From positions 1 to 57,460 of the forward strand of contig JAJDTB010000064.1 in assembly GCA_022827345.1 (NCBI GenBank): a stretch of 57,460 nt of DNA. Reading direction: 5' to 3'. The notes beneath the pieces were generated by a model. It did not search any database and was not told the origin of the DNA. It was given only the letters and a program-made list of their open reading frames with translations. Shown here in pieces: positions 1 through 57,460 of this stretch. The position numbers and the translations under genes were made by a program. The number at the start of each line of letters is the position of its first letter. Position 1 is the stretch's first letter. This stretch comes from Gemmatimonadota bacterium (GTDB lineage Bacteria; Gemmatimonadota; Gemmatimonadetes; Longimicrobiales; Gaopeijiaceae).

Positions 1-1
1 G

Positions 2-2284
2 CGCCCGCGGGGCGGGGCGGGGGTGATGGCCCTGGCGGCGCTGTTCCTGTGCGCAGGGTGCGGTGAGGGGGCGGGCTCTCCGGGGTCGGGGGGCGGTGCC
101 GGGGGTGCGCAGCAAGCCGCCGCGCCTGTTTCTCCAGACGACTTCGTGGGCTCGGACGCCTGCGCCGGCTGCCACGCGGACCAGTACGCCGGGTGGGCGG
201 CCTCCACACACGGCCGCGCGGGTGGCGAGCCCGGTCCGGGGACCGTGATCGCGCCCTTCGACGGCACCCCGATCGTTTTCCGCGACGGGACGGTGCTGCC
301 GGTGGTGGACTCGGCAGGCGACTACGTCTTCGTGGTGCGCCAGGAAGGGCGTGCGGAGCGGCGAGTCGGGGTGGACGGGGTGATCGGCGGCGGGCACATG
401 CTGGGCGGAGGCACGCAGGGGTTCGTCAGCCATCTGGCCGACGGGACGGCGCGGTTTCTCCCCTTCGACTACTCGCGTCAGCTGGATGCATGGTTCTGCA
501 ACACGGGGAGCCGCACCGACGAAGGTTGGGTCCCGGTCACCACGGACATGGCGCTGGCGGACTGCGGCGACTGGCCGCCGGTGCGGATCCTCGGCACGAA
601 TTCACGTTTTGCGAACTGCCAGTCGTGCCATGGAAGCCAGATTACGGCTTCGTACGCGCCAGGAGAGGGCGTGACGACCCGGTGGACCTCACTCGACATC
701 AACTGCGAGTCCTGCCACGGACCCGCGCGGCGCCATGTGGAGCTGATGTCCGGCGGGAGCGGCGCTGAGGCAACGGCCCTGGCCGACATCGGGCTGAAGA
801 GCCGGGTGACCGACGGCGTCGAGGAGTCCCTGAACGCCTGCTTCCGTTGCCACGCACTCAAGGACGTGGTGCAGGAGGGATACCTGCCCGGCGCGGCCCT
901 GGCCGACTTCTACGCCCTCAAGCTGCCCGTCCTCGGCGACGATCCGTATCTGCCGGACGGGCGGGTGAAGTCCTTCGCGTACCAGGCCACGCACCTCTCG
1001 TCCTCGTGCTACGTCGACGGCAGCATGACCTGCGTCAGCTGTCACGAGCCCCACGGACTGGGCTACTGGGACATCAACCGCCAGCCGCTGGCGAGCGAGA
1101 CCGACGACCGTCAGTGCACCGCCTGCCACGCCGCCAAGGCCGCGGACCCGGAGGCACACACCTTCCACCCGGTCGGATCCAGCGGCGCGCAGTGCGTGTC
1201 CTGCCATATGCCGTACCTGCAGCATCCGGAGGTCGGCCCGGAGGTGCCCTTCGCGCGGTCGGATCACACGATTCCCGTGCCGCGTCCGCAGCTCGACGGG
1301 CGCCTGGGGCTGGTCAGCGCGTGCCGCGGCTGCCACACCGACCGAGGCGAGATCGGGCTGCAGGCGCAGGTGCACGAGTGGTGGGGCGAGCTGAAGCCGC
1401 ACGATCGGGTCACGGTTGGGCTGCTGGCGGTCACCGACGGGATGGGGGCCGGGCAGGCGGCCCGGATTCTGTTGCACCCGGACGAGCCGGGGGACATGGC
1501 GCAATTCCAGGGGCTGGTCCGGTTTCTGACGCAGTGGGTTCGTCCGGGGGCCGGGCTGGGTTCCGATGCGATGTCCCGGGTGACCCGCCTGGCCGAATCG
1601 GAGGACATCGATCTGCGGGCGCTGGCGCTGGCGACGCTTGTGGTCGCGGGGTCCGGCGAACGTACGGACGACGCCCGTGCCCTGACGTCCAACATTGCCG
1701 GCGAGCCGCTGGCCGTCCGCCGGCGCGTCACCATGATCCTCGGCTTCCTCTCCGACGAGGCGCTCGCGGGCAACGACGCCGCCACTGCCCTCATCCTGCT
1801 CGACCACGCCCTCGCAATTCTCCCCGGCGACCGGGACGTGCTCCGTTCCCAGGGCCTCGTGCACAACCAGACCGGCGACTACGCCAGCGCGATCGCCGCG
1901 TTCTCGGAAAGCCTCGCCGTCGACCCCGAACAGCCGCTCGTCCGCGTCAACCTGGGGATCGCGCGCGCCGCCTCCGGCGATGCCGCCGCGGCCATACGCG
2001 AATACCAGGCAGCGATCGCCCTCAACCCCAACGAGCCGCTCGCCTGGTTCAACCTCGGCAACCTCCACCTGCGCTCCGACGACCTCGCGTCCGCGATCCG
2101 GTTCTACGAGAGCGCGGTCGCGACAGGCCCCGAACTGAGCCGCGCCCACCTCAATCTCGCGATTGCACTGGCGCGCGCCGGCCGCGTGGAGGAGGCGATC
2201 CCCCACGGCCGCCGCGCCGTCGAATTCGCACCCGGCGACGAGACCGCGCGCGGCGTTCTGGAGCAGCTGGAGGCGGCGCGATGA
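2..2284 (+). CDS. Multihaem c-type cytochrome with C-terminal TPR repeats (probably 5'-truncated by the window)
   Basis: Secreted, probably lipid-anchored electron-transfer protein. Eight CxxCH haem-binding motifs are visible (CAGCH, CQSCH, CESCH, CFRCH, CVSCH, CTACH, CVSCH, CRGCH) in the first 440 residues, in the style of the cytochrome c554/c-prime family. A helical linker follows, then about four TPR units near the end (ALAILPGDRDVL, ALAVDPEQPLVR, AIALNPNEPLAW). A hydrophobic stretch ending in CAGC near residue 12 looks like a lipobox. GTG at 23 and ATG at 26 are possible starts, but the frame is open to the window edge and the basic residues expected before the signal peptide lie upstream of them, so the true start is probably outside. 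The stop overlaps the next gene as ATGA. Electron partner unknown. Confidence 0.8.
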   Translation, partial: RPRGGAGVMALAALFLCAGCGEGAGSPGSGGGAGGAQQAAAPVSPDDFVGSDACAGCHADQYAGWAASTHGRAGGEPGPGTVIAPFDGTPIVFRDGTVLPVVDSAGDYVFVVRQEGRAERRVGVDGVIGGGHMLGGGTQGFVSHLADGTARFLPFDYSRQLDAWFCNTGSRTDEGWVPVTTDMALADCGDWPPVRILGTNSRFANCQSCHGSQITASYAPGEGVTTRWTSLDINCESCHGPARRHVELMSGGSGAEATALADIGLKSRVTDGVEESLNACFRCHALKDVVQEGYLPGAALADFYALKLPVLGDDPYLPDGRVKSFAYQATHLSSSCYVDGSMTCVSCHEPHGLGYWDINRQPLASETDDRQCTACHAAKAADPEAHTFHPVGSSGAQCVSCHMPYLQHPEVGPEVPFARSDHTIPVPRPQLDGRLGLVSACRGCHTDRGEIGLQAQVHEWWGELKPHDRVTVGLLAVTDGMGAGQAARILLHPDEPGDMAQFQGLVRFLTQWVRPGAGLGSDAMSRVTRLAESEDIDLRALALATLVVAGSGERTDDARALTSNIAGEPLAVRRRVTMILGFLSDEALAGNDAATALILLDHALAILPGDRDVLRSQGLVHNQTGDYASAIAAFSESLAVDPEQPLVRVNLGIARAASGDAAAAIREYQAAIALNPNEPLAWFNLGNLHLRSDDLASAIRFYESAVATGPELSRAHLNLAIALARAGRVEEAIPHGRRAVEFAPGDETARGVLEQLEAAR

Positions 2285-3564
2285 AGCGCGTGCTGCGGGT
2301 GCGCGACGGCCTCGCCATCACCGTCGGCATGGTCATCGGCGCCGGCATCCTGCGCACCCCGGGGCTGATCGCGGACTACCTCGGCAACGGCTGGCTGATC
2401 CTGGGGGTGTGGGTGCTCGGCGGGATCGTCGCCGCGCTCAGCACCCTCGTGCTCGCCGAAATGACCACCGCGCTCCCGAAGGCGGGCGGGAAGTACGTCT
2501 ACGCGCGGGAAGCGTACGGCCCGGTCGCCGGGTTCGTGGCGGGCTGGTCCGAGGTGTTGGTGAGCCGTGCGTTCTCCGGCGCGATCAAGGCGGTGGCGAT
2601 CGCGGAGTACCTGATCATCCTTGTGGGGAGCGGGTCGGTGCGGATCCTCGCGGCCGGCGTCGTGGTCGGCTACGTCATCATCCACATGGGCGGCCTCAAG
2701 GTCGGCACCACCGTCCAGAACGTCACCACGCTCATCAAGGTGATCGTGCTCGCGGCGATCGCGGCCGCCGGAATCGCCGCCGGCGACGGGAGCGGCCTCG
2801 TCGCGGCCCCGACGGTCGAACGCGCGTCCCTCCTCGGCTTCGCCCTCGCCTACCAGTCGGTCGCCTTCGCCTATTACGGCTGGGAGGACGCGGCCAAGAT
2901 GGCCGAGGAGATCCGCGACCCGGGCCGCGCCATCCCCCGGATCCTGATCGGCGGCGCGGCGGCCGTGGCCATCCTCTACCTGATGGTCAACACCGCCTAC
3001 CTCGCGGCGCTTACCCCCGACGAGATGGCCGGCTCGGAACTGGTCGCACGCGACGCCGTCCAGGGCGTCTTCGGCGAAACCGCCGCGACCTTCGTGGTCA
3101 TCGCCAGCCTCATGATCCTCGTCAGCTCGCTCAACGTGAACTTCCTCGGCATGCCCAGGGTGGCGTTCGCCCTCGCCCGCTCAGGACTCGCGCCGAAGGC
3201 CTTTCGGCACGTCTCGCCGCGCGGGACCCCGGTGGCCGGCCTGCTCCTGGTCGGCGCCGTGATCCTCGCCCTCGCCTCGACCGCCGCCCTCGAATTCCTC
3301 ATCCAGTTCATGATGCTCGTGGCGATCTCGGTCGACCTCATGGTGCTGTCGGCCTTCTTCCGGCTGCGCAAGACCCAACCCGACCTCGACCGGCCGATCC
3401 GGGTGCCGGGTGGCGCCTGGACGGCCGGGTGCACGATTGTACTCTACGTGCTGATCCTCGGGATCATCGTGGGCACGCAACCGTGGCTGGCGGTGGGTGG
3501 GGTGACGATTCTGGGCGGGTTGGCCGTAGCCGGAGCAATCACCGCAAGGCATTCGAACGCGTAG
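2281..3564 (+). CDS. APC-family amino acid/polyamine permease
   Basis: Predicted 427-residue inner-membrane transporter with about 12 hydrophobic segments. The N-terminus carries the family's first-helix motif (GMVIGAGILRTPG) with the unwound GAGI core that binds the substrate amino group in APC transporters; a second helix reads GGIVAALSTLVLAEM. EMTTALPKAGGKYVY is the typical loop before helix 3. The start is the ATG inside the ATGA overlap with the cytochrome/TPR gene, so the two are translationally coupled. Substrate cannot be told from sequence; amino acids are the family norm. Confidence 0.85.
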   Translation: MKRVLRVRDGLAITVGMVIGAGILRTPGLIADYLGNGWLILGVWVLGGIVAALSTLVLAEMTTALPKAGGKYVYAREAYGPVAGFVAGWSEVLVSRAFSGAIKAVAIAEYLIILVGSGSVRILAAGVVVGYVIIHMGGLKVGTTVQNVTTLIKVIVLAAIAAAGIAAGDGSGLVAAPTVERASLLGFALAYQSVAFAYYGWEDAAKMAEEIRDPGRAIPRILIGGAAAVAILYLMVNTAYLAALTPDEMAGSELVARDAVQGVFGETAATFVVIASLMILVSSLNVNFLGMPRVAFALARSGLAPKAFRHVSPRGTPVAGLLLVGAVILALASTAALEFLIQFMMLVAISVDLMVLSAFFRLRKTQPDLDRPIRVPGGAWTAGCTIVLYVLILGIIVGTQPWLAVGGVTILGGLAVAGAITARHSNA

Positions 3565-3573
3565 GAGCGTGGC

Positions 3574-3840
3574 ATGAGTCTGGCAGCAATGATAATCCTT
3601 CTCGCAATGGTTGCCGCTTTGGTTACCGGGACGCGGCAAAAGCGATCGTGGGGGGCCCGGTTGCTGGAGCGGGTCGACAGGCTGGAAGAGCGGATCGACC
3701 GGCTGGCGGTCGGGGGCGGGACAGGGCGGAACGACTATCAGGCCGACGAATTGCACCGTCTGGAGGAGCGGATCGACTTCCTCGAGAGGCTGCTGGAGGA
3801 ACGCCCGAAGCGCCGGTCCCTACCGAAGGACGAAAACTAG
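3574..3840 (+). CDS. Small membrane protein with coiled coil (PspB-like architecture)
   Basis: Predicted 88 residues: one N-terminal transmembrane helix (about residues 3-19), a basic stretch (RQKRSWGARL), then two coiled-coil segments built on the same phrase, LERVDRLEERIDRL and LHRLEERIDFLERLL. The architecture resembles PspB, but I see no clear family match. AGGAG overlapping the permease stop lies 6 nt before the ATG, so it is probably co-transcribed with the permease. Its TAG lies inside CTAG at 3837-3840, which also holds the stop of the convergent Tsx-like gene. Confidence 0.6.
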   Translation: MSLAAMIILLAMVAALVTGTRQKRSWGARLLERVDRLEERIDRLAVGGGTGRNDYQADELHRLEERIDFLERLLEERPKRRSLPKDEN

Positions 3841-4601
3841 AACTGCCACACCCCCAGCAGCTGCACCACGCTCTCGTCCACCTCCGTTCCCAGCTTGTTG
3901 CTCCAGTACTGGTACTCGAGCCCGATGAAGAGCCCGTTCTGCCCTCCGATGTCCCACCGCAACTGCGGCTGGGCCAGGATCGACGCCGGCACGCTGCCCA
4001 GTTCGTTGGTGGTGGCGACGGCATACTCGGCATGGCCGGAGATGGAGAATGACTGACTGCCGAGGTTGAAGGGAAGCAGTCCGTTGATGTCGATGACCAT
4101 GCGGCTGTCCTGCTCGGGAGGACTGCCGCCGTCCAGCCCGTCGGTCCCGTCGACGGCCATCATGAAGTCGGTGTTGAGAAAGATGAAGCCCGGCAGGTTC
4201 CACGATATGCGCGCACCCGGCAGCCACTGGAGCACATTCGCATCCATCCCCATGGCGATGCCGGCAAACACGCCGAAGTCCGCGAACGGACCGAAGCCGA
4301 GATCACTCCCGCTGAGTTTCCCCAGGCTGAAGTTCGGATACCACTCCCCGTAGGCGTCCTTGTCGTTGAAGCCGTCGTTGCCGCCGTCGTCGCTCACATC
4401 GACAAAGAAGAAGTTGTCGCCGAACCTCCAGAACGACGCGTGCTGTATGGTGAGCACGGCGGTGCCGGTCGATGTCTCGGCAAACGGATTCGTCAGACTG
4501 CCGTACTGGAAGTGCATTTCGGTCTGGGCCTGGCTGGCACTCGGCGCGGCCGCGAGCAGCAGCGTGGCGAGAAACGGGCCCAACCGGCGTTTCGGGTTCA
4601 T
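3837..4601 (-). CDS. Tsx-like outer membrane beta-barrel protein
   Basis: Predicted 254-residue outer-membrane protein. It has a signal peptide of about 26 residues ending in SASQAQ, alternating beta-strand sequence throughout, and a C-terminal phenylalanine (VWQF) of the kind recognised by the BAM machinery. The early aromatic run HASFWRFGDNFFFVDV is characteristic of the nucleoside-channel Tsx/DUF5020 group. Start chosen at the ATG that overlaps the symporter stop (ATGA, 4598-4601), placing it third in a leftward operon DUF4212-symporter-porin. It may pass the symporter's substrate across the outer membrane; that is inference. Confidence 0.7.
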   Translation of the reverse strand: MNPKRRLGPFLATLLLAAAPSASQAQTEMHFQYGSLTNPFAETSTGTAVLTIQHASFWRFGDNFFFVDVSDDGGNDGFNDKDAYGEWYPNFSLGKLSGSDLGFGPFADFGVFAGIAMGMDANVLQWLPGARISWNLPGFIFLNTDFMMAVDGTDGLDGGSPPEQDSRMVIDINGLLPFNLGSQSFSISGHAEYAVATTNELGSVPASILAQPQLRWDIGGQNGLFIGLEYQYWSNKLGTEVDESVVQLLGVWQF

Positions 4602-6289
4602 GGCTGGCCTCCCTGTCCGGCGCCTCCGGGCATGCGGATGCGGTCGACGAGTTCGCGCACGCTCGCGGGCGGTGCCGGGGTGAACTTCGACACCGTGAAC
4701 GCAACCGCGAAGTTGAGCAGCATTCCCAGCGTGCCGATGCCCTCGGGCGAAATGCCGAACCACCAGTTCTCCGGCGTGTCCGCGGCCGGATTCACGAAGC
4801 GGAAGTAGATGATGTAGGCCGCGGTGAAGATGATTCCCGACAGCATCCCGGCGATCGCGCCCTCGCGGTTCATCGTGCGCGTGAAGGTGCCCAGGATGAT
4901 CACCGGGAAGAAGGACGAGGCCGCCAGCCCGAAGGCGAAGGCCACGACCTCCGCCACAAATCCCGGCGGATTGATCCCCAGCCATCCCGCGATCACCACG
5001 GCGAAGGCCGCGCTGATGCGCGCCGCCGATAGCTCGCCCCTCTCCGAGATGTCCGGTTTGAGCGCCCGTTTGAGCAGATCGTGGCTGATCGCCGACGAGA
5101 TCACCAGCAGCAGCCCGGCCGCCGTCGACAGCGCCGCGGCCAGCCCGCCCGCCGCCACCAGCCCCACCACCCAGTTGGGCAGCCGCGAGATCTCGGGATT
5201 GGCCAGCACCATGATGTCGCGGTCGATCGTCAGCTCGTTCGCATCGGCATCGCCCACGTACAGGATGTTCCCGTCGCCGTCCTTGTCGTCGAAGGTGATG
5301 AGCCCCGTGTCCTCCCACTTGCTGAACCACTCGGGCATCTCCGCGTACGGCTGCCCCGCCACCGTGTCGAGCAGGTTGGCGCGCGCGAAGACCGCCACCG
5401 CGGGCGCCGTCGTGTACAGGATCGCGATGAACAGCAGCGCCCAGCCCACCGAAATGCGGGCGTCGCGCACCTTCGGCACCGTGTAGAAGCGGATGATCAC
5501 ATGCGGCAGCCCCGCCGTGCCCACCATGAGCGCCGCCGTGATGAAGAACACGTCGATCATCGACTTGGTGCCGTCGGTGTAGGCCGTGAAGCCGAGATCG
5601 CGGTGCAGACCGTCCAGCTTGTCGAGGAGGAATACGCCGGTCTCCGGATCCGCCCCGCCGAAACCCAGCTGCGGGATGAACGTCCCCGACAGCATGATCG
5701 CCAGGAAGAACGCCGGCACCATGTAGGCGAAGATCAGCACGCAGTACTGGGCGACCTGGGTGTAGGTGATCCCCTTCATCCCGCCCAGCACGGCGTAGAA
5801 GAACACGATCCCCATCCCGATGATCACCCCGACGGTGACGTCCACCTCGAGGAAGCGGCTGAAGACGATCCCGACGCCGCGCATCTGGCCGCTCACATAC
5901 GTGAACGAGACGAAGATCGCGCACGCCACCGCCACGATCCGCGCCATCTGCGAGTAGTAGCGCTGCCCCACGAACTCCGGCACCGTGTACGCCCCGAACT
6001 TCCGCAGATAGGGCGCCAGCAGCATCGCCAGCAGCACGTATCCGCCCGTCCACCCCATCAGGTACACCGACCCGTCGTACCCCATGAACGAGATCAGCCC
6101 CGCCATCGAGATGAACGACGCCGCCGACATCCAGTCCGCCGCGGTGGCCATTCCGTTGGCCAGGGGCGAAACCCCCGTCCCCGCGACGTAGAAGTCCTTC
6201 GTCGAGCCGGCCCGCGACCAGATCGCCACGCCGATGTAGAGCGCGAAGGACAGCCCCACCAGCACAAAGGTCCAGAGGCGGACGTCCAT
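4598..6289 (-). CDS. Sodium:solute symporter, VC_2705-type large subunit
   Basis: Predicted 563 residues with about 13 transmembrane helices, in the SSS family. Recognisable elements are STKDFYVAGTGVSPLANGMA at the start, GMKGITYTQVAQY in the middle and AALSTAAGLLLVISSAISHDL late, where Na+ site residues usually lie. A soluble insert (KDGDGN region, about residues 330-350) is typical of the VC_2705 subfamily, which is related to acetate permease ActP. The gene for the DUF4212 partner lies 31 nt upstream, the usual pairing. The substrate is probably a short-chain carboxylate, but that is not proven by sequence. Confidence 0.85.
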   Translation of the reverse strand: MDVRLWTFVLVGLSFALYIGVAIWSRAGSTKDFYVAGTGVSPLANGMATAADWMSAASFISMAGLISFMGYDGSVYLMGWTGGYVLLAMLLAPYLRKFGAYTVPEFVGQRYYSQMARIVAVACAIFVSFTYVSGQMRGVGIVFSRFLEVDVTVGVIIGMGIVFFYAVLGGMKGITYTQVAQYCVLIFAYMVPAFFLAIMLSGTFIPQLGFGGADPETGVFLLDKLDGLHRDLGFTAYTDGTKSMIDVFFITAALMVGTAGLPHVIIRFYTVPKVRDARISVGWALLFIAILYTTAPAVAVFARANLLDTVAGQPYAEMPEWFSKWEDTGLITFDDKDGDGNILYVGDADANELTIDRDIMVLANPEISRLPNWVVGLVAAGGLAAALSTAAGLLLVISSAISHDLLKRALKPDISERGELSAARISAAFAVVIAGWLGINPPGFVAEVVAFAFGLAASSFFPVIILGTFTRTMNREGAIAGMLSGIIFTAAYIIYFRFVNPAADTPENWWFGISPEGIGTLGMLLNFAVAFTVSKFTPAPPASVRELVDRIRMPGGAGQGGQP

Positions 6290-6320
6290 CGGCTAGCGCC
6301 CGCCCCTCACGCCGCGTGCC

Positions 6321-6578
6321 TCATTCTTCGGCCACCCCGAACTTCCGGTCGAGCCGGTTCATCAGCCGCGCGTAGACGAAGATCAGCACCACGAAGACGT
6401 AGATCGACCCCTGCTGCGCGAACCAGAACCCGAGCTTGAACCCGGTCCCGGGGATCCGAATCGTGTTGAGCGCATCGACGAACACGATCCCGAACCCGTA
6501 CGACACCACGAACCAGATCGAAAGCAGGATCCCGAGATAGCGCAGGTTGCGGGACCAGTACGCGTTGGAGTCGGACAT
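6321..6578 (-). CDS. DUF4212 protein, small subunit of sodium:solute symporter
   Basis: Predicted 85 residues with two transmembrane helices (about 14-36 and 58-73). This is the standard small partner of VC_2705-type symporters: AYWSRNLRYLGILLSIWF at the N-terminus and the signature FGFWFAQQGSIYVFVVLIF-type second helix. Start chosen at the ATG giving MSDSNAYW, which matches the usual length; the frame extends upstream but without family sequence. First gene of the leftward operon, with a good promoter about 150 nt upstream. Confidence 0.85.
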   Translation of the reverse strand: MSDSNAYWSRNLRYLGILLSIWFVVSYGFGIVFVDALNTIRIPGTGFKLGFWFAQQGSIYVFVVLIFVYARLMNRLDRKFGVAEE

Positions 6579-6728
6579 GGGGGAGGGGTTGGGGGGATGA
6601 GGGCGGCGAATTCGATGCCGCCCCAACTTGGGCAAGTGCCGGGTCGTTCGCCAGCCCTGCCGGCGGTGGAGTGCCGCAAGGTCGGTTGCGGCAACCCGCA
6701 TGCAGGACGGGCCTTGGCGATGTGATGT

Positions 6729-6757
6729 AAGATAAACATTACATAATGTCGCGTCAA
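6729..6757 (-). promoter_or_regulatory. Promoter of the DUF4212-symporter-porin operon
   Basis: On the minus strand TTGACG (6757-6752) is followed by a 17-nt spacer and TATCTT (6734-6729), close to the sigma-70 consensus. Transcription would begin near 6722, leaving a leader of about 145 nt before the DUF4212 ATG. One copy of the repeated GTAATGT word lies in the spacer and another just upstream of the -35, which suggests an operator. Confidence 0.55.
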
Positions 6758-6765
6758 CATTACAT
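6735..6765. repeat. Two AACATTACAT direct repeats 21 bp apart (candidate operator)
   Basis: AACATTACAT occurs at 6735-6744 and again at 6756-6765, exactly 21 bp apart (two helical turns), in an AT-rich island within GC-rich DNA. The repeats overlap the leftward symporter promoter and lie upstream of the rightward fic gene. On the + strand they also read as TTACAT, 16 nt, TACATT, a weak promoter toward fic, so they may be partly promoter sequence. A similar pair lies at 10412-10439. Confidence 0.45.
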
Positions 6766-6848
6766 TCTCGATGAGCGAGGATTCAAAGCGGGTGCGTTGC
6801 GGCCTGCTATATTCCCACATCGGTTTCCCCATTCTCAACGGAGTGGAC

Positions 6849-7760
6849 ATGCCTGAGGACTCGCGGAACGTCCCGGTGGGCCAATCCTGGCACCCGATCG
6901 ACGATCTCCCCGAAGACTGGGAACGGCTCGTCGACTCCGATCTGCAGCGGCTTGCCGATTACTGGCAGGAGAACCGCGACCGGCTTGGCGCGGAAGGAGC
7001 CGTCGCCGAATTCAACGAGCGATTGAAGCGCGAGTGGGCGATCGAGACGGGACTGATCGAACGCGTCTACACCCTGACCCGCGGAATCACGGAAGTCCTG
7101 ATTGAACGCGGGCTGCGCGAGGAGTTCATCCCCTCTTCAGCCACGAACCGGGATCCGGGACTCGTCTTCGACATGTTGCAGGATCATGCCGCCGCGGTGG
7201 ATGGGCTGTTCGATTTCGTGAAGCGGGAGCGTCGGCTGTCGACGAGCTACGTCAAGGAACTGCACGCGGTGCTTCTGGCCCATCAGGACACCGCGAGCGC
7301 CCGCGATATCTTCGGGCGGCGCGTAGAGATGCCTCTCATCAGAGGGGAATACAAGCAGCGCCCCAACAACCCGGTCCGGCCGGACGGCCGCATCCATGAG
7401 TACTGCCCCCCGGAGCAGGTGGCTTCCGAAATGGACCGGCTCCTCGAAATGCACCTGGAGCACGGAGAACGAGGGGTGCCGCCCGAGGTCGAAGCCGCGT
7501 GGCTGCATCACCGCTTCACGCAGATCCATCCCTTCCAGGACGGAAACGGCCGCGTCGCTCGGGCGCTGGCCACGTTGGTCATGATCCGCGCAGGATGGTT
7601 CCCGCTGGTCGTTACCGATGCCGGGCGGGCGGACTACATCGACGCACTGGAGCTGGCGGATGCAGGCGATCTGGGGCCGTTGGCGCGCCTGTTCTCCGAC
7701 ATTCAGCGGCGGGCGTTCGAAGGTGCAATCAGCATCGCCCGGGAGGAACGCGCGCGCTGA
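6849..7760 (+). CDS. Fic family protein (predicted AMP-transferase)
   Basis: Predicted 303 residues. The catalytic motif HPFQDGNGR (residues 227-235) is complete, so transfer of a nucleotide monophosphate to a protein hydroxyl is expected. The beta-hairpin flap region before it (IRGEYKQRPNNPVRPDG) fits the family. T67-x-x-x-E71 (ETGLIER) resembles the inhibitory (S/T)xxxE(G/N) helix of self-inhibited class II Fic proteins, but the last position is R. Start chosen at 6849: GGAG lies 5 nt upstream and a TATATT -10-like box sits at 6808-6813. An upstream ATG at 6771 would add 26 residues that do not resemble Fic sequence. Target unknown. Neighbours include an ADP-ribosylglycohydrolase. Confidence 0.88.
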   Translation: MPEDSRNVPVGQSWHPIDDLPEDWERLVDSDLQRLADYWQENRDRLGAEGAVAEFNERLKREWAIETGLIERVYTLTRGITEVLIERGLREEFIPSSATNRDPGLVFDMLQDHAAAVDGLFDFVKRERRLSTSYVKELHAVLLAHQDTASARDIFGRRVEMPLIRGEYKQRPNNPVRPDGRIHEYCPPEQVASEMDRLLEMHLEHGERGVPPEVEAAWLHHRFTQIHPFQDGNGRVARALATLVMIRAGWFPLVVTDAGRADYIDALELADAGDLGPLARLFSDIQRRAFEGAISIAREERAR

Positions 7761-7780
7761 GCGGCGGATCCGGCGCGCCC

Positions 7781-9448
7781 CTACATCAGCCCGCCGATCA
7801 CCCCGTCGTCGTCGATGGTCATGTTCAGCGCGGCCGGCCTCGCCGCCAGCCCCGGCATCGTCATGATGGACCCCGTCTTCACCACCACGAACCCCGCGCC
7901 CGCGGAGGGCGTCACCTCGCGCACCGTGATCCGGAAGCCGCGCGGCCGACCCAGTAGCGCCGGGTTGTCCGAGAAGGAGTACTGCGTCTTGGCGATGCAC
8001 ACCGGCGCACCTTCCAGCCCGAACGACTCCAGCCGCTCGAGTTCGGCGGTGACGCCGCGCTGGAAGTCGACCCCCGAGGCGCCGTAGATCTCCGTCGCCA
8101 CCGTCTCGATCTTCTCCTTGAGCGGCATCTCGTCCGGGTAGAGGGGCTGGAAGTTCGCCTCACCGCTCTGCGCCAGCTCCCACACGGCGTCGGCGAGATC
8201 CACGCAGCCGGGGCCGCCGCCCCCATGCGGGTTGGCTTCGACCGCGCTGATGCCGCGGGCCGCGCACCCGTCGAGCACCATCGCCACCTCGGCGGGCGTG
8301 TCGCTCGCAAACCGGTTCAGCGCCACCACCGCCGGCACCCCGAACTTCGCCACGTTCTCGACGTGCCCGAACAGGTTCTCCATCCCCGCCCGCAGCGCCT
8401 CCAGGTCCTCGCTCGCCAGCGAGTCCTTCGATGCCCCGCCGTTCATCTTCAGGGCGCGGATCGTCGACACGATCGCCACCGCGTCCGGGCTCAGTCCGCC
8501 CAGCCGGCACTTGATGTCGAAGAACTTCTCGGCCCCCAGATCGGCCCCGAACCCGGCTTCGGTCACCACGATGTCGCCCAGCTTGAGCCCCGCCCGGGTC
8601 GCGATCAGCGAATTGCAGCCGTGCGCGATGTTGGCGAAGGGTCCGCCGTGAATGAACGCCGGCGTCCCGCCCAGCGTCTGCACGAGGTTGGGGTGCAGCG
8701 CGTCCTTCATCAGGATCGTCATCGCCTCGTCGGCGCCGATGTCGCGGCAGCGCACCGGATCGCGGCTCCGCGTGTACCCGATGATGATGTTGCCGAGCCG
8801 CCGCTTCAGGTCGGCCAGGTCGCGCGCCAGGCAGAAGATCGCCATCACCTCCGAGGCGGCGGTGATCATGAAGCCGTCCTCGCGCGGGATCCCGCCGAAG
8901 GGTCCGCCCAGCCCCACGATCACGTCGCGCAGCGCCCGGTCGTTCATGTCGACGGCCCGCCCCCAGGTGATGCGGCGATGGTCCAGCCCCACGCTGTTCG
9001 GCCGGAACAGGTGGTTGTCGAGCATCGCCGACAGCAGCGCGTGGGCCGAGGTGATCGCGTGGAAGTCCCCCGTGAAGTGGAGGTTGATGTCCTCCATCGG
9101 CACCACCTGCGAGTAGCCGCCGCCGGCCGCCCCGCCCTTGATCCCGAAGACCGGACCCAGCGACGCCTCGCGAATGCACAGCACCGGATTGCGCCCCCGC
9201 ACGTTGAGCGCATCGGCCAGCCCCACCGCCGTGGTGGATTTGCCCTCGCCCGCCGCCGTGGGACTGCACCCGGTCACCAGCACCAGCTTGGCGCCCCGGT
9301 CGGGCCGCGCCTGGACGATGTCGAGCGGGACCTTGGCCTTGTAATGTCCGTACTGCAGAATCTCGTCCTGACCGAGACCCGCCCTGGCGGCGATCTCGGC
9401 GATCGGTTTCATCTCGTGAGCTTGCGCGATTTCAATGTCGGAGAGCAT
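7781..9448 (-). CDS. fhs: Formate-tetrahydrofolate ligase
   Basis: Predicted 555 residues, the normal family length. It condenses formate, ATP and tetrahydrofolate to 10-formyl-THF in the cytoplasm. The P-loop is at about residues 60-73 (TGCSPTAAGEGKSTT), followed by the conserved GLADALN and REASLGPVFGIKGGAAGGG segments. Start at the ATG giving MLSDIEIAQ; AGGA lies upstream at moderate spacing. It is convergent with fic (20 nt between stops). The nearby formate dehydrogenase suggests this locus handles formate both for assimilation through folate and for oxidation. Confidence 0.95.
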   Translation of the reverse strand: MLSDIEIAQAHEMKPIAEIAARAGLGQDEILQYGHYKAKVPLDIVQARPDRGAKLVLVTGCSPTAAGEGKSTTAVGLADALNVRGRNPVLCIREASLGPVFGIKGGAAGGGYSQVVPMEDINLHFTGDFHAITSAHALLSAMLDNHLFRPNSVGLDHRRITWGRAVDMNDRALRDVIVGLGGPFGGIPREDGFMITAASEVMAIFCLARDLADLKRRLGNIIIGYTRSRDPVRCRDIGADEAMTILMKDALHPNLVQTLGGTPAFIHGGPFANIAHGCNSLIATRAGLKLGDIVVTEAGFGADLGAEKFFDIKCRLGGLSPDAVAIVSTIRALKMNGGASKDSLASEDLEALRAGMENLFGHVENVAKFGVPAVVALNRFASDTPAEVAMVLDGCAARGISAVEANPHGGGGPGCVDLADAVWELAQSGEANFQPLYPDEMPLKEKIETVATEIYGASGVDFQRGVTAELERLESFGLEGAPVCIAKTQYSFSDNPALLGRPRGFRITVREVTPSAGAGFVVVKTGSIMTMPGLAARPAALNMTIDDDGVIGGLM

Positions 9449-9515
9449 GGGTGTCCTGTGTGGGAGCGAGGTTGGGAAGGGCAGGCGGGAAAAACGGCCT
9501 GCAAAGTCTGACGCA

Positions 9516-9550
9516 GGACCCGCCCGCGGGGCAAGTCGCGGCGCGGGTCC
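9516..9550. other. Hairpin-forming inverted repeat between fhs and the ARH gene
   Basis: GGACCCGC (9516-9523) and GCGGGTCC (9543-9550) are perfect inverted repeats separated by 19 nt, in the gap between two divergent genes. There is no T tract in either direction. It may be a regulator site or chance in GC-rich DNA. No clear promoter is visible in the rest of this gap (9449-9580). Confidence 0.25.
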
Positions 9551-9580
9551 GCAGAGGTTGTGACAACCGGGAGGGCAGCC

Positions 9581-10351
9581 ATGTGGGGAGCGATCATCGG
9601 CGACATCGTCGGTTCGGTCTACGAATGGGACCGGATCAAGACGAAGGACTTCGAGTTCTTCAACGAGAGGGGCCACTTCACGGACGACTCGGTCTGCACG
9701 GCTGCGGTGGCCGACATGCTGCTGCACGACCTCCCCGAGGCCGCGACGCTGCAGTCGTGGTGCCGCCGCTACCCCGGCATGTCCTACGGGGGCTGGTTCG
9801 CGCAGTGGATGTGGCACGAGTCCCCCGAGCCCTACAACAGCTTCGGGAACGGCGCGGCCATGCGCGTGTCGCCAGCCGCGCTACTCAACCGGGACGACCT
9901 CGCTGCCGCCCTCGCCGCCTCGGACCGGGTCACCGCCATCACGCACGATCACCCCGAGGGGATGAAGGGCGCGCGGGCCACCGTCCACGCGATCTGGCTG
10001 GCGTTGAACGGCGGCGACCCCGCGACGATCCGCGCGACAGTCGCCGCCGAATACGCCTACGACCTCCGGCGCACCGTCGACGAAATCCGCCCCGGCTACG
10101 CCTTCAACGAGACCTGCCAGGAGACCGTCCCCGAATCGATCACCTGCGCGCTGGAGTCCAACTCGTTCGAAGACGCGATCCGCAATGCGGTCTCGCTGGG
10201 CGGCGATTCGGACACGGTTGCCGCGATCGCTGGCCCGGTCGCGGAGGGGCTGCACGGGATCCCGCGCGCGATCAGGGCGGAGGCGCGGGAGCGCTACCTG
10301 GGGGACGCGGGGGATATGGTGGCGGTGATGGAGGAGATGTATGGGGGGTGA
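9581..10351 (+). CDS. ADP-ribosylglycohydrolase family protein (DraG/ARH-like)
   Basis: Predicted 256 residues. It has the family's metal-binding motifs: GAIIGDIVGSVYEW at residues 3-16, FTDDS at 33-37 and GGDSDTVAAIAG at 207-218, whose aspartates bind two Mg2+ ions in ARH enzymes. Expected activity is hydrolysis of ADP-ribose from a protein, nucleic acid or small molecule; the substrate is not evident. Start at the ATG giving MWGAII because GGGAGG lies 6 nt upstream; an ATG 21 nt earlier has no such site. It stands alone on this strand and is convergent with the DUF4276 gene. Confidence 0.88.
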   Translation: MWGAIIGDIVGSVYEWDRIKTKDFEFFNERGHFTDDSVCTAAVADMLLHDLPEAATLQSWCRRYPGMSYGGWFAQWMWHESPEPYNSFGNGAAMRVSPAALLNRDDLAAALAASDRVTAITHDHPEGMKGARATVHAIWLALNGGDPATIRATVAAEYAYDLRRTVDEIRPGYAFNETCQETVPESITCALESNSFEDAIRNAVSLGGDSDTVAAIAGPVAEGLHGIPRAIRAEARERYLGDAGDMVAVMEEMYGG

Positions 10352-10408
10352 GGAGTGGTGGCGGCCAAATTGCACCCAATGCGTCGGTTTGTCGTCATAA
10401 ATTATTTC

Positions 10409-10440
10409 AAAGTAATGTATACTTTACAAAATGTAATGTA
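10409..10440. repeat. AT-rich island with two GTAATGT repeats 21 bp apart and nested palindromes
   Basis: GTAATGT occurs at 10412-10418 and 10433-10439, again 21 bp apart, in inverse orientation to the pair at 6737-6764. AAAGTA/TACTTT (10409-10414 and 10420-10425) and TTACA/TGTAA (10424-10428 and 10432-10436) are inverted repeats inside it. The island lies between convergent genes (10352-10461), where no promoter is needed for either flanking gene. Confidence 0.4.
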
Positions 10441-10461
10441 AACATAACATAAATGGTCAGG

Positions 10462-11040
10462 TTAGTCACCCAGCAACTTTGCCAGGTCCCTCCACATCTT
10501 GTCGAACGAAGGCGCTCTGCGCGCCGCGTTGAGGTCAAGTCTTGCTGAAAGCGCCGCCTGATCGAGGGTGGGGCGGTAGCTTCTGCCCGATGGCATCCGC
10601 GCACTCAGCCACCCCTTCGCGTCCCGGATTGTCTCCACATCCGGGGGAGACATGACGGAGTCCGCGACGCCTCGTACTCCGGCGATCGACTCGGCCGCGG
10701 CCAGGAACCACGACTCGTATTCCGACTTTGCCAGGACGGTGAAGACGCGGCGGTCCGGGCGAGTCTGCTCGGCTCTTTCGAGCAACCGGGGTGCCAGTTC
10801 CGCAGGACAGGCGTCGTCGGCGTCGAGCAGGATAAGGATCGACCCGTCCGTACCGGCCTGACGGGCCGCGAGCTCGACGGCTCGTTCAAGTTCTCCCGGC
10901 TTCAAGAACCTGTCACGCTTCACTCTGATTGGGCGCGGGATGTGCACAGCATACCCCAAGGTGGCCGCGATCCGCCGGACCAACAGCGGAACCGCCTCCA
11001 CCTCCCCGTGACCCTCTACAACAATCGCTATCGTTGTCAA
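10462..11040 (-). CDS. DUF4276 family TOPRIM-like protein
   Basis: Predicted 192 residues. A TOPRIM-like signature is visible: glutamate E9 in VVEGHGE and an acidic cluster D73-A-D75-D76 in ILILLDADDA; SEYESWFLAAAESI further on is typical of DUF4276. Such folds coordinate Mg2+ and in OLD-type systems act as nucleases. The only possible start is TTG at 11040-11038: upstream codons hit a stop, and later starts would delete the E9 motif. It lies 11 nt after the AAA ATPase gene on the same strand, so the two are almost certainly co-expressed. Partner to that ATPase; activity unproven. Confidence 0.72.
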   Translation of the reverse strand: MTTIAIVVEGHGEVEAVPLLVRRIAATLGYAVHIPRPIRVKRDRFLKPGELERAVELAARQAGTDGSILILLDADDACPAELAPRLLERAEQTRPDRRVFTVLAKSEYESWFLAAAESIAGVRGVADSVMSPPDVETIRDAKGWLSARMPSGRSYRPTLDQAALSARLDLNAARRAPSFDKMWRDLAKLLGD

Positions 11041-11051
11041 TGGCTCACGGA

Positions 11052-12260
11052 CTAGCGCTTGTAGTCGAAGAGATCACGCTGGTTTAGGCTGAGCCTTGAG
11101 AGAGTGGGATCCGGCTCCAACTGATCCATCCTGAGGAGTTCCCCCACGGTATAGAGATGATCTCTGAGAGCAGAGCGCCCGATGTTGTCGAGCGGGCCGA
11201 TCCGGCTCTCGCCGTCCTCGGAAACGACCGCAAGGATGGATTCATCCGGAATCTCGTCACTGTCCAGCAGGTCAGCACTGTGACTCGTTACCAGCACCTG
11301 CGTATGTTGAGCGGCGTCCTTTAGACTGTCGACCAGAATACCGGCTGCTGCGGGGTGAAGCGCGACCTCCGGCTCTTCGATGCCCACGAGCGACCGCCTC
11401 TTCCCGTTGCCGTCCGCTCCCTGGAAAAGAGCGACCAGAATGCCGATCGTGCGCAGTGTGCCATCGGACATGCTACTCCCGTAGAAACGCCAGGGGTGCT
11501 TCGTCTTGCCGACACGCTGCCGGAATTCCAGCGTCTCCATGTTGCCTACCGGTTTCCGGTCGACCCGCGTGATCCCAGGCACCACTTTGCCGAGATACTC
11601 TTCGATCCGCGCCTTCGTTGCCGGGCTGCGTGCGGACATCCCAGCGAGAACACTGGCAATGTTGTTACCATCGCGGTTAAGCAGTTCACCTGGATCGGGG
11701 GGCTGGAATGCCCTGATCGCGGTGGGACTCAAGTTGTAGAACCCTGAGTGTGACAGGGCGTCGTAGACAGGACGAAAAGCGTCGAGTCCCGACGTGTTTA
11801 TCAGGTAGAGACGATCTGAGGATGCGGCGGGCCGGGGTGAAAAGCTGCCAACGACGTTCCCCCGGAAAACGCGATAGTAGTGGGACAGACCGTCGCCCCT
11901 TGGCACCACAACACATTCCTCGTCTTGAACTTCGTGTCCGCCTCCCTGCTTGGCTCCCACGTTGAACGCATAGTGGCCGGTGGACTCGCCCAGGTCGAAC
12001 TCCATTCGGATACCGAAATGGGTTGGATGTCCGCTGGAGCGTCGTCGTACCTCGTTGATTCCCCCTCGATCCCGCAACGCGTGATCAATGGAGAAACGAA
12101 GGGAGTCCGCGACGAACCGGAGCGCATCCAGGAAATTGCTCTTCCCCGAACCGTTGGGGCCCACCAGAAAAGTCAGTTGGGCGGGTTCGACATCGCAAGC
12201 CGCGATGCTCTTGTAGTTTCTGAGCTTTACGCGCCTTAGGAGCCGCCTGTCCTCCCCCAT
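11052..12260 (-). CDS. AAA family ATPase, OLD/RecF-like (AAA_21 type)
   Basis: Predicted 402 residues. ABC/SMC-class ATPase elements appear in order: Walker A GPNGSGKS (34-41) after the usual KLRNYKSI opening, an ABC-signature-like MSDGTLRTIG, Walker B GIEEPE (about 293-298), and the switch histidine in VLVTSHSADLLD (about H327). The pattern matches the ATPase half of OLD, PARIS (AriA) and related two-gene systems. Start at ATG 12260, just before the conserved N-terminal strand; TTG at 12284 would add 8 residues and overlap the formate dehydrogenase gene. The gene follows the formate dehydrogenase stop by 4 nt, although no functional link is known. Confidence 0.82.
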   Translation of the reverse strand: MGEDRRLLRRVKLRNYKSIAACDVEPAQLTFLVGPNGSGKSNFLDALRFVADSLRFSIDHALRDRGGINEVRRRSSGHPTHFGIRMEFDLGESTGHYAFNVGAKQGGGHEVQDEECVVVPRGDGLSHYYRVFRGNVVGSFSPRPAASSDRLYLINTSGLDAFRPVYDALSHSGFYNLSPTAIRAFQPPDPGELLNRDGNNIASVLAGMSARSPATKARIEEYLGKVVPGITRVDRKPVGNMETLEFRQRVGKTKHPWRFYGSSMSDGTLRTIGILVALFQGADGNGKRRSLVGIEEPEVALHPAAAGILVDSLKDAAQHTQVLVTSHSADLLDSDEIPDESILAVVSEDGESRIGPLDNIGRSALRDHLYTVGELLRMDQLEPDPTLSRLSLNQRDLFDYKR

Positions 12261-12264
12261 GAAT

Positions 12265-15051
12265 CTAAGATCGCCCCAGCTCAATTCCAGACCCCACCTG
12301 CCCCAACGCCGGCGGCTGTCCCACCGGCTTCAGCGCCACCGGACAGGCTTTCAGCGCCGCCGTCTGCGTAACCGGATCATAGCCACCCCCGGTCAACACA
12401 TTCACCGGCACGTCCTCGAACGCGAACGACGCGAAGACCGTCCCCTTCGGCGACTTGCCCGTCGCGCGCACCTTCACGTGCAGACACCCGCGCGGGTTGC
12501 TCATCTCGGCCCAGCCGCCGTCTTCCAGCCCCAGCCGCGCCAGGTCGTCGGGGTGCACCTCCAGCGTCTCTTCCGACAGCAGGTAGTCGATCCCGTCCGA
12601 CCTCCCGGTCTGGGTCCGCGTATGGTACTGCGGCAGCCGCCGGCCCGTGGTCAGCCACATCGGATACTCGTCCGAAATCGTCTCCTCGGGATCGCGGTAT
12701 TCAAGCATCTTGAAGATCCCGCGCCCGTTCTCGAAGCGCTCCTCGTGCAGCCTCGGCGTGCCCGGGTGCCCCTCCTCCGGGACCGGCCACTGGTATTCGC
12801 CCTGGTCGATCCGGTCCCAGTCGAGGCCGGCGTAGATGGGTGAGAGGGCGCAGAGTTCGTTGAAGACCTCCCTGGCCGACCCGAAATCGAAGCCATCCCA
12901 GCCCATGCGCTGAGCGAGCTGTGAGAGGATCCACCAGTCGGGCTTCGCTTCGCCTGGCGGCGGCACCGCCGCGCGCAACCGCTGGACGCGGCGCTCGGTG
13001 TTGGTGCAGACGCCGTCGGTCTCGGCCCAGGCGGTGGCGGGGAAGACCACATCCGCCACCTTGGCCGTCTCGGTCATGAAGATGTCGATCACGACCAGGC
13101 AGTCGAGGCTCTTGAGCGCGTGCTCGCAGTGGTGGCGGTCCGGGTCGGTGACGAGGGTGTTCTCGCCGTCGATGATCATCGCGTGGATGCCGTCGCCGCA
13201 CAGGTCCAGCGCGGTCACCTTCGTCATCCCGATCTCGAGGTCGACCTCGCGGCCGTACGCCTCGCGGAACTTCTCCTGGTGGGCCGGTACGGTCACCTTC
13301 TGGAAGCCGGGATAGTTGTTCGGCAGCGCGCCCGCGTCGCCCGCCCCCTGGATGTTGTTCTGGCCGCGCATCGGGTTCACCCCCGTGCCCTCGCGGCCCA
13401 GGTTGCCGGTCATCAGCGCCAGGTTGCAGAGGCTCTGCACGTTGTCGACGCCGCAGATGTGCTCGGTGATGCCCACCGTGTAGTAGATCGCGCCGCGGTC
13501 GGCCCCGCCGTAGAGCAGCGCCGCCTTCTCGATGTCCGCGGGGTCGCACTCGCAGATCTCGGCCGCCCACTCGGGCGTGTACTGCTCCACGTGCTTCAGG
13601 AAGTCCTCGCCGTGGGCCGTGCGCGCACCGACGAACTCCTCGTTCACCAGTCCCTCGCGGGCGATCACGTGCGCCATCGCCAGCAGCAGAGACACGTCCG
13701 AGCCCACGCGGATCGGCAGGTGCACGTCGGCGATCTCGGCCAGCCCGATCTTCCTCGGGTCCGCGACGATCATCTTCGCGCCGCGCGCGAGCGCCTTCTT
13801 GAGCCGCGTCGCCGCCACGGGGTGGCACTCGGTCATGTTCGTGCCGATGCAGAAGATCACATCGGGCTTGTCCATGTCCGCGAGCGGGTTCGACATGGCC
13901 CCTCGTCCGATTGTTGCCGCCAGACCGGCGACTGTGGGGGCGTGTCAGGCACGGCTGCAGTTGTCGATGTGATTCGTCCCCAATCCCGCCCGGATGAAGC
14001 GCTGCATCATGTAGGCGGCTTCGTGGGGCGCGCGTCCGGAGGCGATCCCGTAGACGGAACGGCGTCCGTGCTCCTTCACCACCTTGCGCAGCTTGCCCGC
14101 CGCGCGGTCCAGCGCCTCGTCCCACGACGCGGGGCGCAGCTTGCCCGAGTCATCGTCGCGCACGAACGGGGTGGAGAGGCGGTCCGGGTGGTGCACGAAG
14201 TCGAAGGCGAACTGGCCCTTCACGCAGAGCGACCCCTCGTTGGCGGGGCCGTCCATCGCCGGGAGGACGCCGACGATCTTCTCGCCGCGCGTCATGACAT
14301 CGACCGAGCAGCCGACGCCGCAATAGGGGCAGATGGTGCGGGTGGTCTCCGTCTCTCCGGGGACCTCCCGGTTGGCCAGCGCCTTGAGGTCGCCGAGCGC
14401 GCCCGTGGGGCAGGTCTGGATGCACTGGCCGCAGAAGGTGCACGCCGAATCCTTGAGGAGGCCGCCGAACTCGGTGGTGATCTGCGTGTCGAAGCCGCGG
14501 TTCATCACCGAGATCGCGTAGTCGCCCTCCTGCTCGGCGCAGACGCGCACGCAGCGGTAGCACGAGATGCAGTTCTCGTAGTCGCGCTTGATGAAGGGGT
14601 TGTCGTCGTCGGGACGGCTGGTGCCCGAATGGGCGCCCTCGAAGCGGCCCGAGCGGGCGTCGTAGCGGTCGAGCAGGTCGGCCATCTCCTGGCTCGCGTA
14701 GCCGTGCATGGGGTCGACGTCGGTGTCGCGGTTCTCCGACGCCACCATCTCCATGAGAATCCGGCGCTGGACTTCGAGCGCGGCCGAGCGCGTTCGCACG
14801 ACCATCCCGGGCTGGGCCTCCGTGGTGCACGAGGCGACCGGATTGCGCGCTCCCTCGAGCTCGACCACGCAGAGGCGGCAGCCCCCGAAGGGCTCGAGGC
14901 GGGGATCGTAGCAGAGGGTCGGGATTTCCTTCCGGTGCCGCTCGGCCACTTCGTAGACGGTCTCGCCGCGCGTGAAGGCGACCTTCTCGCCGTCCAGCGT
15001 CATCGTCAGCCGGGCGCCGTTCGTGGCGGGTGTGCCGTTCCGCTTCATCAT
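12265..15051 (-). CDS. fdhA: Selenocysteine-containing NAD-linked formate dehydrogenase, catalytic (alpha) subunit
   Basis: Predicted 928 residues when UGA at 13947-13945 is read as selenocysteine (residue 369). Domains in order: an N-terminal [2Fe-2S] ferredoxin (CYDPRLEPFGGCRLC), two [4Fe-4S] clusters (CISCYRCVRVC and CTFCGQCIQTCP), the molybdopterin-domain [4Fe-4S] (CPYCGVGC), then the bis-MGD catalytic domain. The UGA sits exactly where the metal-binding Cys/Sec of formate dehydrogenases occurs: SRA-U-HAPTVAGL, compared with RV-U-HGPSVAGL in E. coli FdhF. Both halves are in one frame with no other stop, and a SECIS hairpin follows. Start at ATG 15051, after AAAGG and 2 nt from the NuoEF stop. 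Oxidises formate to CO2; electrons go to the NuoEF-like subunit. selA, selB, selC and selD are not in this window. Confidence 0.9.
13898..13947 (-). promoter_or_regulatory. SECIS element following the in-frame UGA of formate dehydrogenase
   Basis: Directly after UGA, GTCGCC (13932-13927) pairs with GGCGGC (13921-13916) around the apical loop GGTCT (13926-13922). A lower stem GCCCC (13941-13937) pairs with GGGGC (13902-13898). The GGUCU loop begins 19 nt after UGA, the same spacing and loop that SelB recognises in the E. coli fdhF SECIS. The element also encodes the conserved HAPTVAGL residues, so it is under both protein and RNA constraint. Confidence 0.85.
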
Positions 15052-15053
15052 CG

Positions 15054-16760
15054 TCAGCCTTTCATTGCCGGCCCGTGGCTGCCGCCAGGACCTGCTACAT
15101 GCTCGCGAACCCGCTCGGGGAAGTACCGGATCAGGCTCTCCGTCAAAAGTGGGGCCGCCTGACCCAATCCGCACGCGCTCGTCTTCATCATGACCTGGTT
15201 CAGGTCGGTCACCTCGTCGACCCATGCCTCGACGGTATCGGGCCCGTCCCCTTCCAACCGCTCGACCAGCCGCTGGGTTCCGATCCGGCAGGGGAAGCAC
15301 TTCCCGCACGACTCCTCCGCGAAGAACTCCATCGACTCGCGCGTGACCCGGATCATGTCGCGGGAGTCGTCGAAGACCATGATTCCGCCGGCGCCCAGGA
15401 AGCTGCCCTTCGAGCGAATCGAGGGCTCGTCGAGGGTCACGTCGAGATCGGCGCCCGCCAGGAAGCCGCCGGACAGCCCGGCCATGGTCACGGCCTGGAT
15501 GGTGCGCCCGGACGGCGGACCTCCCGCCCAGTCATGCAGCAGCTCGGCCAGCGGAAGCCCAATCGGGACCTCGTAGTTGCCTGGCCGCGCGATGTCTCCC
15601 GACAGGCTGATCACCTTGGTGCCGGCGTGATCGCCGCGTCCCAGTCCCCGGTACCACTCCGCGCCGTGCACGAGAATGGGCGGGGCCGATGCCAGCGTCT
15701 CGACGTTGTTCACCACGGTGGGCAGGTTCTCGTAGCCGTGCGTGACGGGGAAGGGGGGGCGGTTGCGGGGGAAGGGGTGCTTGCCCTCGAGCGAGTTCAG
15801 CAGCGATGTCTCCTCGCCGCAGATATAGGCGCCCGCGCCGCGCCGGACGCGCAGGTCGAAGGCGAAGTCCGTGCCCAGGATGCCATCGCCCAGCAGCCCC
15901 GCCGCCTCCGCCTCCGCGATCGCCCCCTCGAGGATGTCCACCGTCTCCGGATACTCGTAGCGCAGGTAGATGAAACCGCGCACGGCCCCGGTGGCGTACG
16001 CCGCCAGCGCCATCCCCTCGATCATCCCGTGGGGATCGTGGTCCATCAGCAGCCGGTCCTTGAAGCAGCCGGGCTCGCCCTCGTCGGCGTTTGAGACGAT
16101 GGTCTTCGGCCCGCCGGGCGCATCGGCCACCGCCCGCCACTTCCGCCCGGTGGGGAACCCCGCCCCCCCGCGCCCCGCCAGCCCGCTCGCGTCGATCACG
16201 TCGATGACCTCGCCGGGGGTCATCCCGGTCACCGCGCGCGTCAGCGCCTCGTAGCCGCCATCGTTCCGGTACCCGGCCAGCCCGGCCCGCCCCGGATTGC
16301 GGATGCCGGCGAAGACGCACTCCTCGATCCCGCCCGGAGGCGCCGGCGGCAGCGGCGACGGTCCGCTCACCAGCGTGCTCGCCGTCCTGCCGGTCAGCAC
16401 CGTGCCCCCGTGAATCACCGGCACCGGCTGGTCGCAGCGGCCGGGACAGGGCATGGGCTGCGGATCGTGCCCGGCGGCGCGCAGGCTTGCCACCAGCACC
16501 TCCGCGCCCCGCATGCTGCAAACCGGTCCGGTGCAGACGCGCGGCCGGTCGAGACCGGCTTCGTCCCGCGAGAAGTGGTGGTAGAAGGTGACCGTGCCGA
16601 AGAGGTCGGCGATGGGGATGCGGAGTCCCTTCGCGATGGCGCGCAGCGCATCCTCCGACAGGTATCCGTCGCGCTGGTGAAAAGCGTGAAGGAGGGGCAG
16701 AAGGGGGGCGGGCTCGTTCTTCCAGCGCGCAAGGAGTTCGTCGTTGGTTGCCTGTGGCAT
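15054..16760 (-). CDS. Formate dehydrogenase NADH-linked subunit, NuoE-NuoF fusion
   Basis: Predicted 568 residues fusing two diaphorase subunits that are separate FdsG and FdsB proteins in many species. Residues 1-130 are NuoE-like, with the [2Fe-2S] ligands C76, C81, C105 and C109 (CTGPVC, CPGRC). The rest is NuoF-like: NADH site GRGGAGFPTGRKW, FMN site NADEGEPGCFKDR, GAYICGEETSLLNSLEG, and the [4Fe-4S] motif CGKCFPC with a later SACGLGQ. It should pass electrons from the catalytic subunit to NAD+. Start at ATG 16760 (MPQATND), which opens the NuoE domain; ATG 16817 would add 19 residues of unlikely composition. No strong ribosome site before either. Followed by the catalytic subunit after 2 nt. 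Confidence 0.88.
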   Translation of the reverse strand: MPQATNDELLARWKNEPAPLLPLLHAFHQRDGYLSEDALRAIAKGLRIPIADLFGTVTFYHHFSRDEAGLDRPRVCTGPVCSMRGAEVLVASLRAAGHDPQPMPCPGRCDQPVPVIHGGTVLTGRTASTLVSGPSPLPPAPPGGIEECVFAGIRNPGRAGLAGYRNDGGYEALTRAVTGMTPGEVIDVIDASGLAGRGGAGFPTGRKWRAVADAPGGPKTIVSNADEGEPGCFKDRLLMDHDPHGMIEGMALAAYATGAVRGFIYLRYEYPETVDILEGAIAEAEAAGLLGDGILGTDFAFDLRVRRGAGAYICGEETSLLNSLEGKHPFPRNRPPFPVTHGYENLPTVVNNVETLASAPPILVHGAEWYRGLGRGDHAGTKVISLSGDIARPGNYEVPIGLPLAELLHDWAGGPPSGRTIQAVTMAGLSGGFLAGADLDVTLDEPSIRSKGSFLGAGGIMVFDDSRDMIRVTRESMEFFAEESCGKCFPCRIGTQRLVERLEGDGPDTVEAWVDEVTDLNQVMMKTSACGLGQAAPLLTESLIRYFPERVREHVAGPGGSHGPAMKG

Positions 16761-16772
16761 CGGGTGGGAAGT

Positions 16773-16801
16773 TTGAGTTGGAAAGGTGGCCACAATAGAT
16801 A
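16773..16801 (+). promoter_or_regulatory. Possible promoter for fdhD-mobAB
   Basis: TTGAGT (16773-16778), a 17-nt spacer and TAGATA (16796-16801) lie in the gap between the divergent NuoEF and fdhD genes, about 70 nt before the fdhD start. The -10 is a poor match, so this is tentative. Confidence 0.3.
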
Positions 16802-16873
16802 TAGGTATCGGAAACATTTGGCGAGTCTCGGCCGGCGGAGGCGACTGATGACGGACTGCGGGGTGTACGGCTC

Positions 16874-17737
16874 ATGACGGCCATGTCGCGGCGGCGCGCT
16901 GCCCGCGTGCGCGTGGGGCGCATGCGCGGCGGCTGGTTCACGATCCGCGGCGACAGCGTGGCGGTCGAGGAGCCAATGGAGGTGCGCCTGGAGGTCCCCG
17001 CTGACGGCGCCACGCGCGAGCACCCCGTCTCGGTGACCATGAGGACGCCCGGCGACGACTTCGAACTCGCCGCGGGATTCCTCTTCACCGAGGGCGTGGT
17101 GACCGATCCGCGTGCGCTGGCGGATGTCCGCTACTGCCGCGACGTGGACCCGCAGGAGTACAACGTCGTGACCGCGTCGCTCCGCGATCCCGGCGCCTTC
17201 GACGCGACCAGCCTGACCCGCAACTTCTACGTCACCTCGTCGTGCGGCGTGTGCGGCAAGGCCTCGCTGGAGTCGGTGGAGGTGATGGGCTGCCAGGCCG
17301 TGCCGGACGGGACGCTGGGCATCCACGAATCCGAACTGCGCGCGCTTCCCGGCCGGCTGCGTTCCGCGCAGCAGGTGTTCGACCGCACCGGCGGGATCCA
17401 CGCGGCGGGGCTGTTCGATGCCGCCGGCGCGATCAACCTGGTGCGGGAGGACGTGGGGCGTCACAACGCGGTCGACAAGGTCGTCGGCGCGCTGGTGCTG
17501 TCGGGGCGGCTGCCGGGGTCGGAGTCGGGGCTCGTGGTGTCGGGGCGCTCGTCCTTCGAGATCCTGCAGAAGGCGGCGATGGCCGGCTTCCCCATGGTCG
17601 TCGCGGTCGGGGCGCCGTCGAGCCTGGCGGTGACCTTCGCGCGCCGCTTCAACATGACGCTGGTGGGATTCGCCAAGCACGACGGATACAATGTCTACTC
17701 GGGCGGTGAACGGATCGAGGGGGTGAAGGGGGGATGA
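16874..17737 (+). CDS. fdhD: FdhD, sulfur carrier for formate dehydrogenase activation
   Basis: Predicted 287 residues. FdhD takes sulfur from the IscS desulfurase and delivers it to the Mo-bis-MGD cofactor of formate dehydrogenases, which is essential for their activity. The sulfur-carrying CxxC is at C124/C127 (SSCGVCGKAS), and VREDVGRHNAVDKVVGA and SGRSSFEILQKAAMAG are family hallmarks. It is divergent from the formate dehydrogenase operon and 4 nt upstream of mobAB, so maturation genes sit back to back with their client. ATG at 16883 is an alternative start. Confidence 0.95.
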   Translation: MTAMSRRRAARVRVGRMRGGWFTIRGDSVAVEEPMEVRLEVPADGATREHPVSVTMRTPGDDFELAAGFLFTEGVVTDPRALADVRYCRDVDPQEYNVVTASLRDPGAFDATSLTRNFYVTSSCGVCGKASLESVEVMGCQAVPDGTLGIHESELRALPGRLRSAQQVFDRTGGIHAAGLFDAAGAINLVREDVGRHNAVDKVVGALVLSGRLPGSESGLVVSGRSSFEILQKAAMAGFPMVVAVGAPSSLAVTFARRFNMTLVGFAKHDGYNVYSGGERIEGVKGG

Positions 17738-17741
17738 CCGA

Positions 17742-18821
17742 ATGAGTCTGCTGGGTGCGATTCTGGCCGGGGGCGGCAGCCGCCGGTTCGGGGCGCCGAA
17801 GACCCTGGCGCGGCTGCACGGCAGGCCGCTCTGGCAGGTGGCCGCGGAGCGGTTGGAGGAGGTGTGCGACGAGGTGGTGGCCATCGTGAACCACCCCCGC
17901 GTGGCCCAGGAGGTCGAGGTGGACACCTTCCCGGACCAGCGGCCGCTGATGGGCCCCCTCGGCGGGATCGACGCCGCGATGGCCCGCGCGCGCCGGGACG
18001 GCCACCAGGCGGTGTTCGTGCTGGCGGTGGACATGCCCTGGGTGGAGCGCGATGTGCTCAGGCGGCTGGCCGGGGAGTGGCGTGACCACGGACGGGCGTG
18101 CGTGCCCAGGACGGGACCGCCGTGGGGCTTTCACCCCTTGTGCGCCGTCTATCCCCTCGATTCCACCCTCAAGCCGCTCAACAGCGCGCTGGCGGCGAGG
18201 AGGCTGGCGAGCGGCCCCTTCGTGCGCTCGCTCGACCCGGACGTGATCGACACCGGGGTCCCGGCGAGCGCCTTCCGCAGCGTGAACCGGCCCGGTGACC
18301 TTCCGCCCCCCGCCTTCGCCATCATCGGGAACAAGAACTCGGGCAAGACGACACTCTCCGTCTCCGTCATCGCCGAGTTGGCAACACGGGGCCGCCGCGT
18401 GATGTCGGTGAAGCACGGTCACCATTTCCGCCTCGACTCGCCCGGCACCGACTCGTGGCGGCACCGCCATGAAGGCCGGGCGGAACGGGTCCTCATGGCC
18501 GGTCCGACCGAGTTCGGTCTCATGGGCGATTGGGGGCGCGAGGGCGACCCGTCGCTGGATCTGCTCCTGACCCGGCACCTGGCCGAAGCGGAGATCGTGG
18601 TGGTGGAGGGCTTCCGGCATGCGCCGCTCCCCAAGGTGGAGATCTTCCGGCACGGCTCGCAGCCCGAGCCCGTCACGTCCCCGGAAGAGGCGCACCGGCG
18701 CGGCGTCCTGGGCGTGGTGACCGACCGGCCCGACCTTCCCTGGAAGGTGCCGGTCTTCGATCCGGAGGCCCCCGACGTGGCCGCGCGGGTCGCCGACCTC
18801 GCCGAGGGATGGCTTCTGTGA
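17742..18821 (+). CDS. mobAB: MobA-MobB fusion, molybdopterin guanine dinucleotide synthesis
   Basis: Predicted 359 residues. The N-terminal half (1-180) is MobA, the GTP:molybdopterin guanylyltransferase: nucleotide-binding loop GAILAGGGSRRFGAPK (5-20), then GPLGGIDAA and VLAVDMPW with the metal-binding aspartate. The C-terminal half (190-359) is MobB, with P-loop GNKNSGKTT (196-204). It makes the MGD form of the molybdenum cofactor needed by the neighbouring formate dehydrogenase. Fusions of MobA and MobB are known but less common than separate genes. Its TGA overlaps the next gene. Confidence 0.92.
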   Translation: MSLLGAILAGGGSRRFGAPKTLARLHGRPLWQVAAERLEEVCDEVVAIVNHPRVAQEVEVDTFPDQRPLMGPLGGIDAAMARARRDGHQAVFVLAVDMPWVERDVLRRLAGEWRDHGRACVPRTGPPWGFHPLCAVYPLDSTLKPLNSALAARRLASGPFVRSLDPDVIDTGVPASAFRSVNRPGDLPPPAFAIIGNKNSGKTTLSVSVIAELATRGRRVMSVKHGHHFRLDSPGTDSWRHRHEGRAERVLMAGPTEFGLMGDWGREGDPSLDLLLTRHLAEAEIVVVEGFRHAPLPKVEIFRHGSQPEPVTSPEEAHRRGVLGVVTDRPDLPWKVPVFDPEAPDVAARVADLAEGWLL

Positions 18822-19966
18822 CATCGCCCCCCGGCCGCCTGGCTTCCCTGGACGCCTTCCGCGGCCTCGCGATCGCCGGGATGATCCTCGTCAACAATCC
18901 CGGCAGCTGGTCGCACGTCTACGCCCCCCTGCGCCACGCGGCCTGGCACGGCGCCACGCCGACCGACCTCGTCTTCCCCTTCTTCCTCTTCGGCATCGGC
19001 GTGGCGATGTCCTTCTCCTTTGCGGCGCGCACGGCACGGGGCGACTCGCGGCGCACGCTGTGGGGCCACGTCGCGAAGCGCGCCCTCATCCTCTACGGCC
19101 TCGGCCTCTTCATGGCCGCCTATCCCCGCTTCGACTTCGCCACCGTGCGTCTCGTGGGGGTCCTCGCGCGGATCGCCATGGTCTACCTGGTCGCCGGCAC
19201 CCTCGTCCTGTTCCTCTCGCGGCGGACCGTCTTCGCGGCCATGCTCGCCCTCCTGGCCGTCTACTGGGCACTGCTGGCCTGGGTGCCCGTCCCCGGCTTC
19301 GGCGCTGGCGACCTCTCACCCGAAGGCAACCTGGGCGCCTACCTCGACCGCATGATCCTCGGCGTGCACATGTGGAGCGGCGGCGGAGGCGTCTACGACC
19401 CGGAGGGGCTGCTGAGCACCATCCCGGCCGTGTCGAGCACCCTGGCCGGCCTCTTCGCGGGCGACTACCTGCGGACGCTGGACGCGGACCGGGGGCATGG
19501 CGGCGACCGCGCCGGCGCCAACGCCGCCCTCCGCCTGGCACTGCTCGGCGCGGGTCTGGTTCTCGCCGGCCACGCCTGGGACCTGGTCTTCCCCATCAAC
19601 AAACCGATCTGGACCAGTTCCTACGTCGCCTACACGACGGGCTGGGCGCTGGTCACCCTCGGCGCGCTCTACCAGGTGATCGATGTCCGCGGCCGCCGCG
19701 CCTGGGCCCGTCCGCTCGTTGTCTACGGCGTCAACGCCATCACGGTCTTCGTCGCCTCGGGGCTGGTGGCCAAGACGCTGGCACTGTGGCGCGTGCCGAG
19801 CGGCGCGGGGGAAACCACGTCCGCCTACAACTTCCTCTACGAGACCCTCTTCACCTCGTGGGCCGGCCCCCTCAACGGCTCCCTGGCCTTCGCCATCGCC
19901 ACGGTCCTCTTCTGGCTGGGGGCGGCCCGCGCGATGTACGCCCGCCGCCTCTTCATCAAGGTCTAG
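18818..19966 (+). CDS. Membrane acyltransferase of the DUF5009/heparan-alpha-glucosaminide N-acetyltransferase group
   Basis: Predicted 382 residues with about 10 transmembrane segments. The opening LASLDAFRGLAIAGMILVNN and the following TPTDLVFPFFLFGIGVAMSFS are the hallmark of the YeiB/DUF5009/HGSNAT-like acyltransferases, which move acyl groups across the membrane onto sugars or other acceptors. Start taken at GTG in a GTGA overlap with mobAB; an in-frame ATG at 18809 is the alternative. Its stop shares CTAG with the convergent small gene. Substrate unknown, and no functional link to mobAB is evident. Confidence 0.8.
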   Translation: MTSPPGRLASLDAFRGLAIAGMILVNNPGSWSHVYAPLRHAAWHGATPTDLVFPFFLFGIGVAMSFSFAARTARGDSRRTLWGHVAKRALILYGLGLFMAAYPRFDFATVRLVGVLARIAMVYLVAGTLVLFLSRRTVFAAMLALLAVYWALLAWVPVPGFGAGDLSPEGNLGAYLDRMILGVHMWSGGGGVYDPEGLLSTIPAVSSTLAGLFAGDYLRTLDADRGHGGDRAGANAALRLALLGAGLVLAGHAWDLVFPINKPIWTSSYVAYTTGWALVTLGALYQVIDVRGRRAWARPLVVYGVNAITVFVASGLVAKTLALWRVPSGAGETTSAYNFLYETLFTSWAGPLNGSLAFAIATVLFWLGAARAMYARRLFIKV

Positions 19967-20298
19967 TCGGACCCGGGCTCCATCGCGGCCCCCTCGCCGG
20001 CCGCCAGCGCCCCGCGATCATCCCCGCCGGCCCGCAGCTTCGCGTCGAACTCCGACACCTCGACCAGGCGGTGCAGCGACCCCTGCACATCCTCCAGCTG
20101 CTGCTCCAGCAACTCGAGTCGCCTCTCGACCATCTGCACGGACTCCTCGGTGCCCCTGCTCTCGAGCGAGCGGGAGATCACGCCCACGATGGGCTTCAGC
20201 GCATAGCGGGCGGTAAGGCCGATCACCGGAACCAGCACCACCGAGATCCCCATGATGACGGCTACAAGTCCTACGAGGTCGACCGGGATCACTTCCAT
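19963..20298 (-). CDS. Small membrane protein with coiled coil
   Basis: Predicted 111 residues: an N-terminal transmembrane helix (about 8-28), then SLESRGTEESVQ, then a coiled coil (MVERRLELLEQQLEDVQGSLHRLVEV), then an acidic disordered tail. No family recognised. AGGAG lies 11 nt before the ATG. Its stop overlaps the acyltransferase stop within CTAG (19963-19966). Its topology resembles the other small CTAG-overlapping protein at 3574-3840, without clear sequence homology. Confidence 0.6.
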   Translation of the reverse strand: MEVIPVDLVGLVAVIMGISVVLVPVIGLTARYALKPIVGVISRSLESRGTEESVQMVERRLELLEQQLEDVQGSLHRLVEVSEFDAKLRAGGDDRGALAAGEGAAMEPGSD

Positions 20299-20394
20299 GA
20301 TGACTCAGCTCCTGTTTGCCTGAAACCGCGCATGGGCCCCGGCCCGTAGTCCTCCCCGTCCGACGAAGCCACGCCCGCAAAGGATAATGAGAAG

Positions 20395-21510
20395 ATGACG
20401 AAGTCGACGACCCTCCGGTTTCCCATGGCCGCGGCGCTGGTGTTGTCAGCGTGCGCACCCGGTTCCCTGATCGGGCAGGAGCAGTACCGCCTGGGCGGTT
20501 CGCGCGTGGCCGTGTACAACCTCGCCGGGGTGGTGGAGGTCGTGCGGGGCGAAGGGCCCGAAGTCGTGGTAGAGGTGGCCCGCGGGGGCGCGGATGCGGG
20601 CAGGCTCTCAATCGCCACGGGACGAATCGGCGGCGCCGAGACGCTGCGCGTGGTCTATCCGGACGACCGGGTGGTATACCGCGACGGGAACCGGGGGTTG
20701 AATGTGACCGTGCGCGTCCGTAGCGACGGCACCTTCCTCGGTGGCCGCGGGGGTGGAGACAGGGTGCGGATTGCGGGGCGCGGCAGCGGATTGGAGGCCC
20801 ATGCGGACCTGACCGTGCGGGTTCCCCGCGGGGTCGGGATCGCAGTCCATCTGGCGGCGGGAGAAGGGAATGCCCGCAACCTGGCCGCCGACCTTTCCTT
20901 CAACACCGCCTCGGCGAGCATCGACGTGGCCGGTGTGGTGGGCGACGTCAGCCTGGACACCGGTTCCGGGTCGCTGACGGTCTCCGATGTGAACGGCGAT
21001 GTCTTCGCCGACACCGGCTCGGGCGCGATCACGCTGGCGGGGATCTCGGGGTCGGCGCTCACCGCCGATACCGGTTCGGGGACCGTCTACCTTGGCGACG
21101 TCTCCGCCTCCCGCGTAACCGCCAACACCGGTTCCGGCCGGATCACCGGGAGGTCCCTGTCCGCGGAGGAGGTGTTGCTGGACACCGGCTCCGGGAGAAT
21201 CGAGGTGGAGGACCTCGAGGCGGCCCGGATCAGCTGCGACACCGGCAGCGGCGCGGTACGGCTGGGCCTGGCAGCCGACATCGACCGCCTGATCGTCGAT
21301 TCGGGATCGGGCGCCGTGGAGATCACGGTACCGGCCGACTTCGGCGCCGCGCTGGAACTCGACTCCGGCAACGGACGCGTGTCCGTCGACGTTCCCGAGA
21401 CCCGCGTTGCCGAGGCCAAACGGCGCTACTTCCGCGGCACCGTCGGCGACGGCGAAGGCAGGGTGTCAATCGAGACGGGGTCGGGCGGAATCAGCGTCCG
21501 CCCCAACTGA
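20395..21510 (+). CDS. DUF4097 family lipoprotein with DTGSG repeats
   Basis: Predicted 371 residues. A lipobox (LSAC, Cys20) marks a lipoprotein. After about 150 residues a run of nine short repeats begins, each containing DTGSG or a variant (DTGSG, NTGSG, DSGSG, DSGNG, ETGSG), spaced about 18-35 residues apart, as in the right-handed beta-helix of DUF4097 proteins. Function of the family is unknown; a surface or periplasmic scaffold is a fair guess. It starts 96 nt from the divergent small membrane protein and converges on the DUF2911 gene. Confidence 0.82.
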   Translation: MTKSTTLRFPMAAALVLSACAPGSLIGQEQYRLGGSRVAVYNLAGVVEVVRGEGPEVVVEVARGGADAGRLSIATGRIGGAETLRVVYPDDRVVYRDGNRGLNVTVRVRSDGTFLGGRGGGDRVRIAGRGSGLEAHADLTVRVPRGVGIAVHLAAGEGNARNLAADLSFNTASASIDVAGVVGDVSLDTGSGSLTVSDVNGDVFADTGSGAITLAGISGSALTADTGSGTVYLGDVSASRVTANTGSGRITGRSLSAEEVLLDTGSGRIEVEDLEAARISCDTGSGAVRLGLAADIDRLIVDSGSGAVEITVPADFGAALELDSGNGRVSVDVPETRVAEAKRRYFRGTVGDGEGRVSIETGSGGISVRPN

Positions 21511-21537
21511 CGGGCGGGTTCCGGTACGCCGTCAGTT
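21505..21537. terminator. Symmetrical hairpin across two convergent stop codons
   Basis: AACTGACGG (21505-21513) and CCGTCAGTT (21529-21537) form a perfect 9-bp stem with a 15-nt loop. The stop codons of the DUF4097 and DUF2911 genes (both AAC-TGA) lie in the two arms. No T tract follows, so it may be a bidirectional attenuating hairpin rather than a classical Rho-independent terminator. Confidence 0.4.
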
Positions 21538-22101
21538 CTGACGCGCGACCGGAATCTCGACCCGGTAGCTCTCCCAGGTCAGGACCAGGGTGGTCGCGTC
21601 GGCCGAAGCGTTCTCGAAGGCCATGGTCATCGTCTCGACGTGGTCGTTGGACATCGCGGCCGCCATCCCCGAGCCGACATCGTTGCCCTGGACCTCGTCG
21701 CTGATGGGGATTCCCCACCGCTCGACCACGGAGTTGAGGTGGATCCCCCACGAGTCCGCTCCCGGCACGGTGTACAGCGAGTAGGAACCGGCGGGCACCG
21801 CCGCTCCGGCCACCGTCGCCGCGAAGGGAAGGTGAATCGAGGTCGCTTCGTTCGCACCGGTGCGCCAGGGCTCGCCGAACGGGTGAATGTCGCCTCCGAC
21901 CAGCGTGCGGTCGTTTGCGGATGGCGCTCCGTAGCAGACCTTCACCTCGTCATTGCCCATCATGACGACGGCGGAGTCGAGGGGGCTCGGGCGGTCCGAC
22001 GCGTCGCCGCGGGCGACCCAGCAACCCTGAGCCTGAAGCGGCGCGGGGCCGAGGGCGAATGCGGTCCCTAGGGCGACGAATGCGAATATGGCTTTCTTCA
22101 T
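21532..22101 (-). CDS. DUF2911 family secreted protein
   Basis: Predicted 189 residues with a signal peptide (MKKAIFAFVALG to APLQAQ, about 25 residues). Family features include the opening SPLDSAVVMMG, KVCYGAPSANDRTLVGGDIHPFGEPWRTGANEA-type core around residues 55-85, VPAGSYSLYTVPG, and a C-terminal LTWESYRVEIPV strand. Function unknown; such beta-rich periplasmic proteins are common in Bacteroidota and Gemmatimonadota. Start at the ATG that opens the signal peptide; GGAGG lies 11 nt upstream. Confidence 0.85.
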   Translation of the reverse strand: MKKAIFAFVALGTAFALGPAPLQAQGCWVARGDASDRPSPLDSAVVMMGNDEVKVCYGAPSANDRTLVGGDIHPFGEPWRTGANEATSIHLPFAATVAGAAVPAGSYSLYTVPGADSWGIHLNSVVERWGIPISDEVQGNDVGSGMAAAMSNDHVETMTMAFENASADATTLVLTWESYRVEIPVARQN

Positions 22102-22523
22102 GTCTGTGCTTTCCTCCGGGGGTCCTGTTGGCCGGGCCACCGTGGCTCAACCACGCGATGGGACTGAAATCTGCAAGCGTCGAGCCGGTGCGTCCAGACG
22201 CAAAAGCGGGCCGCGCGCCAACCGCCGGGCTCCTCGCAGCCAACGGGTCCGGCGCCGCCGCCGAGGGGGAGGGGATCTTTTCGGCGCCGACGTGGTATCA
22301 AGTGGTCAGGGAACCCCTGCGGGTATCAGGCCGCTTCTGTGTCTCCCAATTCCTTGACCTTGCACAAAGGACATTCATACATTACTCAATCTTCCGCCGA
22401 GTTTTCAGCGGAGCCTGGCGCCGCCGTGCCGATCCCTGGCAGATCCGTCCGGGGTTGGCCCAGCGGTTGTTGGTTTAGCGAGACATTTGGACCCTGTCCC
22501 CAGATGAACGGAGAAAGACAGAC
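22102..22523. other. Gene-free stretch between divergent genes
   Basis: About 420 nt without a credible gene. The only element I can support is the rightward promoter near 22354. Open frames here have atypical composition and no recognisable product. Confidence 0.5.
22354..22383 (+). promoter_or_regulatory. Promoter of the TPR protein gene
   Basis: TTGACC (22354-22359), an 18-nt spacer and TACATT (22378-22383) fit a sigma-70 promoter. Transcription would start near 22390, giving a leader of about 130 nt before the ATG. Confidence 0.5.
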
Positions 22524-24278
22524 ATGAGGAGTTGGCTACGGATCGGAACAGTGGGCGCGGGAGTGCTCGCAATGCTGGGCAGTTCGCTCCTGGCGGAGCG
22601 CGCGAGCGCACAGGCCACGGAGCGCCTTCGGGTTCTGGTGACCCGCCTCGAGCCCATCGACGATGCGGACAAGGACTTCGGAAAGGATCTCGCCGAAGAG
22701 CTTCGCGACCTGATCAACCAGCTCCCGACTCACCAGCCGGTGGACGAGGACGAGGTTGAGGACGCCGCCAAGCGGTACGATCTGGAATACGAGGAGTTGA
22801 ACTGCATCCAGGCGCTGCAGCTGGCCGGTCAGATTCGCGCTTCGCTCGTGTTCTGCGGAGCCGTAACCGAGAACGAGGACGAACGCACGTTTTCGCTGTC
22901 CAACGTCCAGTTCGCGGCTCCCGGGGGCGTTTCCTTCGGCATCGAGGACAAGACCTGGGGCAGGGACGATTCCGAATTGGCGGCCCAGGACATTGCGCGG
23001 TCGTTCGACGACTTCGTGACCCAGTCGCGTCACGCGACGTTCTGCGGAGAGGACTTCGAGTCGCAGAACTGGGAGGGCGCCATGACGAACTGCACCCAGG
23101 CGCTGGAGATGAATCCGGGCGACACGCGCGTGCGGTTCGTCTACGCGAACGTCCTCCACGGGATGGAGCGCCTGGAGGAGGCGTATGCGGAAACCGAGCG
23201 CGTGATGGAGGAGGATCCGCTTCACGAGGCGGCGCTTCAGCTCGCGGGTTACCTGGCCGCACAGCTCGGGGACGACGACGCGGCCCGGCAGCACTACGAG
23301 AACTACCTGCAGCTCAATCCCGGGAACGCCCAGGTGCGGATGCGGGTCGCCTATGATCTCGCCCAGGCTGGAGACCCCGAGGGAGCCATGCTGCTGATCG
23401 AGGGGGGGCTCGAGCTCGAAGGCGACAATGTCGACCTCCTTCTGCAACACGCGGGATTCGCGACTGCCGCTGCGCAGGAACTTGTCGCGGCCGCGGAACC
23501 GGGAGCGCCTGTGTCGATCGAAGCCGCCGGGTTCTACCAGAAGGCCCAGGCCTCCTTCCAGGCCGCCTACGAGGTGCGCGGCGTGGAGATGGAGGTGGCT
23601 CACCTGCGACAGATGATTGCGACGTTCAGCCAGCTCGAACAGATCGCGGAGGCGGTCGAGATAACCGAACGGATTCTTGAGACGCACGCCGACGAAGCCC
23701 AGTTCTGGTCGGACTACGCCAACATTCTCAGGAAGGCCGACCGCGTGGACGAAGCGATCGTCGCCCTGAATGAAGGGGTGGCGCGCGACCCGGACATGGC
23801 GAACGTCAAGGTCCGGCAGGGAACCTGGCTCGTTGAACTCGGACGGGAGGAGGAGGCGCTGCCCTACCTCGAAGAGGCCGTCGAGAACGGAGAACGGACC
23901 GGGGACGAAGCGGCCCGGATCTTCTTCGCGCAGGGGGTCAACGGGGGAATCAACGCGAACCCACCCGACCTGGCCTACGGGCTGCGGCTCATCCTGCTGG
24001 CGAAGACGTTCGAAGGCGAACTCTCGGAGGGTCAGGCCGCCGAGATCGATTTCTGGCACGGCTACGCGCTCTATCAGCAGGCCACGGAGGAGGAGACGCC
24101 GCAAACCCTGCAGACAGCGCAGCGGACGTTGCCGAAGTTCCAGCAGGCCGCGCGCCTGTTTGCTCTTCCCAGGGTGGGGGCGTACGCGCAGCAGCGTGAT
24201 ATCAATGTGCAGCAGTTCCGCGATGCCACCCAGCAGTACATCGAAATCCAGGAGGCGATTATTCAGCGCGGTCGCTGA
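22524..24278 (+). CDS. Secreted TPR-repeat protein
   Basis: Predicted 584 residues with a signal peptide cleaved near RASAQA (about residue 30). Residues 35-150 form an alpha/beta domain (RLRVLVTRLEPI, SLVFCGAVTENEDERTFSLS) resembling small periplasmic domains found before TPRs. From about 175 onward the chain is helical with TPR signatures (ALEMNPGDTRVRFVYAN, YLQLNPGNAQVRMRVAY, VARDPDMANVKVRQG). Probably a periplasmic protein-interaction scaffold; the specific role is unknown. GGAG lies 11 nt before the ATG. The gene stands alone between its own promoter and a strong terminator. Confidence 0.75.
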   Translation: MRSWLRIGTVGAGVLAMLGSSLLAERASAQATERLRVLVTRLEPIDDADKDFGKDLAEELRDLINQLPTHQPVDEDEVEDAAKRYDLEYEELNCIQALQLAGQIRASLVFCGAVTENEDERTFSLSNVQFAAPGGVSFGIEDKTWGRDDSELAAQDIARSFDDFVTQSRHATFCGEDFESQNWEGAMTNCTQALEMNPGDTRVRFVYANVLHGMERLEEAYAETERVMEEDPLHEAALQLAGYLAAQLGDDDAARQHYENYLQLNPGNAQVRMRVAYDLAQAGDPEGAMLLIEGGLELEGDNVDLLLQHAGFATAAAQELVAAAEPGAPVSIEAAGFYQKAQASFQAAYEVRGVEMEVAHLRQMIATFSQLEQIAEAVEITERILETHADEAQFWSDYANILRKADRVDEAIVALNEGVARDPDMANVKVRQGTWLVELGREEEALPYLEEAVENGERTGDEAARIFFAQGVNGGINANPPDLAYGLRLILLAKTFEGELSEGQAAEIDFWHGYALYQQATEEETPQTLQTAQRTLPKFQQAARLFALPRVGAYAQQRDINVQQFRDATQQYIEIQEAIIQRGR

Positions 24279-24306
24279 TCCGACGCTGGCAAATCGTCGC
24301 CCCTGA

Positions 24307-24352
24307 GGGGCGCCGCGGGGCACGGTCATCCCCGCGGCGCCCCTTTTTTTTT
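24307..24352 (+). terminator. Rho-independent terminator
   Basis: A perfect 14-bp GC stem (24307-24320 with 24330-24343) and 9-nt loop is followed by nine T residues (24344-24352). It ends the TPR gene transcript and insulates the mraZ promoter region. Confidence 0.93.
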
Positions 24353-24391
24353 GCCCGAGATGCTTGCGGGGGGGATGTGCGTCCATTATTG

Positions 24392-24416
24392 TGGGATACC
24401 GTGGGATAAAATGGGA
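24392..24416 (+). promoter_or_regulatory. MraZ boxes: three TGGGA repeats at 10-bp intervals
   Basis: TGGGA occurs at 24392-24396, 24402-24406 and 24412-24416, an exact 10-bp period, directly upstream of mraZ. MraZ is known to bind direct TGGGN repeats separated by 5 nt and to control its own operon. A TAAAAT -10-like box (24407-24412) lies inside the array, so bound MraZ would block transcription. Confidence 0.8.
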
Positions 24417-24425
24417 TGAATTGCC

Positions 24426-24854
24426 ATGCACGGTTTCCTTGGACGACACGAATACCAGATCGACGAGAAGGGCAGGGTCAGTTTTCCCTCTCCCTTCCGC
24501 CGGGTTGTGTCTGGAGGGCCCCTCGTCCTGCTCCAGTGGCAGAGCAGCCACCTGGACCTGTTCCCGAGCGAGACATGGGCCGAAATCCAGAAGAACCTGC
24601 TCGCGCACCGGAAGGCGCAGCGGGACGGCGGCGCCTATCTGAGACGCATCACCGCAAGCGCGGTGGAGGTCGAGCCGGACGCACACGGACGCATCCGCAT
24701 TCCCCCGTGGTTGCGCGAGCGGATCGGACTCGACGGAACGGTTCTCTTCATCGGCGCACTGGACAGGATCGAACTGTGGAGTCCCTCCAGCTTCGATGAA
24801 CAGCTTGGCGAGGAAGTGGAGGATGACGGGTTCGCGGCGCAGATCTTCGGATGA
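24426..24854 (+). CDS. mraZ: MraZ, transcriptional regulator of the dcw cluster
   Basis: Predicted 142 residues, the usual length, made of two AbrB-like MraZ repeats. The first opens with GRHEYQIDEKGRVSFPSPFR and the second contains EPDAHGRIRIPPWLRE; the DEKGR and DAHGR phrases are the DNA-binding turns. It is expected to bind the TGGGA repeats just upstream and autoregulate the division/cell wall operon. First gene of the cluster; its end overlaps rsmH. Confidence 0.95.
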   Translation: MHGFLGRHEYQIDEKGRVSFPSPFRRVVSGGPLVLLQWQSSHLDLFPSETWAEIQKNLLAHRKAQRDGGAYLRRITASAVEVEPDAHGRIRIPPWLRERIGLDGTVLFIGALDRIELWSPSSFDEQLGEEVEDDGFAAQIFG

Positions 24855-25794
24855 CGGGACGGACGATGCGCGCGCTCCCGAATACCATCGTCCGGTCCTG
24901 GTGGACGAAGTCATGCGGCACCTGATCGGTGGCCGCGGCCTGTACCTCGACGGGACGGTAGGCGGGGGAGGCCACGCGCTCGCGCTCCTGGAGCGGTGCC
25001 GGGAGTGCCGCCTGGTGGCATTCGACCGCGACCCGGAGGCGCTCTCCGCCGCGCGGCTGCGGCTGGCGGCCCATGCCGACCGGATCCGTTTCGTGCGGGG
25101 GTCGTTCAGGGAGGCGGCCGGCGACCGTGAACTCCGCGCCGAGGGTCTCGACGGGGCGCTCATGGATCTGGGCGTCAGTTCCCGGCAACTCGACAGCGAT
25201 CGCCGCGGCTTCACCTTCCGCCGCGGGGCCGCGCTGGACATGCGGATGGATCCCGGCGCGGCGCCGACCGCCGCCGCCTTCCTCGCGGCCGCGACCCGCA
25301 CCGAGCTGGCGGAAGCCTTTCGCGCGGGACAGGCCCCACGGCCCGGCGCGCTCGCCGCGAGAATCGTCCAGCGCCGCGCCCGCCGCCTCCCGCGGACCAG
25401 CGACGACCTGGTGGCCATCCTCGAATCGGTGCTCTCGCGCCGCGCGACACACGCCGAGAAGGCCCGTGTCTTTCAAGCCCTGCGCATCCGGGTCAACGAC
25501 GAGATCGGGGCGCTGCGTGCGGCACTTCCGGCGATTCGCGACGTGCTGAACCCGGGCGCCGTGCTCGTCGTCATCTCCTATCACTCGATCGAGGACGGGA
25601 TGGTCAAGCGGGCCTTCCGCGAGTGGAGCGATCCGTCGCACGGACTGCCGCCGCGGCTCCCCGTGCGCGCAGCGGAGCTGACCCCGCGGGGATCGGTGCT
25701 GACGCGCAAGCCGGTCACGCCGGCGCCCGAGGAGATCGAGGCCAACGCCAGGGCCCGTCCGGCGCGGCTGCGGGCGTGGAGGAAAGCCGCATGA
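24823..25794 (+). CDS. rsmH: RsmH, 16S rRNA m4C1402 methyltransferase
   Basis: Predicted 323 residues. SAM-dependent N4-methylation of C1402 in 16S rRNA. It opens with YHRPVLVDEVMRHL, then LDGTVGGGGHALALL (SAM-binding), FDRDPEAL, DGALMDLGVSSRQLD and the late VISYHSIEDGMVKRAF, all family hallmarks. In-frame starts are ATG 24796 and ATG 24823; I prefer 24823, with AGGAAG upstream and a normal N-terminal length. The start lies 32 nt inside mraZ, a longer overlap than elsewhere in the cluster. Confidence 0.94.
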   Translation: MTGSRRRSSDDGTDDARAPEYHRPVLVDEVMRHLIGGRGLYLDGTVGGGGHALALLERCRECRLVAFDRDPEALSAARLRLAAHADRIRFVRGSFREAAGDRELRAEGLDGALMDLGVSSRQLDSDRRGFTFRRGAALDMRMDPGAAPTAAAFLAAATRTELAEAFRAGQAPRPGALAARIVQRRARRLPRTSDDLVAILESVLSRRATHAEKARVFQALRIRVNDEIGALRAALPAIRDVLNPGAVLVVISYHSIEDGMVKRAFREWSDPSHGLPPRLPVRAAELTPRGSVLTRKPVTPAPEEIEANARARPARLRAWRKAA

Positions 25795-26075
25795 AGCGCG
25801 TCCGGGTGCTCCCGAGTGCGATCTTCGCGCTGGCGATCCTGCTGGCGTCGCTGACCGTGGTGGCGTGGCGGCAGTCGACCACGCGCGAGACGATGGCGGA
25901 GCTGGACGCCGCCGAGCGGGAGCTCGCCATCGCCGCCGATGAGCGCGAGGAGCGGGCGCGCGAACTGGCCGGGCTCGAAAGCCGGCAGTGGATCGGGGCG
26001 GAGGCGGCCAGGCGGCTCGGCATGCGTCCCCCCAGCGAGCAGGAGGTGGTGATCACCTCGGGGGCTACACCGTGA
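25791..26075 (+). CDS. ftsL: FtsL-like cell division protein
   Basis: Predicted 94 residues: a short basic N-terminus, one transmembrane helix (about 9-27), then a coiled coil (REERARELAGLESRQWIGAEAARRLGM) and a short tail with RPPSEQEVV. Size, topology and the position between rsmH and ftsI identify FtsL, which forms the FtsQLB complex that activates FtsW-FtsI. FtsL sequence is always poorly conserved, so the call rests mainly on context. Overlaps both neighbours by 4 nt (ATGA and GTGA). Confidence 0.8.
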   Translation: MKRVRVLPSAIFALAILLASLTVVAWRQSTTRETMAELDAAERELAIAADEREERARELAGLESRQWIGAEAARRLGMRPPSEQEVVITSGATP

Positions 26076-28069
26076 CTCGCCGGGTGAGGCGCGGGCACGG
26101 ACCGGGGAAAGTCCACCTCCGGCGCAGGCTCCTCCTCGTCACCTGGCTCGCCGTGGCGGGGGTGATGATCGGCCGCTCGATCGAGGTGCAGGTGGTCGAA
26201 GGCGAGGCGTGGGCCCGCGACGCCCTGCAGCAGCACCGCATGACGCGCGCCGTGCCGGCTCCCCGGGGGCGGATCCTGGACCGCAACGGGGGCGAACTCG
26301 CGGTGAGCCACTGGAGGGCTCAGGTCGGGATCGCGCCCAACGAGATCCGCGACCGGGATGCGGTGGTGGGGGCTTTGGCGGCTGGCCTGGGAGTTCCGGC
26401 AGGGACGGCGCGCCGTGTGTCCGACGGGACACGGTCGTGGCACGTCGTCCCGGGACGCTACTCCATGACCCAGGTCGCCGGGCTGCGGGAAATGCGCGGA
26501 GTGCACGTGGAGGGCGAATTGCGGCGCCTTTATCCCCGCGAGGGACTGGCCCGCGGATTGCTGGGGTTGGTGCTGGACGGAGTCGGCAGGGAGGGAATCG
26601 AGCAATCCATGGATTCGGTGCTGGCGGGACAGTCGGGCCGCGAGGTGGTCGCGCGCGACCATCGGGGCCGTGAGATACCGGGACAGGTCGTCACGGTGGA
26701 GCCTCCGGTGCCCGGACGCGACGTGGTGCTGACCATCGATCAGGATCTCCAGGCGATCGCCGAGGAGATGCTTGCCGATGCGCTGGAGTCTACCGGAGCG
26801 ACGGGAGGCGATCTCGTCATCACCGATCCGCGCACCGGTGAGATCTTCGCGATGACGTCGGTCGTCAACGGATCACGCTCTGCCCTGTCGGCGGTGAACA
26901 CCAGCTACGAGCCCGGTTCGACGATGAAGCCGTTCACGACCGCGGCCCTCCTGCACCACGGGGTTGCGGCGCTCGGAGATTCGGTCGATACCGGCGACGG
27001 CACCTGGACTGTCAACGGACGCAGGATAACCGACGTGCAGAGCAGCGGATGGATGACGCTCCACAACGTAGTCCTGGAGTCCTCCAACGTCGGCATCGCC
27101 AAATTCGCCACCCGCCTGACGAGTGCGCAGCAGTACACGACGCTGCGGGACTTCGGATTCGGGACCCGGACCGGGATCCCTCTTCCAGGGGAGGCGGGCG
27201 GAGTGCTTCGCCGGCCGGAGATGTGGACGGGGCAATCGGCCCACTCGCTGTCCTTCGGATACGAGCTCTCGGTGACGTCGCTGCAGATGGCGATGGCCTT
27301 CGGCGCGCTGGCCAACGGCGGACTGCTGATGGAGCCCCGGCTGATCAGGGAGGTGCGGAACGAGGCCGGCGAGCCGGTGCGCTTCGGGAGGCCGCGGGCG
27401 ATTCGCCGCGTGGTCCCGGAGCAGGTGACCGCCGCGCTGACCCCGGTGCTGGTGGACGTGGTCGACAACGGGACCGGAACCCGGGCGCGCATGTCCGCGT
27501 TTCCGGTAGCGGGGAAGAGCGGTACGGCGAGGGCCACGGGCAGCGACGGACGGTACGAGGTCGGGGCGTACTACTCCTCGTTCGGTGCGTACTTCCCGGC
27601 GGACGACCCGCAGCTGCTGCTCTTCGTCAAGCTGGATCGTCCCCAGGGCGCCTACTACGGGGGCGCCACCGCGGCACCGGTCACGCGTGCGACGCTCGAG
27701 AGCATGCTCTCCGCGCGTCAGTCGCCGCTCGACCGGGCCGCCCTCGCGCGCGCACAGCGGCGCCCGTCCGCGCCGCCGCCGTCCCAGCCGCTCGTGCGCT
27801 TTGCGTCGTTGACCGACCAGCCGGCGCCGGTGGTGCAAACCGCGGCTCCCGAATGGGCCGGCCGCGACGGGCAACGCGACGTGCGCGACCTCGCGATGAC
27901 CGTGCCCGACCTGGAGGGGGCGCCGCTGAGGGTCGCCCTGCGCAGGCTCCACAAGATGGGGTTGCGGGTTCGCCTGGAGGGTGGAGGGACGGTGGAGGGA
28001 ACGGACCCGCGGGGCGGCGCCGAGATATCTCCTGGGGACACGATCCACGTGGTGGGGCGGGGGAGGTGA
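26072..28069 (+). CDS. ftsI: FtsI/PBP3, division transpeptidase with a PASTA domain
   Basis: Predicted 665 residues. An N-terminal anchor (about 19-35), a pedestal domain opening PRGRILDRNG, then a transpeptidase domain with all three active-site motifs: SxxK at S283-K286 (GSTMKPF), SSN at 337-339 and KSG at 482-484 (GKSGTA). The last 60 residues form a PASTA-like domain (VPDLEGAPLRVALRRLHKMG) after a proline-rich linker. It cross-links septal peptidoglycan together with FtsW. Start is GTG in a GTGA overlap with ftsL. C-terminal PASTA is usual in Gram-positive PBPs and uncommon in FtsI of E. coli type. Confidence 0.93.
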   Translation: MTRRVRRGHGPGKVHLRRRLLLVTWLAVAGVMIGRSIEVQVVEGEAWARDALQQHRMTRAVPAPRGRILDRNGGELAVSHWRAQVGIAPNEIRDRDAVVGALAAGLGVPAGTARRVSDGTRSWHVVPGRYSMTQVAGLREMRGVHVEGELRRLYPREGLARGLLGLVLDGVGREGIEQSMDSVLAGQSGREVVARDHRGREIPGQVVTVEPPVPGRDVVLTIDQDLQAIAEEMLADALESTGATGGDLVITDPRTGEIFAMTSVVNGSRSALSAVNTSYEPGSTMKPFTTAALLHHGVAALGDSVDTGDGTWTVNGRRITDVQSSGWMTLHNVVLESSNVGIAKFATRLTSAQQYTTLRDFGFGTRTGIPLPGEAGGVLRRPEMWTGQSAHSLSFGYELSVTSLQMAMAFGALANGGLLMEPRLIREVRNEAGEPVRFGRPRAIRRVVPEQVTAALTPVLVDVVDNGTGTRARMSAFPVAGKSGTARATGSDGRYEVGAYYSSFGAYFPADDPQLLLFVKLDRPQGAYYGGATAAPVTRATLESMLSARQSPLDRAALARAQRRPSAPPPSQPLVRFASLTDQPAPVVQTAAPEWAGRDGQRDVRDLAMTVPDLEGAPLRVALRRLHKMGLRVRLEGGGTVEGTDPRGGAEISPGDTIHVVGRGR

Positions 28070-28071
28070 AG

Positions 28072-29550
28072 ATGAGCATGTCCCGGGTGGTGGCCGCATT
28101 GGAGGGGGCAGGGGTCGGCGTGCGGGAGGTCCTGGTGGGCGAGGGAGCGCTCGACGGGCTCGAGGTCGGTGGCGTGCAGCAGGACTCGCGGGTGGTCGGG
28201 CCGGGGGACCTCTTCGTGGCGTGGTCGGGGTCGGCGCATGATGCGCACGACTACCTGCCGGCAGCGGCTGCAGCAGGAGCCGTGGCGGCGATCGTCGAGC
28301 GCCCGGTAGCCGGTGCGGAGCTCCCGCAGGTGCGGGTCGACAACGCCCGCATGGCCGCGGCGGTTGTCTCCGGCTTCGTGGCGGGGTCGCCCTGGAAGGC
28401 GCTGCGCACCATCGGCGTGACCGGGACGAACGGCAAGACCACGACCGCGATGCTGCTGCGCGGACTGCTTGGCGAAGATGGCCCTGCTGCCGCGATCGGC
28501 ACGCTTGGCGTGGTCGGGCCCGACGGGCGGGTGGTGGAGGGGACGGAGGGACTCACCACCCCGGGCCCCGTCGAGATCGCCGAACGGCTCGCGGATCTCG
28601 CGCGCGACGGCGTCCGCAGCGTCGTGCTCGAGACATCGTCCCACGCGCTCGACCAGTTCCGGCTCGACGGCGTGCGGTTCGACGCGATGGCCTTCACCAA
28701 CCTGACGCGCGACCACCTGGACTATCACGGCACCTTCGCGGGCTATCTCGCGGCCAAGGCCCGCCTGCTGGAACTGGGCAAGGAGGGGGCCACGGCGGTC
28801 GTCAACGCCGACGATGCCGCCTGGGGGGGACTTCGCCCCACCGGCCCGGTGCTGACCTACGGCCTGCAAACCAACGCCGACGTCAGGGCCGAGGCGCCGG
28901 CGCTGTCGGCCTCGGGCTCGCGGTTCGAACTGGTCGCCGGTGACGGAAGGGTGCCGGTCCGGCTGCCGCTGCCGGGAGCGTTCAACATCGCGAACGCGCT
29001 CTGTGCCGCGTCCTGCGCACTCGCCCTGGGACGCCCGCTCGAAGCCGTCGCGGCCGGGCTCGAAGACGCCTCGCCGGTCGCCGGGCGCATCGAGCGCATC
29101 TCGCGCGGGGCCTTCGACGTGTTCGTGGACTTCGCCCACACGCCGGACGCGCTGGAGCAGATCCTGAAGACGATGAAGCCGCTCGTCGCGGGGCGCCTCA
29201 TCGTGGTCTTCGGGGCGGGGGGAGATCGCGACGCGACCAAGCGGCCCGAGATGGGAGCGGCCGTCGCGCGGCACGCCGACATCGCGATCGTCACCTCCGA
29301 CAACCCTCGCACCGAGGAGCCCGCCGCGATCGTGGCGCAGGTCGCGGCCGGCGTACACGGGTGCGAACGGGTCGAGATCGTGGACCGGCGGGATGCGATC
29401 CACGCCGCGCTCGACATGGCCCAGCCCGGTGACGCCGTCATCCTGGCCGGCAAAGGGCACGAAGCCTACCAGATCACAGGCACGACAAGGCACCCCTTTG
29501 ACGAACGGCGCATCGTGCTGGGCCATCTGGCGGCGAGGGGGTCGGCATGA
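28072..29550 (+). CDS. murE: MurE, UDP-MurNAc-L-Ala-D-Glu:meso-DAP ligase
   Basis: Predicted 492 residues. Cytoplasmic Mur ligase adding the third stem-peptide residue. ATP loop TGTNGKTTTA at about 118-127, then TTPGPVEI, LETSSHALDQFR and DHLDYHGT of the family. The substrate motif DNPRTEEP indicates meso-diaminopimelate rather than lysine specificity. GGAGG lies 5 nt before ATG 28072, 2 nt after ftsI ends; an ATG 6 nt later is possible. Confidence 0.96.
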   Translation: MSMSRVVAALEGAGVGVREVLVGEGALDGLEVGGVQQDSRVVGPGDLFVAWSGSAHDAHDYLPAAAAAGAVAAIVERPVAGAELPQVRVDNARMAAAVVSGFVAGSPWKALRTIGVTGTNGKTTTAMLLRGLLGEDGPAAAIGTLGVVGPDGRVVEGTEGLTTPGPVEIAERLADLARDGVRSVVLETSSHALDQFRLDGVRFDAMAFTNLTRDHLDYHGTFAGYLAAKARLLELGKEGATAVVNADDAAWGGLRPTGPVLTYGLQTNADVRAEAPALSASGSRFELVAGDGRVPVRLPLPGAFNIANALCAASCALALGRPLEAVAAGLEDASPVAGRIERISRGAFDVFVDFAHTPDALEQILKTMKPLVAGRLIVVFGAGGDRDATKRPEMGAAVARHADIAIVTSDNPRTEEPAAIVAQVAAGVHGCERVEIVDRRDAIHAALDMAQPGDAVILAGKGHEAYQITGTTRHPFDERRIVLGHLAARGSA

Positions 29551-30920
29551 GCGGCTCCCCCTTCCGCTGGAGCGCGGCCGAGGTGCGGCGGGCCCTGCGG
29601 CTGCGCGTGGGCGGCGCCGAGACGCGCTACCGCGGCATATCCACCGACACCCGCACGCTGCGCCCGGGCGATGTCTTCGTGGCGATTGCGGGCGAGCGCT
29701 TCGACGGCCACGACTTCATCCCGCAGGCCATTGCGTCCGGGTGCGCCGCCATCGTCTCGGAGCAGGATCCGGGCGACTGTCCCGTCGACGTCCATCTGGT
29801 CCCCGACACGCTCAAGGCACTGGGTGACCTGGCGCTCCACCTCCGCCTCCACGCCGACATCCCCGTCGTGGGGATCACGGGCTCGTCGGGCAAGACCACG
29901 GTCAAGGACCTCGCGATGGGCGCGCTGGCGGCCACCGGAGCCCCGCACGGCACCGCCGCCAACGAGAACAACCGCGTCGGCACCCCGCTCACCATCCTGT
30001 CCATGCCGGACGACGCCACGGCCCTGGTGCTGGAGCTCGGCACCAACGAACCCGGCGAAATCGCCGAACTCACCCGGATCGCGCGGCCCACCGTGGCGGT
30101 GGTCACGACCGTCTCCGAAACCCACGTCGAGCGCCTCGGCGACTTCCAGGGGGTCCTCACGGAGAAGCTGGATCTGCTCCGGGGCGCTCCGGGGCCGGCA
30201 CGCGCGCTGGTCGGCGACGAGCCCCCCGAGCTGGCACAAGCGGCCCGCGCGGTGCATCAGGAAGTCGCCGTGAGCGGATGGTCGCGGCGGGCCGACCCCG
30301 AGCTTCGCCCGCAGAATGCGCAGCTGCAGCCCGGCGGCACCTACACCTTCTCCTGCATGGGCGCGCGCACGCGGCTCCGGCTTCCGGGCGCGCACAACGT
30401 CTACAATGCGCTCCTGGCGCTGGCGGTGGCCCGCTGCCTGGACGTCGATCCCGCGAGTGCGGCCGCGGGGATCTCGGCGGTCGAGCCGGGCGCCATGCGC
30501 AGTGAAGTGCGCCGCCTGCGCGATCTCACCCTGCTGGTCGACTGCTACAACGCCAATGCGGCGGGGGTCGAGGCGGCGGTGAGGACGCTGGAGGACATGG
30601 CGGCCCCGGGACGCCGCATCGCCGTTCTCGGCACGATGCTCGAGCTGGGCGAACGCTCGGCGGCGATCCACTGCGAGACCCTGAAGCGCGTCCTTCGCGC
30701 CGGCATCGACCGGTACATCGTGACCGGGGCGTTCGCGCGCGCGGCGCGGTGCTACAGGGACGATCGCATCCACCCCGTCGAGGGCGTCGACGAACTCGCC
30801 GAGAGCCTGCCGTCGATGGCCCGCCCCGGCGACACGCTGCTGCTGAAGGCATCGCGCGGAGTGCGCCTGGAACGCGCGATCCCGGCGCTCGAGTCCCGCT
30901 ACGGAGGCAGGGGGGACTGA
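29547..30920 (+). CDS. murF: MurF, UDP-MurNAc-tripeptide:D-Ala-D-Ala ligase
   Basis: Predicted 457 residues. It adds D-alanyl-D-alanine to complete the UDP-MurNAc-pentapeptide. Seen: TRTLRPGDVFVAI-type N-terminal domain, ATP loop GITGSSGKTTVK (about 111-122), NENNRVGTPLTIL, ELGTNEPGEI, and the LVDCYNANAAGVEAAV C-terminal motif. Start ATG overlaps the murE stop as ATGA, and its own stop overlaps mraY as TGATG. ddl, which makes the D-Ala-D-Ala substrate, is not in this window; alr is 22 kb downstream. Confidence 0.96.
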   Translation: MSGSPFRWSAAEVRRALRLRVGGAETRYRGISTDTRTLRPGDVFVAIAGERFDGHDFIPQAIASGCAAIVSEQDPGDCPVDVHLVPDTLKALGDLALHLRLHADIPVVGITGSSGKTTVKDLAMGALAATGAPHGTAANENNRVGTPLTILSMPDDATALVLELGTNEPGEIAELTRIARPTVAVVTTVSETHVERLGDFQGVLTEKLDLLRGAPGPARALVGDEPPELAQAARAVHQEVAVSGWSRRADPELRPQNAQLQPGGTYTFSCMGARTRLRLPGAHNVYNALLALAVARCLDVDPASAAAGISAVEPGAMRSEVRRLRDLTLLVDCYNANAAGVEAAVRTLEDMAAPGRRIAVLGTMLELGERSAAIHCETLKRVLRAGIDRYIVTGAFARAARCYRDDRIHPVEGVDELAESLPSMARPGDTLLLKASRGVRLERAIPALESRYGGRGD

Positions 30921-32026
30921 TGCTCTATCACCTCCTGCCGCGCCTGGAAGACCTCCACATCGTCTTCAACCTCTTCAACTACCTGACGGTGCGTTCGGCG
31001 GGGGCCATGGCGACCGGGCTCGTCATCACCCTGCTCCTGGGCGGCCGCGTCATCGCCTGGCTGAAACGGCACCGGATCGTCGATGTCCCCAGGAACCAGC
31101 TGGACGCGAAGGAACCCAACGGCCACAAGGCCAACATGGGCGGCCTCCTCATCGTCGGCGTGGTGACGATCACCACCCTGATGTGGGCCGAGCTGACCAA
31201 CGCCTACACGGTCATTGCGCTCGTGGTCATGCTGTGGATGGGCGCGCTCGGGTTCCTCGACGACTATCTGAAGGTCGTGCGCGGCTCCCCGCGCGGGCTC
31301 GTCCAGCGCTACAAGTGGGCGGGATCCATCTTCCTCGGCCTGGCGCTGGGCGCCTACCTGGTCCTCTGGGGCCCGGACTCGCCGGTCGGGCCGACGACCA
31401 CCAACCTGCCCCTCTTCGACGAGTGGCAGCTGGTGCTCACCCCGCCCGCCTACCTGCTCTGGGTGACCCTGGTGCTCAACGCCGCCACGCACGCCGTGAA
31501 CATGACGGACGGGCTGGACGGACTGGCTCCGGGGCTCGTCGCGATCGCGGTCGCGACCTTCGGCGTCTTCGCCTACGTGATCGGCCGGGTCGACACGTCG
31601 GCCTACCTCGGGCTGCTGTACCTGCCGGGCGCCGGCGAGCTGGCGGTCTTCGCCGCCGCGATCACCGGAACCGTGCTGGGGTTTCTCTGGTTCAACGCCC
31701 AGCCCGCGAAGGTGATCATGGGCGACACGGGCTCGCTGGGACTGGGCGGCGCCATCGGCGCGATCGCCGTGCTGCTCAAGGCCGAGCTGCTGCTGGTGGC
31801 GGTGGGTGGCGTGTTCGTCGTCGAGGCGGCCTCGGTGATCATCCAGACCCGGTACTTCAAGTACACGAAATGGCGCTACGGCGAGGGCCGGCGCGTCTTC
31901 AGGTGCGCCCCGGTGCACCACCACTTCCAGATGATGGGGTGGAAGAACGAGCAGGTCGTGGTCCGGTTCTGGATCCTCGGAATCCTCTGCGCGATGGTCG
32001 GCTTCGCCACCCTCAAGCTGCGCTGA
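30920..32026 (+). CDS. mraY: MraY, phospho-MurNAc-pentapeptide translocase
   Basis: Predicted 368 residues, about ten transmembrane helices. It transfers phospho-MurNAc-pentapeptide to undecaprenyl phosphate, making lipid I. Conserved elements: KKPNGHKANMGGLLI-type cytoplasmic loop (EPNGHKANMGG), FLDDYLKV with catalytic aspartates, NMTDGLDGLA, and VHHHFQMMGWKNEQVV near the C-terminus. GGAGG lies upstream of the ATG, which shares its A with the murF stop. Confidence 0.96.
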   Translation: MLYHLLPRLEDLHIVFNLFNYLTVRSAGAMATGLVITLLLGGRVIAWLKRHRIVDVPRNQLDAKEPNGHKANMGGLLIVGVVTITTLMWAELTNAYTVIALVVMLWMGALGFLDDYLKVVRGSPRGLVQRYKWAGSIFLGLALGAYLVLWGPDSPVGPTTTNLPLFDEWQLVLTPPAYLLWVTLVLNAATHAVNMTDGLDGLAPGLVAIAVATFGVFAYVIGRVDTSAYLGLLYLPGAGELAVFAAAITGTVLGFLWFNAQPAKVIMGDTGSLGLGGAIGAIAVLLKAELLLVAVGGVFVVEAASVIIQTRYFKYTKWRYGEGRRVFRCAPVHHHFQMMGWKNEQVVVRFWILGILCAMVGFATLKLR

Positions 32027-32030
32027 ATAC

Positions 32031-33497
32031 GTGAGTGAGAAACATGAAACGGTTGCTGTCATCGGGCTTGGAGCGAGCGGAGAAGCCGCGGCGCGCCTCG
32101 CCCTGGCGAAAGGAGCGGATGTCCATGTCTCGGATGCGATCTGTAACGACGCAATTGCAGCCCGTGGTGCAGTCCTCCGCGGCCTCGGAGCCGGCGTACG
32201 GCTGGGAGGACACTCGGTGGAGGAGATCGCGGCGGCCGACACCGTCGTCGTCAGCCCCGGAATCCCCCCGTCCGTACCCGTGCTCGCTGCCTTACGTGCT
32301 CGGGGCATCGGTTGGATATCGGAACCTGAGTTCGCCAGCCGGTTCATCACGGGTCCACTGACGATCGTGACCGGGACGAACGGGAAGACGACCACCGCCG
32401 CGCTCTGCGCGCACCTGCTCTGCGCGGGGGGCGTGGACGCGGCGCTGGGCGGCAACATCGGCGGAGGACTGGGGCCGCCGGCCTCGACGCTCGCGCTCGC
32501 CGCCCCGGCCCCGGACCGGTTCGTCCTCGAGATGTCCTCGTTCCAGCTGGCGGACATCCGCGACCTGACGCCTGACGTGGGGGTGATGACCAACCTCGGC
32601 GTCGATCACATGGACCGCTACGCGTCGGTGAACGACTATCACCGCGACAAGCGGCGCCTCTTCGAGGCCGGCGACGAGAACACCACCTGGGTCCTCAACG
32701 GCGACGATCCCGCGGTTCTCGCCATGGCGGCCGGATTCCCCGGCACCCACCTGCACTTCTCGCTGACGGGCCCCGCGATCCCGGGCGCATGGCTCGACGG
32801 CGGCGCCTTGGTGCTCGACCTCGGCGGCCACCCCCGCGAAGTCGCCCGAGCGGCCGACCTGACGCTCCTCGGCCGCCACAACCTGGCCAACGCCCTGGCC
32901 GCGCTCCTCGCCGCGGCCGCGTCCGGGGCGGCCGGCGCCACCTGGGATGCGGCTTCGGCCCCCGCCGCGCTCGGCTCCTTCCCGCCGCTGCCCCACCGCC
33001 TCGAGCCGGTCGGTGCCGCGGGCGGGGTCCGGTGGGTGAACGACTCGAAGGCGACCAATGTGGCGGCGGCGGCGAGCGCGCTGCGCAGCCTGGACGGTCC
33101 CATCGTGCTTCTGCTCGGCGGAACCGACAAGGAAGAGGACTTTCGCGGCCTTCTTCCCGCGATGAGCGGCAGGGTGCGGGCCGTCGTGGCCTACGGCGCC
33201 GCCGCCGCGCGGGCCGAGCGCGAACTGGCCGGGACCGTGGAGGGCGGCACCCGGGTGAAGCGGGTGGACGGGCCCTTCGAGGCGGCCGTCGGCGCGGCCC
33301 GATCGCTGGCCCGCCCGGGCGACACCGTGCTGCTGGCGCCGGCGTGCTCCAGCTTCGACATGTTCGAGAACTACCAGCACCGCGGCGATGTCTTCCGGGC
33401 GCTGGCCGGGGGCGGGAGCGCCGCCGCAAGAGCGGAACCGGCGGGCTCGGACCCGCAAGCGGACCCGATGGACTCCGGCGGGACGGCAGCACGATGA
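32031..33497 (+). CDS. murD: MurD, UDP-MurNAc-L-Ala:D-Glu ligase
   Basis: Predicted 488 residues, longer than the usual 430-450. Seen: Rossmann opening VIGLGASGEAAARLAL, ATP loop TGTNGKTTTAAL, EMSSFQLADI, NLGVDHMDRY and VNDSKATNVAA, all MurD signatures. The extra length is a C-terminal alanine/glycine-rich tail after DMFENYQHRGDVFRALAGG, where most MurD proteins end. GTG start with no strong ribosome site. ATGA overlap with ftsW. Confidence 0.95.
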   Translation: MSEKHETVAVIGLGASGEAAARLALAKGADVHVSDAICNDAIAARGAVLRGLGAGVRLGGHSVEEIAAADTVVVSPGIPPSVPVLAALRARGIGWISEPEFASRFITGPLTIVTGTNGKTTTAALCAHLLCAGGVDAALGGNIGGGLGPPASTLALAAPAPDRFVLEMSSFQLADIRDLTPDVGVMTNLGVDHMDRYASVNDYHRDKRRLFEAGDENTTWVLNGDDPAVLAMAAGFPGTHLHFSLTGPAIPGAWLDGGALVLDLGGHPREVARAADLTLLGRHNLANALAALLAAAASGAAGATWDAASAPAALGSFPPLPHRLEPVGAAGGVRWVNDSKATNVAAAASALRSLDGPIVLLLGGTDKEEDFRGLLPAMSGRVRAVVAYGAAAARAERELAGTVEGGTRVKRVDGPFEAAVGAARSLARPGDTVLLAPACSSFDMFENYQHRGDVFRALAGGGSAAARAEPAGSDPQADPMDSGGTAAR

Positions 33498-34720
33498 ACA
33501 CACTGGCTCCCCGGCGGCAACTGCGGCGCGGAGCGTGGGCCTTCGATGTCGCCGTCCGCGTCCCGCGGTCCCTCCCGGAGACCGGACTTGGTCGCGGCTG
33601 GGAGGCGACCATGATCATCGGGCTCACGATCATGCTGCTCCTCTTCGGCCTCGTCACCCTCCACAGCGCCAGCTCCGTCATGGCACAGCAGGGCAACCTC
33701 CCGCACTACTACTACGTGGCCCGCCAGGGAGTCGGCGTGCTCGTCGGACTGGGGGCGATGTTCGTCTGCGCCCGCATTCCGACCGAGTGGTGGCGCCGCA
33801 CCGCCCACTACTTCCTGCTGGCGGCCGTGCTGCTCCTGGTGGTCGTCATCCTTCCCTTCACGGAATCGATCGCGCCGACCATCAACGGCGCCCGCAGATG
33901 GTTGCGCGCAGGCGTCACCATCCAGCCGTCGGATGTCGCCAAGGTGGCGATCGTCGTCTGGACCGCGGCCGTTGCCGTGCGCAAGCGGGAGCACTTCAAG
34001 CGCCTCGGCAGGGGGCTCGCGCCCTTCCTGGTTGCCTGGTCCGTGGTGCTGGTGCTCATCCTGCTCGAACCCGATCTGTCGACGGCGATTCTGGTCGCCG
34101 CGCTTGGGGTCATCATCGTGTTCGTGGCGGGGGCGCGGATTTCGCACTTCGTATTCCTGGGCCTGCTCGCGGCTCCCTTCATCGTACCCGCCGCGACCGC
34201 CGGATACCGCCGCTCGCGCTGGGAGACCCTGCTGCTCAACCCGGGCGGCCTGGTGGACGAATCCGCCTATCAGAGCTACCAGAGCCTCGTCGCCATCGGC
34301 TCGGGAGGCGTGACCGGCGTCGGGTTCGGAGAGGGGCAGCAGAAGTTCGGCTTCCTCCCCGAGGCCCACAACGACTTCATCTTTGCGATGATCGGGGAGG
34401 AGTGGGGACTGGTGGGCACCCTGGCTGTGATCATCTGCTACCTGGCGCTGGTCGTGATCGGATTCCGGGTCGCGCGGCGCGCCAGGGACCTGTTCGGCGA
34501 GTTGCTCGCGGTGGGGATCACGTCGCTGATCGGCCTGCAGGCATTTCTGCACATCGGCGTCGCGCTGGGCGTCTTCCCGGCGACCGGACTCTCGCTGCCG
34601 TTCATTTCCTTCGGACGCAGCAACCTGGTCGCGATGATGGCGGCCGTGGGCATCCTGCTGGCGGTTGCGCGCGAGACGCCGGAAGGCCGCAGCGGGCACG
34701 TTGCTCCGGGGGGAGGGTGA
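33494..34720 (+). CDS. ftsW: FtsW, SEDS peptidoglycan glycosyltransferase
   Basis: Predicted 408 residues with about ten transmembrane helices. SEDS-family polymerase that makes septal glycan strands with FtsI. Seen: LHSASSVMA, the catalytic region LLEPDLSTAIL (essential aspartate), EAHNDFIFAMIGEEWG, and TGLSLPFISFGRSNL. About 40 residues precede the first helix. ATGA overlap with murD; followed by murG after 1 nt. Confidence 0.95.
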   Translation: MNTLAPRRQLRRGAWAFDVAVRVPRSLPETGLGRGWEATMIIGLTIMLLLFGLVTLHSASSVMAQQGNLPHYYYVARQGVGVLVGLGAMFVCARIPTEWWRRTAHYFLLAAVLLLVVVILPFTESIAPTINGARRWLRAGVTIQPSDVAKVAIVVWTAAVAVRKREHFKRLGRGLAPFLVAWSVVLVLILLEPDLSTAILVAALGVIIVFVAGARISHFVFLGLLAAPFIVPAATAGYRRSRWETLLLNPGGLVDESAYQSYQSLVAIGSGGVTGVGFGEGQQKFGFLPEAHNDFIFAMIGEEWGLVGTLAVIICYLALVVIGFRVARRARDLFGELLAVGITSLIGLQAFLHIGVALGVFPATGLSLPFISFGRSNLVAMMAAVGILLAVARETPEGRSGHVAPGGG

Positions 34721-34721
34721 T

Positions 34722-35873
34722 GTGGTGATCGTCTTCTCCGGTGGCGGAACCGCGGGGCACTTCCACCCGGCCCGCAACATCGCGGAAGCGCTGACGGACG
34801 TGCTTCCCGGGGCGGAGCCGTACTTCGTCGGGACGGAAGGACGCATCGAGGCGCGCGAACTCCCCAGGCTCGGCTATGCGTACAGACTGCTGCCGGTGGC
34901 CGGACTGAGGCATCCGCTCCGCGGGGGCGGCCCGCTGGCGGCAGCGGCCGCCAACGTCAGGGCGCTGTGGCTGCTGATGCTCGCGGTCTGCAGGCTGGTG
35001 CCGGACTTCCGCAGGAGGCGCGCGCGGGCCGTGGTGCTCACCGGCGGATACGTGTGCGCCCCCGCCGGCATCGCTGCGCGGCTCCTGGGATTGCCGGTCG
35101 TGCTGCAGGAGCAGAACACCCACCCCGGCAAGACGACCCGCTTGATCGCGCGGTGGGCCCGGCAGATCCACCTGGCGTACCCCGAGGCGCAGAGGGCGCT
35201 GCCCGCGCGCGTGCGGGAAAGGGTGCGCGACACCGGCAATCCGATCCGTCCGCTCCCCCCGGCGGCCGCCCGCGACCGCGCCGCCGCCCGCCGCGCCCTC
35301 GGCCTGCCGGCCACCGGCTCCGTCGTGCTCATCGTCGGTGGCAGCCAGGGCGCCCGCAAGACGAATGAGGCATCGATCGAGATACTGCAAGACGATATGC
35401 CGATCGAAGGCGAATTCGTCTTGTGGATTACCGGGCCGGCGCACTACGAGGCCGCCTGCGAGGCGCTGGCCGACACCCCGCGGGACCGCTTCGCGATCGT
35501 CCCGTACCTGGAGCCGACGAAGATGTACCAGGCGCTCGCCGCCGCCGACCTCGTGGTGTCGCGGGCGGGCGCGATGGCCACCTCGGAATTCCTGGCGTGG
35601 GGCCTTCCGGCCATTCTGGTGCCGCTGCCGACCGCCGCGGGCGACCACCAGACCGCCAACGCGCGTGCGCTCGAAGCCGCCGGCGCGGCGGTGCATCTGC
35701 CGGAGCGCGACGGCGAAGGGCGCGAACTCACGGGCAGGATGCTGTGGGCAGAAGTGACGAGGCTGCTCCGCGCCCCGGATGTCCTCGCTGACATGTCTCG
35801 CGCGGCCACCCGGCGCGCCCGCCCCGAAGCGGCCCGCGCGGTCGCCGCCGCCATCGCGGAGCTGGTCGCGTGA
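34722..35873 (+). CDS. murG: MurG, lipid II-forming GlcNAc transferase
   Basis: Predicted 383 residues. It adds GlcNAc to lipid I at the inner membrane face. Seen: N-terminal glycine loop SGGGTAGHFHPA, LTGGYVCAPAGIAA, the second Rossmann loop VGGSQGARKTNE, and the UDP-GlcNAc site SRAGAMATSEFLAWGLPAI followed by ...TAAGDHQTANA. GGGAGGG precedes two consecutive GTG codons (34722 and 34725); either could start. GTGA overlap with murC. Confidence 0.95.
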   Translation: MVIVFSGGGTAGHFHPARNIAEALTDVLPGAEPYFVGTEGRIEARELPRLGYAYRLLPVAGLRHPLRGGGPLAAAAANVRALWLLMLAVCRLVPDFRRRRARAVVLTGGYVCAPAGIAARLLGLPVVLQEQNTHPGKTTRLIARWARQIHLAYPEAQRALPARVRERVRDTGNPIRPLPPAAARDRAAARRALGLPATGSVVLIVGGSQGARKTNEASIEILQDDMPIEGEFVLWITGPAHYEAACEALADTPRDRFAIVPYLEPTKMYQALAAADLVVSRAGAMATSEFLAWGLPAILVPLPTAAGDHQTANARALEAAGAAVHLPERDGEGRELTGRMLWAEVTRLLRAPDVLADMSRAATRRARPEAARAVAAAIAELVA

Positions 35874-37291
35874 GCGCCCCCGCCGGCCTGCGCGCCCTCG
35901 CCCGCAAGGGCCCGATCCACTTCATGGGGGTCGGTGGCGCCGGCATGGCTCCGCTCGCGGAGATGGTGCTGCGGCGCGGCGCGGCGGTGACCGGCTGCGA
36001 CCTGGTGGCGAGCCGCGGCGCTGCAGCGCTCGAGGAGCTGGGGATGCGCTTCACCCGGGGGCACGACCCCTCCCACGTCGAAGGCGTGGCGGCGGTCGTG
36101 GTGACCTCGGCGGTGCCGCGGGGACATCCCGAGCTGGCCGCCGCGCGGGCCGCCGGAGTGCCGATCCTGAAGCGCGCGGAGGCGCTGGGCCAGTGGGTCA
36201 ACGACGGCCGCGTCGCGGGGATCGCCGGCACGCACGGCAAGACCACGACCACGGCGATGGCCACGCACGTCCTGGAGGAGGCGGGCATCGATCCGACCGG
36301 CGTCGTGGGCGGCGAGGTCTCGGCGTGGGGCGGCAACCTGCGCCCCGGGAGCTCCGACGTCTTCGTCGTGGAGGCCGACGAGTTCGACCGCTCCTTCCTC
36401 ACGCTGCGCCCCGAAGTGGCCGTCGTCACCAACCTGGAGGCCGACCACCTCGACATCTACCACGACCTGGACGGCGTCCGCTCCTCCTTCGCCAGCTTCG
36501 TCGACCGGCTCGCACCGGGCGGCACCCTCTGGGTCTGCGCCGACGATCCCGGAGCCGCCCGCGTCGGGGTGTTGTGCGGGGGCCGGACCCGCAGCTACGG
36601 CCTCGCCCCCGGCGCCCAGCTCCGGGCCGTCGCGGTGCGCGTGCACGGCGCGTGCAGCACCTTCACCCTCATCGAGGACGGCGCCCGCGCAGGTGAGTTC
36701 ACCGTCGCGGCCCCCGGCGTGCACAACGTCCGCAACGCGCTGGCGGCGGCGGGTGTGGGGCGCACCTTCGGCGCCGGCTGGGACGCCATCCGCGCGGGCC
36801 TGGCGGCCTTCCGCGGCGTCGGCCGGCGGTACGATGTCCTGGGCGAGGCGGCGGGCGTGCACGTCGTCGACGACTACGCGCACCACCCCACCGAGATCGC
36901 GGCCACCCTGGCCGCCACCCGCGCGGCGCACCCCGGGCGGCGCATCGTGGCGGTCTTCCAGCCCCACCTCTACACGCGCACCCGCGACTTCCACCGCGAG
37001 TTCGGGCGCGCGCTCTCCGCCGCCGACCGGGTGTGGGTGACGGACGTCTATCCGGCGCGCGAAAAGCCGATCCAGGGCGTGACGGGCGAGTTGGTCGCCG
37101 CCGCCGTCGGCGGGCCGGGCCCCGCCGCCGCCTACCACGCCGAGCTGGACACGCTGCCGCAGGCCGTCGCGGACGAGCTGACCGACGGCGACGTGTGCGT
37201 CCTGATGGGAGCCGGATCGATCGAGTCCGCCGGCCCCCGGGTCCTCGCCCTCCTGCGCGAGCGCTCCGCCGGAAAGGACGGCCCGCAATGA
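35870..37291 (+). CDS. murC: MurC, UDP-MurNAc:L-alanine ligase
   Basis: Predicted 473 residues. It adds the first L-alanine of the stem peptide. Seen: UDP-sugar loop HFMGVGGAGMAPLAEM, ATP loop IAGTHGKTTTTAMA, EADEFDRSFL, TNLEADHLDIYHDL and DDYAHHPTEIAATL, all MurC signatures. GTG start in a GTGA overlap with murG. murB, which makes its substrate and often sits beside it, is absent from this window. Confidence 0.96.
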   Translation: MSAPAGLRALARKGPIHFMGVGGAGMAPLAEMVLRRGAAVTGCDLVASRGAAALEELGMRFTRGHDPSHVEGVAAVVVTSAVPRGHPELAAARAAGVPILKRAEALGQWVNDGRVAGIAGTHGKTTTTAMATHVLEEAGIDPTGVVGGEVSAWGGNLRPGSSDVFVVEADEFDRSFLTLRPEVAVVTNLEADHLDIYHDLDGVRSSFASFVDRLAPGGTLWVCADDPGAARVGVLCGGRTRSYGLAPGAQLRAVAVRVHGACSTFTLIEDGARAGEFTVAAPGVHNVRNALAAAGVGRTFGAGWDAIRAGLAAFRGVGRRYDVLGEAAGVHVVDDYAHHPTEIAATLAATRAAHPGRRIVAVFQPHLYTRTRDFHREFGRALSAADRVWVTDVYPAREKPIQGVTGELVAAAVGGPGPAAAYHAELDTLPQAVADELTDGDVCVLMGAGSIESAGPRVLALLRERSAGKDGPQ

Positions 37292-37824
37292 GACACAGCC
37301 GCCGCAACACCGTCCTGTTCGCAGCAGCAGCCACCGCCGCTCTCTGCGTGCTGGCGCTCCTGTCGCGCGCAGGCGGCCCCCTCTTTCCCGCCGCGCGCGA
37401 CGCAGCCGCACAACCCACCCCGGTCGGGCTCATCGCGTCACCCCTCGTCATGGCGGTCGACCGCCGCGGCGACGTGCTCCCCCTCGATCCCGCCGACCCG
37501 TTCCTCGATCTGCCCGTGCTGCGCGTCATGACGCACCGCGCCGACGCCTTCTGGGGCATGCGGGTCCTGGCCCGCGATGTGGCGCGCATGGCCGAGGCGG
37601 CCCCCGAGGTCTTCGCGGTCATCTCCGAGGCGCGCATCGGCGACCGGGAGGCCACCCTGCTCCTGGGCGATGCCGAGGTGCGCGTCAGGTACCGGCCGCC
37701 GATTACCGAGATGCGTCTGCGCGAGGCGATCGTCGCCCTCAACGACGCCGTCGCCAGGCTCGCCGAACCGCCCCGCGAGATCGACCTGCGGTTTGCCGAA
37801 CAGGTCGTGGTGAGGACCCGATGA
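37288..37824 (+). CDS. FtsQ/DivIB-like division protein lacking a POTRA domain
   Basis: Predicted 178 residues against about 270 for typical FtsQ. One transmembrane helix (about 8-26), a short linker, then directly a beta-domain-like part: VGLIASPLVMAVDRRGDVLP, FLDLPVLRVMTH, and at the end [18 protein letters not shown], which matches the FtsQ pattern of a strand reading DLR-hydrophobic-VVR. The roughly 70-residue POTRA domain normally between helix and beta domain is missing. Position between murC and ftsA is the classic ftsQ locus, with ATGA overlaps on both sides, so coupling is tight and no upstream extension is possible. Confidence 0.68.
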   Translation: MRHSRRNTVLFAAAATAALCVLALLSRAGGPLFPAARDAAAQPTPVGLIASPLVMAVDRRGDVLPLDPADPFLDLPVLRVMTHRADAFWGMRVLARDVARMAEAAPEVFAVISEARIGDREATLLLGDAEVRVRYRPPITEMRLREAIVALNDAVARLAEPPREIDLRFAEQVVVRTR

Positions 37825-39047
37825 GATCCGTACTGATCACCGGCCTCGACGTCGGCTCGACGAGAACGCGCGCCGTGATCGGCGAGTACGTGCGCGACTA
37901 CCGCCGCCCCGAGGTCCGGGTGCTCGGGATCGGGTCGACCCCGACGGTCGGCGTGCGCAAGGACGTCATCACCGATCTCGACGCCGCGACCGAGTGCATT
38001 CGCGGCGCGGTGTCCGAGGCCGAGGTCATGGCCGGCGTGCGCGTCGACCGGGCCTACGTCGGCATCGCCGGGGATCACGTGGCGGTGGAGCGCTCGAGCG
38101 GCGTGGTTGCGGTGGCCGCCGAAGAGGTCGTCCCGAGCGACGTGGACCGGGTGAACGCGGTGGCCCAGGCGGTCCCGCTCCCCTACGACCGCGAGCTGCT
38201 GCACGCAATCCCGCAGGACTACAGGGTCGACAACCAGGGCGGCATCCAGGATCCCGTCGGGATGAGCGGCACGCGCCTCGAGACGGAGCTGTGTCTCGTC
38301 ACGGGGTGCTCTGCGATCGTCGGCAACCTTACCCGCGCCGTCGAGAAGGCCGGCTACAGGGTGCAGGACCGTGTTCTGGAGCCCCTCGCCGCCGCCCGCG
38401 CCGTGCTGGCGGAGGACGAGAGGGAACTCGGCGCGGCGCTGATCGACATCGGGGCCGCGTCCACCGGCCTTTCGCTCTACTACGAGGGCAAGATCCGCGA
38501 CCTTGCCGTGCTGCCCTTCGGCGGGTCGGCGATCACCAGCGACCTGATCCGCGGCCTGTCGGTGCCCTTCGCCGAAGCGTCCGCGATCAAGGAGACGCAC
38601 GGAGCGGCCCATCCCCGCGCGGTGGATCCGGCCGAGAAGGTCAATCTGCCGGCCACGAACGGCCGGGTGCGGGTGGTGGCGCGGCAGTACGTCGCCGAGC
38701 TGATCGAGCAGCGCCTGCGCAACATGTTCCTCCAGATCAGGCGGCGGCTGAGCATCATCTGCGCTCCAGGATCGCTGGGCGCGGGGATCGTCGTCACGGG
38801 CGGTGTCACCGCCACGCCCGGGATCGGCCACCTGGCGGGCGAGTGCCTGGATGCGCCGGTCCGGATCGGGATTCCCTACGAGGGACTGCGCGGCCTCGCG
38901 GACCTGGTCGCGCGTCCTTCCTTTGCGACCGCGGCCGGCCTCGCCCTGCACGGGGCCGACTACTTCATAGATACGGGAGAGGGAGCGTCCACGGTGGCCT
39001 CGGGAGTGGTCACGCGGATGGGCGCATGGCTCAAGGAGTTCTTCTAG
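37821..39047 (+). CDS. ftsA: FtsA, actin-like membrane tether for FtsZ
   Basis: Predicted 408 residues. Actin-fold ATPase that links FtsZ filaments to the membrane. Phosphate 1 motif [14 protein letters not shown] at the start, 1C-domain segment with [17 protein letters not shown], phosphate 2 [14 protein letters not shown], adenosine motif [13 protein letters not shown], and the C-terminal amphipathic membrane helix [11 protein letters not shown]. Start ATG overlaps the FtsQ-like gene stop. Confidence 0.95.
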
Positions 39048-39099
39048 ACGACATGGACTGTTCACCGAATCGGGACAGGGTCCCGGAGGAGATGACGCG

Positions 39100-40479
39100 A
39101 TGATGTTCCAATTGGACGATGTGCCTCGCAGAAGCGCGATGATGAGGGTGATCGGCGTCGGCGGCGCCGGCGGCAACGCCGTGAACCGCATGATCGAAGA
39201 GAACCTCGAAGGGGTCGAGTTCATCTCGGCCAACACCGACGCGCAGGCGCTGTCGAGATCGAATGCGCCCAGTGTCATTCAGCTCGGCAAGAAGCTGACC
39301 AGGGGGCTCGGCGCGGGCGCCCGCCCCGGGATCGGCCGCCAGGCCGTGGCCGAGGATGCCGAAGACGTGCGCGCAACGCTGGAGGGCGCGGACCTTGTGT
39401 TCATCGCGGCGGGAATGGGTGGCGGCACCGGCACCGGCGCCGCGCCCGTGATCGGTGAAATGGCCAGGGAGATCGGCGCGCTGACCGTCGCGGTGGTGAC
39501 GCGCCCGTTCTCGTTCGAGGGCAAGAAGCGCATGCGCCAGGCGGAGCAGGGCCTCGCCGAACTGGCGCGCACCGTGGACACGATGATCGTGGTCCCCAAC
39601 GACCGCCTGCTCTCGGTGGTCGGGAAGGGCACGTCGTTCCAGGACGCCCTCAAGAAGGCGGACGAGGTGCTCCTGCACGCGACCCAGGGGATCAGTGACC
39701 TGATCCGCGTCAGCGGCGACGTCAACGTCGACTTCGCCGACGTGCGCACCATCATGTCGTCCTGCGGGGCGGCGCTGATGGGCACCGGCGTGGGCCGAGG
39801 CGAGAACCGCGCGCTGACCGCCGCCCAGGACGCGGTGGCCTCGCCCCTCCTCGACAACGTGTCGATTCGGGGGGCCAAGGGCGTGCTGATCAACATCACG
39901 GGGGGCTCGGACCTGGCCATCGACGAGGTGACCGATATCTCCACGATGATCCAGGAGGAAGCCGGCGACGACGCCGAGATCATCTTCGGCGCCGTGCACG
40001 ACTCCGACATGGAGGGCGAGATCCGGGTGACCCTGATCGCGACCGGCTTCAATGACAACGCCGACCGCCGAAGCGCGGACCCGGTCATCCGGCCGTTCGA
40101 CTCGAGGCGCCGGCCGCGGCAGGTCGCCGTCCCGGACCAGCCGGTGATCATGCGCCAGGCCGTGGGCGGCTCCCGTAAGCCGCGGATGACGACCGTGATG
40201 CCGGGCCCGAGCGCCGAGGCGAGCGCGGGTGCGGGCGTGGCGTCCGGGGCGGCAACCGTCGAGCATACGTTGCGATCCAACCCCAACGTACATCCGGCCG
40301 ACGCCGTCCTGCCCCCCGCTCGGCGCGGCGGAGCGGGATTCGGCGGAAATCGCGGCGCTTCGCCAGCGCGAGCCCAGGAGCGGCGGGCGCGCGCGAGAGG
40401 CGCGCAGGGGGGGACCGGTGATATGTTTGGAGTCCAGGAGCTGGAACTGCCGACCTTCATCAGGAGATTCAACGCCTGA
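39100..40479 (+). CDS. ftsZ: FtsZ, tubulin-like division GTPase
   Basis: Predicted 459 residues. Polymerises into the Z ring. Tubulin signature [12 protein letters not shown] (105-116), N-terminal nucleotide loop [20 protein letters not shown], and [15 protein letters not shown] variable arginine/alanine-rich linker of about 130 residues leads to the C-terminal peptide [10 protein letters not shown], the FtsA-binding site. GGAGGAG lies 8 nt before ATG 39100 (a second ATG follows at once). The 52-nt gap after ftsA is the widest in the cluster. Its TGA overlaps the CTG start of the next gene. Confidence 0.97.
40462..40466 (+). promoter_or_regulatory. Ribosome binding site that fixes a CTG start
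   Basis: AGGAG, within the last codons of ftsZ, lies 9 nt before CTG at 40476. No ATG, GTG or TTG occurs in this frame between the upstream stop (40419-40421) and GTG 40587, so this site points to CTG initiation of the M23 peptidase. Confidence 0.55.
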
Positions 40480-41750
40480 AGAGCCACGACGTCAGGAAGC
40501 TGGCCATCGCGCTGGCGGTCGCCATCGTCGTTTTCGGCGCCGCCCTCTCCGGACCCGGCATCCCGGAGTCCGGGTCGCTGGAGGGCGTGCATGCCCGCGC
40601 CCCCTACACGGAAGAGGTGCACCGGCTGTCCTTCGGGCTGACGCTCGGCGGGATTCTGACCGACGCCGGGCTCGGTGGATCCGAGCAGCAGCAGGTCCTC
40701 GCGGCATTCCGGGAGCAGTTCAACCCGCGCAGGCTGCGCGCCGGCACCGAGATCAGGATTCGCACGCGCCCGGACCGCGAGCTGGTCGAGCGGATCGAGG
40801 TCGGCCTCAACCGCGACAGCACCATCTTCCTCGCCCGCGGGGCAGGGGGAAGGTGGAACTCGGCGGTCACGGTGCTGCCCACGACCGTGGACACCGTCTA
40901 CGCGTCGGGCGAGATCACAAGCACCCTGTGGGAAGCGGTCATGACCGACCCGGTGCTGGCGGCGATGCCCCGCGGCGACCGCACCAACTTCATCGACCGG
41001 CTCGACCGGGTCTTCCAGTGGCGGGTCGATTTCACGCGCGCCATCCGGGTCGGCGACACCTACCGCTTCGCCTTCGAGCGCGAGAAGCGGCCCAACGGCA
41101 GCATGCGCTCGGGCAGCCTCCTGGCCGCGGAACTCGTCAACGACGGCAAGCCCTGGTACGCCATCTGGTTCGATCCCAACGGGGACGGACGGGGCACGTG
41201 GTACGACGAAGAGGGTGAATCGGTCCGGCGCGCCTTCCTGATGCGCCCGATCGCCTTCAGCCGCATTTCGTCGCGGTTCACCATGAGCCGCTTCCACCCC
41301 ATCCTGCGGACCTGGCGGGCGCACCGGGGGGTGGACTACGCCGCCGACGCCGGCACCCCCGTCGAGGTGACCGCCGACGGCGTCGTGGCGCGCAGGGGAT
41401 GGAGCGACACCTACGGCCGCGTCATCGACGTCAACCACGCGAACGGCTTCCTCACCCGCTACGCCCACCTGAGCGACTTCGCCGGCGGCATCGGAGTGGG
41501 CACGCGCGTGACCCAGGGCCAGGTGATCGGCTACGTGGGCATGACCGGTCTCGCCACCGGCCCCCACCTCCACTACGAGATGCACCGGAGGGGGAACCGG
41601 GTGGACCCCCTGTCGATCGAACTCCCCGCCGACGATCCGGTGCCGGCAGACGATCTCGACCGCTGGCTGCTCGAGAGCGAGGCGAGGCTGGCGCTGCTGG
41701 AGCGGCTTCCCGGCGCGCAGACGCTGCCGTCGGTGCGAGCCGACGAGTAG
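40476..41750 (+). CDS. M23 family metallopeptidase (murein endopeptidase), apparent CTG start
   Basis: Predicted 424 residues. The LysM-like/OapA-type N-terminal half ([32 protein letters not shown]) precedes a C-terminal M23 zinc peptidase: [14 protein letters not shown] supplies the first His and Asp ligands and [17 protein letters not shown] the HxH motif. A secretion/anchor helix ([14 protein letters not shown]) lies between CTG 40476 and the first conventional start, GTG 40587, so starting at GTG would leave the enzyme in the cytoplasm. CTG overlaps the ftsZ stop as CTGA and has AGGAG 9 nt upstream. It probably cuts peptide cross-links during division. Confidence 0.82.
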
Positions 41751-41791
41751 CGGCTCTTGGGCTTGCACCGAGCCGGGCATAGGGTGAACAG

Positions 41792-43729
41792 GTGGCTGGA
41801 CTCTTCCTCCTCCTTGCGCTGATCCTCGCCGGGGGATTCTGCGCCTGGGTCTACTACAGGCGCGAGTTCGAGGTGCGGAGCCGCGCCCTTCTCCTGGCGG
41901 CGCGGGCGGTCGCGGTGGCCGGCGTGGTCGCGCTGCTTTGGAATCCGGTGGTCCCCACCGGGCCGCGCAGCGACGGTCCCGAGCGCTACGTCGTGCTGGA
42001 TGCGAGCGCGTCGATGGGGGCGCTCTCGGCGGATGGCGGGCGGCTCTGGGATTCGGCGGTGGCGGTGGCGCGCGGGCTGGCCGATGACGGCGCCAGGATC
42101 CTGGTGACCGGTGCCGCTCCGCGGACGGTGGCCCCCGATGCGCTGGACGGACTGGCCCCCGCCGGTGTCGAGTCGGTGCTGGCCGAGGCGGTCACCGTCG
42201 CGGCCGAGGCGGGGGCTCGCGAGGTCGTGCTCGTCACCGACCGGAGGGTGCGCGATCCGGTAGCCACGGGGCTGGCCGCGCGGCGCATGGGGGTCCGGCT
42301 CGCGGTCGAGGCGCTGGCGCCGGCGGCGGAGAACCTGGGCGTGGGACGCCTGGCCCTGCCGGCCGCCGTCGCCGGCGGCGAGATCGTGCGGGGCAGGGTG
42401 GAGGTGGAGGGAGGGACGGCCGGCGGCGACTCGGTCGCGGTCACGGTGCGCGTGGACGGCGAACTCCGGCACACGCTCCGCCTGGCGCCCCCGTCGCAGG
42501 GGCGCACGAGCGGCGCGGATTTCACCCTGGGCCGGCTGGCGGCGGGCACCCGTGCCGTCACCGCGCGCCTCGCCGGAAACGACGCCTTCGCCCTCGACGA
42601 CGAGCGCACCGCCGTCGTGCAGGTCGACCCGGAGGAGACGGGCGTGCTGCTGGTGTCGTTCGCGCCGGACTGGGAGCCGCGCTTCCTGCTCCCCGTGCTG
42701 GACCAGATCACGGGGCTGCCGGTCCGGGGGTATCTGCGCACCGGGCCCGACCGCTACCAGCCGATGGGCGCCGCCACCGCCGATGCCGCCGCGGCGATCG
42801 ACGAGGCGGCCGTGGAGCGGCTGTTGCGGCGTGCCGAGATGGTGGTGGCGATGGGGGTGGACGGCTCGAACGTGGACCTCGTCGAACGCGCCACCGCCCG
42901 TACCCGCAGGCTCCTCCTCTTTCCCCTCGACGGGGCGGGGGCGGCGGCGGGTGGCGTTGCCACGGCGGCCGCGCGGTCCGGTGAGTGGTACCTCGACGAT
43001 GCGCCTCCGTCCCCGATCGCGGGCGAGGTCGAGCAGTTCGTCGGGGCGGGGCTGCCGCCGCTGACGCGCGTCCTCCCGGTCGTGGGGGAGAGCGGGGGCG
43101 CGGCGCTTCACCTGCGTCTCGGAGGGGCGGGGGCGGCCGAAACCGCCCTCATCCTGCGCGCCGAGGGCCGCCGCCGCGCGGGTGTGGTCCTGGCCCGCGG
43201 GTTCTGGCGCTGGGCCTTCCGGGGCGGTGAGCCGCGCGAGCACTATCGCCGCCTGTGGGCGGCCGTCGGGGGGTGGATGATGGCCGACGAGCCCCTCGCC
43301 GCCGGACCGGGAGTGCGCCCGGTCGGCCGGGTGCTGCAGCGAGGCCCGCCCATCCCCTGGCTGGCAGGGGGGTATGAGGACGAAGAGATCGCGCTGACCG
43401 TCACCGACACGGCGGACGCGGCCGTCCTCGACACTGTGCTGACCGTACCCCCGGGGGGGCGCTTCACCACGGCCGCCCTCCCGGCCGGCGCGTACAGCTA
43501 TACGGCCGCCGCCGGCGACACCATCGGGGGCGCCTTCATCGTCGAGTCGTTCACCGACGAGATGCTGCACATCCCCACCGACCCCGCCGAACTCACCGTG
43601 CGGACCCCCTCCAGCGCCGTCTCTCGCGAGGGCGAACGGCCCCTGCGCGCCTGGCCCATCCCGTACCTGCTGATCCTGGGCGCCCTCTGCGCGGAATGGA
43701 TCGGCCGCCGCCGGGCGGGGCTGCGCTGA
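41792..43729 (+). CDS. Membrane-anchored vWA-like protein of unknown function
   Basis: Predicted 645 residues. Two N-terminal helices (about 2-21 and 34-50), then a von Willebrand A-like domain with the metal-site motif VVLDASASM (DxSxS) and VVLVTDRRV, beta-sandwich sections (residues about 185-270), a further domain opening VSFAPDWEPRFLLPVLDQI, and a C-terminal helix (PIPYLLILGALCAEWI). The overall plan resembles BatA- and aerotolerance-type membrane proteins with glutamine-amidotransferase-like folds. GTG start with AGGGTGA upstream. Sits between the M23 peptidase and ftsY, 2 nt before ftsY; a link to envelope work is inference. Confidence 0.6.
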   Translation: MAGLFLLLALILAGGFCAWVYYRREFEVRSRALLLAARAVAVAGVVALLWNPVVPTGPRSDGPERYVVLDASASMGALSADGGRLWDSAVAVARGLADDGARILVTGAAPRTVAPDALDGLAPAGVESVLAEAVTVAAEAGAREVVLVTDRRVRDPVATGLAARRMGVRLAVEALAPAAENLGVGRLALPAAVAGGEIVRGRVEVEGGTAGGDSVAVTVRVDGELRHTLRLAPPSQGRTSGADFTLGRLAAGTRAVTARLAGNDAFALDDERTAVVQVDPEETGVLLVSFAPDWEPRFLLPVLDQITGLPVRGYLRTGPDRYQPMGAATADAAAAIDEAAVERLLRRAEMVVAMGVDGSNVDLVERATARTRRLLLFPLDGAGAAAGGVATAAARSGEWYLDDAPPSPIAGEVEQFVGAGLPPLTRVLPVVGESGGAALHLRLGGAGAAETALILRAEGRRRAGVVLARGFWRWAFRGGEPREHYRRLWAAVGGWMMADEPLAAGPGVRPVGRVLQRGPPIPWLAGGYEDEEIALTVTDTADAAVLDTVLTVPPGGRFTTAALPAGAYSYTAAAGDTIGGAFIVESFTDEMLHIPTDPAELTVRTPSSAVSREGERPLRAWPIPYLLILGALCAEWIGRRRAGLR

Positions 43730-43731
43730 CG

Positions 43732-44622
<891 letters not shown>

Positions 44623-44644
44623 CCAGCGCGCCGGGAGCCCCGTC

Positions 44645-46735
44645 ATGACGCTGACGCGACTCGACAAGCCCGTCCAGTTCCTCAAGGGGGTGGGACCGCG
44701 CAGGGCCGAGTCGCTTCAGCGCATGGGGATCCTGACCGCGCGCGACCTCCTCTATCACGTCCCGCGCCGCTACGACGACGCCTCGACCATCACCCCCGTC
44801 GCGCTCGCGCAGGTCGGGATGGACGTCACGGTCGTGGGAGAGGTGCGCAGCAAGGGCATCCTCCCCACGCGCCGCGGCCTCCGCATCTTCCAGGCCGTCA
44901 TCCAGGACGATTCCGGCATGGTCACCTGCTCCTGGCCCGGCCAGCCCTGGGTCGAGCGCAACGTCCGCAAGGGCGACCGCATCCTCGTCACCGGCCCGGT
45001 GCGCTTCTTTCACGGACGCCAGATCCAGCCGCGCGAGTACACGCTGCTGTCGCGGGCCTCCGCCCCCACCCCCCCCGATCCCCCCGGCACCATCTTCGCC
45101 ACCTACCCCGCATCCGAAGACGTCCCCCAGTGGGTCTTCCGCCGCCTCGTCGACCTCAACCTCGACTGGCTGCTCGGCCAGATCCGCGCGGAGGAGCACC
45201 TGCCCGCCACCGACCGCGGCGCGCTCGGCCTCATCGAGCTCTCCGCCGCCCTCCGCGATCTCCACCGCCCCCGCACCCTGGCCCACGTCCAGACCGCGCG
45301 CCGCCGCCTCGCCTTCGACGAGCTTTTCTTCCTGCAACTCCTCCAGGCGCGCGTCCGCCACGACGCCACCCGCGAGCGCCCCGGCATCGTCCACGCCCGC
45401 ACCAACCGCCTCATCCGCGCGCTCCACTCGTCGCTCCCCTTCCGCCTCACCGGGGCGCAGGCCCGCGTCCTCCGCGAGATCTACGCCGACATGACCTCGA
45501 CCCGCCGCATGAACCGCATGCTTCAGGGCGACGTCGGCGCCGGGAAGACCCTGGTCGCCCTCTTCGCCATGCTCCTGGCCGTCGAGGGCGGGCGCCAGGC
45601 CGCGCTCATGGCGCCGACCGAGATCCTCGCCGAGCAGCACGCCCGCAGGATCGGCGAGTTCCTGGGCGACCTCCCCTGCACGCTGGAGATCCTGGTGGGG
45701 TCGGCCACCGGACGCCGCCGCGAGGAAGCGCGGGCGCGGATCGCGAGCGGCGGGGCCAACCTGGTCGTGGGCACGCACGCGCTGATCCAGGAGGGGGTCG
45801 AGTTCCGCGCGCTCGGCCTCGTCGTGGTCGACGAGCAGCACCGTTTCGGCGTTCGCCAGCGGATGGCGCTGTCGGAGCGCGAACCCCGCCCCGACACGCT
45901 CCTCATGTCGGCCACGCCCATCCCCCGCTCCCTCGCGATGACGCTGCACGGCGAGCTCGACATGAGCGTCATCGACGAGCTTCCCCCGGGACGGCAGCCC
46001 GTCACCACCCGGATCGCGGCCCCCGACGACCGCGCCGCCGTCTTCCAGGAGGTGAACCGCCGCCTCGCCGCCGGTCGTCAGGCGTACGTCGTCTACCCCG
46101 CGATCGAGGAGTCGGAGAAGACCGACCTGCGCGCCGCCGAAGCCGAATTCGAGCGCCTCGGCGCCGAGGACTTCGCCGGCCGCAACCTCGCCCTCATGCA
46201 CGGCCGCCTCCCCGCCGAAGAGAAGGACCGCATCATGCGCGCGTTTCAGCGCGGCGAGATCGACGTGCTGGTCGCCACGACGGTGATCGAGGTGGGGATC
46301 GACGTTCCCAACGCGACGGCCATGGTCATCGAGAACGCGGAGCGCTTCGGCCTCTCCCAGCTGCACCAGCTGCGCGGCCGCATCGGGCGGGGGGACGAGG
46401 CAGGGTTGTGCGTGGTGATTCCGGGCGGGGAAGGGGAGACGACCACCGCCCGCCTCGCCGCCTTCGCCCGCACCAGCGACGGCTTCGAGATCGCCGCCGA
46501 GGACCTGCGGATCCGCGGGCAGGGCGACTTCTTCGGCGCCGAGCAGCACGGGCGCGGGACCGAGCTGAAGTTCGCCGACATCGTCGAGCACGAGGACCTG
46601 ATCGGGCCCGCCAGAGACCGGGCGCGGGGCATGATCGATGCCGACCCGCAGCTGGCCGGCGCCGCTCACCAGCTGGTCCGCAACCACCTCGACCGCCGGT
46701 ACGGGGACCGGGCGAAGCTCTTCGGGGTGGGATGA
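44645..46735 (+). CDS. recG: RecG, ATP-dependent DNA branch-migration helicase
   Basis: Predicted 696 residues, normal length. It remodels stalled forks and Holliday junctions. The N-terminal wedge/OB domain (GVGPRRAESLQRMG, VTCSWPGQPW) is followed by helicase motifs: I LQGDVGAGKTLVAL, Ia MAPTEILAEQH, II VVDEQHRFGVRQR, III MSATPIPRSLA, then in the second lobe TTVIEVGIDVPNAT, and QLHQLRGRIGRG. C-terminal SDGFEIAAEDLRIRGQGDFFG is the RecG TRG region. Follows ftsY by 22 nt. Confidence 0.96.
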   Translation: MTLTRLDKPVQFLKGVGPRRAESLQRMGILTARDLLYHVPRRYDDASTITPVALAQVGMDVTVVGEVRSKGILPTRRGLRIFQAVIQDDSGMVTCSWPGQPWVERNVRKGDRILVTGPVRFFHGRQIQPREYTLLSRASAPTPPDPPGTIFATYPASEDVPQWVFRRLVDLNLDWLLGQIRAEEHLPATDRGALGLIELSAALRDLHRPRTLAHVQTARRRLAFDELFFLQLLQARVRHDATRERPGIVHARTNRLIRALHSSLPFRLTGAQARVLREIYADMTSTRRMNRMLQGDVGAGKTLVALFAMLLAVEGGRQAALMAPTEILAEQHARRIGEFLGDLPCTLEILVGSATGRRREEARARIASGGANLVVGTHALIQEGVEFRALGLVVVDEQHRFGVRQRMALSEREPRPDTLLMSATPIPRSLAMTLHGELDMSVIDELPPGRQPVTTRIAAPDDRAAVFQEVNRRLAAGRQAYVVYPAIEESEKTDLRAAEAEFERLGAEDFAGRNLALMHGRLPAEEKDRIMRAFQRGEIDVLVATTVIEVGIDVPNATAMVIENAERFGLSQLHQLRGRIGRGDEAGLCVVIPGGEGETTTARLAAFARTSDGFEIAAEDLRIRGQGDFFGAEQHGRGTELKFADIVEHEDLIGPARDRARGMIDADPQLAGAAHQLVRNHLDRRYGDRAKLFGVG

Positions 46736-46821
46736 CGGTTGACGCGGCCCCGCGGTTCAATCGAGACTTCGTGGCGCTGACGCGGGGACGGCCGGCGATC
46801 GCCCAGGCAGGGGAGCCATGG

Positions 46822-48057
46822 ATGGGACAGGTTGAGCACAGGGACGGCCATATCACCGTCGGTGCGGGTATCCATCCTGCCGATACGCGCAGGTTGTGCG
46901 GAGTGCTCCACCAGGCCGTGCAACCGGGGCCCACGCACCTTACGCTGGATTTCTCGGCCTGCACCGGCATTACGCAGGCCGTCATGCTTCCGCTGATTCC
47001 CATTGTGACGAGCTGCCGCGAACACCGGGGCATCCGGTTCGACCTGGTGCTCCCCTCGGACAAGGCGCTCTCGAGGCTCTTCGTCAACACGAACTGGGCT
47101 CACCACATCGCTCCCGAAGCGTTCGAACCCAATGTCCACCGGGGTGGCCACGTTCCGGCGCTTCGCTTCGAGGACGATGGCGCCAACGGTCAGGATGCGA
47201 TCCTGGCGAGGGTCATGGAGCTGATTCTGCGCAAACTGGAGACGAGCCGCGATACCCTGAAGGCCGTTGAATGGTCGCTCGGCGAGATCATGGAAAACGT
47301 GCCGATTCACGCTGAATCGCCGGTTGGCGGCTTCGTGCAGGCAACCGCCTTCGGCGACGGTAACGCGGTCGAATTCGTTGTCGCGGACGGCGGAGTCGGG
47401 ATTGCCGCAAGCATGGGTGCCGGGGACGACGAGTCGGCGCTGACGGACGCCATCACCGAAGGAGTCACCCGCGACCCGCAGCGCAACGCTGGCAACGGTC
47501 TCTTCGGCAGTTATCAGGTCGCGGTTCTCTCCGGCGGCGCCTTCGAGCTGCGTTCCGGGAAGGGAGTCCTGTGGCGCCGCGGCGATGGCGACCTGAACAC
47601 CATGCAGTCCACCGTGCCGTATCCGGGAACTTCGGTTCGCTGCCGTGTCGGTTTGGGAGATCCGGGGCTGCTCGCGCGGGCGCTCCGGTTCAGAGGACAA
47701 TCGCACGATCCGCCGCGGGACTATCTGGAGCGGGAGTATGAGGACCAGGCCGGCCTGCTGATCCTGAACATGAAGGAAAAGGCATCCGGCGACTTCGGTT
47801 CCCGCCGCGGCGGCAGGCGCATTCGCCGAATGGTGCGGAACCTCCTGCAAGCCCGGCCGCGCGTCGTCCTCGACTTCGAAGGCGTGGGGATCATCACGAG
47901 CAGCTTCGCGGACGAGTTCTTCGGACGCCTGTTCGTCTCAATGGGCCCGCGCGCGTTCATGACCCGCATTCGCCTGATCAATGTGGATGCGACGGTCGAG
48001 GGTCTCATCGACCGGGCGATCATACAGCGCACGAGGCTCGGCAACAGCGAGGAATGA
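46822..48057 (+). CDS. STAS-like, GHKL ATPase and DUF4325 (STAS-like) three-domain protein
   Basis: Predicted 411 residues. An N-terminal STAS-like part (about 1-90: HLTLDFSACTGITQAVMLPLIP), a GHKL ATPase domain (about 130-255: N-box SLGEIMENVPIHA, G1 VADGGVGIA, G2-like GNGLFGSYQ), and a C-terminal DUF4325 STAS-like domain (VVLDFEGVGIITSSFADEFFGRLF). The parts resemble anti-sigma kinase and anti-sigma antagonist modules, here in one chain. Start at 46822, with GGGGAG 6 nt upstream; ATG 46732, overlapping the recG stop as ATGA, would add 30 residues. Composition is somewhat less GC-rich than its housekeeping neighbours. Function unknown. Confidence 0.68.
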   Translation: MGQVEHRDGHITVGAGIHPADTRRLCGVLHQAVQPGPTHLTLDFSACTGITQAVMLPLIPIVTSCREHRGIRFDLVLPSDKALSRLFVNTNWAHHIAPEAFEPNVHRGGHVPALRFEDDGANGQDAILARVMELILRKLETSRDTLKAVEWSLGEIMENVPIHAESPVGGFVQATAFGDGNAVEFVVADGGVGIAASMGAGDDESALTDAITEGVTRDPQRNAGNGLFGSYQVAVLSGGAFELRSGKGVLWRRGDGDLNTMQSTVPYPGTSVRCRVGLGDPGLLARALRFRGQSHDPPRDYLEREYEDQAGLLILNMKEKASGDFGSRRGGRRIRRMVRNLLQARPRVVLDFEGVGIITSSFADEFFGRLFVSMGPRAFMTRIRLINVDATVEGLIDRAIIQRTRLGNSEE

Positions 48058-48062
48058 GTCCA

Positions 48063-49352
<1,290 letters not shown>

Positions 49353-49355
49353 GCC

Positions 49356-50408
49356 ATGGCCACCATCGTCATCGACCTGCGCGACCGGCGCCCCATCTGG
49401 GAGCTGCCCGACAGCGCGCGCGAGGCGATCACCGCGGCGCTGCCGCCAGGCTGGACCGTGCAGTTCATGGAGACGCTCTCGGACGGGTCGGGGGACGGGG
49501 TCGCGCGCGTGAACGACGAGCTCCTCGACGCGGTGGCCGACGCGCGCGTGTACATGGGGTACGGCATCCCGGCCGAGGTGCTGGAGCGGGGGCCGCGCAT
49601 CGAGTGGGTGCATTCGGGCGCGGCCGGGGTGGCCGGCTCGCTGCACCCCGCCATGATGTCGCGCCGCGTGCTCTTCACCAACTCGGCCGGGATCCACGCC
49701 GTGCCGATGGCCGAGACCGTGATGGCGATGATGCTGTACTTCGCGCGGGGTCTCGACGTGGCGGTGCGGGCGCAGCGGGAGGGGCGGTGGGGCGCGCCCG
49801 AGTACTGGGCGGCGGACGCGCCGGTCACGGAGTTGGGCGCGGCGACGGTGGGCGTGATCGGATATGGCGGGATCGGGCGCGAGGTGGCGGCGCGGGCGGC
49901 GGCGCTGGGCAGCAGGGTGCGCGCGGTGCGGCGGCGGGGTGGTGGGGGTGGGGGCGCAGACCGGGACGAACCCTCCGGACGCATCCGCGTCGAAGCCGGG
50001 GCCGAGGCGCTGGACCGCGCCGTGAGAGAGTCGGACTACCTCGTCCTCACCCTCCCCGAGACCGACGAAACCCGCGGCATCCTGACCCGCGACCGCCTCT
50101 TCTCGATGAAGCCGGGGTCCGTGCTGGTCAACGTGGCCCGCGGGCGCCTGGTCGATGAGGAGGCGCTCCTCGATGCCCTCCAGCCGGCCGGCCCCCTGCG
50201 AGGTGCGGGGCTGGACGTCTATCACCAGGAGCCACTCCCGCCCGGCCACCCATTCTACAGCCATCCGCGGGTGCTGATGACTCCGCACGTCTCCGCCACC
50301 ACGCGCGGCTTCTGGGCGCGCCAGACCCGGCTGATCACCCGGAACATGGGCCGCTTCGCCCGCGGCGAGCCGCTGCTCAACCTGGTGGACAAGGCCGCGG
50401 GCTACTGA
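49356..50408 (+). CDS. D-2-hydroxyacid dehydrogenase family protein
   Basis: Predicted 350 residues. NAD-dependent oxidoreductase of the D-isomer 2-hydroxyacid dehydrogenase fold. Rossmann loop VGVIGYGGIGREVAARAA, catalytic arginine in NVARGRLVDEEAL, glutamate in LDVYHQEPLP and histidine in MTPHVSATT. A glycine-rich stretch (RRRGGGGGGADRDE) sits after the nucleotide loop and may be a local expansion. Substrate unknown. It follows asnS by 3 nt and its stop overlaps the convergent mazG stop. Confidence 0.88.
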   Translation: MATIVIDLRDRRPIWELPDSAREAITAALPPGWTVQFMETLSDGSGDGVARVNDELLDAVADARVYMGYGIPAEVLERGPRIEWVHSGAAGVAGSLHPAMMSRRVLFTNSAGIHAVPMAETVMAMMLYFARGLDVAVRAQREGRWGAPEYWAADAPVTELGAATVGVIGYGGIGREVAARAAALGSRVRAVRRRGGGGGGADRDEPSGRIRVEAGAEALDRAVRESDYLVLTLPETDETRGILTRDRLFSMKPGSVLVNVARGRLVDEEALLDALQPAGPLRGAGLDVYHQEPLPPGHPFYSHPRVLMTPHVSATTRGFWARQTRLITRNMGRFARGEPLLNLVDKAAGY

Positions 50409-50845
50409 GGGCCGGCCTTCACCTCGTCCCAGATCCCGTCGAGCACCTCCAGCGGCGTGCCGGGCATCGGCAGATTCCGCTGCCGCGCGATGCGCTCGAC
50501 CTCGGCGAAGCGCACCTCGAACTTGGCCGTCGCGCGAGCGAGGGCGCGCTCCGGGTCCACACCGGCCAGCCGCGCTACGTTGACGACCGCGAAGACCAGA
50601 TCGCCCAGCTCCTCTCCCAGCTCCTCTCCCAGCTCTGCCGACCGGCCCTCCGACCGCCCTCCCGACTCGCCTCCCGACCCGCCTCCCGACCCACCCCTCG
50701 ACGCCAGATGCGAGGCTACCTCTCCGGTCTCCTCACGGACCTTCTCGAGGGCGTCCGCCGGATCCACCCAGTCGAACCCCTTGAGGCTCGCCTTGTGTTG
50801 AATGGCCAGGGCCCTCTGGAGGGCCGACCGGGTCTGTGAACGCAT
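50402..50845 (-). CDS. MazG-like nucleotide pyrophosphohydrolase with repeat insertion
   Basis: Predicted 147 residues. MazG domains hydrolyse NTPs to NMPs and pyrophosphate using EExxE...ExxD glutamates on a helical bundle. Here KVREETGEVASHL supplies the first half and EELGDLVFAVVNVARLAG the second. Between them sit about 20 extra residues rich in G, S, E and R, encoded by 12-bp repeats. Single-domain length, like the C-terminal half of E. coli MazG. Start at ATG 50845; ATG 50884 would add 13 residues. No strong ribosome site. Convergent, overlapping the previous gene by 7 nt. Confidence 0.78.
   Translation of the reverse strand: MRSQTRSALQRALAIQHKASLKGFDWVDPADALEKVREETGEVASHLASRGGSGGGSGGESGGRSEGRSAELGEELGEELGDLVFAVVNVARLAGVDPERALARATAKFEVRFAEVERIARQRNLPMPGTPLEVLDGIWDEVKAGPQ
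50604..50697. repeat. Two 12-bp minisatellites inside mazG
   Basis: CCCAGCTCCTCT repeats at 50604, 50616 and (degenerate) 50628. Variants of CCGACCCGCCTC repeat four times at 50650, 50662, 50674 and 50686. The period is a multiple of three, so expansion would keep the frame, adding four residues per unit to the loop between the MazG metal-binding helices. Confidence 0.75.
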
Positions 50846-50973
50846 GATCGCTACCGGGAAGCAGGAACAAACCGTGTCGTCCATGGTACAGCGGAATCGA
50901 ACCGAAGCGTAGCGGGTTGCCGGATTCGGACGCGCGCCAGAACCATCGTCAGTCGGAACAAACCGCCCAAGAG

Positions 50974-51222
50974 ATGAACCGTGCAGCCGCCAGGAACTGG
51001 ATCACCAGATACCTCGCAGAATCCCTCAGACACAGGCACGGGCTTGCGGCCGCGCTCCCCCTGACCCGAGATCAGGTCATGGATGAAGACCCGGCCAGCA
51101 GTCTCGAGCTGTCCAGGCACCCGGACTGGTCCCTGGTCGGGAATGGACAGGGGGAGGTCATCCTCGTCTGGCTGGACCAGGATGAAGAGGAGATCATCAA
51201 GATCCGGCCGTCTACGCCATAG
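50974..51222 (+). CDS. Small hypothetical protein
   Basis: Predicted 82 residues from ATG 50974 (TTG 50917 would give 101). No family recognised. The sequence is mixed and soluble: ARNWITRYLAESLRHRHG, then EVILVWLDQDEEEIIKI, which has believable strand character. It lies between the divergent mazG gene and the palindromic repeats at 51223-51310. A longer minus-strand frame covers the same bases, so the coding strand is uncertain. Confidence 0.35.
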   Translation: MNRAAARNWITRYLAESLRHRHGLAAALPLTRDQVMDEDPASSLELSRHPDWSLVGNGQGEVILVWLDQDEEEIIKIRPSTP

Positions 51223-51259
51223 GTTTGTCCGCCAGAATGGCACCAAATTGGCCGACAAC
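51223..51259. repeat. 37-nt palindromic repeat, copy 1
   Basis: Begins GTTTGTCCGCCA and ends TTGGCCGACAAC, an imperfect palindrome. It is matched by copy 2 at 51274-51310 (29 of 37 positions identical), with a 14-nt spacer. It lies just after the small hypothetical gene and before the HNH gene's stop. Confidence 0.7.
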
Positions 51260-51273
51260 GACCCTGAAACCGC

Positions 51274-51310
51274 GTTTGTCGGCCAAAATCGGGTCAAAGT
51301 GGCGGACAAC
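51274..51310. repeat. 37-nt palindromic repeat, copy 2
   Basis: Begins GTTTGTCGGCCA and ends GTGGCGGACAAC. Arms also pair between copies: TTGGCCGACAA of copy 1 is the exact complement of TTGTCGGCCAA here, so several alternative hairpins can form. The stop of the HNH gene (51294-51296) lies inside this copy. Confidence 0.7.
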
Positions 51311-52637
51311 CGCCGCCGCGCTCACCTCCTTCCCTCCAGAAGCACGCCAGGGCCCAGCCGAGGTCGAGGCGTTCGCCCTGCCACAGCGTGGTGCCGGTCC
51401 AGGGGCCGATGCCGTTCTGGCCGTGCCAGCGGGCCAGCCCGTGGTCCTGCGCCGGGGTTTCGGGCATCAGGCCTTCGATGTCCGGGGGATCGGGCACCTC
51501 GGGCACGTGGACGCCCAGTGGGTTGAAGAAGCGCGGAATGCCCCGCTCGTCCATCTCCACCTGCCAGCCCCCCTCGTGAACCGCGCGGTGGTGGAAGGGA
51601 CACAGCAGCACGAGGTTGTCCATCGCCGTTTCGCCGCCGTGGGCCCAGTGCCTGATGTGGTGGGCATGGGTGCGCATCCGCGAGGCGCAGCCGGGGAAAC
51701 GGCACCCGCCGTCTCGCGCATCCAGCGCCTTGCGCAGCCGCCATCCCGCGGTTCGCCGGCTCCGCCCCACATCGAGCACGGAGCCGTCGGCTCCCCGCGC
51801 GATCGGCACCACCTCGGCGTCGCAGCAGAGCCGCGAAGACGTTTCACCTGAAACGCGCGAGCCCTCCTCGGTGACGACGGAGGGCGCCGCCGCCGGGGCC
51901 GCCGGGGCCGGTCCCTCGAACGAGTGCACCACGAGCTGGACCTGCGGCTGCACCTGTTCCTCCAGCCAGAGCCCGAGAGCGTCGGCCCGGCGCTGGGTTG
52001 CCGTGGTCCTGTGCTCGGTCCCGGCGGCGCGCTCTTCACGATAGAGCCTGTCTTCCGTAGCCTCGAGCGCCTTGCGCAGCAGGGCGCCCACCTCGGGGCT
52101 GAGCCGGCCGCGGATCCGGTAGTCGCCTTCGTCGGTGAGGTAGAGCGAGAGGCCCCGGCGCGCGGCGCGGGCTTCCTCACCGGCATCGTTCGCCTCCAGC
52201 CGGCGCCACCCCCGGACCAGACGCTCGACGTGGGCCGTGGTGCCGTGTCGCGCGAAGGTGAGGAGTTCGGCCTCGTTGTCGGCGGTGGCCACGCGGGTCA
52301 GGGCCCGGACCTTCGAGTACGAGAGCTCTCCCCTGGCCAGGGCGCGCGAGATCAGGGGCAGGGAAGGCAGGCAGCGGGCCACGCGCATCTTCTCGCGGGC
52401 GGGGCCGAGCGAGATGCCGGTGCGCCAGGAGAGCCAGTGGGCGCAGGAGCGGCAGCCCTCCCAGAGTCCCTCTTCGTCGTAACGCCGGAGCAGGGAGAGG
52501 AGCCGGTAGGTGGCGGCGTTGATGTGGGCGCAGAGTTCGGCGATCTCGTCGCCGAGGGGATCGTCGGCAGGGGGGGTGAGGACAGCGGCGGGTTCGGCGG
52601 GAGAGGCCGGGCGGATGGGGTCAAGGTCGGTGGTCAT
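51294..52637 (-). CDS. DUF222/HNH endonuclease domain protein
   Basis: Predicted 447 residues. A helical DUF222 region (about 30-260: RYDEEGLWEGCRSCAHWLSWRTG, ARGELSYSKVRALTRV) leads to a C-terminal HNH nuclease: DGGCRFPGCASRMRTHAHHIRHWAHGG, then NLVLLCPFHHRAVHEGGW, giving the zinc-binding and catalytic histidines. Such genes often occur in several copies per genome and are linked to mobile sequences, although the function is not settled. Start at ATG 52637. The C-terminal tail runs into repeat copy 2. Not part of the housekeeping neighbourhood. Confidence 0.85.
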   Translation of the reverse strand: MTTDLDPIRPASPAEPAAVLTPPADDPLGDEIAELCAHINAATYRLLSLLRRYDEEGLWEGCRSCAHWLSWRTGISLGPAREKMRVARCLPSLPLISRALARGELSYSKVRALTRVATADNEAELLTFARHGTTAHVERLVRGWRRLEANDAGEEARAARRGLSLYLTDEGDYRIRGRLSPEVGALLRKALEATEDRLYREERAAGTEHRTTATQRRADALGLWLEEQVQPQVQLVVHSFEGPAPAAPAAAPSVVTEEGSRVSGETSSRLCCDAEVVPIARGADGSVLDVGRSRRTAGWRLRKALDARDGGCRFPGCASRMRTHAHHIRHWAHGGETAMDNLVLLCPFHHRAVHEGGWQVEMDERGIPRFFNPLGVHVPEVPDPPDIEGLMPETPAQDHGLARWHGQNGIGPWTGTTLWQGERLDLGWALACFWREGGERGGGCPPL

Positions 52638-52823
52638 TTATGGTCGGTTCCGGAGTCGCAGGGTGGTGGATGACTGCATCACCTCCATATACACCGCATT
52701 TCGGGAAATGTTCGGGTAATTGATTCCGGGCGGCCAGCGGGCGGCCATCGGGAGCCCGCGGACGGCCAGCGGGAAGCCGCCGGCGGGAGGCCAACCGCGA
52801 CCCTTCCGTGCCATATTGATGGC

Positions 52824-54053
52824 ATGTCCCCCAACCCCCCGCCCCCCCACCTCCCCCCACGCGACCGCGCCTGGGTAGAGATCCGCACGGCCGCCCTGCG
52901 CGACAACCTCGGCCGCGTCGGCGCGTCGGCCGGACCGGACGTCAGGCTCATCCCCATGGTGAAGGCCGACGGATACGGCCTCGGCGTCCGGCGCGTCGTC
53001 GACGCCCTGCGCCCGGCGCGCCCGTTCGGCCACGGCGTCGCCACGATCGAGGAGGGCCTCGAACTCCGCCAACTCGGCGTGCGCGGCCCGGTCATCGTCT
53101 GCGCGCCCGTCCCCCCCCAGGCCCTCCCCCGCGCCGTCGCGGCCGGCCTCATCCCCTCCATCTCCGATCTCGACAGCCTCACCGTCCTCGGCGACCTCGC
53201 AGCCGCAGCCGCAGCCGCAGCCCCCGCCACCGACCCGCCCCCCCCCATCCCCTTCCACCTCGAAGTCGACACCGGCATGGGCCGCGCCGGCCTCCCCCTC
53301 GGCCCCGCGCCCGCGCCCCCCGCGCCGCCACCCGCCCCCCCCTGGTGGCCCGCCATCCACGACGCCACCGGCCACGCCACCCCCCACCCCCTCCACCTCC
53401 ACGGCATCTTCACCCACCTCCACTCCGCCGACGCCCCCGACCTCACCAGCGCGCGCCGCCAGATCGACCGTTTCGACGCCTTCATCGAGTCCCTCCGCGC
53501 CGCCGGCCAGCTCCGCGCCGACACGCTCGTCCACTGCGCCAACAGCGCCGCCGCCCTCCGCCTCGCCTCCCGCACCGCCAACGCCGCGCGCCCCGGCATC
53601 TACCTCTACGGCGCCCCCGCCGGCGACGCCGACCGACCCCCCGAGCCCGTCGTCGCCGTCCGCGCGCGCGTGCTCCTCGTGCGCGACGTCCCCCCGGGCA
53701 CCACCGTCGGCTACGGCGCGACCTACCGGGCCCGCACCCACGAGCGCTGGGCCGCGGTCGGCATCGGCTACGGCGACGGACTCCCCCGCGTTCTCGGCAA
53801 CCGCGGCGCCGCCATCGCGGGCGGCCGGCGCCTCCCCATCATCGGACGGATCTCCATGGACACGACGGTCCTGCGAATCTCCAGCGGCGGCGCGGACGGC
53901 GCGCCAACCCTCGGCCCGGGAGATATCGTTACCTTTATCGGCTGTGACGGTGAAATCGAGTTGCCCCTGGAGGAGGTCGCGGAGCGAGCGGGCACCATCC
54001 CCTACGAGATCCTGACGGGACTCACACGGAGACTGCCCAGAGTTTCGGTATAG
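52824..54053 (+). CDS. alr: Alanine racemase
   Basis: Predicted 409 residues. PLP enzyme interconverting L- and D-alanine for peptidoglycan. PLP lysine K47 in MVKADGYGLG, tyrosine base in VGYGATYRA, and the C-terminal HxGMP-equivalent replaced by RISMDTTVLRI. Two low-complexity inserts, LAAAAAAAAPATDPPPP (about 130-146) and a proline/alanine stretch near 170, lengthen the barrel loops. No ribosome site precedes the ATG; a CATATT box ends 6 nt before it, so the mRNA could be leaderless. Followed by cdd after 3 nt. Confidence 0.93.
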   Translation: MSPNPPPPHLPPRDRAWVEIRTAALRDNLGRVGASAGPDVRLIPMVKADGYGLGVRRVVDALRPARPFGHGVATIEEGLELRQLGVRGPVIVCAPVPPQALPRAVAAGLIPSISDLDSLTVLGDLAAAAAAAAPATDPPPPIPFHLEVDTGMGRAGLPLGPAPAPPAPPPAPPWWPAIHDATGHATPHPLHLHGIFTHLHSADAPDLTSARRQIDRFDAFIESLRAAGQLRADTLVHCANSAAALRLASRTANAARPGIYLYGAPAGDADRPPEPVVAVRARVLLVRDVPPGTTVGYGATYRARTHERWAAVGIGYGDGLPRVLGNRGAAIAGGRRLPIIGRISMDTTVLRISSGGADGAPTLGPGDIVTFIGCDGEIELPLEEVAERAGTIPYEILTGLTRRLPRVSV

Positions 54054-54056
54054 CAG

Positions 54057-54497
54057 ATGAAGCAGCTTTCTCTCGACCGCCTGGCCGAGCTCGCCCGCGG
54101 GATGCTCGCGAATGCCTACGCGCCCTATTCCCGCTTCAGGGTGGGCGCCGCGCTGGAGTCCGACTCGGGCGAGGTCTTCACCGGATGCAACGTTGAGAAC
54201 GCCTCGTACGGTCTCACGATCTGTGCGGAGCGTTCCGCCGTCGCGCGGGCCGTGGCCGAGGGGCACAGGCGCTTCCGCCGGCTGGTCATCGCGACCGAGT
54301 CGGATGCGGCGGTGGCCCCCTGCGGCGCGTGCTGCCAGGTGGTCGCGGAGTTCGGCGGCGCGACCGAGGTGTTCAGTTTCGGAAACAGGGAGCAGGCGAG
54401 TTGGCAGCTCAAGGATCTGATCCCCCATGCCTTCAATCGGAGTCAGATGACAGCGGTTGGGATGACAGCGGGCGACTGCAGGGACGGCGGATCGTGA
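54057..54497 (+). CDS. cdd: Cytidine deaminase
   Basis: Predicted 146 residues, the tetrameric-type length. Converts cytidine and deoxycytidine to uridine forms in pyrimidine salvage. AYAPYSRFRVGAAL opening, catalytic NVENASYGLTICAERSA (Cys and proton-shuttling Glu of CAE) and zinc-binding PCGACCQ. Extra residues after SQMTAVGMTAG form an unusual tail. GTGA overlap with the following lipoprotein gene suggests coupling, though no functional link is evident. Confidence 0.94.
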   Translation: MKQLSLDRLAELARGMLANAYAPYSRFRVGAALESDSGEVFTGCNVENASYGLTICAERSAVARAVAEGHRRFRRLVIATESDAAVAPCGACCQVVAEFGGATEVFSFGNREQASWQLKDLIPHAFNRSQMTAVGMTAGDCRDGGS

Positions 54498-55882
54498 CCG
54501 CCCGGACGGCCACGCGACCCCTGCGTTCCCCGGCCACCGGCGGCGCGGCGCGAAGGACCGGCCCGCGTCTCCTCCTGCTTCCTCTGTGCGCTCTCCTCGC
54601 GGCCTGCCAGGAGGTGCTCCCCACCGCCGAGGGCGACGACCTCGTGCGGGCCGGCGTCGCCATCGAGGTCACCCTGCCCGCCACCGACTTCGTCGACCGC
54701 GTGCGCGTCTACGGCGGATACGGGCGCACGTCCGAACTGGGCGGCGGCTTCATCGCGCACCGCTTCGGCGCCGGCGCCGGACCCGACGGCACCGACGATC
54801 CCGGCCTCGAGGCCGCCACCCTGCTGCGCTTCGGACGCTACCCCGCGGTCGTCACCGTGCCCGACACGGCGGGGACCAGCCGGCCCGACTCGTCGCTCAC
54901 CTTCCTGAGCGGGCGCATCATCGCCCGGTTCGACACCATCGGGAGCGTGCGCGCGGGGCCGGTGGCGGTCCAGGCCCACGCCCTGACCGAGCCCTGGGAC
55001 GCCGTCAGCGCCACCTGGGAGCACGCCGTCGACACCCTGCTGCAGTCGGTGCCCTGGTCGAGCCCCGGGGGCGGCGCCGTCGAGTACCTCGGCGAATTCG
55101 TGTGGGACCCCGCCGAGGGCGATTCGCTCGTGATCATGGTCGACTCGGCGCGGGTCGCGGCCTGGGCGGACAGCACCGACACCGGGCGCGGCGTCCGCCT
55201 CACCACGCGGGTGCCGGGGGTGCGCCTCCAGCTGCGGTCGTCGCTCATGTGGATCGAGACCATTCCCAGCCTCAACCCCGACACCCTCATCCAGGTCCTT
55301 GCCGGGACCGAGAACACCACCTTCATCTACAGCCCGCAGCCGACCCCTCCCCGGGACGGCATGCGCGTCGGCGGCGCCCCCGCGTGGCGGAGCGTCCTCG
55401 ACCTCGGTGTTCCCGGTACCCTCAACGGCCCGCCCGCCCTCTGCGCCGCGCTGCAGTGTCCCGTCGCGATCACCGAGGACCACGTGTCGTACGCGGCGCT
55501 GCGCCTCACCACGCACGCCGAACGGGCCGCCTTCGCGCCCTCCGACACGATCAGCATGGACCTGCGCATGGTCACCGTGCCCGAGATCCTGCCCAAGTCG
55601 CCGCTGGGGCCCTCTCTCGCGGGGCTGGCCGGGGTCGTGCTGGCGCCGGAGTGGTTCGCGCCGCCCGCCGGCGAGATCGTCGAGGTGCCGGTCACCACGC
55701 TGGTCCGCGATCTGCTGCGCGGCGAGACCGCCGACGGCGAACCCGTCACGGGCACCGTGGCGCTGCTCTCCGCCTTCGAGCCGCTGTCGATCGAGTACGT
55801 GTCGTTCCGGGGGCTGGGCGCCGGGGCCGGGCGCGGGGCGCCGGAGTTGCGCCTGATCCTGAACTTCGCGCGGGGGAGCTGA
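54494..55882 (+). CDS. Large lipoprotein, unknown function
   Basis: Predicted 462 residues. A basic n-region, hydrophobic LLLLPLCALLAAC and lipobox LAAC mark a lipoprotein. The rest is beta-rich with repeating phrases of secreted adhesin-like or DNRLRE-type folds: WDAVSATWEHAVDTLLQSVPWSSPGG, FVWDPAEGDSLVIMVDSARVAAW, VEVPVTTLVRDLLRG. No family recognised with certainty. GTG start in a GTGA overlap with cdd. Paired with the barrel gene 2 nt downstream, so the two may form an outer-membrane complex. Confidence 0.65.
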   Translation: MTARTATRPLRSPATGGAARRTGPRLLLLPLCALLAACQEVLPTAEGDDLVRAGVAIEVTLPATDFVDRVRVYGGYGRTSELGGGFIAHRFGAGAGPDGTDDPGLEAATLLRFGRYPAVVTVPDTAGTSRPDSSLTFLSGRIIARFDTIGSVRAGPVAVQAHALTEPWDAVSATWEHAVDTLLQSVPWSSPGGGAVEYLGEFVWDPAEGDSLVIMVDSARVAAWADSTDTGRGVRLTTRVPGVRLQLRSSLMWIETIPSLNPDTLIQVLAGTENTTFIYSPQPTPPRDGMRVGGAPAWRSVLDLGVPGTLNGPPALCAALQCPVAITEDHVSYAALRLTTHAERAAFAPSDTISMDLRMVTVPEILPKSPLGPSLAGLAGVVLAPEWFAPPAGEIVEVPVTTLVRDLLRGETADGEPVTGTVALLSAFEPLSIEYVSFRGLGAGAGRGAPELRLILNFARGS

Positions 55883-55884
55883 TC

Positions 55885-57084
55885 ATGCGCCGTGCCGTCA
55901 TTGCTGGCGACCGCATTGCTGGCGCCTTCATTGCCAGCGCCCTCATTGCCAGCATCGCCCCCCAGGCCGCCTCCGCCCAGTCCTTCCTCGGCTTCCGCGC
56001 CCTCGGCGTCCCGGTCGAGGCGGTGGGCGGTCGCGCGACCTCGCTCGGCAACCTCGGGATCGGCCTCCCGCTCGTCGCCGTCTCCCCGACCGACCCCGCG
56101 GCCTCGGCCCGCCTGTTGGCGCCCACCATCACCGTGTCGATGCAGCCGTCGTGGAGCGACTTCGCGATGGGCGACCAGAACGGCACCTCGCGCACAACCG
56201 GCTTCCCGTTCATCGCGATCGGCTACCCGGTCAACGGGACCGGCGGCACGGCGACCGTCTCCGTCGCGGGTCACATGGAGCAGCGCTGGGCGGGCGAGCG
56301 CACCGAGAACATCCGGCTCGGCGGCGTCGACGTCCCCGTCAACGACCGCTTCGAGACCAACGGCGGCACTTCGGTGGCGCGCCTCGGCTACGCCCAGCCC
56401 TTCGGCGAGCGGATCGCGCTGGGCGTCAGCGTGGGGACCTACGTCGGGCGGCTCAACCAGGTCTTCGACCGCAACCTCGACTCGCTGACGGTGGGCGACG
56501 ACGTGCAGCCCTACAGCGAGGAATACCTGTGGGACTACAGCGGCTACACCCTCGCGGCCGGGATCGCGCTCGACCCGCACGATCTGGTCCACATCGCCGG
56601 CGCGGTGGAGTGGTCGGGCAATCTCACGGAGTCGCCGCGGGGCGAGACGGTGGGCGCCGAGAAGAGCTACGGCATCCCGCTCAGGCTGTCCGCCGGCGCG
56701 ACCGGGCGGCTCACGCAGCGACTGCTCATCAACACGTCGTTCGTCTATCAGGACTGGGCCGGCGTGGACGGATACGCCAGCGGCGTGCTCAGCGCCAACA
56801 AGATGAGCTACGGCGTCGGGCTCGAATGGCGCGCAATCCAGCAGGAATCCCGCAGCTTCCCGCTGCGATTGGGGTACCGGAGCGGGGCGCCGCCCTTCCG
56901 TTTCGATGCCGAGGACCCGGCGGAATCGGTGTGGACGGCGGGCCTGGGACTGAACCTGGTCGAACTCGACGGCCTGCCCATCGGCTGGGTCGATCTCGCC
57001 GTCGAGCGGGGCAGCCGCACGAGCCTGCCGCTCGACGAGAACTTCTGGAGAGGCACGATCTCGATCGGGATCTCGCAGTTCTAG
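55885..57084 (+). CDS. Outer membrane beta-barrel protein (FadL/PorV-like)
   Basis: Predicted 399 residues. A signal peptide with repeated IA core ends near AASAQ. The mature part alternates strand and turn, with GGRATSLGNLGIGLPLVAVSPTDPAASARL at the N-terminus, a phrase type seen in PorV/UPF0164 and FadL-like barrels that also place small residues there. The C-terminus ISIGISQF ends in Phe for BAM insertion. GGGGGAG lies 7 nt before the ATG. Follows the lipoprotein gene by 2 nt. Possible transport or lipoprotein-secretion role; unproven. Confidence 0.68.
   Translation: MRRAVIAGDRIAGAFIASALIASIAPQAASAQSFLGFRALGVPVEAVGGRATSLGNLGIGLPLVAVSPTDPAASARLLAPTITVSMQPSWSDFAMGDQNGTSRTTGFPFIAIGYPVNGTGGTATVSVAGHMEQRWAGERTENIRLGGVDVPVNDRFETNGGTSVARLGYAQPFGERIALGVSVGTYVGRLNQVFDRNLDSLTVGDDVQPYSEEYLWDYSGYTLAAGIALDPHDLVHIAGAVEWSGNLTESPRGETVGAEKSYGIPLRLSAGATGRLTQRLLINTSFVYQDWAGVDGYASGVLSANKMSYGVGLEWRAIQQESRSFPLRLGYRSGAPPFRFDAEDPAESVWTAGLGLNLVELDGLPIGWVDLAVERGSRTSLPLDENFWRGTISIGISQF
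55897..55956 (+). repeat. Four 15-bp tandem repeats in a signal-peptide region
   Basis: Units at 55897, 55912, 55927 and 55942 each follow NNCATTGCYRGC, giving VIAGD, RIAGA, FIASA and LIASI. They encode the hydrophobic core of the barrel protein's signal peptide, so unit gain or loss would lengthen or shorten it in frame. Confidence 0.75.
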
Positions 57085-57107
57085 CAGCGGCGGCGGAAGG
57101 AACCCCG

Positions 57108-57460
57108 ATGCGCGTCCACTACAAGACCTTCGGCTGCAAGGCGAACCAGTACGACACCGAGCGGATGCGCCAGCTCATCGAGGCGAGCGGGCCGGATGTG
57201 CGCTCCTCGCCGCTCGAGGACGCGGAGCTGTGCGTGGTGAACACCTGCACGGTCACCAGCCAGGCCGACGCCGACGCGCGGCGGTTCGTGCGCCGCATCG
57301 CGCGCCGCAATCCACGCGCCAGGATCGTGGTGGCGGGGTGTTCGGCGGTGCTGCGGGCGGACGACTACCGGGCGATGGACGAGGTGGGGGAGGTGGTCGA
57401 GGGGCACGACCCGGCCGCCGTGCTGGCCGCGGCGACGCGGGCGTGGGGTGGGAGCCGCGC
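57108..57460 (+). CDS. MtaB/MiaB-like tRNA methylthiotransferase (3' part outside window)
   Basis: First 117 residues of a radical-SAM methylthiotransferase. FGCKANQYDTE, VNTCTVTSQAD and VAGCSAV give the three cysteines that hold the auxiliary [4Fe-4S] cluster in the N-terminal UPF0004 domain. CTVTSQAD with R-rich spacing suggests the MtaB type (ms2t6A37 in tRNA) rather than MiaB, but the radical-SAM CxxxCxxC and TRAM domain lie beyond the window. AAGGAA precedes the ATG. The frame remains open to the end. Confidence 0.85.
   Translation, partial: MRVHYKTFGCKANQYDTERMRQLIEASGPDVRSSPLEDAELCVVNTCTVTSQADADARRFVRRIARRNPRARIVVAGCSAVLRADDYRAMDEVGEVVEGHDPAAVLAAATRAWGGSR

Follow-up and report, generated by a model that had tools for sequence, protein, structure and literature searches.

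The window analysed here, i.e. the whole stretch of 57,460 nucleotides of contig JAJDTB010000064.1 from a Gemmatimonadota bacterium, carries two adjacent genes on the minus strand behind fdhA, which encode an OLD/ABC-type ATPase and a DUF4276 protein (Table 1). We could confirm both open reading frames of the initial annotation together with the Walker A motif, the EEPE Walker B motif and the switch histidine described there. The DUF4276 frame starts with a TTG at 11040, 11 nt beyond the stop of the ATPase on the same strand, and ends with its stop at 10462. Compared to a contig of Gemmatimonadetes bacterium jk18x9bins.40 (L004), whose proteins are 96% (ATPase) and 89% (DUF4276) identical, dN/dS was 0.077 for the ATPase and 0.163 for DUF4276, and thus both genes are under purifying selection and are not chance ORFs. 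A second, diverged ATPase/DUF4276 pair is present in the same genome on contig C13.

Table 1. Features of the ATPase/DUF4276 locus, given in positions of the window.
Feature	Position	Strand	Evidence
OLD/ABC-type ATPase, 402 aa	11052..12260	-	PADLOC HEC-01A; Pfam AAA_21
DUF4276 protein, 192 aa, predicted OLD-type TOPRIM nuclease	10462..11040	-	PADLOC HEC-01B; PF14103; model pLDDT 89.6
Walker A GPNGSGKS, ATPase residues 34-41	12138..12161	-	sequence; G34, N36, G39 and K40 each in 46/46 aligned partner ATPases
ABC signature SDGT, ATPase residues 265-268	11457..11468	-	S265 and G267 in 46/46
Walker B EEPE, ATPase residues 295-298	11367..11378	-	sequence; E296 44/46, P297 45/46, E298 44/46
Switch His327 in TSHS, ATPase	11280..11282	-	H 36/46, Q 9/46
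DUF4276 E9, positional counterpart of OLD E400 and AriB E26	11014..11016	-	E in 50/53; structure alignment ranges
DUF4276 E13, spacing like OLD E404	11002..11004	-	E/D in 39/53
DUF4276 D73-A-D75, counterpart of the TOPRIM DxD	10816..10824	-	D73 50/53; position 75 D/E 38/53, Y 12/53
DUF4276 E107-Y-E109, where the helical part begins, spaced like OLD T506-x-E508	10714..10722	-	E109 53/53, E107 34/53
Junction of fdhA stop and ATPase start, 4 nt; pair appended to the fdh operon	12261..12264	-	

In a Pfam profile search the ATPase matched AAA_21 (101 bits) and its neighbour matched DUF4276 (PF14103, 58.5 bits vs a cut-off of 30.2). The Pfam label of AAA_21, putative AbiEii toxin, was rejected as a clue to function, as this is a general ATPase profile with 36 matches in the genome and matches in all 14 control genomes. 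Using the PADLOC profiles, the ATPase was identified as HEC-01A (PDLC04178, E 7.5e-159, 527 bits, residues 5–398 of the protein on positions 6–394 of the 399 in the profile) and the DUF4276 protein as HEC-01B (PDLC04196, E 5.2e-77, 256 bits, residues 1–190). Because both proteins match these profiles over their full length, the pair is, judged from its sequence, a member of the already catalogued candidate defence system HEC-01. The initial annotation had suggested a candidate defence system and a PADLOC check; the suggestion stands, with the correction that the system is already in the PADLOC catalogue. HEC stands for Hma-embedded candidate, and antiviral activity of several HECs is reported in PMC12988326, where HEC-06 is the one named. 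HEC-01 is named in the searched text of PMC12724379, the only relevant paper in the searched literature to do so. This literature, which excluded the source preprint of HEC-01, contained no report that we could find on HEC-01 activity and no paper mentioning DUF4276 or PF14103. As HEC-01 was already catalogued, the novelty is modest, and the gain lies in the mechanistic assignment of DUF4276 and in the evidence from its site and context.

A structure model of the DUF4276 protein was built from five sequences (pLDDT 89.6, pTM 0.87). The model of the ATPase reached a pLDDT of 43 and was left out of the comparisons; the closest solved relatives of this protein are ABC ATPases of the OLD/PtuA type. 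In VIA-align, the top row for the DUF4276 model was the C-terminal region of OLD from B. pseudomallei (6nk8_A, Z 9.1, rmsd 4.5, 168 aligned), a Z near 8–9 being only moderate by VIA-align's own note, and further rows were OLD from X. campestris (Z 8.5, 8.3 and 7.7) and the PARIS chain 8ux9_A (Z 7.2, 146 aligned). OLD gives the longest alignments of this table, and many of the other rows are short Rossmann-like domains with a Z of about 7. Foldseek with the same model against the PDB gave nothing below E 0.001, its top rows being unrelated Rossmann-like folds with OLD not singled out, and the DUF4276 sequence gave two matches only against solved structures, with E above 1. In BFVD the nearest viral fold was an RloB-like protein (probability 1.00, TM 0.54).

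According to PMC6755086 the metal ligands of OLD are E400, E404, D455, D457, T506 and E508, and PMC12409363 gives E26 as the catalytic glutamate of AriB. If the first strand is gapless and AriB is chain A of 8ux9, the alignment offsets place E9 of DUF4276 on OLD 400 and on AriB 26, and E9, E13, D73, D75, E107 and E109 match the six OLD ligands in order and in spacing pattern. All six acidic positions are kept in the window protein. Among the 53 homologues of at least 170 aa (out of 63) over which conservation was counted, these acidic residues have not been lost, E9 and D73 each being present in 50 and E109 in all 53; the DxD is not universal, with Tyr at position 75 in 12 of them. Profile–profile comparison with OLD TOPRIM gave a score of 38 and a probability of 69% for the window group and 52% for all DUF4276, with reversed decoys at 24.5% or less and one reversed decoy scoring 30.6 over 7 columns. 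The same comparison was weak between DUF4276 and RloB (1–19% probability) and gave no signal between RloB and OLD. The description of DUF4276 as TOPRIM-like is supported by the predicted model, which is nearest to the TOPRIM-plus-helical domain of OLD, and by the acids at the OLD ligand positions, and we regard DUF4276 as a probable, not a proven, stand-alone OLD-type TOPRIM with TOPRIM core and helical domain. DUF4276 is a family of unknown function, and its link to the OLD TOPRIM, with six positions corresponding to known metal ligands, gives what was a catalogue entry a mechanism that can be tested with mutants.

The ATG of the ATPase lies 4 nt past the fdhA stop, in agreement with the described location directly behind a metabolic operon, and the junction is similarly tight in G019 (on both contigs), G021 and G033 and about 30 nt long in G016. 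We found fdhA in 56 of the 121 genomes of the family and examined 19 of the 20 fdhA genomes of the genus, our own included, leaving out G025, where fdhA borders the end of a contig. Five of the 19 have the pair immediately behind fdhA (the window's own genome, G016, G019, G021 and G033), G024 has a remnant of it and 13 lack it; it is therefore not shared by all relatives that have fdhA and does not belong to the constant gene set of the fdh operon. All genus genomes in which the ATPase was detected (E up to 1e-30) carry it at fdhA. In other genomes the interval between fdhA and FTHFS is empty or holds ARH or other cargo. The GC3 of the pair (0.69/0.75) is below that of SSS, FTHFS, ARH, fdhA, fdhD and the NuoEF-like gene (0.88–0.94), with Fic as exception (0.79), and together with the variable interval this supports the earlier impression of an insertion. 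Two fdhA-site clades are seen in the tree, which requires two changes, and one or two acquisitions followed by later loss fit equally. In the metagenome-assembled genome G019 the pair exists in two versions, each on its own contig and with DUF4276 shortened in one of them; G019 is possibly a strain mixture. The initial annotation had also seen Fic and ARH as accessory-gene surroundings, which was not borne out: both are resident and occur at the site in genomes without the pair, so they give no evidence of an island around it, and we rejected them as its partners as both occupy the region in relatives lacking it.

Several other features of this site deserve mention. The Fic protein (window 6771–7760) shows weaker SoFic/PDC-S04 matches, and several relatives have it conserved in the same position. 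Between the convergent genes for DUF4276 and ARH, in a region of 60–70% GC, lies an AT-rich element with TTACATT/AATGTAA repeats (10375–10455) that might be regulatory or belong to an insertion site; stretches resembling it are found behind DUF4276 in L060 and L062 and behind fdhA in L054, where the site is empty. A two-gene cargo (100 + 156 aa) is located behind fdhA in G028 and G030 (L066, 7900–8666, minus strand, and L068), its first gene occurring twice in L068, and Pfam gave no match for the L066 copies. Cargo between fdhA and FTHFS frequently consists of beta-propeller proteins (L057, L061, L062, L063 and L071), the one tested being DUF5128.

Within the phylum, PF14103 is present in 38 of 395 genomes at 63 distinct places, two of which have less than 60 bp of upstream DNA, leaving 61 readable loci. 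Walker A and/or Walker B of a partner ATPase was found at the expected distance upstream and on the same strand in 55 of these, one of them also having a Walker-A-like motif downstream. The upstream motif is missing in the remaining six (G037 (2236640), G036 (518853), G018 C12, G014 C336, G310 C1 and G031 C122), several of which are short fragments. The distances of ATPase and DUF4276 correlate with r 0.935 over 46 pairs kept of 63, a value reached in 0 of 2000 permutations and to which shared species history contributes, and nearest neighbours agree in only 23 of the 46. In the Nannocystis relative of the ATPase (L006, 5953–7250) the reading frame shifts near the C-terminus, which is a frameshift or a sequencing error.

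Close relatives of the pair are also found inside defence loci. The pair lies ahead of DrmA, DrmB and DrmC in G340, between DrmMI and DrmA in G036, with DrmD and DrmB in the same locus, and ahead of DrmA in an Acidobacteriota contig (L008), and in a Lentisphaerota contig (L005) it is flanked by a type III methyltransferase on one side and a ResIII protein on the other, i.e. it lies within a type III restriction locus. In G037 there is a cytosine methylase nearby, and in some relatives the pair adjoins feoB-like genes. The adjacency to DISARM is exceptional, as at least 2 of 19 DrmA genes (390 genomes) have DUF4276 upstream in the fetched flank, a lower bound since some flanks may end inside drmA, and the window pair itself is joined to a metabolic operon and is not part of a defence island. 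The occurrence in DISARM and type III restriction loci gives a concrete idea of what HEC-01 may guard. The DISARM locus of G036 (L139) contains, along with DrmMI and DrmD, two similar HEC-01 ATPases, with the DUF4276 frame beside one of them appearing broken. The window's own genome has a DrmA match at a contig end (G000 contig C60:151-924, L196) and may thus possess DISARM separate from the pair. On plasmids, DUF4276 relatives were limited to three Streptomyces plasmids (only 3 hits in 72,556 records), of which the one examined has an AAA ATPase gene ahead of the DUF4276 relative. Phage cargo was rejected as an explanation, as the scanned IMG/VR viral contigs contained no DUF4276 relative and ATPase relatives occur in only 3 of 50,697 phage records.

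As the most likely mechanism, and one we consider quite probable, we propose that the pair is an HEC-01-type two-gene conflict module in which an ATPase-held TOPRIM nuclease would be freed on infection. The OLD-type ABC ATPase would be sensor and keeper, and DUF4276, as a stand-alone OLD-type TOPRIM nuclease of TOPRIM core and helical domain, would carry a two-metal site. In the uninfected cell the ATPase would keep this nuclease inactive; upon a phage cue it would release or activate DUF4276, which would then cut nucleic acid (host tRNA or DNA), and the cleavage would stop phage production, probably along with the cell. We suggest an ATPase-held effector because of the analogy with PARIS, AbiL and the AAA-neutralised TOPRIM_OLD toxins: according to the respective sources ariA and ariB of PARIS are separate genes (PMC10568477), PARIS cuts tRNA (PMC12409363) and two-gene TOPRIM_OLD proteins behave in E. 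coli as toxins neutralised by their AAA partner (PMC10440598). That the two proteins form a complex, that the ATPase inhibits and releases the nuclease and that the pair acts against phages is what we infer, as are nuclease activity, substrate and trigger. It is conceivable, if rather unlikely, that HEC-01 is a guard whose ATPase senses a phage inhibitor disarming DISARM or restriction and frees DUF4276 as a tRNA-cutting OLD-type TOPRIM RNase. If this were true, DUF4276 would join PARIS and AbiL as a third, independent lineage of two-gene OLD/TOPRIM systems that has its own trigger, and the copies behind fdhA would stand alone and be expressed from a housekeeping operon.

An OLD- or Gabija-like direct restriction, in which invading DNA is attacked by DUF4276 as a DNase, loaded or licensed by the ATPase, and no suicidal step is involved, would agree with OLD, a DNA nuclease, as the best structural match and with the OLD/PtuA-type ABC ATPases as closest solved relatives of the ATPase. 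We nevertheless find it doubtful, since PARIS, which is also a two-gene system of ATPase and TOPRIM, is described as cutting tRNA (PMC12409363) and the two-gene TOPRIM_OLD proteins as toxins neutralised by an AAA partner (PMC10440598). The fixed two-gene order, the position 4 nt after fdhA and the relatives on Streptomyces plasmids would fit a plain toxin–antitoxin or stability module that lacks any phage role and uses the fdh operon to be expressed. We judge this quite improbable, as relatives occur within DISARM and, in a type III restriction locus, separate its two halves.

That DUF4276 might be a catalytically dead TOPRIM-like regulator and not a nuclease is suggested by the replacement of D75 by Tyr in 12 of 53 homologues; with E9, D73 and E109 nearly invariant and six acidic positions kept in the window protein this appears very unlikely. 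We give hardly any credence to a function in formate metabolism with the pair belonging to the fdh operon. All five genus genomes with the ATPase do have it directly behind fdhA, but 13 of the 19 with a readable site lack the pair and one has a remnant only, the same pair occurs elsewhere beside feoB-like or DISARM genes, and its GC3 is foreign.

The proposed ATPase-held nuclease can be compared with several known systems. With HEC-01 the pair shares full-length profile matches of both proteins and adjacent genes on one strand, and differs in lying behind fdhA and not within Hma. It resembles OLD of class 1 and class 2 (GajA) in the type of ATPase, in the predicted TOPRIM plus helical domain and in metal-ligand spacing, whereas OLD is one polypeptide and here two separate ORFs are present; a GajB helicase was not seen adjoining the pair. 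As in AbiL (AbiLi and AbiLii/RloB), an ATPase is combined with a small effector, here a predicted TOPRIM, an RloB-like protein is the best viral fold and the motif run is similar (EG..E, D.D, E.W), but DUF4276 gave no match to the RloB profile (PF13707) in the Pfam search. PARIS has an OLD-type ATPase and a TOPRIM nuclease on separate adjacent genes, the plan predicted for the pair, and 8ux9_A aligns over 146 residues with E9 on 26; in contrast, the DUF4276 protein has 192 aa vs 306 residues in the PARIS chain and does not match an AriB profile. For AriB, which we take to be DUF4435, no effector profile was found, as Pfam gives only DUF4276 and a weak Glycos_transf_2 and AriB is absent from the 13 families that PADLOC lists at E up to 1, and the AriA profile PDLC02980 matches the ATPase with 96 bits, far below the 527 bits of HEC-01A. 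By their effector profiles the two genes fall outside PARIS and AbiL, yet we propose that they work like them.
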